Source: a virus. Taken from it: a DNA stretch of 41,508 nt. Positions 1 through 41,508 of this stretch are shown here, one piece after another. Position numbers and translations under genes: made by a program. Every line of letters starts with the position of its first letter. Positions within the stretch are counted from its first letter, which is position 1. Under the pieces are notes generated by a model that was not told the origin of the DNA, did not search any database, and was given only the letters and a program-made list of their open reading frames with translations. The DNA lies in the IMG/VR virus record IMGVR_UViG_3300024520_000170, positions 1 through 41,508 of that record; one strand, written 5' to 3'.

Positions 1-1458
1 CGGCGGTCACGGTTAGCACGTTGGCAGCAGGGGTTCCAGTGTACGACTGGTCAAGGTATACGTCACACTCATATCTGGACAGGTGGTACTTATCGGTTCC
101 GTCAATGGCAATATAGAAGTCGTCTCCTGTAGTTGCATTAACGGTGCCCCCAGTGTTGTAGTGCCTTGCAGGGGATATAGCAGCGCAGATTGGCAACTTC
201 ATTCGGCTCCAACCGAATGCCCCCTCCTGCTCATTTACACGGCAGGAAAGCACTTCCCCGTTCGACAAGCGAACTAGCAATACGGGGTCCTCGTCGCCCT
301 CCCATACAACCAACTCTTTTATCGCAAGGCCCTTGAACAGGTGTCGGTGGTCTTCTGTGATATTAAGGCTCATGTACCGCTGGTTATCGAACCTGAACCT
401 TTGCGCCCTTATGGTCCGACAATCCTTTTGCACGTAGAAGATATAGGTCCCGGCGATCACTGGCCGAACAGTAGCGGATCCGTAAGCACTGTGCCTCTCA
501 ACCCCTACGCTTGTAGGAGACAGTGGCGCACCACCTATAGCGAACTCTCCTGTCGTCGTTCCTACCATAAGATCTTTACCGGAAGACATCCAGCGAACCA
601 GGCTTCCCCGCATATCATTGACAATGAAGTGCATCGCATCTGGTGAGGTTCCCCCTAGTGTGAAATCATACTTCGAGGCGGCTGAACTACCAACAACAAC
701 CTCAGGGTTACGCTCGAATCCTGAGAAGTACACACGTCCCTGGTGGCTAGTGCCGCAAGTGGGAAACCCAACGCCCTCTGACCAACCGAGGCTGTACTTT
801 GAAGTAACGCTTTGGTTGGCGGGCGGGGAAATGACATACGCATGATAGTATAGGCGGGTAGTGGCTGTGGAGTTGCCACTGCTGCGCTTCTTAGCAGAGA
901 GGGCGAAGGTCCCGCCGTTGAAGTGCACTACTCCTCCCACTTTTGGCTCGTCCTGTGGGGCTACCAAGTCCATGTCGCCACGTGTCCGTGTGTCGAACGC
1001 ACTCTCGTGGCCTTCTGGTACACTAGCGTGCGTAGCAGCAGAAGAGAAGGCTCCGCCCGACGGCTTTTCAGTGTTTCCTACATGGATAAACACCTTATCG
1101 CCAACCCTGGGGGTTGTGTAGTACTGGGTTCCAATCTCCGTCTGTTCTGTGCCTATCTGGTGAGTCCAGCACAATGTTCTTTCGTACCTCTCAGCCGAAC
1201 CTGTCTTGTTGACTAGCCTGTAGAGGTCTCCAGTTCCTCCACCTGCTACCTGATCCACCCTAGCCACGCCCTCTATGTAGGAGTAGTCATGTTCGGCACC
1301 TCCACCAGTGCTTACCGTGCCTTGGTCTCCACTAGTCGGGAACACTGTTCCTGTCTCCGTTAAAACGGCTTCAGTGCTTGGGTCGTAGTACTCCAACCAG
1401 TCAGCGAAGGCGTTCATTCCGGCGGGCTGGTTAGGGGGGGCAGTGGTACCTGAGTCTA
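1..1458. repeat. Left copy of divergent terminal overlap
   Basis: Bases 1-1458 align base for base with 40051-41508 at a constant offset of 40050. I count about 53 substitutions and no insertion or deletion (roughly 96% identity), and the reading frame stays intact in both copies. Some changes are silent and some replace residues, for example around 855-880. An exact terminal redundancy or a direct terminal repeat should be identical, so the copies look like two variants of one locus in a population, joined when a circular genome was assembled. Confidence 0.9.
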
Positions 1459-2980
1459 GAACAGTGGCGGTGCCCAGAGTAGTTCCCCCGGTGTCCTTGA
1501 ACGTGATCGTGTCCCCGGCAGAGAAAGATGTTCCAAGGGTGGCTCCGGTTGGCGCAACGTCGTATATCGTGTACACTGACCTATTTCTCAGCGATGTGGG
1601 CGTCGTTAAGCCACTCCCAGCAGTCTGCCAGATATTAGCCTCGTCACCGTTTATTACTGTAGCCAGGAATGGAGTGTCTTCATATGGAAGTGACCCAACT
1701 CCCTCGGGATCAATCTTAGCACTAGGGGCGTTAATGATTGCATAGCCCTCCTTTGTGGTATCGGTGGTCTTCAACTTGCCTAGAATGCATCCAACAAGGG
1801 ACGACTCAGACATATTCAGGCCTGACATAGCAATGCCCGTTATGTGCATTTCTGATTTGGACATGGTCGCCACGTCTGTGCCAGTAGTATCCTCTGTACC
1901 ACGTACTGTGTGGCTGAATGTAAGAACACCGTCAGTCTCTTTGACCCACGGGCCATCCCAGTCGTTGGGGTCTGATATGTCTGCGACGTAAGACCTGCCG
2001 TTAACCAACATCTGCGAGATCGTCTCAACTGTTACTTGACGAAGCGAATCGACTGATTTGACACGCACAAAGAACCCATGCCTATCGTCATGTTGTTCAA
2101 GCGTTACGCCGCTATGAGTCGCAGTCGAAGAAGCAGAGGGGAGGGTGAAATGTCCTATCCGGTAAATATGCCCAACGTCCTCGCTATTGAACCAGTTACG
2201 ATTCGTAGCCATTCTATATGTGCCCCCTCCGGCGATTTTAGTGCTATCGCCGGGGAGGAGGTCGAGTGTGAACCGTTGCCCTCTTATGTCCACGGGTGGC
2301 GACCTATGCACACAGTCGTACGGACGAGTGTCGAATACAGCCAGCCCCCCCTTGGACCTGGACAAGAACAACTCGAAGGGCTGCACTTCTCCGTGGCACA
2401 GTATGAGCGAGTCCTCGTGCTGGAAGTACTGGACCTCCTCTAGTTGGGCGGCAGTGAAGGGGTGTAGTCCGCATGATCGGAACAGGTTCTTGTCGGTCGC
2501 AAGGTCGCCAATGGCTGGGTCTACGCCCAGAGGAATGTAGTCTGCTGCGGTACTTGCGCCGCTTGACGGGAGAGAGGAGAATGGGAGATTGCATCCCTTG
2601 TTAGCCAGCCATGATTGTCCATGGTCTGCGAACATCACATTGGTAGAGCCCGCACCTGGGTGAGTGTTGTTAAGCACTGCCGTGACTATGCCCCAGGTCT
2701 TACCGTTGGCTGTGACTACCTCAAACACTATGACGTACTGACTACTAAGGTGGGTGTACGGGATCAGTTTGATAGCAGTAGAGGTGTATGTACCCTCCCC
2801 AGTTCCACCTGTCGTGGCCTCATGGACGGTTCCGCAACGCTTCTCAATAGACCCACCAGAGGACACTATCCCACCCTCTAGATTCCTGCACGAGGTCTCA
2901 TACACCTTAGGGCGTGCCTGTGCGTCTACATGGGGGGAGACTTCGCCATTCCTGAAACTAGTCTGCGGAACCCATACCAT
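1..2980 (-). CDS. Tail nozzle protein, T7 gp12-like (tail tubular protein B), 5' part; runs off left edge
   Basis: Reading the minus strand from the ATG at 2980 gives an open frame with no stop down to base 1 (993 codons). Because bases 1-1458 repeat 40051-41508, the frame continues at 40050 and stops at 39584, for a protein of about 1148 aa on the closed circle. The start overlaps the stop of the tail adaptor as TAATG, with AGGAG nine bases upstream. Its position after a gp11-like adaptor and before gp14/15/16-like ejection genes, its size (T7 gp12 is about 794 aa), and its C-terminal WSRMKLP and beta-rich text fit the nozzle at the tip of a podovirus tail. The family call rests mostly on gene order and on the C-terminal half; residues 1-520 alone I would not have recognised. 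Confidence 0.72.
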   Translation of the reverse strand, partial: MVWVPQTSFRNGEVSPHVDAQARPKVYETSCRNLEGGIVSSGGSIEKRCGTVHEATTGGTGEGTYTSTAIKLIPYTHLSSQYVIVFEVVTANGKTWGIVTAVLNNTHPGAGSTNVMFADHGQSWLANKGCNLPFSSLPSSGASTAADYIPLGVDPAIGDLATDKNLFRSCGLHPFTAAQLEEVQYFQHEDSLILCHGEVQPFELFLSRSKGGLAVFDTRPYDCVHRSPPVDIRGQRFTLDLLPGDSTKIAGGGTYRMATNRNWFNSEDVGHIYRIGHFTLPSASSTATHSGVTLEQHDDRHGFFVRVKSVDSLRQVTVETISQMLVNGRSYVADISDPNDWDGPWVKETDGVLTFSHTVRGTEDTTGTDVATMSKSEMHITGIAMSGLNMSESSLVGCILGKLKTTDTTKEGYAIINAPSAKIDPEGVGSLPYEDTPFLATVINGDEANIWQTAGSGLTTPTSLRNRSVYTIYDVAPTGATLGTSFSAGDTITFKDTGGTTLGTATVLDSGTTAPPNQPAGMNAFADWLEYYDPSTEAVLTETGTVFPTSGDQGTVSTGGGAEHDYSYIEGVARVDQVAGGGTGDLYRLVNKTGSAERYERTLCWTHQIGTEQTEIGTQYYTTPRVGDKVFIHVGNTEKPSGGAFSSAATHASVPEGHESAFDTRTRGDMDLVAPQDEPKVGGVVHFNGGTFALSAKKRSSGNSTATTRLYYHAYVISPPANQSVTSKYSLGWSEGVGFPTCGTSHQGRVYFSGFERNPEVVVGSSAASKYDFTLGGTSPDAMHFIVNDMRGSLVRWMSSGKDLMVGTTTGEFAIGGAPLSPTSVGVERHSAYGSATVRPVIAGTYIFYVQKDCRTIRAQRFRFDNQRYMSLNITEDHRHLFKGLAIKELVVWEGDEDPVLLVRLSNGEVLSCRVNEQEGAFGWSRMKLPICAAISPARHYNTGGTVNATTGDDFYIAIDGTDKYHLSRYECDVYLDQSYTGTPAANVLTVTA

Positions 2981-3618
2981 TAACTACTACTCCTGTATCT
3001 TGACTCAACCAGTTCGGACGGGCCGAAGAAGATCCCAGAGGACTCTTGACCGTCAATACCACGTGCCTTGAGTAGGGCCTCTCGTGCCTTCTGCTCAATC
3101 AGAGTTATGTCGTCCGCACTCTTGCCAAAGTTCGGGGCAACGAAGGCAGCAAAGGCCAGCCCCAGTGCGTGCTTCATGGCAGGGGCCAGGAAGGTTCCTA
3201 TGTTAGCGTCTCCTGGATCGAAAACATACTCCAACTTGACCGTACTCTGGTTCGTGCAGATACAGCGAGACTTGGCGCCTGCGCTGTCAGATACGATCTC
3301 GATCTCCCACATGACCCGCTCTGCGTTGCCAGCCTGATTCGGGTGCCCATTCACAGTGAGCGCCCGGAGGTAGTCTGACGGCAGTGAGAAGACGTTCCCC
3401 CACCGGGTGGTGTCCTTGAAGTCCGAGTTCGCCAGGGCAGTGAGGGCGGCGGTAGTCTTGCAGCCATTCCATGCGTGGTCGCTCACGAACTGTTTTCTAA
3501 AGTTGTCCCAGACCTTCCTCAATAGGATTGCCTGCGCCGTCTGATCTGATACTGCGGAATCCACTGTACCAACACCTAGTTGGGTCAGCCCGGTATTCCA
3601 TATTTCCTCTAGTGACAT
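2980..3618 (-). CDS. Tail adaptor, T7 gp11-like (tail tubular protein A), internal start
   Basis: Internal ATG at 3618, in frame with the 931-codon frame, preceded by GAGGAG with seven bases between GGAG and ATG. It would make 212 aa, close to T7 gp11 (196 aa). The text opens MSLEEIWNTGL and contains LLRKVWDNFRKQFVSDHAW, FSLPSDYLRAL and a helical C-terminus, typical of the gp11 adaptor ring that joins portal to nozzle. The stop overlaps the start of the gp12-like gene (TAATG), the usual gp11-gp12 order. The independent start makes a normal-sized adaptor the most likely main product. Known: gp11 forms a dodecameric adaptor below the portal. Inferred: the same role here. Confidence 0.75.
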   Translation of the reverse strand: MSLEEIWNTGLTQLGVGTVDSAVSDQTAQAILLRKVWDNFRKQFVSDHAWNGCKTTAALTALANSDFKDTTRWGNVFSLPSDYLRALTVNGHPNQAGNAERVMWEIEIVSDSAGAKSRCICTNQSTVKLEYVFDPGDANIGTFLAPAMKHALGLAFAAFVAPNFGKSADDITLIEQKAREALLKARGIDGQESSGIFFGPSELVESRYRSSS

Positions 3619-5775
3619 TATCTCGCTCCTCTTCAACAGGTTATGGGTTAGATCTCCAACCCCGTCTATGGTAACAGATATAAGGTATGTTGCCGACTCT
3701 ATACGAGATACGTCAGTGGGGTCTGATACTGTCCCGGTTCCCTGAAGGCTAATAACCACCTTCGCTTGAACTTCACTGTCGTCTGTCACCGTGAGCGAAT
3801 CCGTCGTATGTACAAGGCTGTGAATCAACACCACAGCAGCGTCATAGGTTGGTTCGATTAAGTCGGTGGCCGAGAGGTTGTGAGTGCTAGTGACCGTGAG
3901 AGCAGCAGTATCCTGAGTGACCTGTATCGTGCCAGCCGTATGTGCAAGATTGTGCGTGCTAGTGACCGTGAGAGCGGCAGTCTGAGTAGGCGCTATCAAC
4001 CCCGCCGTATGTGCGAGTCGGTGTATTGTAAGTACAAGGGCAGCGGCAGTGTCTTGAGTGAGGTCTATCGAGTCGGCTGTATGGGCCAGGTTATGCGTCA
4101 ACTTCAACGTTGAGTCATGAGTAGGCTCTATTGATCCCGCCGTATGTACTAGGCTTCGTGTCAACTTCAACGTGGAGTCGTGGGTGGGCGTTATCGTGCC
4201 AGCCGTGTGTGCAAGTTTATGCGTCAACTTCAATGCGGCAGTGTCCTGGGTCGGTGCTATTGAACCCGTCGTGTGGACAAGGCTGCGTATTGTTGAACCA
4301 GTCGAGGTGATAGCGGCAGTGTCTTGAGTGATGTCTATCGAGTCGGCGGTATGGGCCAGGTCGTGCGTTTGGTCGGCAGTTATTGCAGCAGTGTCTGACG
4401 TGATAACGACACGACTGGAAACGGGGACGCCGAAGAAGGTGAGGACCCCAAGGTCGTGCGTTTGGACTGCGGTTATATCAGCAGTGTCTTGCGTGATGTC
4501 TACCGAACCTGCCGTATGCGTAAGACTGCGAGTCAACTTCAACGTTGAGTCATGAGTCGGCGCTATCGAACCCGTAGTGTGGGCAAGGCTGTGTATGCTG
4601 TCGGAGTTGATATCAGCAGTGTCTTGCGTGATGTCTATCGAACCTGCCGTGTGCGCTAGTTCATGGGTTTGGTCGGCAGTGATATCGGCGGTCACCGGGG
4701 CAGGACCCCCACCTCCGATATTTAGGTTGGTATCGACTGGGAAGCCGAAGGTAAAGGAGACGGCAAGGTTATGCGTCAACTTCAATGCGGCAGTGTCCTG
4801 GGTCGGTGCTATTGAACCCGTCGTGTGGGCCAGGCTGTGTGTACTGGTGACCGTGAGAGCGGCAGTATCCTGAGTAGGCTCTACTGAATCCGTCGTGTGC
4901 GCCAGGCTGTGTGTGGTAGCACCCGAGGTGATTGTGATATGAGAGTATTGAGTCCCGGCAGGGAGCGGAAAGTCCACCATTAGGTACTGGTTGATGGCCG
5001 TGGATGAAAGATTATGGATAGTCTTGGAGGTGATATCGGCAGTGTCTTGAGTGGGCGCTATTGAACCCGTCGTGTGTGCAAGGTCGTGCGTTTGGACTGC
5101 GGTTATTGAACTGGCGGAAGTGCTGGTCGTTATTGCGCCTGCCGTGTGTGATAGGCTGTGTGTGGATGTAACAGTAACGGAGGAAGTATGAGTGGGCGCT
5201 ATCGAACCCGTGGTGTCAGCCAGGCTATGGGTGGTGCTAGAAGCAGCGGCAGTTGTAACCGTCATGAGGGTGAACGTAGCGGTTCCGTCGTTCTTTGAGC
5301 CCCATGAAGATTGGAACTGATAGTCCGTGCTGGCTGGGCAGTTCCCCATGTCTATCGCCCATTGGGCTTCAGTCTGTGCGTCCTTGACTTCAGCCCCGTA
5401 GTTTTGCGAGGTCGAACTTGTGAACTCTTTACCACTAGCAACGAACCCATCGCTATTAGGTCCATCGCTCAGGGTGCCTCTTCGGTTCCCGGTCGCCACA
5501 TTGGTTCCGTTGGTTATGGTTCCAGTGGCGTTGTCAAGGTGCGGGCCAGTAGCGTTCGTCAAGGCTAAGGTTGCGAAGGTTCCGCTAGGAAGCACCCTCC
5601 ATTGGAGAGAGTGCGACTGTCCTGTACGGAACTCGGAACCACCGTCCTCTACAGAGGATGCCAGTATGAACAGGCCAGCATCTCCCGACACTAGCGTATA
5701 GTCAGCATCGAGACCCACACCTGATATGTTTGCCCGACTGCTGTCACATATCCTGGATCCTAAATGTGCAGTCAC
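2980..5775 (-). CDS. Repeat-rich tail-region protein in one frame with the tail adaptor (931 aa)
   Basis: The start is GTG at 5775, preceded by a strong TAAGGAGGT site six bases upstream. Residues 1-182 are Gly/Ser/Thr-rich and look beta-stranded. Residues 183-675 are about 20 degenerate units of 21-35 aa with the core HxLAHTxGSIxPTQDT. Residues 676-719 form a short linker. Residues 720-931 are a complete gp11-like adaptor. No stop codon separates the repeat part from the adaptor, yet codon 720 is an ATG with its own GGAG site. The long chain may be a true fusion, or the two parts may be made separately with the long form as a minor readthrough-like product. The repeat part resembles fibrous tail or decoration proteins in composition only; I do not recognise the family. 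Confidence 0.7.
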   Translation of the reverse strand: MTAHLGSRICDSSRANISGVGLDADYTLVSGDAGLFILASSVEDGGSEFRTGQSHSLQWRVLPSGTFATLALTNATGPHLDNATGTITNGTNVATGNRRGTLSDGPNSDGFVASGKEFTSSTSQNYGAEVKDAQTEAQWAIDMGNCPASTDYQFQSSWGSKNDGTATFTLMTVTTAAASSTTHSLADTTGSIAPTHTSSVTVTSTHSLSHTAGAITTSTSASSITAVQTHDLAHTTGSIAPTQDTADITSKTIHNLSSTAINQYLMVDFPLPAGTQYSHITITSGATTHSLAHTTDSVEPTQDTAALTVTSTHSLAHTTGSIAPTQDTAALKLTHNLAVSFTFGFPVDTNLNIGGGGPAPVTADITADQTHELAHTAGSIDITQDTADINSDSIHSLAHTTGSIAPTHDSTLKLTRSLTHTAGSVDITQDTADITAVQTHDLGVLTFFGVPVSSRVVITSDTAAITADQTHDLAHTADSIDITQDTAAITSTGSTIRSLVHTTGSIAPTQDTAALKLTHKLAHTAGTITPTHDSTLKLTRSLVHTAGSIEPTHDSTLKLTHNLAHTADSIDLTQDTAAALVLTIHRLAHTAGLIAPTQTAALTVTSTHNLAHTAGTIQVTQDTAALTVTSTHNLSATDLIEPTYDAAVVLIHSLVHTTDSLTVTDDSEVQAKVVISLQGTGTVSDPTDVSRIESATYLISVTIDGVGDLTHNLLKRSEIMSLEEIWNTGLTQLGVGTVDSAVSDQTAQAILLRKVWDNFRKQFVSDHAWNGCKTTAALTALANSDFKDTTRWGNVFSLPSDYLRALTVNGHPNQAGNAERVMWEIEIVSDSAGAKSRCICTNQSTVKLEYVFDPGDANIGTFLAPAMKHALGLAFAAFVAPNFGKSADDITLIEQKAREALLKARGIDGQESSGIFFGPSELVESRYRSSS
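3750..5229 (-). repeat. About 20 degenerate in-frame repeats, core HxLAHTxGSI
   Basis: At the protein level (H/R)xL(A/V/S)HT(T/A)(G/D)SIxxTQDTAAxxLT recurs about 20 times. Most units are 21-26 aa (63-78 bp). Three are longer and carry inserts with FPLPAGTQ, FGFPVDTNLNIGGGG and FFGVPVSS. At the DNA level neighbouring units share blocks such as tgcgtcaacttcaa, showing recent unit duplication or exchange. Two histidines four residues apart recur in nearly every unit, which could bind metal in a fibrous trimer; that is inference. Confidence 0.85.
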
Positions 5776-5806
5776 CCCTCGACCTCCTTATGCAACCACA
5801 AGAGGT

Positions 5807-6307
5807 CTACTCTGCGGCTATGGCAAGTCCAGTACCACCGGAAACGATCTGCACAGTATCTCCCAGGCCCACAACAGCAGGAGTGGCGAAGGTGCCGTAA
5901 AAGATCATATTGGCGGTGGCTGCTACTGCTGCTGACGCACATGCATGGATCGTGTAGAAGGCGATATCAGGCCAGTCGGATGCGGCGGAAGTCGTGAACG
6001 TCACGGTGCTGGTTAGGGAAATAATGTTAGGGGTAGTAGAGGTACTGAAGGTCTTCGGAGTGAAGACGATTTCTTGTGCTGCGTATACCACGTCACCTCC
6101 GATGCTCCCTGTATAGGTAGTCCCCATGACAGCCTCGGTTGGGGCGGTCGCTCCTGAAGCCGTGGTGGCATGCAAGTGAATGAAGTATTTTACAGCAGTC
6201 GAGGCAACTGGACCCATCGCCGCCTGTACCGAATTTGCTACTGGGGCTTGGTCCGCAGAGAATATCCTATTCAGTGAAATCTGCTCGCCTAAGTTACTTA
6301 GTCCCAT
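5807..6307 (-). CDS. Small virion protein, Ala/Thr-rich (166 aa)
   Basis: ATG at 6307 with GAGG about ten bases upstream; the stop is followed by a 31-base gap holding the strong ribosome site of the next gene. The protein is rich in Ala, Thr, Val and Ser, with alternating hydrophobic residues (for example ISLTSTVTFTTSA) that suggest beta strands. It has no signal peptide or catalytic motif. Lying between the capsid gene and the tail adaptor, it is probably a structural protein such as a head decoration or tail component. I do not recognise a family. Confidence 0.75.
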   Translation of the reverse strand: MGLSNLGEQISLNRIFSADQAPVANSVQAAMGPVASTAVKYFIHLHATTASGATAPTEAVMGTTYTGSIGGDVVYAAQEIVFTPKTFSTSTTPNIISLTSTVTFTTSAASDWPDIAFYTIHACASAAVAATANMIFYGTFATPAVVGLGDTVQIVSGGTGLAIAAE

Positions 6308-6308
6308 A

Positions 6309-6737
6309 TTAGTCTTCCCTCACTTTTATTGCGCCCGTACCGAAGGCTAACTCCTCCAATGGCGCTATTGTTATGTTTGCGTCAAGTGCTTCCCAGTATA
6401 GCAGATTGCCAACGGTAGCAGCATCGTAAATACCTATGCCCACAATGATCTCTTGCGTCCAACCACTCACGGCTGTTCCGGCAAACCAAGACACAGTGCC
6501 TACATTGTCGATTAACTTCTTGTCACCCTCTGACTTCACCGCCGACCAGTACGGAACAGTGGAGCCACTCGTGTATACCTGGGTCCTGGCTAGACCCGGG
6601 CAATCCGTTGCAGCCTCACCGTCCCCAGTTGGGTTCGCAGTGAGAAGAGCAATCCATGTCGTAGTGACCCCCGTGACCGATGCACCACCGATCAGTGACA
6701 AGCACTTTTGCGACCAGTAATGTGTCTTACCTGTCAC
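6309..6737 (-). CDS. Small structural protein with GIYDA/GNLLYW signature (142 aa)
   Basis: The open frame extends upstream to 6872 inside the capsid gene, but the natural start is GTG at 6737, eight bases after GAGG; a TTG at 6755, two bases after the capsid stop, is the alternative. The text WIALLTANP...LARTQVY...GIGIYDAATVGNLLYWEALDANITI matches, from memory, a widespread small phage virion protein with the pattern 'W.GL.T.DP...GYAR...GIFDA..GGNLLYW..L', often annotated as a tail or head-fibre protein. It follows the capsid gene directly and ends one base before the next start. Its exact place in the virion is not known to me. Confidence 0.75.
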   Translation of the reverse strand: MTGKTHYWSQKCLSLIGGASVTGVTTTWIALLTANPTGDGEAATDCPGLARTQVYTSGSTVPYWSAVKSEGDKKLIDNVGTVSWFAGTAVSGWTQEIIVGIGIYDAATVGNLLYWEALDANITIAPLEELAFGTGAIKVRED

Positions 6738-6756
6738 GAGGGTCCCCTCAATCAAA

Positions 6757-8103
6757 CTAGGCGATGGCTGCTTCGGTAGAACCCTTGTGACAGGGGATCG
6801 CAACCATCTTCTTGGGGTCCATGCGAACGGCACCAAGACTGAAGTCGTGGTAACACTGCAAGGAGTACCCACGGTCTGGGATCTCGTCGAATCGAACCGT
6901 CATTTCGTCACCCATGCCGAAGATGTTCGCATCCTCTGTGTACATCCACACGTAACGACCGTTCGTGGCCGTCTCGAAGGACAGAGTTGCGTATGCGTTA
7001 TCGGCGTTCGCAGGATCCTGGAGAGTCCCAGCACCAACGCCGGAGAGAACAGTCTCTTGCGGAATCTGGTTGCAGACACGGAACTCACAACCCAGGAACG
7101 GAACAGGTTGCCCGTACATGAGCGGCTGGAGTGCGTTGTAGTCTGAACTGGTGTACTGGACTTCGTGCATCAAGTCATTGACCTGATCCGGGTGAAGCAC
7201 AACGTAAATGCGCTGTCCCTGCCAAGCACCGTTCGTCTGAAGAACATTGAGGGCAGTCAACAACTTCTTGATGTGAAGCCCTCGTCCAGCATCAGTGGCA
7301 CCGGCGGTACCGCCAATAGTCGCCAGTGGACCCTCGACGATCTGCTGACAACCAAACTCCTGTGTAAGGGAGAAGGCGGGCAACACTCCGCCAGTGTAAG
7401 TCTCTCCTGCAAGGACAGCGGCTGCGGCTGCACCAATAGTTCCGGTGATGTTGTTGCCAGACGCTGAGTTATCATCGGGAGCACTCGCATCGCCGGGTCC
7501 ACCAAGCAGGTCGGTAGAAGAACCCGCTGCCAGTCCGCCAGCAATCGCAGTCGTGCTACCGTAAGCGAGATCGCAGTCCTTGCGGAAAGCATGCAACGCA
7601 ACGGTGTTGGCGTCTGTGAAACCCGTACCATTGACAGTCACGGGACCCCTGAAGGCATTGAGGATAACCTCGTCCTTCTTGCGGTTGAACGCCGCTGCCA
7701 CGTTGGCAACATAAGCACCGTCAGGCTGGATCGCACGCATGAGAGCACGCTCGTCACGAGGATCAAAGAGTTCAGCGAACTCATGGAACTCAGGACGAAG
7801 TTCTCTACGCTCGTTGTCGGTTTCCTTGTACGCCTTGTCTCCGGCAGCACTGTCGTTGCCGTACTGCTGACCACGGTCACGGGTCGTCAGGGTTACCGAC
7901 TTGTAAGAGTCAAGCATCAGGGGGTCACCACGAAGTACCTCGGGCATGCAGGTATCAGACAATGCAGAATGTAAGGTCTGCGCCTTCAGTCGAATCATGT
8001 CCGCATAAGCGGTCTTGAACAACTGTGTGTAGTTATTTGAGGCCGTGTTGGCGACGTTACCTGTGGTACCGGGCCAAGAAGTGCCAAAATCTGGATATGC
8101 CAC
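6757..8103 (-). CDS. Major capsid protein (448 aa)
   Basis: GTG at 8103 with GGAGGAG seven bases upstream. The text (YTQLFKTAYADMIRLKAQ, DSYKSVTLTTRDRGQQYGN, FDPRDERALMRAIQPDGAYVANVAAAFNRKKDEVI, and the C-terminal MGDEMTVRFDEIPDRGYS) resembles the Phage_capsid_2-type coat proteins of HK97-like fold found in podoviruses. Residues 170-245 hold a Gly/Ala/Ser-rich stretch likely to be a surface loop. It sits directly downstream of the scaffold and upstream of small virion genes, the standard head-gene order. A 142-base gap upstream suggests separate control of this abundant product. Confidence 0.85.
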   Translation of the reverse strand: MAYPDFGTSWPGTTGNVANTASNNYTQLFKTAYADMIRLKAQTLHSALSDTCMPEVLRGDPLMLDSYKSVTLTTRDRGQQYGNDSAAGDKAYKETDNERRELRPEFHEFAELFDPRDERALMRAIQPDGAYVANVAAAFNRKKDEVILNAFRGPVTVNGTGFTDANTVALHAFRKDCDLAYGSTTAIAGGLAAGSSTDLLGGPGDASAPDDNSASGNNITGTIGAAAAAVLAGETYTGGVLPAFSLTQEFGCQQIVEGPLATIGGTAGATDAGRGLHIKKLLTALNVLQTNGAWQGQRIYVVLHPDQVNDLMHEVQYTSSDYNALQPLMYGQPVPFLGCEFRVCNQIPQETVLSGVGAGTLQDPANADNAYATLSFETATNGRYVWMYTEDANIFGMGDEMTVRFDEIPDRGYSLQCYHDFSLGAVRMDPKKMVAIPCHKGSTEAAIA

Positions 8104-8245
8104 TAGACATCTCCTCCAAACAAAGTATTAAGTTTGCTACGGAAGGTTGTCCAAACATATGGGCCTACCTTGGTAACTACGCTTACCCTACTCGCCAGTC
8201 TTCCCTGGTGCCAGCCCCGCCCTAAGGTTATGGAGCATTGCTAGA
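8104..8245 (-). promoter_or_regulatory. Capsid leader: strong ribosome site, possible weak promoter
   Basis: One of the few gaps in the late arm. It ends with GGAGGAG (complement of 8111-8117), well placed for the GTG at 8103. A poor promoter-like pair lies on the minus strand: TTGGAC at 8154-8149, 17 bases, then TTAATA at 8131-8126. The ribosome site is convincing; the promoter is not. Confidence 0.35.
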
Positions 8246-8332
8246 TTACTTCTTGTCATTATCCTTGTCAAGTACCTCTTTAGGTTTTCCAACACTAATG
8301 TTGTCGGGCTCTTTACTCAAGTCCCACCCCCC
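8246..8332 (-). other. Likely +1-frame C-terminal extension of scaffold after a G6 run
   Basis: The minus strand has six consecutive G (complement of 8327-8332) near the scaffold end. In frame zero the protein stops six codons later (GVGLE). Skipping one G gives WDLSKEPDN, then GKPKEVLDKDNDKK and a TAA at 8248-8246: 27 more charged, lysine-rich residues, much more like a scaffold tail than untranslated DNA. The cause may be a homopolymer count error, a natural indel, or +1 frameshifting that makes two scaffold forms. Confidence 0.5.
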
Positions 8333-9089
8333 TGAACGGGTTCGGCTTGAGGCGAGCGTCAGACACTCCCTCATAGCCACGGTTCACCAACTGGGTGATC
8401 TTCTCATAGTACTCAGCCTTAGTCTTCTCGTGCTCAGGGTCCCGTATGTCAGAAAACGCCTTCGTCTTCATTAGTTCCCGGACACGAATGGCAATAGCCA
8501 TGTCATCAGTCTCTCCAGCCATGCTGTCTCCTTGACCTTGTGTTGGTGCGTTGCCATCCATGAGCAGTTGCCCGATGGTTGTGAATAACTCATGAGATCC
8601 CTCGTCACGGAGGTCAACCCCAGCCAGCGCCGCCCCTAGAGTCTCACTGTATTCAGAAAGGGCTTCTACAGCACCCGCTGCGACCCCATTTGACATCTCA
8701 AAGTTATCGCCCCACTTACCCTTCAGGCGCTCCTCTGAGGCCCTCAGCGACTCTTCCGCCGCTTCTGCTGCCGCACCCTGTGCATAGGCAAAGTGGTCAA
8801 ACTGTTGCTGCGTTAGATGAGCAGAGTGCGCCATGGGCCTGAAGCCATCCAGCATCTCCTCCATACCCTCACCCACTGTGTAACCGTCAGGAGATTCCGG
8901 CATTCCCAACTTCTGGTAAAACGCCGCTGTCTCCTCAGAGGACGATTCACTATTCGGGATACGAACAGAGTTACCCATGCGACTCTGCAACTCCTGGTAA
9001 CTCTTAGCAAGAGAGTCCACGTCGTCGAACTTACCCAGGATCTTATCTTCGGCCACCGGGTTCTCGCTATTCTCCACTACTCTTCTCAT
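8313..9089 (-). CDS. Scaffold protein (258 aa as read)
   Basis: ATG at 9089, overlapping the end of the Bbp19-like gene. The N-terminus reads EDKILGKFDDVDSLAKSYQELQSRMG, followed by YQKLGMPESPDGY and a long acidic helical region (residues 95-135), then DPEHEKTKAEYYEKI. This is the usual layout of scaffolds encoded just before podovirus capsid genes (an N-terminal 'GKFK..EDLAKSY.ELE' segment and 'LG.PE..D.Y'). It guides procapsid assembly and leaves or is degraded. The frame ends abruptly after a run of six G, and a plausible charged C-terminus lies in the +1 frame just beyond (separate entry). No good ribosome site precedes 9089; GTG at 9077 is an alternative start. Confidence 0.8.
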   Translation of the reverse strand: MRRVVENSENPVAEDKILGKFDDVDSLAKSYQELQSRMGNSVRIPNSESSSEETAAFYQKLGMPESPDGYTVGEGMEEMLDGFRPMAHSAHLTQQQFDHFAYAQGAAAEAAEESLRASEERLKGKWGDNFEMSNGVAAGAVEALSEYSETLGAALAGVDLRDEGSHELFTTIGQLLMDGNAPTQGQGDSMAGETDDMAIAIRVRELMKTKAFSDIRDPEHEKTKAEYYEKITQLVNRGYEGVSDARLKPNPFRGVGLE

Positions 9090-9330
9090 TCCTAGCGTTC
9101 TCTATCATGGCGAATATCTTCCAATACGCCGAACGCAATCCTTGCCTCTTAGCCATAGCCACCGGGTCGATAGGTACCCTTATCAAGGACCCCTCAGACT
9201 CGTGGCTCTTATTAATGATCTCTTCAGGTTCTATCGTGTCCCTAGCACCGAACATGGACTCTAAGTGCTTTAGAACCCGCTCGCCAGCAGGGGTACTAAA
9301 CACAGCAAGATAAGCGTCACTTAGGAGCAT
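9067..9330 (-). CDS. Bbp19-like phage protein (87 aa)
   Basis: Start chosen at ATG 9330, which overlaps the end of the preceding gene by 14 bases; an upstream in-frame TTG at 9363 would add 11 unlikely residues. The text LSDAYLAVFSTPAGERVLKHLESMFG ... PVAMAKRQGLRSAYWKIFAMIENA fits the small Bbp19-type family named from Bordetella phage BPP-1: 'F.TP.G..VL..L', then a conserved 'REG.R.....I'. Such genes lie between portal and scaffold in BPP-1-like podoviruses, as here. The function is unknown; a role in head assembly is suggested by position only. Confidence 0.75.
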   Translation of the reverse strand: MLLSDAYLAVFSTPAGERVLKHLESMFGARDTIEPEEIINKSHESEGSLIRVPIDPVAMAKRQGLRSAYWKIFAMIENARNEKSSGE

Positions 9331-10129
9331 TCTTCTGTGTCCCTCTCTTATACATCTCACCAATAGCCGTGTCGTTGGAAACGTGTTCTCGCATTAACTG
9401 GTACCTACCGTAAAGAACAGGAGCAGACGTCCCGAGGGAGTTGGTACCCCCATGGTATACTTTGTCCAGGAAGCCTAGCCCCGCCCTGGTCCTTTTCCAG
9501 CCGGTAGTCTTTATTGGCGACCCTAAAATATTGGCGAACAACTGGTTTGGGCTGCCCCGCCCCACAGCCGTAGCATGGAACTCAGCGAACTCTCTCAGCA
9601 CTTTACGGGTCGGCCTCACCACTCTGCTGCTGATGTTCCGACCTATTATGTTCTTGGCTCCCCGCCCCATCCAACTCGGAGATGGTGTGTTTACCAGTTT
9701 TTCCGCTGCTTCGCTTACCACTTGGGTTACTCGACGGCGGAGATCTCTAGGTGGCAGTCCCTTAGGGTGAGTCATAAAATTGCGTCCAGCCTTAAGCATG
9801 TCGTCTTGAAGTTGTCCAAACTGTCCTAAGGATTTTCCCACAACACTAACAACCTTGTGCTTTATGGGGTTGTTTAGTTTGCTCTGTGCCGCCGCTGCGG
9901 CCCCAATCACCTTGGCAGATCGTGCCGCTTTCCAAGCCTTGGCAGCATTGAACGTCAACACCGTAGCCTTGTGTACGGCATTCAATGGTATAGGGATTAG
10001 ATAACTTGCTGTCTCCAAGCCAGACAAAGCGCCCTTGGCCGCAGCCGCATTGGCACCCTTATTGAAGTCCACTAACTCCTGACCCTTGAAGCCGGAGCGA
10101 GCGCCTATGAGAAGGTCAAACTTATCCAC
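9317..10129 (-). CDS. Unknown basic Ala-rich protein between portal and Bbp19-like gene (270 aa)
   Basis: The frame opens at 10198, but GTG at 10129 follows an AAGGGGG site by about seven bases and overlaps the portal stop by eight bases, so I choose it. The N-terminal third is Ala-rich (ANAAAAKGAL, GAAAAAQSKL) with a hydrophobic stretch SYLIPIPLNAV. The rest is basic, with many Arg/Lys (LPPRDLRRRVTQVV, SSRVVRPTRKVLREF). It has no catalytic motif that I recognise. Position in the head operon suggests a virion or packaging-related product. Two late genes at 26.9-28.7 kb have a similar basic, Ala-containing character but no clear homology to it. Confidence 0.75.
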   Translation of the reverse strand: MDKFDLLIGARSGFKGQELVDFNKGANAAAAKGALSGLETASYLIPIPLNAVHKATVLTFNAAKAWKAARSAKVIGAAAAAQSKLNNPIKHKVVSVVGKSLGQFGQLQDDMLKAGRNFMTHPKGLPPRDLRRRVTQVVSEAAEKLVNTPSPSWMGRGAKNIIGRNISSRVVRPTRKVLREFAEFHATAVGRGSPNQLFANILGSPIKTTGWKRTRAGLGFLDKVYHGGTNSLGTSAPVLYGRYQLMREHVSNDTAIGEMYKRGTQKNAPK

Positions 10130-11720
10130 TCTGTCCCCCTTGTTGCGGTGAGTCCTGTTGCATTTGCTGCATACGCTCTTGGGCAGAACGTTCAGCACGT
10201 GCCTGCCTGATCTCGTCTATCTCCTCTTGACTCCTAAAGATTTCCGCCGGAACGTCCGACATCCTACTATCAAAGGAGCGTAAGCGGTCCGGGTCAATGT
10301 CCTCGATATATGCAGGATCCTGTGTCGCCTGGAACAATGCAAGCCTGCGCTCCAAGAAAGACATAACACGTCCCGCCGATTCCTGCTTCTGTGCAGAGAA
10401 GAAGGGGGAAGCAAATCGCACCACCGCCTGGACCTCGCCTCCTACCGCAGAAGCCATAGCCGACGCTTCAGGGAGTTTACCATTCCTCGCCATGATTCCA
10501 ATCACCGACTGGACGGTTGGGCCAAGGAACTCACTGTTAATGATGTCGGCTGCGGACGCAAGTCTCTGAAGGCTCCTGGCCTGCCGCTGCCTGGACTCTT
10601 CAGCAGAACGTGGCTGACTAGCAGGTTCAGCAAGAACGTCGGAGAGGAACGCTTGTCGGATCTGGTCACGGTCGTCTCTGGCAATCTTGTCAGCAGCAGC
10701 GTAGTCAGCACCACTACGAAGGTAGTTCGGGGATATCTTTACGGGGGGTCGTGTTACTAGCATGCCCCCGCTGGTCAGGTCCATGTCAACCATGCTATCG
10801 TCTTCAACCATTAGTGGCGGGTTAAGATCTTTACCTGCGGCGATAAGTATTTGTCTTCTTAGTTCACTTAGTCCCCTAGCGTCAGCCCTGGCTAAGTGTC
10901 CACGACCACGTCCGTACTCCTCGCCGTCTACACGGTGTAGCCTACTTACCACGAATGGGGGGATGTCATAGCCGTCCTCTTTGAGTATACGGCCACCTCC
11001 CGACTCGGTGATATAGAGACTCCTGTACTTCTTCGTTGTCTTTGACGGCAGACCACCGAACACCCGGTTCTCATTCTCGAATACAAACTGATAGTAATCT
11101 ACCAGTTCCATTTGCTTGCCCTGTGAAAGGTTCTGCACTGCGTCTGGTCCGGGGTCCTTGAAGAATCGGGCTGCGTCAATAGAGGGCATCTGGTACCTGC
11201 GAGCCACCATGATGACACGACCACCCTTACCCTGGGACCACCACATTTGTCCTATAGGAACAGACTCGAAGGTGATCCCGTTGTTAGAGTTAGGACTTAA
11301 CTTGTCCTCCTCTATCATTAGAGTGCCGTTGCCTAGCACGATCAGGTCCCGCAACACCGACGTAGCCTCGCTATAAAAGTTACTGTCTGCCAGTTGCGCT
11401 AGAACCCTCTGCGCTGTAACGTCCAGAGTCTTCTTGGCCACGTCGTCATATGTGAAGTCATATGGGGGAACAAGCCTCAACCAGTCCTGCGACGGTGGAA
11501 GCAATGACCCCTTCATGAAGTTGACTAACTGATCTGCCGCAATCATGGCGGTAGAGTCGAATACCGGGTGGACCCTCTTCGATCCCTTAGCCTTCTTGGT
11601 TGTTATGTCACCCCTGAAGGGCATCATATAGTTTGAAATGTCCTGCCATGCCGACTCATGGGCAGAGCGACTGGACTTCATAGTACCCAACCGGGCTAAT
11701 AGTTCTTGTACTTCTGTCAA
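10122..11720 (-). CDS. Portal (head-tail connector), T7 gp8-like (532 aa)
   Basis: The frame opens at 11780 inside the terminase gene, but TTG at 11720 lies two bases after the terminase stop with GGAGG about five bases upstream, giving MTEVQELLARLGTMKSSRSA. The text SAHESAWQDISNYMMPFRGD, the VHPVFDSTAMIAADQLVNFMKGSLLPPSQDW region, DYYQFVFENEN and EYGRGRGHLARADARGLSEL matches the podovirus head-to-tail connector family. Twelve copies form the channel at the capsid vertex through which DNA is packed and released. The Gln-rich C-terminus (MQQMQQDSPQQGG) is common in this family. Confidence 0.9.
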   Translation of the reverse strand: MTEVQELLARLGTMKSSRSAHESAWQDISNYMMPFRGDITTKKAKGSKRVHPVFDSTAMIAADQLVNFMKGSLLPPSQDWLRLVPPYDFTYDDVAKKTLDVTAQRVLAQLADSNFYSEATSVLRDLIVLGNGTLMIEEDKLSPNSNNGITFESVPIGQMWWSQGKGGRVIMVARRYQMPSIDAARFFKDPGPDAVQNLSQGKQMELVDYYQFVFENENRVFGGLPSKTTKKYRSLYITESGGGRILKEDGYDIPPFVVSRLHRVDGEEYGRGRGHLARADARGLSELRRQILIAAGKDLNPPLMVEDDSMVDMDLTSGGMLVTRPPVKISPNYLRSGADYAAADKIARDDRDQIRQAFLSDVLAEPASQPRSAEESRQRQARSLQRLASAADIINSEFLGPTVQSVIGIMARNGKLPEASAMASAVGGEVQAVVRFASPFFSAQKQESAGRVMSFLERRLALFQATQDPAYIEDIDPDRLRSFDSRMSDVPAEIFRSQEEIDEIRQARAERSAQERMQQMQQDSPQQGGQSG

Positions 11721-11721
11721 C

Positions 11722-13167
11722 CTAACCTCCAAAGAAGTCCTGCTCAGGTAGCCTGAAGGACCGCATATGCGCCCTAGCATTCCCTGGCTTCGCTAGGTGT
11801 AGCATCATAACTGCCTTATGCAAGGCGTCAATGCAGTGATCTTCCTGGCGTGGAACTATCTTTCCACTTTTATGCCTATATCTCCGCATCTCTGTCAGGA
11901 TCTCATTAGTTCCACGTAACATGAATAAAAGGTTGCCCTGATTCATCATGTCCAGGATTCGCTCTATGATGCTCATTAGGGCACGAGTCTTGGCTCCAGT
12001 CATGGGGTCGATCATGTGTGCAGCCTCCGGCAGAACATTGACACCCAGTTTCCTCATTTGGGATACTACGGTTCCTGACGAAGTCTCCCTCATTGCGTCA
12101 TGGGGCCAGGCTACTGGGATCTCACGACCACCCATACCAATCACCCGACTGCTAAAATCAGCGACAGACATCCGCTCAGACTTGAAGTCCTGCACTACGT
12201 AAGTAATGCCAGAGTTAGGATCGCTAGATAACTTTACCGCAGACCACTTACCCGTAGTGTGCGCCAGGTCTATCCCTATGATCTGCTTGTGGTACTTGCC
12301 CACCTGGAAGTCCGCAGTAGTGATCACCTCGTGCGGTATGTTATAGATCAACCCCTGGCTGGCTACTGGCCTTCCGTACAGCCGTGCCTCTGCGAATGGA
12401 TTGTTCTCATACTTCTTCAACAGGTGGTTACGCTGCTCAATCGCCATGTGCGTAGCCTTGGTTATGTCGTAGTTTATCAGTCGCTTGATGTCGCCGGTGG
12501 CACCCTCGAACACTAGGTACAGTTCAGTCTCACCACGCAGTGGAGTCATAGCGATGTCTACGTATCCACCAGTAGCATTCGTACGTGCAGACAGTTCCTC
12601 GTAGACCATCATTTCGGGTTCTTCGTCAATCGCTACCAAGTCTAATGAGTAACCCTGGAGCCTGCGCCACCCAGTAGAGTACGAGAATACATAAGCCTTG
12701 CTGTACCCATCGAACTCCCCGGCTGCGTCAAAGTGCTTTACCCTGAAGTAGTCGATCTGGTTAGCCACCCCGCCTGTCATACGGGTTATATCCTTCCCTG
12801 GGTCAAAGGAACCCTCTGGGAAGTAGCCAGCGCCACGATCTTCTGGTGGGCCAATGAGACGGTTGACTAACAAGTCACGTGTTGATTGTGCAGTCTCCCC
12901 TCCCAGCGCAGCCTGGATCGGCTTGTCGAATCGCACGCCCGTATACCATGAAGGATACAGACCCGTCATATGGTAGGTGAACTTCATCATGAGAGCCGTA
13001 GACTTGCCCGCCTGGTTAGCACCAGTGAGCATGGTCTCCTTGCTGTCTGCGTTTATGAAGTCACGCTGTCTAGCGTTAGCGTCGATAGAACCAAGTAGGT
13101 CCTTCTCCCGGCGCTTAAGAAGTTCCTGCTCTATCTCAATGAGACGAAGTAGTTCTTCATTCTCCAT
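11722..13167 (-). CDS. terL: Terminase large subunit (481 aa)
   Basis: The packaging motor ATPase-nuclease. Walker A is GANQAGKST (residues 49-57), Walker B is LDLVAIDEE (175-183), and the C-terminal RNase H-like nuclease begins with GIDLAHTTG (catalytic Asp near residue 300); a late HCIDALHKAVMML segment fits the last nuclease motif. The length is normal. The start at ATG 13167 overlaps the small-subunit stop by 11 bases, so the pair is probably translationally coupled. By analogy with related podovirus enzymes it pumps DNA into the prohead through the portal encoded next. The packaging strategy (headful or defined ends) cannot be read from this protein alone. Confidence 0.93.
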   Translation of the reverse strand: MENEELLRLIEIEQELLKRREKDLLGSIDANARQRDFINADSKETMLTGANQAGKSTALMMKFTYHMTGLYPSWYTGVRFDKPIQAALGGETAQSTRDLLVNRLIGPPEDRGAGYFPEGSFDPGKDITRMTGGVANQIDYFRVKHFDAAGEFDGYSKAYVFSYSTGWRRLQGYSLDLVAIDEEPEMMVYEELSARTNATGGYVDIAMTPLRGETELYLVFEGATGDIKRLINYDITKATHMAIEQRNHLLKKYENNPFAEARLYGRPVASQGLIYNIPHEVITTADFQVGKYHKQIIGIDLAHTTGKWSAVKLSSDPNSGITYVVQDFKSERMSVADFSSRVIGMGGREIPVAWPHDAMRETSSGTVVSQMRKLGVNVLPEAAHMIDPMTGAKTRALMSIIERILDMMNQGNLLFMLRGTNEILTEMRRYRHKSGKIVPRQEDHCIDALHKAVMMLHLAKPGNARAHMRSFRLPEQDFFGG

Positions 13168-13720
13168 CTAGGCCCAGCCTGCCCTTCTGTAAGGACCTTA
13201 GCATCTCCACAAGTTCCTTGTCTGACTTCTGGTTGAGGTGTACCACATCACTGTCGTCCTCATCCTTCTTGGGCAGCACCTGAGGTAGAATGCTTCTTCC
13301 GAAAAACATTAACACCTTGTCACCCTGCACAGTTCCGGGCTCCGCAAGAGCAGCCATGTGTACCAGTTTATTGAACAGTCCGACTTCGACCAACATGTTC
13401 AAGAACTCCGCCTTGACCTCATGGCCGTCCCGCCACACCGTACTAGGGCAAGGGAGCGTGTCCACTGATCCATTCGCCCTCGATATCTTCCATATCTCAC
13501 GGAACTCGTCATCCGTCTGGGAAGCGGAGAACGCATACTCATAAGGTATTCCGACCAGTTCACATGCCGCCTCAAAGGAGTGACCCGACTCGACAGCAGC
13601 CTTCAACTTGTTCTTTACTCCAAGACGAAGCATCATGTCTTCATAGTCAGACTTCCGCTTTGGATCCACCTTTATGGGGTCTGGGTTAGACACATTAACT
13701 CTTCCGTTTGGAACTGCCAT
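13157..13720 (-). CDS. terS: Terminase small subunit (187 aa)
   Basis: First gene of the late arm. Residues 25-75 (SDYEDMMLRLGVKNKLKAAVESGHSFEAACELVGIPYEYAFSASQTDDEF) look like a DNA-binding helix-turn-helix followed by a helical oligomerisation region, as in small terminases that recognise the packaging site. The C-terminus is acidic then basic (KKDEDDSDVV...LRSLQKGRL). The identification rests chiefly on position directly before terL. The ATG (13720-13718) overlaps the ATG of the divergent zinc-ribbon gene on the plus strand within CATG, and no good ribosome site precedes it, so it may be read from a short or leaderless-like message. Confidence 0.75.
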   Translation of the reverse strand: MAVPNGRVNVSNPDPIKVDPKRKSDYEDMMLRLGVKNKLKAAVESGHSFEAACELVGIPYEYAFSASQTDDEFREIWKISRANGSVDTLPCPSTVWRDGHEVKAEFLNMLVEVGLFNKLVHMAALAEPGTVQGDKVLMFFGRSILPQVLPKKDEDDSDVVHLNQKSDKELVEMLRSLQKGRLGLDGE

Positions 13721-13922
13721 GACTTTTAAGTGCGACCGCTGTCAAGAAGCATACGACCACATACCTACCGCTATCAAGGCCGTGTCAGAGGTTCACTTCA
13801 TTTGCCCCGTCTGCGCCTACGACCTAAGGCTACTGATCGAAGCGTTCGTGGACAAGAGGCCAGACGAAAGAGCGAGAAGATTGGTCGGTTCCAAGTTGGT
13901 GTTCCGGACCGACTTACGATAA
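13719..13922 (+). CDS. Zinc-ribbon protein, first early-arm gene (67 aa)
   Basis: Two CxxC pairs, CDRC at residues 5-8 and CPVC near residues 29-32, form a likely zinc ribbon; the C-terminal half is helical and basic (LIEAFVDKRPDERARRLV). The start at ATG 13719 shares the CATG with the terS ATG; an upstream in-frame ATG at 13674 would add 15 residues inside terS and has no better ribosome site. Small zinc ribbons in phage early regions often bind nucleic acid or host transcription proteins, but this one has no assignable function. The probable late promoter lies inside it, so its message and the late transcript are antisense to each other. Confidence 0.65.
   Translation: MTFKCDRCQEAYDHIPTAIKAVSEVHFICPVCAYDLRLLIEAFVDKRPDERARRLVGSKLVFRTDLR
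13748..13777 (-). promoter_or_regulatory. Candidate late promoter inside the zinc-ribbon gene
   Basis: On the minus strand TTGATA (13777-13772), 18 bases, then TATGCT (13753-13748) fits a sigma-70-type promoter. Transcription would start near 13741, about 20 bases before the terS ATG. The late arm has no intergenic space upstream of terS, so its promoter must lie inside or beyond the divergent gene. This is pattern matching without knowledge of the host. Confidence 0.35.
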
Positions 13923-13937
13923 CTCCGAAAAAAATGT

Positions 13938-13967
13938 TTGACACGGATACCCGGTCAATGGTACGGT
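13938..13967 (+). promoter_or_regulatory. Candidate early promoter upstream of ssb
   Basis: TTGACA (13938-13943), 18 bases, then an extended minus-10 TG-G-TACGGT (13959-13967) resembles a sigma-70 promoter. The start would fall near 13975, about 30 bases before the ssb ATG, which has AGGAGG six bases upstream. The minus-35 box is the left half of an inverted repeat TTGAC(N11)GTCAA (13938-13958), a possible operator. Confidence 0.45.
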
Positions 13968-14004
13968 TTCCCGCCGTTTACTACCCCTAGTTAGGAGGAC
14001 TGCA

Positions 14005-14394
14005 ATGCAGTTCAACAATCTCACCATCTCAGGAAACCTCGTTGGTTCCCCTGAGACGGACGTCACCAAGAACGGAACTAAAGTAGCACAGTTCCGGATC
14101 GCCAACAACCTCGGTTCAGCGGACAGGAGGCACACCAACTTCCTCGACGTAACGGTCTACGGAAAGGGAGCCGACAACTGCGAGAAGTATCTGGCGAAAG
14201 GCGACTCAGTGCTTATCACCGGGACCCTCCGCATTGACGAGTACAAGACTCGTGACGGTGAACCACGGAAGGCTGTCATTGTCGAGTGCAACAATGTCCA
14301 GTTCGTCAAGTGCAAGGCATGGGCGGAATCAGAGGAGTACGTGGCCCCTCCCAGACAAACACGGGCCCCAGAAACCCAGGAGACTCCCTTCTAG
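14005..14394 (+). CDS. ssb: Single-stranded DNA-binding protein (129 aa)
   Basis: A strong AGGAGG six bases before ATG. The text MQFNNLTISGNLVGSPETDVTKNGTKVAQFRIANN, then TNFLDVTVYGKGADNCEKYLAKGDSVLITGTLR and RKAVIVECNNVQFVK, is a bacterial-type OB-fold SSB (residues 1-108). A short linker follows, ending ETQETPF, a weakened form of the acidic DDDIPF-like tip that recruits partner proteins. It coats single strands during replication and recombination; likely partners here are the PrimPol/helicase and the ERF/YqaJ pair. It is the first gene behind the candidate early promoter. Confidence 0.93.
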   Translation: MQFNNLTISGNLVGSPETDVTKNGTKVAQFRIANNLGSADRRHTNFLDVTVYGKGADNCEKYLAKGDSVLITGTLRIDEYKTRDGEPRKAVIVECNNVQFVKCKAWAESEEYVAPPRQTRAPETQETPF

Positions 14395-14410
14395 GACCGC
14401 TGGATAACGA

Positions 14411-14442
14411 TGGTGTCCAGGCTTCGGCATGCCTGGGCACCA
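14411..14442 (+). other. 12-bp hairpin between ssb and the next gene
   Basis: TGGTGTCCAGGC (14411-14422) pairs with GCCTGGGCACCA (14431-14442) through one G-U pair, around an eight-base loop TTCGGCAT. There is no U tract, so it is a poor intrinsic terminator. It may be a processing or stability element that separates ssb expression from the downstream genes. Confidence 0.6.
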
Positions 14443-14460
14443 TACTCTAGAGAGACACCC

Positions 14461-15075
14461 ATGAAAATAGAAGACCACATATTCGAGCAGATGTGCGCAC
14501 GAGGCGAACACTACCCAATAACCCCAAGCATGATCAGGTACAACCTCCCTTCAATAGAGGACTTCCGTAAAGTAGTCCCGCCTCTAATGTCGTCAGAAGA
14601 CCTCGAATGGATATACCTGCGCCACGTCAATAGTAATGGACCCAATACCGATCATGGCAGAGCAGAGTCACCCGAATGGCGTAGCAGGCTAATGTACTAC
14701 ATAAACAACTTTGTCAAACTCAGACTAGACCCCGACTTTATATCCTCAGAAGCCGCCATATGCCACCTATCGAACAACAATCTACAGAAGTATAGGTGGA
14801 GGGTCATTCGTGAAATGGAGTTGGCAGGAGGAGGAGACGGATCCGAGACCGACTTCGCTAAATGGTATACCAATAAAGGGCACAAGGACTGCAAGTCACC
14901 GAAGTATATCCCAACCTCGCATGACGGTAGACCTGTTCTAAGTAGGGACGACTACGGTTGGTATGCAACACACTATCCAACGGTGGGCAGGTTCGCCTTC
15001 AAGAGAGCCGCACTACGGTACGCAAAAGCAAAGTCACAAGAGCGATTCCTCGATATGCTAGAAAGAGCACTGTAA
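14461..15075 (+). CDS. Unknown early protein (204 aa)
   Basis: Start set at ATG 14461 (MKIEDHIFEQMCARGEH). An upstream in-frame ATG at 14410 would put the 12-bp hairpin inside the coding region and add atypical residues. The protein is mixed helical with many aromatic and charged residues (SRLMYYINNFVKLRLDP, KYRWRVIREMELAGGG) and a basic C-terminus (GRFAFKRAALRYAKAKSQERF). I see no motif. Lying between ssb and a primase-helicase, it may act in replication. Its stop overlaps the next start as TAATG. Confidence 0.7.
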   Translation: MKIEDHIFEQMCARGEHYPITPSMIRYNLPSIEDFRKVVPPLMSSEDLEWIYLRHVNSNGPNTDHGRAESPEWRSRLMYYINNFVKLRLDPDFISSEAAICHLSNNNLQKYRWRVIREMELAGGGDGSETDFAKWYTNKGHKDCKSPKYIPTSHDGRPVLSRDDYGWYATHYPTVGRFAFKRAALRYAKAKSQERFLDMLERAL

Positions 15076-15266
15076 TGAGTCAACGTATTGTTAACGGCGG
15101 AGTACTATATGAAGTAGTAACCAGCGTTCATATCGACAAGGACACGGTCACTATACAACTTTTTAGGGCGCACTCAAGCGAGCCCTTTGGCGAGTTGCAA
15201 GTACCCAAGGCGCACATACGGGGACTTGTAGCGCAACTACTTCCACACGAAAGGTTCTCAGAGTAA
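15075..15266 (+). CDS. Small unknown early protein (63 aa)
   Basis: ATG at 15075 overlaps the previous stop (TAATG), and its own stop overlaps the primase start in the same way, so it sits in a tightly coupled chain. The text MSQRIVNGGVLYEVVTSVHI, then TVTIQLFRAHSSEPFGELQVP, suggests a small beta sheet followed by a helix (HIRGLVAQLL). No function is assignable. Exact abutment on both sides and sensible composition argue that it is real. Confidence 0.7.
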   Translation: MSQRIVNGGVLYEVVTSVHIDKDTVTIQLFRAHSSEPFGELQVPKAHIRGLVAQLLPHERFSE

Positions 15267-21936: not shown

Positions 21937-22926
21937 ATGTATGTGGAAGTACCTAATGTCTTCCGTCAAGCAGGCGGGAGACCATTCGTTCTTCAGAATC
22001 TTCTGGGCACTAGCCTTAAGGTAGAGAAGTCCTTAAAGGGTGGCGTACTGACACCAGTCATGTACCTGTCACCGGAGCGGTCACTCTATCGTATGGTGTT
22101 CTTCACAGAGGACGGGGATCACGAGCCACTAGGAACCTCACTTGGAAGGCGTCTAGTTGCTGCTGTTGCCACTGCTACGGGCATAGAATACAAGGGCCTG
22201 CTCGATAAGGTCAGGTCGTTCAACGCTTGCGACTACGCATGTAGTTGTAAGTTTGTATGCCTAGCCCAGTACGCAGGCAGGTTGCAGTACAAGGACCTCC
22301 ATGTCTACGAGGCGTTGAAGACGCTGTTGTACATAGCAGACAAGGAGTTCTTTTACGAGAGCCTTGTGTGTGAGATACTGGATGTCAAGCGTAAGGTAGA
22401 ACGGGGATTCACCAAGGACGGGATACGCTACAAGCCTGGAGAGTTAGCCCTATGGGTCAGGCTCAATGGGGGTAGCGACCTTGACTGGTACAGTGACCAC
22501 TACAGCCCTATCTCATACTTCGAGCGCCTCGTGGACAATGACGTAATGTTCTTTGATTACACGAAAGACTACCACCGCATGGTTCAGTACGTTGAGGGGA
22601 GTACCTTCCCGAGCAACTACAAACTGACGTTCAGTGCGGGGAGTAGGGATAAGTGGACTAAGAATGTCTTGTCTACGCAGGTTGGCAACGTGGCTGCGGT
22701 GTTCCGTGAGTTCCCTGATATTCATGACGACCCGGCGATTGACCTAGTGGGCGAGATCGGATACACTATGGTTGACGGCACGACGAATGATTCGAGGGGA
22801 CTTGACCCTAGTGGTAGCCTCGTGTGCTTGAAGCCACTTGGTCGCCCTGCTAAACGGGACAAGAACTCACGGTTCATGTTCGACAACCTGACGGAGTTCG
22901 TGCAGAGAGTGGGATACAATGCCTGA
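21937..22926 (+). CDS. GP88/DUF7227-like cysteine-cluster phage protein (329 aa)
   Basis: A Cys cluster C98-x3-C102-x-C104-x3-C108 (CDYACSCKFVC) is followed by a helical stretch, then LALWVRLNGGSDLDW, a DVMFFDYTKDYHRM segment and SNYKLTFSAGS. This order (Cys cluster, 'vRLN..SDl.W', 'FYDYTK', 'P.NY.LTfS') is that of a widespread phage family known from mycobacteriophage GP88 and relatives; I recall it from memory and could not search. Its biochemical role is unknown, and the Cys cluster suggests a metal site. The stop overlaps the next ATG by eight bases. Confidence 0.7.
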   Translation: MYVEVPNVFRQAGGRPFVLQNLLGTSLKVEKSLKGGVLTPVMYLSPERSLYRMVFFTEDGDHEPLGTSLGRRLVAAVATATGIEYKGLLDKVRSFNACDYACSCKFVCLAQYAGRLQYKDLHVYEALKTLLYIADKEFFYESLVCEILDVKRKVERGFTKDGIRYKPGELALWVRLNGGSDLDWYSDHYSPISYFERLVDNDVMFFDYTKDYHRMVQYVEGSTFPSNYKLTFSAGSRDKWTKNVLSTQVGNVAAVFREFPDIHDDPAIDLVGEIGYTMVDGTTNDSRGLDPSGSLVCLKPLGRPAKRDKNSRFMFDNLTEFVQRVGYNA

Positions 22927-23182
22927 GCGTCACGAGGACGGGACATGGTCGGGTATGCCTAGCGACGATCCGTTGCCGGGTGACCCGGTCGAACCTATAC
23001 GCAACCTGATTGACGACGACGATCTCTTGCTGGCCCTAGAGGTGGCAAGGATAGTGCTAGTGAAGGCTGGTATTAACGTGGTCATGTTGAGCCATTCGAT
23101 ATCGGACCTGGACGTGAGCCCTGAAGTGCTGCTAGATTTGGGGCGCAGACTGGAGGACATTCTTAGCGGGGGTGAGTCTTAG
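22919..23182 (+). CDS. Small acidic protein (87 aa)
   Basis: ATG at 22919 overlaps the end of the GP88-like gene by eight bases, suggesting coupling. The N-terminal half is very acidic and Pro-rich (SDDPLPGDPVEPIRNLIDDDD). The C-terminal half is helical and hydrophobic (LLLALEVARIVLVKAGINVVML, LLDLGRRLEDIL). No family is recognised. The stop lies two bases before the 16-bp inverted repeat. Confidence 0.6.
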   Translation: MPERHEDGTWSGMPSDDPLPGDPVEPIRNLIDDDDLLLALEVARIVLVKAGINVVMLSHSISDLDVSPEVLLDLGRRLEDILSGGES

Positions 23183-23183
23183 C

Positions 23184-23298
23184 CAGGACCAACCATGACG
23201 GTCTGACTGAAACTCTCCTTTCCTGGGGGCAGGACATATGAGCAGGTGTGATCACTTCCTTTGGTTTAACCAGGGGAAAAGGGTCATGGTTGGTCCTG
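23184..23298. repeat. Perfect 16-bp inverted repeat, motif copies 3 and 4
   Basis: CAGGACCAACCATGAC (23184-23199) and its exact complement GTCATGGTTGGTCCTG (23283-23298) flank 83 bases. Inside are the palindromes GTGATCAC (near 23249) and GGTTTAACC, and partly matching CCTTTCCTGG and CCAGGGGAAAAGG, which would lengthen a cruciform. A further GGGGGCAGGAC lies in the spacer. The arms differ by one base from the motif copies at 18320 and 18515. It lies 75 bases before the first XRE gene, a good position for an autoregulatory operator; a terminator hairpin is an alternative. Confidence 0.75.
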
Positions 23299-23373
23299 CC
23301 CCCCCTTCCTATTCCACATAGCATGACATAACTAGCCATTAACACGGGAGTAGGGTCAGCCTGTTGAGGTTGC

Positions 23374-23643
23374 ATGAAAGGGGGTACTATCCTGCACAAC
23401 ATGGACACATGGATGTCTTTGTCTCCATTGTGGGAGTCTCGCAAACTCAAGGGGCTGACGTTGTCAGAGGTAGGGCGGGCAATGGGCCTGTCCTTTTGCA
23501 CGATCAGTGATTATGAGCGGTGCAGGGTGTGCTGTTCCACTGACAAACTAGTCAGGCTTGCCACGATATACAGTGTTGAGCCTATGAGATTGATAAGGGA
23601 GTATGAGTTATGGAGAGCGTTAAGGCCCAAGAAGGGGACGTAG
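23374..23643 (+). CDS. XRE-family HTH regulator 1 (89 aa)
   Basis: ATG at 23374 after GAGG; a second ATG at 23401 is possible. Residues 19-65 (LWESRKLKGLTLSEVGRAMGLSFCTISDYERCRVCCSTDKLVRLATIYSV) form a Cro/CI-type helix-turn-helix, followed by a short helix. Compact one-domain repressors of this type control early/late or lytic timing in phages. The 16-bp inverted repeat just upstream is the obvious candidate operator. It overlaps the next gene by 34 bases. No integrase is present, so it need not imply lysogeny. Confidence 0.8.
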   Translation: MKGGTILHNMDTWMSLSPLWESRKLKGLTLSEVGRAMGLSFCTISDYERCRVCCSTDKLVRLATIYSVEPMRLIREYELWRALRPKKGT

Positions 23644-24098
23644 TGAACGCCCCCTTTGTAAAGGTTGAGGTGATCGACAATCAGCCTGCGAGAGGGACAT
23701 CAATGGGCATGAGTAGCGAGCAGTTAGCCAGTATCTTGAGCCAAATGGCTGAAGAGGACGAGACCTTGGACATTGAAGAGGTCAGGCGTCTAATCCAGGT
23801 GAAGCGTCACAGTCAGTTCAATCCTCTGCGACAGTTGCGTAAGGAACTCGACTTCACACAGGAGAAGACCGCTGACTTGTGCGGTGTCTCCAAGTTGACG
23901 GTGTCCAACTACGAGAGCGGGAAGTGTTCGCCTCAACTGGACAGGCTGATCAAGTACGCAAGTGCGTTGTTGAAGGCAGACGAGATCTACTCAGCCATTG
24001 ACCTTGGTAGACGTGACCCCCAGTGGAATGTAGAGGACGCTGTCGTCTCGTTGGTCAGTGACTACTGTCGCTGGCTCATGAATGCTGAGGTGGCCTAG
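23610..24098 (+). CDS. XRE-family HTH regulator 2 (162 aa)
   Basis: ATG at 23610 with AAGGGAG eight bases upstream, inside the end of regulator 1. Residues 1-70 are acidic and helical (SSEQLASILSQMAEEDETLDIEEVRRL). Residues 72-118 (LRQLRKELDFTQEKTADLCGVSKLTVSNYESGKCSPQLDRLIKYAS) are a classic XRE domain; a helical C-terminus follows. Two successive HTH proteins of different length suggest paired regulators, possibly partners or antagonists, with the acidic N-terminus as interaction arm. This is inference from layout. Confidence 0.82.
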   Translation: MESVKAQEGDVVNAPFVKVEVIDNQPARGTSMGMSSEQLASILSQMAEEDETLDIEEVRRLIQVKRHSQFNPLRQLRKELDFTQEKTADLCGVSKLTVSNYESGKCSPQLDRLIKYASALLKADEIYSAIDLGRRDPQWNVEDAVVSLVSDYCRWLMNAEVA

Positions 24099-24122
24099 TT
24101 GTTTTACGCAGGAGCGATGATC

Positions 24123-24263
24123 ATGTTGCTCCTGTGCGTGACAGTTCTGCCCCTTGCCGTGTTGTTTTCCAGTGAGCAGGTAGTATTCCAGACACTAGCA
24201 CTAATAGCGGCTAGTTCTGTAGTGCTCTGCTTACTGGGGCACTTCACGGATCCGGACGTTTAA
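24123..24263 (+). CDS. Two-helix membrane peptide (46 aa)
   Basis: ATG at 24123 with GGAG eight bases upstream; ATG at 24117 in the same frame is too close to that site. The product has two hydrophobic segments, LLLCVTVLPLAVLF and LALIAASSVVLCLLG, joined by a short polar turn with SSEQ, and ends HFTDPDV. It fills the gap between regulator 2 and the exonuclease exactly. A small inner-membrane protein such as a holin-like or superinfection-related peptide is possible, but nothing identifies it. Confidence 0.6.
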   Translation: MLLLCVTVLPLAVLFSSEQVVFQTLALIAASSVVLCLLGHFTDPDV

Positions 24264-24282
24264 CCATGAAGGAGCAAGAGTC

Positions 24283-25173
24283 GTGTCATTAACAGGAACA
24301 CATCGTAAGAGACGAAGGAAATATATCGGTGCCTCTGACGTCCCGGCAATCATAGGTGTAAGCCCGTGGAAGACAGCGTCTGACGTGTACTACGACAAGA
24401 CCGCTGTGTTTGAGGACACCAAGGACACCGTGAACAAGGCGATACAGGCTGGCGTACTTCTTGAGGATTCTGTAATAGATTTCGCCGCCCAATCGCTCGA
24501 TGTCAAGGTCAAACGCAACCAGTTCAGGGTGCATAAGGAGTACAAGTGGGCTAGTTCCACCCTCGACGCATTGATTGTCGGAGGTGACCAGTATGCTTAT
24601 CATAGAAACGAGGCAATCGAAGCGAAGACTACCAGCATGCCTGACGGCTGGGGTGAAGAGAGGACTGACCAGATACCCATATACTACATTGCTCAGGTGC
24701 AGTGGCAAATGTTTGTTACTGGTGTTGAGCGTGTGTGGGTGCCGTGCCTTATGCCTGACTACGTACTAGCATTCAAACTATACGTGGTTGATCGTGACGA
24801 GGACATAATCAGCAGGCTAGTTAAGCAGTGCGGTGACTTCTGGAAGGATAACGTCCTTGCTGGGGTGCCACCTGCCCATACTGTGCCAGCGCCACGTACC
24901 ATACAGCGCATGAAGCGTATGCCTGACAAGGTGGTAGCAGTAGACGACAAGTTGGTTGCTGAATACCAAGCGGCTGCGGCTGCTCAACGTGAGGCAGCAA
25001 AGGTGCTCAAGGAAGCGAAGATGAGAATGCTTGAGAGCCTTGGCGATGCAGAGGTGGGCAGTTATGACGGAGGTATACTGAGGTATCACAAGAGTGTGCG
25101 CAAGGCGTACACTAAGGAGGTACCCGAGGCTACTTACAGATCGCTTAAGATCAAGGAGGATCCAAGTGAGTGA
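24283..25173 (+). CDS. YqaJ-type alkaline exonuclease (296 aa)
   Basis: GTG at 24283 with AAGGAG eight bases upstream. Residues 15-29 IGASDVPAIIGVSPW, then GVLLEDSV (Glu near 61), STLDALIV (Asp near 95), AIEAKTT (Glu 113, Lys 115) and AQVQWQMFVTG (near 137-147) form the YqaJ-like viral recombinase core, a lambda-exo-like PD-(D/E)xK nuclease. A charged C-terminal helix follows. It resects double-strand ends for the ERF annealase encoded two genes on, a standard phage recombination pair. The stop overlaps the next gene by eight bases. Confidence 0.9.
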   Translation: MSLTGTHRKRRRKYIGASDVPAIIGVSPWKTASDVYYDKTAVFEDTKDTVNKAIQAGVLLEDSVIDFAAQSLDVKVKRNQFRVHKEYKWASSTLDALIVGGDQYAYHRNEAIEAKTTSMPDGWGEERTDQIPIYYIAQVQWQMFVTGVERVWVPCLMPDYVLAFKLYVVDRDEDIISRLVKQCGDFWKDNVLAGVPPAHTVPAPRTIQRMKRMPDKVVAVDDKLVAEYQAAAAAQREAAKVLKEAKMRMLESLGDAEVGSYDGGILRYHKSVRKAYTKEVPEATYRSLKIKEDPSE

Positions 25174-25492
25174 GATCAACGGCCCCGACCCCCTACCATA
25201 CCGTGAAGAACTGCTGCGTGCCTTCCATGCTGTCGATCAAGAGGCCCTTCTAAGGGAGATCGTCACTGGTACGTCTGGCAAGCAGTACGCTGAACTGACA
25301 GTAATAGTGAACGTCAACTGGTTCGGCAAACTAGAGACCGAGTCGGTTGAGACACACCTAGTGATAGGAGACACACAGTTGGATGTCACTGGCGACTTCG
25401 ATAGGTGTTTCCGTGACGTTGCAGATACGGAGAAGTTGTTGACTACATTAAAGGACGGGTTAAGAGAAGCCCTAGATGAGATGGAGGATTAG
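25166..25492 (+). CDS. Unknown protein between exonuclease and annealase (108 aa)
   Basis: GTG at 25166 with AGGAGG six bases upstream, overlapping the exonuclease stop; the frame itself opens at 25094. The text LLREIVTGTSGKQYAELTVIVNVNWFGKLETESVETHLVIGD suggests beta strands, then helices (DTEKLLTTLKDGLREALDEMED) with an acidic end. No family is recognised. Its position between the two recombination partners suggests an accessory role. Confidence 0.72.
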   Translation: MSEINGPDPLPYREELLRAFHAVDQEALLREIVTGTSGKQYAELTVIVNVNWFGKLETESVETHLVIGDTQLDVTGDFDRCFRDVADTEKLLTTLKDGLREALDEMED

Positions 25493-25494
25493 AT

Positions 25495-26046
25495 ATGACG
25501 CAGAAGAGAGAGAGTCAAACCCAGAAGGCAAAGGTGGCAATGCCTGAGAACCTAACTGAGGCACTGGCCTTGGCGCAGGGTGAGTTGGCTGATGCTACTG
25601 CTGACATGGAGAACGCTCACTTCCGGAGCAAGTACGTAAGCCTTGGTGCATTGCTCAAGAGCGTGCGTAAGGTGTTGTCCAGGCATGGGCTATCACTGCA
25701 CACTGAGGTGTCACCTTCTTACATGGACTACGTGGAGGAAGAGCAGATCAATCACACTGACGGGTCGTCGAGTACTATCGTGCGTAACAAGCGTGAGCGT
25801 GACGGCCACTACATCACAGCGGTACTGGCATACGGCACTGATACCCGGGAATCTGTGGTGCATTGCCCGAAGCAGACAGGTGTCCACCAGTTCGCCTCCT
25901 TCCACACGTACGCACGGCGGTGGCTGGTGCAGGGGCTGTGTGGTGTGTCTGTTGACACGGACGACGATGGCAACGAGGCTTCTGGGGTGAGTGGGGCTGT
26001 GTCAGGGAACGACAGGCTCAGTCACGCAACGACTCGCAGAAGATAA
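25495..26046 (+). CDS. ERF-family single-strand annealing protein (183 aa)
   Basis: ATG at 25495 with GGAGG seven bases upstream. The text EALALAQGELADATADMENAHFRSKYVSLGALLKSVRKVLSRHGLSLHTEV and, near residues 125-155, HQFASFHTYARRWLVQGLCGVSVDTDDDGN is the ERF core (as in P22 Erf), where 'Q..GS..TYA.RY.L....G....DDDGN' is diagnostic. It anneals complementary strands resected by the YqaJ exonuclease, and may circularise or concatenate the genome. It is the last early gene, ending just before the convergent terminator. Confidence 0.9.
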   Translation: MTQKRESQTQKAKVAMPENLTEALALAQGELADATADMENAHFRSKYVSLGALLKSVRKVLSRHGLSLHTEVSPSYMDYVEEEQINHTDGSSSTIVRNKRERDGHYITAVLAYGTDTRESVVHCPKQTGVHQFASFHTYARRWLVQGLCGVSVDTDDDGNEASGVSGAVSGNDRLSHATTRRR

Positions 26047-26051
26047 GGGAC

Positions 26052-26084
26052 AGGGAGGGGCTGAATACCAATCGGCCTCTCCCT
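26052..26084. terminator. Hairpin at convergent junction of early and late arms
   Basis: AGGGAGGGGC (26052-26061) pairs with GCCTCTCCCT (26075-26084) through one G-U pair, around a 13-base loop. It sits between the ERF stop (26046) and the last late-gene stop (26083). Symmetric placement suggests that it stops transcription in both directions, though no long U run is present. Confidence 0.6.
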
Positions 26085-26856
26085 ACTTTGCACCGAAGGC
26101 ACGCTGTCGTTCCTTCTCCCTAAACCTCTGAATCCCCCGCAGTTGTGAACTACTAGGCTTGGGTTGGCTATTCCAGCGGCTGTCGATCTCCTTCTGCTTC
26201 TTGAGTATGTCCGCCAGCCGTGCGCCACCCCCTGGCAATGCGTTTACATTTATACCACCCGGGTCAGTATCCCTAGCCAACTTATTTGCAGGCGTGCGGC
26301 GTACAACAAACGCATGAAATATATCCGCAACACCAGTAGGTTGACCTGCATTACGTGCTTCGTTTAGTCTATTCTGAGCAGCCTTCGACGCCCACCCGAA
26401 CTGTGTCCTCATCAGTGCCCCTTGCAAGAGGCTAGCCATGCTTGCACCAGGATCCGTCCAACCCTTAAATGGGACGTCTATTGCTCTTGTGTCCAGTTCA
26501 CCCATGATATTACCGGGCCTTGGGCTCCCACCTTGTCTGGTGTCTGAGTTGTACACTCCGCCTCCCTCGTAGCCCCTCGCTGCCGCCACCATGGGTGCTA
26601 GTCTGGACATGTCTTGTGGGCTCATGTTTGCAGTGAAGGCATGGAGTGCTGCCTTTCTCTCAAGCCTGCCCTGTTCGGGTGTGCCATACATGATTACGTT
26701 CCAGGGTGGCTGGTCATGTTTCTGCTCCTTAAAGGCTGGTTCCTTGGTCCTGCCGACATTCTCTATGTGCTGGAGTGACGCAAGTATGTTGCGGTGGGCT
26801 GGCTCTTTCTTACGCTCAGGCAACCACTTGTAAGGCTTCCACTTATGCTGAGGCAT
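26083..26856 (-). CDS. Unknown last late gene (257 aa)
   Basis: ATG at 26856 overlaps the previous stop (TAATG). The protein is basic at both ends (HKWKPYKWLPERKKEPAH; RFREKERQRAFGAK) and Gly/Ala-rich in the middle (MVAAARGYEGGGVYN, MASLLQGALMRTQFGWASKAAQNRLNEAR). There is no signal peptide or catalytic motif. Lying after the lysis-like genes at the end of the late arm, it could be virion or lysis related. I cannot assign it. Confidence 0.72.
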   Translation of the reverse strand: MPQHKWKPYKWLPERKKEPAHRNILASLQHIENVGRTKEPAFKEQKHDQPPWNVIMYGTPEQGRLERKAALHAFTANMSPQDMSRLAPMVAAARGYEGGGVYNSDTRQGGSPRPGNIMGELDTRAIDVPFKGWTDPGASMASLLQGALMRTQFGWASKAAQNRLNEARNAGQPTGVADIFHAFVVRRTPANKLARDTDPGGINVNALPGGGARLADILKKQKEIDSRWNSQPKPSSSQLRGIQRFREKERQRAFGAK

Positions 26857-27848
26857 TACTCCCTGCCCTTACGTGTCGAACCATACACCGCTGCGGCTGC
26901 GCCGCCAATGTATGCTGCCTTCTTCGCACGTGTCTTAGCCTTCTGTTTCTTAAAACTACGTAGTCTCTCGGACATACGCAAAGGCTTGGTGATTCTCCTT
27001 GATGGCTCGCCATACTGTACCAGCGTTATTCCGTGGGGCTCCGCTCCATGCTGGACCATTGCCTCCATAAACTCATTCTCTAACTTAAGACTAGGTGGGG
27101 GGGGATTGAGGTGCGTCCTGGGTCCTGGCAGGCTAGGCGCATCGAACGACGGTCCATAGTACTTGCTCATGGCAGGGACTCGAAACTCGGGCCGCTTCTG
27201 TCTGTCTAATGCACGTTGTACTATATACCGCATGCCTTGGAACGGGTTCTGTAGTGCTTCTTGAGGGCCTGATATCATACCACTGGCACCGGCTAGCCTA
27301 TCCATGAGATCTACTACGCTCTTACGATCTGGTGGCTTCTGTCCAGTAATCCTCGCTGACTCATGGAAGAACTTGCGTAGTGAAGCCGCCTGATCCTGCG
27401 CTGCCCCAGCGAATGTTTCCCAAGTCCTCTCGTGTACGGGGTGATGCACACCTGCATCCCTGATCAAGCGCCTAATGGTTTGATCCACATGGTCTGCGAA
27501 GTCCCGTTGGACTTTCCCCGGGTAGGGCGTCTCACTAATCCTCGCCAGTTCACGTGCGAGAGTTTTCATATCACTAGAATTGGAGTGCATTGACAGCCCT
27601 TTCGCAGATCGGCCAATCTGCGAGACGGGTATGTCTTCGGCTAGTAGGTTCATAGGAAGTAGGTTGGGGTCATAGGTCACGCTTGTGCTTGGGACTGTAG
27701 TCTTAGTCTTAGGGGTACGAGGTGTCTTCGCACCGTACGAACTCTTGAGGCTGGGCTTAGGGGTGGCAATGCCACGTAGTTTCCTTGAGGCCCTACCCCT
27801 GCCTAGACCTATGCCAAGCCCTCTTAGTACCTTGCCAATCACTGACAT
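26856..27848 (-). CDS. Unknown basic protein with termini like its neighbour (330 aa)
   Basis: ATG at 27848 with GGGAG eight bases upstream, overlapping the preceding stop. The N-terminus MSVIGKVLRGLGIGLGRGRASRKLRGIA and the C-terminal KAKTRAKKAAYIGGAAAAVYG resemble those of the next gene upstream (28663), while the middles differ. The middle is helical (TLARELARISETPYPGKVQRDFADHVDQTIRRL). Proteins with similar GKVLR-type basic starts and small Ala/Gly-rich hydrophobic ends might associate with DNA or membrane; no family is recognised. Confidence 0.72.
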   Translation of the reverse strand: MSVIGKVLRGLGIGLGRGRASRKLRGIATPKPSLKSSYGAKTPRTPKTKTTVPSTSVTYDPNLLPMNLLAEDIPVSQIGRSAKGLSMHSNSSDMKTLARELARISETPYPGKVQRDFADHVDQTIRRLIRDAGVHHPVHERTWETFAGAAQDQAASLRKFFHESARITGQKPPDRKSVVDLMDRLAGASGMISGPQEALQNPFQGMRYIVQRALDRQKRPEFRVPAMSKYYGPSFDAPSLPGPRTHLNPPPPSLKLENEFMEAMVQHGAEPHGITLVQYGEPSRRITKPLRMSERLRSFKKQKAKTRAKKAAYIGGAAAAVYGSTRKGRE

Positions 27849-28663
27849 TAGTGCTTCTCCCTTGTTGCTGCGTATGCGCCAGCACCTACGAAGGCAGCCT
27901 GCTTAACCTTCTTCTTTACTGCTCGCCTCTTCATGCGTTGGAGTCTATGTGCCATGCGTGCTGGGGCTTTGTCGAGCCCATGCGCCCTACCTGGCCTTCC
28001 CCAAGGGTCCTCGAAGGACGCCAGTTGACGGAAGGCTTGCAACTCAGTGGTCATATAGTGCTTGATATTATAGAGTTCCCGGCCAAACTTTTCTAATGCA
28101 ATATCAGGCCTGAAGAAGTCCATAACATCTAGCGGGGCCATGGCTTCGGATTTTGAGATACCTGTATCTCCGAAGTGGTCGAACTGGCTGGCGAAGTTCT
28201 CGTGATCGTCGTATATTTTTTTAGCCTTATTCCTTTGGATCCGAACGTTACGCTTCGCCTCTGCCGCACGCCGATCAAGACGTTCCGCTCTCCCCCATCC
28301 AGCAGGCAATGAGTCCAACTTTCCTTTTGCGTCTTCTAGTCGTACCATGGAGATAGTTTCTCTCCCTGTTCCTTTCCTGCGTCCCTTCTTCGCAAACCTC
28401 TGCTTGATGGCGTCAACCGACTTGCCTATCGAGGGGCTTCGATCCTTGATTCCTTGATTCACCTGGGATTGCAGTTCCTTAAACGCAGGCGAAGTATCCG
28501 GACCCATCACCTCGTCCATTTCTTTCTTCAAGGACTTTAGTTCCTTGAGATTCTTCTTCTTGGCGGCAGCAATGCCACGTAGTTTCCTGGACGTACGGCT
28601 ACGACCACCAGCAGGGGCCACCTTCATGAGGGACCGCAGGATCTTGCCAACTGCTGACATCAC
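27848..28663 (-). CDS. Unknown basic protein with termini like its neighbour (271 aa)
   Basis: The start is either of two adjacent ATG codons (28663 or 28660), overlapping the lipoprotein stop. The N-terminus SAVGKILRSLMKVAPAGGRSRTSRKLRGIAAAKKK is highly basic; the C-terminus RRAVKKKVKQAAFVGAGAYAATREKH matches the style of the 330-aa neighbour. In between are long charged helices (LKELKSLKKEMDEV, AEAKRNVRIQRNKAKKIYDDHE), likely coiled coil. It is probably a virion or DNA-associated protein by composition only. Confidence 0.72.
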   Translation of the reverse strand: MMSAVGKILRSLMKVAPAGGRSRTSRKLRGIAAAKKKNLKELKSLKKEMDEVMGPDTSPAFKELQSQVNQGIKDRSPSIGKSVDAIKQRFAKKGRRKGTGRETISMVRLEDAKGKLDSLPAGWGRAERLDRRAAEAKRNVRIQRNKAKKIYDDHENFASQFDHFGDTGISKSEAMAPLDVMDFFRPDIALEKFGRELYNIKHYMTTELQAFRQLASFEDPWGRPGRAHGLDKAPARMAHRLQRMKRRAVKKKVKQAAFVGAGAYAATREKH

Positions 28664-29004
28664 TCACCCTCTTTGATCTTGTACAGCGTGTCCTTCTTCT
28701 CCTTCTTGGACCTGAACACCCATGCTCCAAACACAGCAGAGAAGCCAGCCGACAGTGCGACAAGGATTGTGTTCCAAGGCTCAGGCAGTAGGGGTGCGAG
28801 GCGTTCGATAACTTCGTGCCCAACAGACACCATGTCACCACCCGGTCCTTCAACTACTACACGCTCAATGCCAGTGGGTACGCCAGTTGGATCAAGCACT
28901 ACCTCTCGTGTCACCTCGCAGCCAGACATGAACATGACGAACACTACAATGATTAGTACAAGCCAACCCATACCGATAGACACGCACTCTTTATCTAACT
29001 TCAT
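28660..29004 (-). CDS. Membrane lipoprotein with C-terminal helix, possible spanin-like (114 aa)
   Basis: ATG at 29004 with AAGGAG six bases upstream, overlapping the previous stop (ATGA). The N-terminal signal VLIIVVFVMFMSGC ends in a lipobox-like MSGC (Cys near residue 29), so the product may be lipid-anchored. A second hydrophobic segment TILVALSAGFSAVFGAWVF (residues 79-97) is followed by a Lys-rich tail, which is typical of an inner-membrane anchor. Anchors at both ends would suit a unimolecular spanin, and the holin-like gene lies directly upstream. It lacks the long coiled or beta periplasmic part expected for that role. Confidence 0.6.
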   Translation of the reverse strand: MKLDKECVSIGMGWLVLIIVVFVMFMSGCEVTREVVLDPTGVPTGIERVVVEGPGGDMVSVGHEVIERLAPLLPEPWNTILVALSAGFSAVFGAWVFRSKKEKKDTLYKIKEGE

Positions 29005-29219
29005 CGCTTACTCCTTAGTTCCTGTTGCATTGATTCCACTCTCTCCTCTAGCCTAGCCAGTGCGTTAGCCAACTTGCAAATGACCTGACTGTTCTCCCTC
29101 ATGGCCTTGGTCATTGACTCGTTATATCGCCCAAGGTACCGAAGGAACGCCATGACTACTACCAGTATAGCAACGCCCCAGGGCGCCTGCAAGATCAGTT
29201 CCTTAAGTACCTCGTCCAT
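29001..29219 (-). CDS. Holin-like small membrane protein (72 aa)
   Basis: ATG at 29219 with GGAG six bases upstream, four bases after the giant gene stop. One transmembrane segment (APWGVAILVVVMAFLRYL, residues 12-29) is followed by a charged helix ending LARLEERVESMQQELRSKR, a likely coiled coil. This layout resembles BhlA/UviB-type phage holins, which carry an N-terminal helix and a coiled tail. Its position directly before a lipoprotein gene and after the virion genes supports a lysis role. No endolysin is visible nearby. Confidence 0.6.
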   Translation of the reverse strand: MDEVLKELILQAPWGVAILVVVMAFLRYLGRYNESMTKAMRENSQVICKLANALARLEERVESMQQELRSKR

Positions 29220-29222
29220 GAT

Positions 29223-32200
29223 TTACTCCATTATGCTAGTTTTAGGGGTGTACCTTGTGAAGTCTACGTCCATGAGCAGGGGTGCGAGGCGGTGTTCTAT
29301 GAACTTGAACTTCTTCCAGTAGAAGTCGGCTGGCGTCCAGTTCTTCTGCCAAGGGGACCTTGTATTGTACGCCATGGCGGCCTCACCCATAGACAGGCCA
29401 GTGTCCACTAGCAGGGTGAAGGGTAACACGTTTTGCCATGGCACGAAACGCCTGCCTCTTGATAAGTGTTTAGCGTTCAATGGCTTACCACCGACTAGCA
29501 TTTGTAGTGCCTCGTTGCCCATCCACCACGCCTCGTGCAACTTGCCTACAGTAGGCCCCATCATTTGCTCGACCCACCCCTTCTGCTGCGACCTGCTCAA
29601 CCCACCCCCGGTGTTGGCCCCTAGTAGGTTCTGGGTAAGTATGTCGCTAGGCGGGTACGTTGTGCTCTCTAGCATACCCCATGGCTCGCTGAGTATAGCC
29701 ATGGCTCCGCTTCTGTCTACTGCGTTCATTGCTAACTTAGCCACGTTTGCGTAGTACTGTTCTTTTGTGCTGCCCCTTGCCCTGCCACCTGTGCCTGATA
29801 TATGCGGAAAGGTTTCACGTCCACGCATAGCGTCTTTGCCTGCCGTGACCATAGTGCCCGCCACCATGAGACCTGCTGCTGTCCCGTAAGCAGTTAGGTC
29901 GAACGAGCCCATCCTTTGTGCAAGTGGTATGAGTAACTGCTCGGTCGCAACAATGAAGAACTTCTTAAACTGTAGCATTACACGTGCGAATATAGTTCTG
30001 TCTGCCATGCCGGGCACGTTGCCTGCTCCAGGTGTAATGATACCCATTTCTCCCGCTGTAGTTACTGAGGCGGTAACCCTGGCACGTAGTTCCATAGCCC
30101 TTCGTCGTGACACACCGGTAGTTCCTGACCAGTCTTCCGCCTTTGTTTGGTAGAACTTGCCTCCCATGTCGTTCTCGTAAACACTGCCGAACTTCTTATT
30201 CAGTTTGGCTATGTCAAGCAGGTCCCTTTCGTTCAGGCGCATGTGCGAAATGAATCGCTTGTCGCCCCGTCGGTTAGCCCAGAACCTGTCAATGCTCTTA
30301 CCCTTTGAGATATCGTCTGCTATGCGTGATATCCGGCTGGCCGAGGCAAGAGAGTTGACTGACTTCCAGAAACCGTTCCACCTGTTGAGTAGGATTAGGT
30401 TGGTGGTAGCGTTGGCGGCGGCTTCACTCGCCTGCTCTAACCTATCAGTCGCTGAGTAGGATCGCTTACCTGCCATCTCAGCCTTAACGCTCGCTATTGA
30501 TCCTGCCCTCCCTTGCATGTTAGTCCCAACTAACTCCTGTGAATATATTAGGTCTTGAACCCAATACTTCTCGTCGGGCGGGAGATTTGTAATCAAACGC
30601 TTTAACTTATACAGGCCGTACTTGTAGGTGGCAGCGAGGAAGGGGCCAGGGCCAGCAACAAACAGACCCATGGCAATGTCGGGTAGGCTAGAGAATGTCA
30701 CGCCGCCCATGTTGGTGGCAAAGTTGTAGTTACGTACGAGGTTAACCGAGGCGGACCATAGCCTGTTCTCTGGCACCCGTTGCCATGTATTGAAGATACG
30801 CTGGTGCACTATGTCCAGGTCCGAGATAGCCCGATCCTTCACCTTGGCATGCTTACCTGCCCTGCCCGGCTCGGCCTTGATGTTCTCAATGTACTCTCGT
30901 AGTAGTATCGCCTTGTGTGGTAGTTGGCTGATACTCATTTGCCATGCGTGTGTACGCTCTTCGATTACACGATCAGTTACTCTAGCCATGCGCCAAGCAA
31001 TGACCTCTGCGTGTATACTCCTGTTGGAAGATACGGCAGAGAGAATCGTCGAGGAGGGCGGCTCGCTGCTTGACCATTGCAGTATGCGGTCGGATCGGAT
31101 CTTGCCCTCAGGCTCAACTGAACCGGGCACCTCACCCTTGGATACCTTCTTGCTAAGTTTCGTGTACTCCTTGTATGCCTTGTCGTATGTCGCAGACAAT
31201 GCTTCCTTGTCGTCATCGACAGCATCACGCATCGCCTTACGTGCCGAGCGTAATGCGTCCGTCACCTTCGTAACCTTGGCTAGCATCTTTTGTAGTTCTT
31301 CTTTACCATAAGAACTATTCATACGTACGTCCATGCGTAGACGTTGGGTCTCGGTTAGTATGGACAGTTCGTCTTCGATCTCTATGACACGTAGGTGCTT
31401 GGCTACGATCTCCTCGTCAGCCATGTCGTCGGCTGTCTCACGGAGCGACCTCTCTATACGGTGGGCCTCCTCCATTAACATGTTTGTTTCCCTCTGGAAC
31501 TGTATCGTGTCACCGTGAGCAAGGCGGTGGAAGGCAACTACCTTTAGGCCAAGCCCCTGGTAGAAGTTGTGCCTCTGTGCGTCTGAGGATATACGAAGGA
31601 ACCTCTCGACGTACCTGTCCGCTATGAGCAGGGAGCGTTGCATTGTCGGGTCGGTATGAACCAGGGAAAGCACGTCTCCTTGCGACGGTGTTGCCCACCC
31701 CTTCCACACAGCCTCGGCCTTGTCCTCGTCCCACGTTAGGTTGTCTATCTCTGCCTGCTTGCCAGTGATTGCCTCATCGGCCTCAAAGATAAACCTCTTG
31801 CGTTCCGTTACGCTTGACTCTGCGTCTGAGTCGCCAATGAACTTACGCATCTCTTCAATGAACGCAACCTCGTCTTTCTTCTTAACCTCTAGGCCCGGCA
31901 GTTTGGAAGTACCTGCTGCTACTTCAGCAAGAATATCTATCCTGTTGTCACGCATGCTAATGGATGCCAGGTCGCCAGGTTGGATCATAAATGTGTCAGC
32001 GAACCGGCTTGCTGCCTCGTCCCCGGACTCACTTATGTCAGACATCACCTCCTTTGCTTCCTTCAGTGTACCGAAACTCTTAGTGTACTTAACACCTGAA
32101 TCCTTCAAGTCACGCCCGGTCGTCTCTGTTCCCTTGTGGATGTAGTACAGGTACCAGCCATCCTCAAGTCTCTCAGTGCCACGCACCTCTGGGTGTACGT

Positions 32201-34271
32201 CCCCTCCCCTGCGCACAACGACCACAGTGCCGCCGATATGATTCTTAACTGTACGTGCTGCACGGTACGACTCCCCGAAGAGGGTCCTCATGCTACGCTC
32301 GGATTCCTTGTGAGTGGGTAGGTCTACAGAAGCATGTGACCCGCTCTCTAAGTCCTTCTGCTCTTTGATCTGGCGTTCGATCTCACGTAGCCTCCTACGA
32401 GAGAACCTCAGTTCCTCCTTGGCTTCAACCACCGCAGCAAGAGAGCCCTCTGATCCACGTAAGTGTTCCTGGGCCTCCAACTTTGCCTTCTGTAGGCGGG
32501 CGAGTGACTCCTCTAGTTCAGGTCGTTGCTTGTCAGCGAGGTCCTCCCACCCCTCCTTGAGTAACTTCAGGAACTCTCCACGGTTCTGGCCTACCGCCTG
32601 TCGGTCAATGATACGGTGAACGAAGTTCTCACCATGTGTCTTCACGTAGAACAACTTACGATCAGTAACCTCCTTGCGTGTCATCATGCCAGCGAGTACA
32701 ACCATGTCGTCGAACAACCCCTGCTCTTCGCCGAACATTTTACGTGCTTCTTTGATAGCCTTTATCGCAGCGTGGTTAAGTTGCTTCCCGTCGCTCGTCT
32801 TGAATGGCTGGAACCCACTACCGTCAGGCCCCATGATCGTCAGGTTGGGGTCGAACTTCTCGTCAAGCCTTCGGTATGCCATCTCCACTGCTATGTCGAA
32901 GTGGTCGTAGCCTGAGTCTAAGACGGGCAGGTCCATCCTGAAGTTCGCACCGTCCGACTTGGCCTGATCGTATATACCTCTTTGCGCCCTACGGATACCC
33001 ACGGCGTGTAGTTCCACCATGGCCTTCAATCGCTCAAGACTCGTACCATGTGTGGAACCTTCCTTAACAATGGCGGTGTCGGTGAACACGTCAATGATAC
33101 GATTGGCTTCCTTACTCTTGCTGATAGCCATACGCATATTAGGGGTGAAGAAGAAGAACTTGTTGAAGAAGAAGTTGCCCCATGACCCACGCCTAAGGCC
33201 CACCAACTCAACGACGTTCTTGTTCACGCCATCAAGTATCTGGTTCCATGCGTCATCACCAACAAGGTCTTCGTCCAGGTTTCTGCCCGCACGAAGGGAT
33301 TCGATCAGTGACTCTATCTTACCTTGCAATGCTGGTCGGGCTTTTATGTTATCTAGCATAACTGAGCGAGCACTGTCTAACGCCTCTGGCACTGTGTCTT
33401 CACCAAAGCGACGACGAACAGCACTCTTGTAGCCAACGGACATTGTCGCAGCGGCACCACTCAAGATAGCGCCGAAGGCTGTCTCGAAGATTATGTTGTT
33501 GTAAACTTCCTTAGGTGTCCTGGTGCCAATCCCACGGTACAGTATCGCCTCTCGCACAGCGGAGGTCGCACCCGCTCCAGCAGTGGCGGCAAAGGATGCT
33601 GCCAGTATCGTGTAGAGTTTGCTGGCACCAGCAGCAGCACGGGCTCTGGTGAGTACGCCCCTTGTTATGAAGAAGTCTGCGTATATCTGTTCGTCCCAGG
33701 GGGCGCTTACTAAGCCAGCAAGTAACTGCCACCCTATGCCGGACTCATTCAATGTTTCCCGGTCCGTTTGGCTCTGCTCGTACATACGGATAAGGGCAGC
33801 ACGACCCTCTACTGTGAGTTCTCCGTTCAGGCGTTCAATGAATCTTTCGGCTCGCTGGTCGTCTGAGAACCTTGGTAGCGTACCAGTGTAGTCACCTTCA
33901 GTAGGCGTGTAACCCATAACGTCAGTGCGTAATGTCTGTAAGCCCTCCTCGGCCCACTCGTCCAGGTACGTCTTAATACCTTCGGCAACGTGCTGATCAG
34001 TACCCGCAGTCATGTGCGACAGAAAGTCCCTGCCCCACTCGTATACACCAGTGACCACTGGCTCGTTTCCCGTGAGCAGTAAGTCAGGATCTTTGAAGGC
34101 TCGTGATACCGTGCCACCTATGCCAAGGTATTCACGGTTGTGTGCACCAAGGGTTGACCAAAACGACGGCCCATCCTTGGCTGCGTCGATCATGGCTAGT
34201 CGTTCACCGGGAGGTATAGCGTAGCCTGGACGTCTGCTATAGATACCCGGTTGTTCTATTCCATCAGTCAC
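29223..34271 (-). CDS. Giant internal virion (DNA ejection) protein, T7 gp16-like position (1682 aa)
   Basis: GTG at 34271 overlaps the stop of the 1615-aa gene by eight bases, with AAGGGAG just upstream. Seen: Ala/Gly-rich hydrophobic segments (LAASFAATAGAGATSAVRE near 225-245, AFGAILSGAAATM near 270), a NFVHRIIDRQAVGQNRGEF stretch (about residues 548-566), long charged coiled regions (about 570-650 and 980-1090), and a C-terminal third with a NFATNMGGVTFSSLPDIAM segment and RVMLQFKKFFIVATEQLL. These match the style of podovirus internal core proteins that leave the head and form the trans-envelope channel. T7 gp16 has an N-terminal transglycosylase; I see none here. Confidence 0.78.
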   Translation of the reverse strand: MTDGIEQPGIYSRRPGYAIPPGERLAMIDAAKDGPSFWSTLGAHNREYLGIGGTVSRAFKDPDLLLTGNEPVVTGVYEWGRDFLSHMTAGTDQHVAEGIKTYLDEWAEEGLQTLRTDVMGYTPTEGDYTGTLPRFSDDQRAERFIERLNGELTVEGRAALIRMYEQSQTDRETLNESGIGWQLLAGLVSAPWDEQIYADFFITRGVLTRARAAAGASKLYTILAASFAATAGAGATSAVREAILYRGIGTRTPKEVYNNIIFETAFGAILSGAAATMSVGYKSAVRRRFGEDTVPEALDSARSVMLDNIKARPALQGKIESLIESLRAGRNLDEDLVGDDAWNQILDGVNKNVVELVGLRRGSWGNFFFNKFFFFTPNMRMAISKSKEANRIIDVFTDTAIVKEGSTHGTSLERLKAMVELHAVGIRRAQRGIYDQAKSDGANFRMDLPVLDSGYDHFDIAVEMAYRRLDEKFDPNLTIMGPDGSGFQPFKTSDGKQLNHAAIKAIKEARKMFGEEQGLFDDMVVLAGMMTRKEVTDRKLFYVKTHGENFVHRIIDRQAVGQNRGEFLKLLKEGWEDLADKQRPELEESLARLQKAKLEAQEHLRGSEGSLAAVVEAKEELRFSRRRLREIERQIKEQKDLESGSHASVDLPTHKESERSMRTLFGESYRAARTVKNHIGGTVVVVRRGGDVHPEVRGTERLEDGWYLYYIHKGTETTGRDLKDSGVKYTKSFGTLKEAKEVMSDISESGDEAASRFADTFMIQPGDLASISMRDNRIDILAEVAAGTSKLPGLEVKKKDEVAFIEEMRKFIGDSDAESSVTERKRFIFEADEAITGKQAEIDNLTWDEDKAEAVWKGWATPSQGDVLSLVHTDPTMQRSLLIADRYVERFLRISSDAQRHNFYQGLGLKVVAFHRLAHGDTIQFQRETNMLMEEAHRIERSLRETADDMADEEIVAKHLRVIEIEDELSILTETQRLRMDVRMNSSYGKEELQKMLAKVTKVTDALRSARKAMRDAVDDDKEALSATYDKAYKEYTKLSKKVSKGEVPGSVEPEGKIRSDRILQWSSSEPPSSTILSAVSSNRSIHAEVIAWRMARVTDRVIEERTHAWQMSISQLPHKAILLREYIENIKAEPGRAGKHAKVKDRAISDLDIVHQRIFNTWQRVPENRLWSASVNLVRNYNFATNMGGVTFSSLPDIAMGLFVAGPGPFLAATYKYGLYKLKRLITNLPPDEKYWVQDLIYSQELVGTNMQGRAGSIASVKAEMAGKRSYSATDRLEQASEAAANATTNLILLNRWNGFWKSVNSLASASRISRIADDISKGKSIDRFWANRRGDKRFISHMRLNERDLLDIAKLNKKFGSVYENDMGGKFYQTKAEDWSGTTGVSRRRAMELRARVTASVTTAGEMGIITPGAGNVPGMADRTIFARVMLQFKKFFIVATEQLLIPLAQRMGSFDLTAYGTAAGLMVAGTMVTAGKDAMRGRETFPHISGTGGRARGSTKEQYYANVAKLAMNAVDRSGAMAILSEPWGMLESTTYPPSDILTQNLLGANTGGGLSRSQQKGWVEQMMGPTVGKLHEAWWMGNEALQMLVGGKPLNAKHLSRGRRFVPWQNVLPFTLLVDTGLSMGEAAMAYNTRSPWQKNWTPADFYWKKFKFIEHRLAPLLMDVDFTRYTPKTSIME

Positions 34272-37200
34272 GGATCTCCCTTAATATCTTCTCAACCGTC
34301 TTGCCATGGTTCTCCCATGAGGCATTGTATATCCCTCTGGAAGGCATTCTATCTACCTGCTCTAAGTATAGCCCATGCACCTGGACCATACGGACCATCT
34401 TCTCCAGGTTTGCGTACTGACGCTTCAACCTTTCGTTTTTTAGGTACCACCATTGGTGGCTAACCTCGCCTTGGTCTCGCTTTATATTATTCCGCTCCAT
34501 CTCCCCATTTACGTCAAACTGCTTCTGTGTGATGTCCTCAAGGACCTTCTCCGCATTCAGTGGTGCAGACATATGCTTATCCCAGTTGGGGATATCGTTG
34601 ATTCCACTGAGTGCGTCAACTACCTCTTCTCCGCTAAGTCCTCGACTCTTTGGTTCAGGCTTACCGAACGCACCCATACCCATCTCTTGCGGATCATCTA
34701 GCATCCAGATATCAGGGCCACCAACTTTCGTACGGTGCCCTACGCCTCTCGCTGCGAACGGGAATGAAGGGATCTTCAAATCCGCACGTAGCGTGGGGTC
34801 ACCGATTAGGCTTGTGAGTTCATACCTGAGAGCCTTGTCAGCCAGGGCCTTCATCTCTTCCTTGGTGTACGGTCTAGCCCTGTACTCTTGGACCTTACCA
34901 AGTTCGTCAGGCCCAGTAAGGGAGGGGTCTATGTGCTCTATTCTTCCCACGCCACGTGTGTCTATGCCCAGGTTCTCCGCTAGGAACTTACGGGTTGACT
35001 TTCCATAATCACCAGACCTACTGCGTACCATCCTGGGCAGACGTCCCGAGAATAGTCCGTACTCAGTTGACCACTCAGCCAGGTTCTTTGGCACTATGCC
35101 CTCGTCCCTCAAGTGGATCAAGAACTCCGGGGTATCGTGGTTCAACTCAAACCTATACCCATACGTCTCGCTAACGGTATTGATGTACATGCCCGTTGCG
35201 CTAAGGAAACTCGCCCCGGTTACTAGGTCTTCCGGTGTAGTCGGGAAGAAGTCCGAAAGCCTCTTGTTCCTTTGCGGCTCTCCTGAATGGGCAGAGGGGG
35301 CGCCTATGCTGATCCACGACAGTAGGTCTATGGTTAGTTTCTGACGGTCACTGTACCCCTCAAGGTCTATAGACGGTAGGGATTCCTTGATGTTTGGATT
35401 AGACCTAGCCCAGTCGAGGTAGTCCTTTACTGTGCCAGCGAACTGCTCTACCATCCCTTCCGGCATGTTCTTATTAGAGGCTAGGGCGTGATCGTACCAG
35501 TCGTCGGCAAACTCAAGCGGGTCACCTCCAGGTAGTAGTTGATTAAACTCGTGCCAGCCACCAAGTATTTCGTCAGCATCAAGGTTACTAAGGTGCTTGT
35601 CCCCCATTAAGTCCTGTACCATGTTCATGAGGTGGTGAGCGCCGTGCGGTATCTCGTCCTGGTCTTGTAGGAACTTCCTTGCAGACATAACCTCTTGTCG
35701 TGTGTACCGTACGTTGTCTTGATCTGCGTTCACAACTTCCAGGAAGTCTATGACACCACCCATGTCAGCGTTGCCCACGAGCAGGTGCCCTGCTTCGGGA
35801 TTGAAGTGTCCTGTACCTGCCCGGTCACTCCAGAACACTCCACCCTTAACCTTCATCCTATGCAACTCGCCAGCGTGCTCGCCATCGGGATCAACGGTAT
35901 CCATGAACGTACTGTTGTATCCCATGTATTTATCATGGAAATCTCCGCCAAACTCTCCTGACCCTCGTATAAGTTCACTTAGGATCATGGACTCTTGTGG
36001 GTCGTCCAACTTCACTACCCTGGAAAGTCTCTCAAGCCCACGCATCTCGGCTACTGGTCCTCGTATAGCATCCATGAAGCGTCCTCGTGAGTCACCGTCG
36101 AACACAGAGAACAATGTGTTGTAGTCACGGAGTACGCCTATGCTCGCTGCTGTTTGCCCAAGGCTATTTACTAGGTTGCTGTCGCTTGCTTGCCAGGCGG
36201 CCTGGTGGTCAGCGGGACGGTTTAGATTAGCAAGGCCATTTATGACTGCTGTGCCTTGTTGCCCAGCCGCCTCGAATACTGACAAGACAAAGGCTAGTTC
36301 ACGCTCGCCAAAGATGTTAGTGGCGCTACGGAATACAGACCTAACCGTACCAGCAGCACCCTCTCCTGTTGACATGTGACGAAGCATGCCCACTCCCCAC
36401 TGGCCTACATAGTGGAGTGCTGTGCCTATGTACCCGGCATTCTCCGGTGCAGGGGTGTAGTCGAAGGACGCTCCCAGGTCAAAGAAGCCGTATGTGTTGA
36501 TCCTGTCAAACCCCACCCATTCTCCTTTGCGTTCCCCGGCTTTTGACGTTGCCAAGCCTGTCCGCACAAGTAACTCGTCCTGTGCGTCGAAGGTCTCCTC
36601 GTCAGACAATCCGAACGCCAACAAGTCACCGACAAACAGGGCCCAACCCGCTGGCCCACCAGTCAACTTCTTTAACTTACGTCCGAGCCTGCTGGCAGCA
36701 ACCTTGGCAGTCTTATCCCACGCCTCTTGCTTAATGGCCTTGCGGATCACCTCCTCGCCGTACTTCTTGTGCAATCGTTTCAGTTCCTTCTCGAACCGCT
36801 TCTTTTGTTTTGATGGCTGAGATAAGAACTCGTCGATCTTCACCCGCTCACCCATTGGCACATCAAGTACCTTATAGATGTTATCAAGCAGTTTCTGTGA
36901 ACGCCCGCTGTAGCGAGTTGCGAACCTTCCGTCAGCACCCCTCAAGCCCGGAGGAGGTTGGCTTTGGAATGGCCTCCCGGCTTGTTCCATGAACGTCCCC
37001 TTAGGGCCAAGCATTCTCGTCGCTACCCTCTCCGCCGCCTTGTTCCACTTGTACGCCCCGTACAACATGTACGAACTAGCAACCCCAATGTCTGCCATAT
37101 CTGTGAAGAACAGGGCCTTGCCTTGTTCTATGCCCTCTTGCAACTCTAGGTCTGCTGCCTTATCCTCTGGCGTGACGGTGGGCACTGGTGCGTCTGGATC

Positions 37201-39111
37201 CACTGGTGCGGGTGGTTGGACGAGGCGTTCTACTGCACCACTATGTGCTGTAATCGTCCGGTAACTCTCACCAGAGTGGCCCGCATCGACTGGTCGTTGT
37301 TTCGTCATTGAGGCCAACTTCTCAAAGCCTATCGTCGGGACCGCCATGGGCATGGAAGCCTCTCCTCTGACTCCGCCCGATCTACGCAACTCATAGGTCT
37401 TCTGCCCATTCACGGTGGTGACCGCAGCGAACACTTCTCCGTCCTCTGCTTGTGCCCCAAAGATCTTAAGTAGGTCCCCTTGGGGAAGGCGGTTGATGTT
37501 CAATGGATCAAGGTAGAAGTCACCACCACCTTCGGTAGCCTTGAGGCCCGACTGATCGAGGCCGAGTACCAGTGCTGCTGAGTTCTCCTCCATGTTCTTG
37601 GATAAGTCTAGCCTGAATCCCAAGCCACCATTCAAGACCTGTTCGAGTAGGTGTGCTCTCCTACCGGGATCAAGGTCCCCTAAGTCAATGCCAATAGGAC
37701 CCAAAGCAGTCTCTAGTGCAGTCCTTAGTCTGGCGCCGTGACTGATAGCGTCTTCACTGTAATCTCCTCTACTTTCAGTCCCGTTGTATCCTGACAAGAA
37801 AGCAGGAGAGGCCTGGGAACCTCCACCACTGCTGCTACCACCTCCGCCTGACGCAGTGCCACCCCATAAGGTTGCTGCTCCACCTTCAGATACCGTCATT
37901 ACCGTAGGCTTCTGGCTCAACCTGTTCCAAGCGTCAGCATTTGTTTGCAGAGAGAACCAGTGACCGACCCTTGACCACTCCGTGTTAGAGATCCAGAGTA
38001 CGCCGTCACTGCTATACTTACCGAGCACGTCAAGAAGAGCCTCGGCAGGGGTGTCGAGTGACACTTGCGGCAAGTTAATGAAGGGTGCTAGGTCGGCAGC
38101 GCCAGGGAAGTAATCATGGGACTTCAAGACGTTCATGGCTTCGGCAATGGGCATACCGTCGGTGATCCGATTTACAATGTACTGTCCATTAGCACTGTTC
38201 TTCAGGCTAGACAACGCTTCCGGCTGTATCCCTAATGCCTCTAGTTCTTTCCCGTAGTTTTCCGTAGTTAGCACGTCTAAAGGGTTGATTAGGTCGGAAA
38301 GAACGGCGGTCATTTGCGCTTGCCCGGCTGGCGTTGCAGCATGCTTCATGAAGTTTTGTACTGCACCACGTCTCGCAAGGTCTACGTCTGCGTCTTGTGC
38401 GCCGCTTGCTTCCCACTGATCTAAGAGCCTCTCTAGTTGGGTTGGATCCTCGACCAGTTCCGACGGGTTTCTTATCATTTCCGTTACGTGTCGGCCAATC
38501 GTCTCAGTCAGCATAGGCCCGGCACGTTCCTTGCCCGCCCCTGTCTGTAGGTCAGCCTTGAAGCCTTCGAGACCTATCAACAGTTTGTCTACCATGTCGG
38601 AACGGGTATCGTCCTCTGCTATGTCAACTTGTATGCCACGTGCAAGCCGTCCGTTGTCGAAGGCAAGTTTTGCGGCTGCTTCCCATTCAGTCTTAGTGCT
38701 GTTTTTCAGGGAAAGTTTCGCCGCCTCAGTGGCTTTCTTTGCGGCACCCTCATACCACTTGAAATCGCCCTCGAACAAGGCGTCCCGTTGCTTTTGGAAA
38801 TCCTCGCCATTGAAGACAACGTCCGCAAACGTGCCATCGCCCAGACCTGCTTCACTACCAGCAGCCACTGCGCTGTCAGTGACGGCGTTGCTTACAGCAG
38901 ACAACCCAGCCTTCACACGGGTTTCTACCTTCTTTAGTTTCTCATTGCTCGCACCTTCTATCAGTCCGGCTGCTAGTTTGGTTGCACCCATGACAGCGTT
39001 CCATGTGGACTCGTGATCCGCAAGGTCCTCTTGTAGGTCTTCTAGTTTGGACGTATCGACCTGTAGTTTACGGGGACGTGGGCCAGTGCCAGAAATGTTT
39101 ACTACTACCAT
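34264..39111 (-). CDS. Giant internal virion protein, T7 gp15-like position (1615 aa)
   Basis: ATG at 39111 with GAGG eight bases upstream, overlapping the previous stop (TAATG). The N-terminal 450 residues are mostly long charged helices (LEDLQEDLADHESTWNAVMG, AAKKATEAAKLSLKNSTKTEWE), as in T7 gp15. A Ser/Gly linker near residues 415-435 (ASGGGGSSSGGGSQ) separates a second, globular part. Hydrophobic segments near 820-830 (GPAGWALFVGDLLAFGLS) may enter the membrane. A C-terminal region has mixed helices. It probably forms part of the ejection core with its neighbours. The assignment is by order (gp14, gp15, gp16) and composition, since such proteins diverge strongly. Confidence 0.75.
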   Translation of the reverse strand: MVVVNISGTGPRPRKLQVDTSKLEDLQEDLADHESTWNAVMGATKLAAGLIEGASNEKLKKVETRVKAGLSAVSNAVTDSAVAAGSEAGLGDGTFADVVFNGEDFQKQRDALFEGDFKWYEGAAKKATEAAKLSLKNSTKTEWEAAAKLAFDNGRLARGIQVDIAEDDTRSDMVDKLLIGLEGFKADLQTGAGKERAGPMLTETIGRHVTEMIRNPSELVEDPTQLERLLDQWEASGAQDADVDLARRGAVQNFMKHAATPAGQAQMTAVLSDLINPLDVLTTENYGKELEALGIQPEALSSLKNSANGQYIVNRITDGMPIAEAMNVLKSHDYFPGAADLAPFINLPQVSLDTPAEALLDVLGKYSSDGVLWISNTEWSRVGHWFSLQTNADAWNRLSQKPTVMTVSEGGAATLWGGTASGGGGSSSGGGSQASPAFLSGYNGTESRGDYSEDAISHGARLRTALETALGPIGIDLGDLDPGRRAHLLEQVLNGGLGFRLDLSKNMEENSAALVLGLDQSGLKATEGGGDFYLDPLNINRLPQGDLLKIFGAQAEDGEVFAAVTTVNGQKTYELRRSGGVRGEASMPMAVPTIGFEKLASMTKQRPVDAGHSGESYRTITAHSGAVERLVQPPAPVDPDAPVPTVTPEDKAADLELQEGIEQGKALFFTDMADIGVASSYMLYGAYKWNKAAERVATRMLGPKGTFMEQAGRPFQSQPPPGLRGADGRFATRYSGRSQKLLDNIYKVLDVPMGERVKIDEFLSQPSKQKKRFEKELKRLHKKYGEEVIRKAIKQEAWDKTAKVAASRLGRKLKKLTGGPAGWALFVGDLLAFGLSDEETFDAQDELLVRTGLATSKAGERKGEWVGFDRINTYGFFDLGASFDYTPAPENAGYIGTALHYVGQWGVGMLRHMSTGEGAAGTVRSVFRSATNIFGERELAFVLSVFEAAGQQGTAVINGLANLNRPADHQAAWQASDSNLVNSLGQTAASIGVLRDYNTLFSVFDGDSRGRFMDAIRGPVAEMRGLERLSRVVKLDDPQESMILSELIRGSGEFGGDFHDKYMGYNSTFMDTVDPDGEHAGELHRMKVKGGVFWSDRAGTGHFNPEAGHLLVGNADMGGVIDFLEVVNADQDNVRYTRQEVMSARKFLQDQDEIPHGAHHLMNMVQDLMGDKHLSNLDADEILGGWHEFNQLLPGGDPLEFADDWYDHALASNKNMPEGMVEQFAGTVKDYLDWARSNPNIKESLPSIDLEGYSDRQKLTIDLLSWISIGAPSAHSGEPQRNKRLSDFFPTTPEDLVTGASFLSATGMYINTVSETYGYRFELNHDTPEFLIHLRDEGIVPKNLAEWSTEYGLFSGRLPRMVRSRSGDYGKSTRKFLAENLGIDTRGVGRIEHIDPSLTGPDELGKVQEYRARPYTKEEMKALADKALRYELTSLIGDPTLRADLKIPSFPFAARGVGHRTKVGGPDIWMLDDPQEMGMGAFGKPEPKSRGLSGEEVVDALSGINDIPNWDKHMSAPLNAEKVLEDITQKQFDVNGEMERNNIKRDQGEVSHQWWYLKNERLKRQYANLEKMVRMVQVHGLYLEQVDRMPSRGIYNASWENHGKTVEKILREIRD

Positions 39112-39584
39112 TATGCCAGCCTCGAACTACTTGTTACGTTACTTCGGTAATGCCTACCCGGATCCCTGTTTTCCATGTGTCTCCTTGAGTCCTTCCACCA
39201 GTGGTGCTTCTTCGGCAACCCTGCAAGTGTCGCTTCTTGCTGAAGGACGGACTCGACCATTATGTCGGACTCCACCGCCTGCGCTGAACCAGACCTCATG
39301 GACAACCCTGACGCACCGTACAGTGCCCTCTGAGTTGCCGCCTGGAACCTTGACTGGCGACCTATGTCGGAGGCATGACTGACAAGTTGCACTGCTTTGA
39401 GTCTGTCATTCTCCCGGCGAATCCTCCTCGCCTTCTTCTTTGCTCGGGAGCCCATTATCCCGCCAAGGATTAGACCCACCCCCAAGAAGGGAAGCATTGC
39501 AGTACCTGCCGTTACTCCTAGAGCAGATCCTATGGACGCCCCTGCCGATGCCCCTTGTACGCCGTATTCAAGTTCTTCAGCCAT
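39111..39584 (-). CDS. Internal virion protein, T7 gp14-like (157 aa)
   Basis: ATG at 39584 with GGAGG four bases upstream, overlapping the nozzle stop (TAATG). Residues 8-45 are Gly/Ala-rich and hydrophobic (ASAGASIGSALGVTAGTAMLPFLGVGLILGGIMG), followed by a basic helix (SRAKKKARRIRRENDRLKAV) and a helical region (FQAATQRALYGASGLSMRSGSAQAVESDIM). This matches gp14-type ejection proteins: short, with an N-terminal glycine-zipper membrane segment, and encoded between nozzle and gp15. In T7 it inserts into the outer membrane during DNA entry. Confidence 0.78.
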   Translation of the reverse strand: MAEELEYGVQGASAGASIGSALGVTAGTAMLPFLGVGLILGGIMGSRAKKKARRIRRENDRLKAVQLVSHASDIGRQSRFQAATQRALYGASGLSMRSGSAQAVESDIMVESVLQQEATLAGLPKKHHWWKDSRRHMENRDPGRHYRSNVTSSSRLA

Positions 39585-41508
39585 TAACCCTCCACACTCA
39601 TGTCAACAGTATAGCCACATAACTCCACCGGGTACGGCCTGTCAGAACTTATCACAAGTAACGGCTGGATCCCGTACAACCCAGTAGCAACGCACTCCAA
39701 CCATGCTGTGTGTTCCGTGTGTGGAGTGACTTGGTTGCTAGTTAGGTCCAGCGGTACGCCGTCGATTTCCAATCCGTTGACCTTGACGCCCTTGCTCCCA
39801 TTGACATTGACTACGACCGACGAATAGTTCTTCATTCTTCCAAGGGTGGAAGTAACACGAATGCCTGCCACTACTTCAGGAACTCTAGGGGTAACTGAGA
39901 AAGGTATGGCAAGACCTACGGTAGCAGAAGAGGCGGTGGTGCCCATTGAGGCACTGAAGTCCAGCACCCCAGTTGTGTTATCCACCGTTCCGGTACCCTT
40001 GTAAAGGCCATCCGCAACAATGTGCACGACCTGACCCCTTAACGGGTGTCCGGCGGTCACGGTTAGCACGTTGGCAGCAGGGGTTCCAGTGTACGACTGG
40101 TCAAGGTATACGTCACACTCATATCTGGACAGGTGGTACTTATCGGTTCCGTCAATGGCAATATAGAAGTCGTCTCCCGTAGTCGCATTAACGGTGCCCC
40201 CAGTGTTGTAGTGCCTTGCAGGGCATATAGCAGCGCAGATTGGCAACTTCATTCGGCTCCAACCGAATGTCCCCTCCTGCTCATTTACACGGCAGGCAAG
40301 CACTTCCCCGTTCGACAAGCGAACTAGCAATACGGGGTCCTCGTCGCCCTCCCAGACAACCAACTCCTTTATCGTAAGGCCCTTGAACAGGTGTCGGTGG
40401 TCTTCTGTGATATTAAGGCTCATGTACCGCTGGTTATCGAACTTGAACCTTTGCGCCCTTATGGTCCTCATATCTTTTTGAACGTAGAAGATATAGGTCC
40501 CGGCGATCACTGGCCGAACAGTAGCGGATCCGTAAGCACTGTGCCTCTCAACCCCTACGCTTGTAGGAGACAGTGGCGCACCACCTATAGCGAACTCTCC
40601 TGTCGTCGTGCCCAGCATGAGATCTTTACCTGAAGACATCCAGCGAACCAGGCTTCCCCGCATATCATTGACAATGAAGTGCATCGCATCTGGTGAGGTT
40701 CCCCCTAGTGTGAAATCATACTTCGAGGCGGCTGAACTACCAACAACAACCTGAGGGCTCCCCTCGAATCCTGAGAAGTACACACGTCCCTGGTGGCTAG
40801 TGCCGCAAGTGGGAAACCCTACACCCTCCGACCAACCGAGGCTGTACTTTGAAGTAACGCTTTGGTTGGCGGGCGGGGAAATGACATACGCATGATAGTA
40901 TAGGCGGGTATTGGCGGTGGAGTTAGAAGTGCTGCGCTTCTTAGCAGAGAGGGCGAAGGTCCCGCCGTTGAAGTGTACTACTCCTCCCACTTTTGGCTCG
41001 TCCTGTGGGACTACCAAGTCCATGTCGCCACGTGTCCGTGTGTCGAACGCACTCTCGTGGTCTTGTGGTACACTAGCGTGCGTAGCAGCAGAAGAGTAGG
41101 CTACGCCCGTCGGCTTTTCAGTGTTTCCTACATGGATAAACACCTTATCTCCCACCCCTGGGATTGTGTAGTACTGGCTTCCAATCTCCGCCTGTTCTGT
41201 GCCTATCTGGTGAGTCCAGCACAATGTTCTTTCGTACCTCTCGGTCGAACCTGTCTTGTTGACTAGCCTGTAGAGGTCTCCAGTTCCTCCACCTGCTACC
41301 TGCCCCACCCTAGCCACGCCCTCTATGTAGGAGTAGTCATGTTCGGCACCTCCACCAGTGCTTACCGTGCCTTGGTCTCCACTAGTCGGGAACACTGTTC
41401 CTGTCTCCGTTACAATGGCTTCAGTGCTTGGGTCGTAGTACTCCAACCAGTCAGCGAAGGCGTTCATTCCGGCGGGCTGGTTAGGGGGGGCAGTGGTACC
41501 TGAGTCTA
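39584..41508 (-). CDS. Tail nozzle protein, T7 gp12-like, 3' part; 5' end beyond right edge
   Basis: C-terminal 641 codons of the nozzle; the frame is open to the right edge, so the internal ATG at 41467 (MNAFADWLEYY) is not the true start. The remaining N-terminus is at the left end (1459-2980). The text contains RLSNGEVLACRVNEQEGTFGWSRMKLP, RYECDVYLDQSYTG, a VVHIVADGLYKGTG stretch and a C-terminal TEHTAWLECVATGLYGIQPLLVISSDRPYPVELCGYTVDMSVEG. These features recur in podovirus tail tubular B and related 'stabilisation' proteins ('YRYEcDvYLDs...', 'L.gl.vhIvaDG...G', 'P.pvel.g'). The stop overlaps the gp14-like start. Confidence 0.8.
   Translation of the reverse strand, partial: DSGTTAPPNQPAGMNAFADWLEYYDPSTEAIVTETGTVFPTSGDQGTVSTGGGAEHDYSYIEGVARVGQVAGGGTGDLYRLVNKTGSTERYERTLCWTHQIGTEQAEIGSQYYTIPGVGDKVFIHVGNTEKPTGVAYSSAATHASVPQDHESAFDTRTRGDMDLVVPQDEPKVGGVVHFNGGTFALSAKKRSTSNSTANTRLYYHAYVISPPANQSVTSKYSLGWSEGVGFPTCGTSHQGRVYFSGFEGSPQVVVGSSAASKYDFTLGGTSPDAMHFIVNDMRGSLVRWMSSGKDLMLGTTTGEFAIGGAPLSPTSVGVERHSAYGSATVRPVIAGTYIFYVQKDMRTIRAQRFKFDNQRYMSLNITEDHRHLFKGLTIKELVVWEGDEDPVLLVRLSNGEVLACRVNEQEGTFGWSRMKLPICAAICPARHYNTGGTVNATTGDDFYIAIDGTDKYHLSRYECDVYLDQSYTGTPAANVLTVTAGHPLRGQVVHIVADGLYKGTGTVDNTTGVLDFSASMGTTASSATVGLAIPFSVTPRVPEVVAGIRVTSTLGRMKNYSSVVVNVNGSKGVKVNGLEIDGVPLDLTSNQVTPHTEHTAWLECVATGLYGIQPLLVISSDRPYPVELCGYTVDMSVEG
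40051..41508. repeat. Right copy of divergent terminal overlap
   Basis: Second pass over bases 1-1458 with a constant offset and about 53 substitutions. It makes 40,050 bp the unit length and lets the nozzle gene close across the junction. The clustered changes near 40418-40432, 40610-40619, 40905-40930 and 41150-41165 look like strain variation rather than random sequencing error. Confidence 0.9.

Follow-up and report, generated by a model that had tools for sequence, protein, structure and literature searches.

The window, i.e., the whole 41,508 nt stretch of the viral IMG/VR record analysed here, carries on its minus strand an open reading frame of 931 codons (2980–5775), the C-terminal 212 of which encode a tail adaptor, with 719 codons preceding them. 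The features of the region are listed below.

2–2980, minus strand: tail nozzle gene, gp12-like (PHROG 376), overlapping the adaptor stop and continuing across the redundant contig ends
2980–5775, minus strand: fibre-adaptor ORF, predicted long form (931 aa, ~95 kDa), open in relatives
2980–3618, minus strand: tail adaptor of the T7 gp11 type, predicted short form (212 aa, ~23 kDa), identified by PHROG 394 and fold matches
3616–3618, minus strand: putative internal start (ATG) of the short form, a start codon in 29/29 aligned relatives
3619–3693, minus strand: conserved linker, 25 residues, from alignment, dN/dS and blastn
3626–3630, minus strand: internal Shine-Dalgarno (SD) sequence AGGAG, 7 nt upstream of the ATG
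3763–5232, minus strand: repeat shaft, ~20 units of the type THSLAHTTGSIAPTQDTAALTVTS, replaced by unrelated repeats in relatives
5236–5775, minus strand: N-terminal cap domain, ~180 aa, a predicted Ig-like beta-sandwich, exchanged between phages
5773–5775, minus strand: putative long-form start (GTG), from sequence
5783–5789, minus strand: long-form SD sequence AAGGAGG, with a spacing of 7 nt to the GTG
5807–6307, minus strand: small upstream gene, 166 aa, exchanged together with cap and shaft relative to contig L004

The original prediction described a 719-codon repeat part running into the adaptor without a stop. The open frame stands, with neither a stop nor a frame break at the junction, but the upstream part is not all repeats; it consists of a cap (ORF residues ~1–180), repeats (182 to ~671) and a linker (695–719). 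The claim that the adaptor has its own ATG and a good ribosome site was likewise upheld (ATG at 3618, AGGAG at 3630–3626, spacing 7 nt). In the window, the SD duplex energy is −10.3 for the long-form start and −7.6 for the internal start.

That the C-terminal part is gp11-like, as also proposed, was confirmed by sequence family and by fold. PHROG 394 (tail protein) matches adaptor residues 4–208 of 212 (E 1.9e-24), corresponding to ORF residues 721–927. An AF2 model built on 29 relatives has pLDDT values mostly of 70–90 across the adaptor (residues 131–319 of the modelled piece), and the order of two helices, a beta domain and three helices agrees with the helix bundle and beta dock fold. The model matches the Carin-1 adaptor with a Z score of 16.7 (rmsd 3.3 over 179 residues), followed by LME-1 (Z 15.2), T7 gp11 (Z 11.6), P22 gp4 (Z 9.5) and SU10 (Z 8.0). 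No solved adaptor matched by sequence up to E 1; the fold comparison succeeded. The fold alignments begin at residues 1–14 of the solved adaptors, so the internal start lies approximately where free-standing adaptors begin. The adaptor gene adjoins the nozzle gene directly downstream (PHROG 376), and capsid genes lie upstream. A second, free adaptor gene was considered and rejected, as the 12 fused records examined hold a single PHROG 394 match each (12/12).

The two ends of the window (1–1458 and 40051–41508) share an overlap of 1458 bases (96.6% identity, 50 mismatches, 2 gaps), while IMG/VR found no end repeats for the record. Given this overlap, the genome is probably nearly complete and closes into a unit of ~40 kb, and the mismatches suggest that the two contig ends come from different strains. 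Recognisable genes include those for portal, terminase, capsid, nozzle, internal virion-like proteins, primase-helicase and recombination, together with a weak holin-like match. The nozzle has ~430 extra residues ahead of the part matched by PHROG 376, and may hold an inserted domain. Among the scanned genes, no separate fibre gene was recognised, which is an absence of recognition and not proof of absence; a T7 gp17-type fibre (PF03906) went undetected in 12 records, as it did in the control genomes. The gene at 6309–6872 (minus strand), which directly follows the capsid gene, matches fibre I gp80 of podophage GP4 (PF23140, E 2.3e-16), and may specify a head-proximal fibre or decoration protein beside the fibre-adaptor.

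Distribution of the fusion among relatives

Scans of IMG/VR for relatives of the adaptor revealed a sharp split by adaptor identity. An in-frame arm is present in 42/42 contigs with an adaptor at least 39% identical; 29 of these are complete, with 618–992 open codons before the adaptor, and the remaining 13 are open to the contig edge. The fusion is kept across adaptors that are only 39–50% identical. Where the adaptor is 23–32% identical, the frame stays open for no more than 41 codons upstream in all 24 contigs, i.e., the adaptor is free-standing, and the same is true of three GenBank records (Pelagibacter phage HTVC024P, Yersinia phage YeP5 and an uncultured spring podovirus). A stop between the two parts, which had been raised as something to look for in related genomes, does not occur across the 42 clade members, and the distant relatives have free-standing adaptors. 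Given this sharp split, the fusion, as judged from these contigs, is long established in a single clade and does not stem from an indel. No relatives were found in bacterial and archaeal genome contigs with the patterns used.

The arm and its exchange

The AF2 model of the cap has pLDDT values mostly of 60–79, weaker around residues 84–108, giving moderate confidence in the fold, and it matches Ig-like domains at a Z score of ~9. The best structural matches were to antibody domains, read here as no more than the widespread Ig-like fold, given a model of medium confidence. Searches of Pfam and PHROGs with the caps gave no match, nor did three cap types searched in 50,697 phage records. Within IMG/VR, the caps searched (type A among them, with a narrower alignment) matched only adaptor-fused contigs or contigs cut off within the arm. 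The cap is probably the receptor-binding tip.

The shaft units are mostly of 21–24 residues and rich in Thr, Ala and Ser, and AF2 gave no confident fold for them. Three units hold longer, hydrophobic inserts (residues ~254–288, 335–370 and 440–470; window 5030–4400, minus strand), examples being NQYLMVDFPLPAGTQYSHI, VSFTFGFPVDTNLNI and VLTFFGVPVSSRVVI, two of which resemble each other. Inserts similar to those of the window are found at different places in contig L001. The linker, ending in ISVTIDGVGDLTHNLLKRSEI, is conserved in the alignment where the repeats are not. Values of dN/dS, where scorable, were 0.16–0.47 for linkers, 0.27–0.69 for arms and mostly 0.05–0.24 for adaptors. On these comparisons, the long frame is under selection at the protein level and the linker is under purifying selection.

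Comparison of the window with L004 by blastn showed DNA identities of 96.8% from the linker onwards and 87% upstream of window position 6282, while between 6282 and 3693, a segment comprising the small gene at 5807–6307, the cap and the repeats, there is no detectable similarity. The breakpoint of this exchange is the upstream end of the linker. L038 and L039 have adaptors that are 100% identical and arms that can be aligned, yet their caps are just 14% identical. Conversely, the cap DNA of L011 (93–1267) and L013 (604–1784) is 92% identical, whereas their adaptors are only about half identical. As read from these alignments, recombination exchanges caps and arms separately from the adaptor, and the arm resembles a host-range module in its behaviour. 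The likeness of the L011 and L013 caps has the appearance of a recent transfer of a tip module between distant phages.

Conservation of the internal start

With 29 fused proteins aligned, a start codon and an SD sequence occur together in 29/29 at the junction column alone; the next-best column reaches 28%, against a background of 1.6% per codon. The start codon varies between ATG, GTG and TTG across relatives, being GTG whenever the residue is Val and TTG whenever it is Leu, and in L058 a GTG start sits one codon earlier. The SD sequence is kept while the peptide overlapping it varies: KRSEI (AGGAGC), TNGEL (CGGAGA), KEVQA (AAGGAGGTG), TERQA (GAGAGG) and SDGEL. Unless initiation is selected for, swaps of this kind, among start codons or SD-bearing peptides, are not easily accounted for.

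The strength of the SD was compared with synonymous recodings that followed the codon use of each contig, for 21 representatives. The summed duplex energy was −157.6, against −89.5 for the recodings (z −6.4). Strength beyond the synonymous expectation gave a Fisher p of 5e-5, and a p of 0.002 for the 13 distinct junction peptides, values that are inflated by shared ancestry, the p per contig being mostly 0.03–0.4. A few members have a weak internal SD (−5.1 in L040, L042, L043 and L059). Among 81 offsets, mRNA structure is weakest at the internal start, and this holds after synonymous shuffling (combined Z 2.7, likewise inflated by shared ancestry). With the fusion conserved, the start and SD kept beyond synonymous expectation and the local mRNA structure weak, the sequence evidence speaks strongly for an in-frame fusion with a functional internal start.

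A mixed adaptor ring and its alternatives

Established at the genetic level are a conserved fusion, an internal start that is likewise conserved, and modular exchange of cap and arm. From here we infer two products, a mixed ring and receptor binding: with a probability of about two in three, this is one dual-start gene whose long product (a fibre-adaptor) and short product (an adaptor) co-assemble in one ring. Initiation at GTG 5775 would give a 931-residue fibre-adaptor with a variable cap, a shaft, a conserved linker and a C-terminal gp11-type anchor, the repeat shaft being flexible or multimerising. Initiation at ATG 3618 would give a free adaptor of 212 residues. With the adaptor domain in common, both forms would be built into the same dodecamer joining portal and nozzle, and how often each start is used would decide the number of armed positions out of 12. 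A ring of subunits with and without an arm would be the natural consequence of two starts. The chances are about even that a podovirus clade has, in this way, dispensed with docked fibres, such that a fibre of reversed polarity (N-terminal tip, C-terminal anchor) extends the adaptor and the internal start sets the armed fraction of the 12-mer.

If the internal start were only an ancestral relic, or consisted of residues needed by the protein, then the long fusion might be the only product, and the ring would carry 12 arms, which might associate in pairs or trimers. The stronger SD of the long frame in the window (−10.3 vs −7.6) agrees with this, and the free-standing adaptors of distant relatives imply that an ancestral start once existed. 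A relic should, however, decay among adaptors of 39–50% identity, and the start and SD are lost in no member; moreover, just GTG or TTG is used, though any Val or Leu codon would do, and production of the long form only is considered unlikely. Proteolysis offers another route to separate proteins, in which mainly the long chain is made and a protease cleaves it close to the junction, leaving arm and adaptor as separate virion proteins. Phage structural proteins are sometimes processed, and the conserved linker lies exactly at the junction, but none of the scanned genes was recognisable as a candidate protease and cleavage would leave the conserved SD and start unexplained, making it a quite improbable account.

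It would be more improbable still that the internal start supplies all of the ring adaptors while the fusion is a minor product with another role, e.g., as a capsid- or vertex-bound adhesin. The match of the upstream neighbour (6309–6872) to GP4 fibre I gp80 means that head-proximal fibres may exist, and the upstream gene at 5807–6307 is exchanged along with the arm; against this, no fusion has a disrupted adaptor or linker, and purifying selection acts on the two as a single frame. In another frame, the internal start is overlapped by a TAATG, which is common where genes overlap and might be taken as the mark of a missed stop or indel. An assembly or sequencing artefact was nonetheless rejected, its likelihood being negligible, since 42 further contigs share the identical open frame despite unrelated arm sequences.

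A gene that provides both armed and free adaptors for one ring can be compared with several known systems. In T7 and SU10, twelve adaptor subunits form a ring that lies between the portal and the nozzle and on which separate trimeric fibres dock (PMC6702177, PMC9509320); T7 gp11 assembles into its ring only when on the portal (PMC6702177). The window shares with them the adaptor fold and the gene position between capsid and nozzle; their fibres are separate and docked, whereas here the arm would be covalent at the adaptor N-terminus, with a free adaptor arising from the internal start. The HTVC024P and YeP5 adaptors are homologous (~27% identity) and lie between capsid and nozzle-position genes, but are free-standing, with 3 and 10 open codons upstream. 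For podophage GP4, the adaptor chain of PDB 8jov aligns to the model (Z 8.0) and the neighbouring gene matches gp80, but the 8jov adaptor chain has 213 residues, with no such arm in the matched chain. In M13, the long G1p and the in-frame, internally started short G11p of gene 1 co-purify in one ring complex (PMC9228878). The M13 pair thus resembles the proposed long and internally started short forms, including their presence in one ring complex, but it is an unrelated membrane assembly ATPase and not a virion adaptor, and both of its products have been shown where those of the window are predicted. T7 gp4A and gp4B likewise combine a long form and an internally started short form in a ring complex.

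The gp11-type adaptor, the nested in-frame gene and the swapping fibre are each of a known kind. No adaptor-fibre fusion or internally started tail protein was found in the open-licence literature searched, and none of the phage records searched showed the fibre-adaptor layout; such fibres may therefore be overlooked in annotation. If the proposal is correct, fibre number would be set by the choice of translation start and not by docking symmetry, and fusion would be an unusual means of equipping a phage tail with fibres. The proposal would also give this uncultured viral clade a recognisable, fast-swapping receptor-binding module, namely the cap ahead of a conserved linker and adaptor.

Elsewhere in the window, two adjacent Lys/Arg-rich proteins of 330 and 271 aa are encoded at 26856–28663 (minus strand). 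Both have basic tails and no family match, and they share similar N-termini (GKVLRGLG and GKILRSLM) as well as the sequence SRKLRGIA, so they are possibly paralogues.
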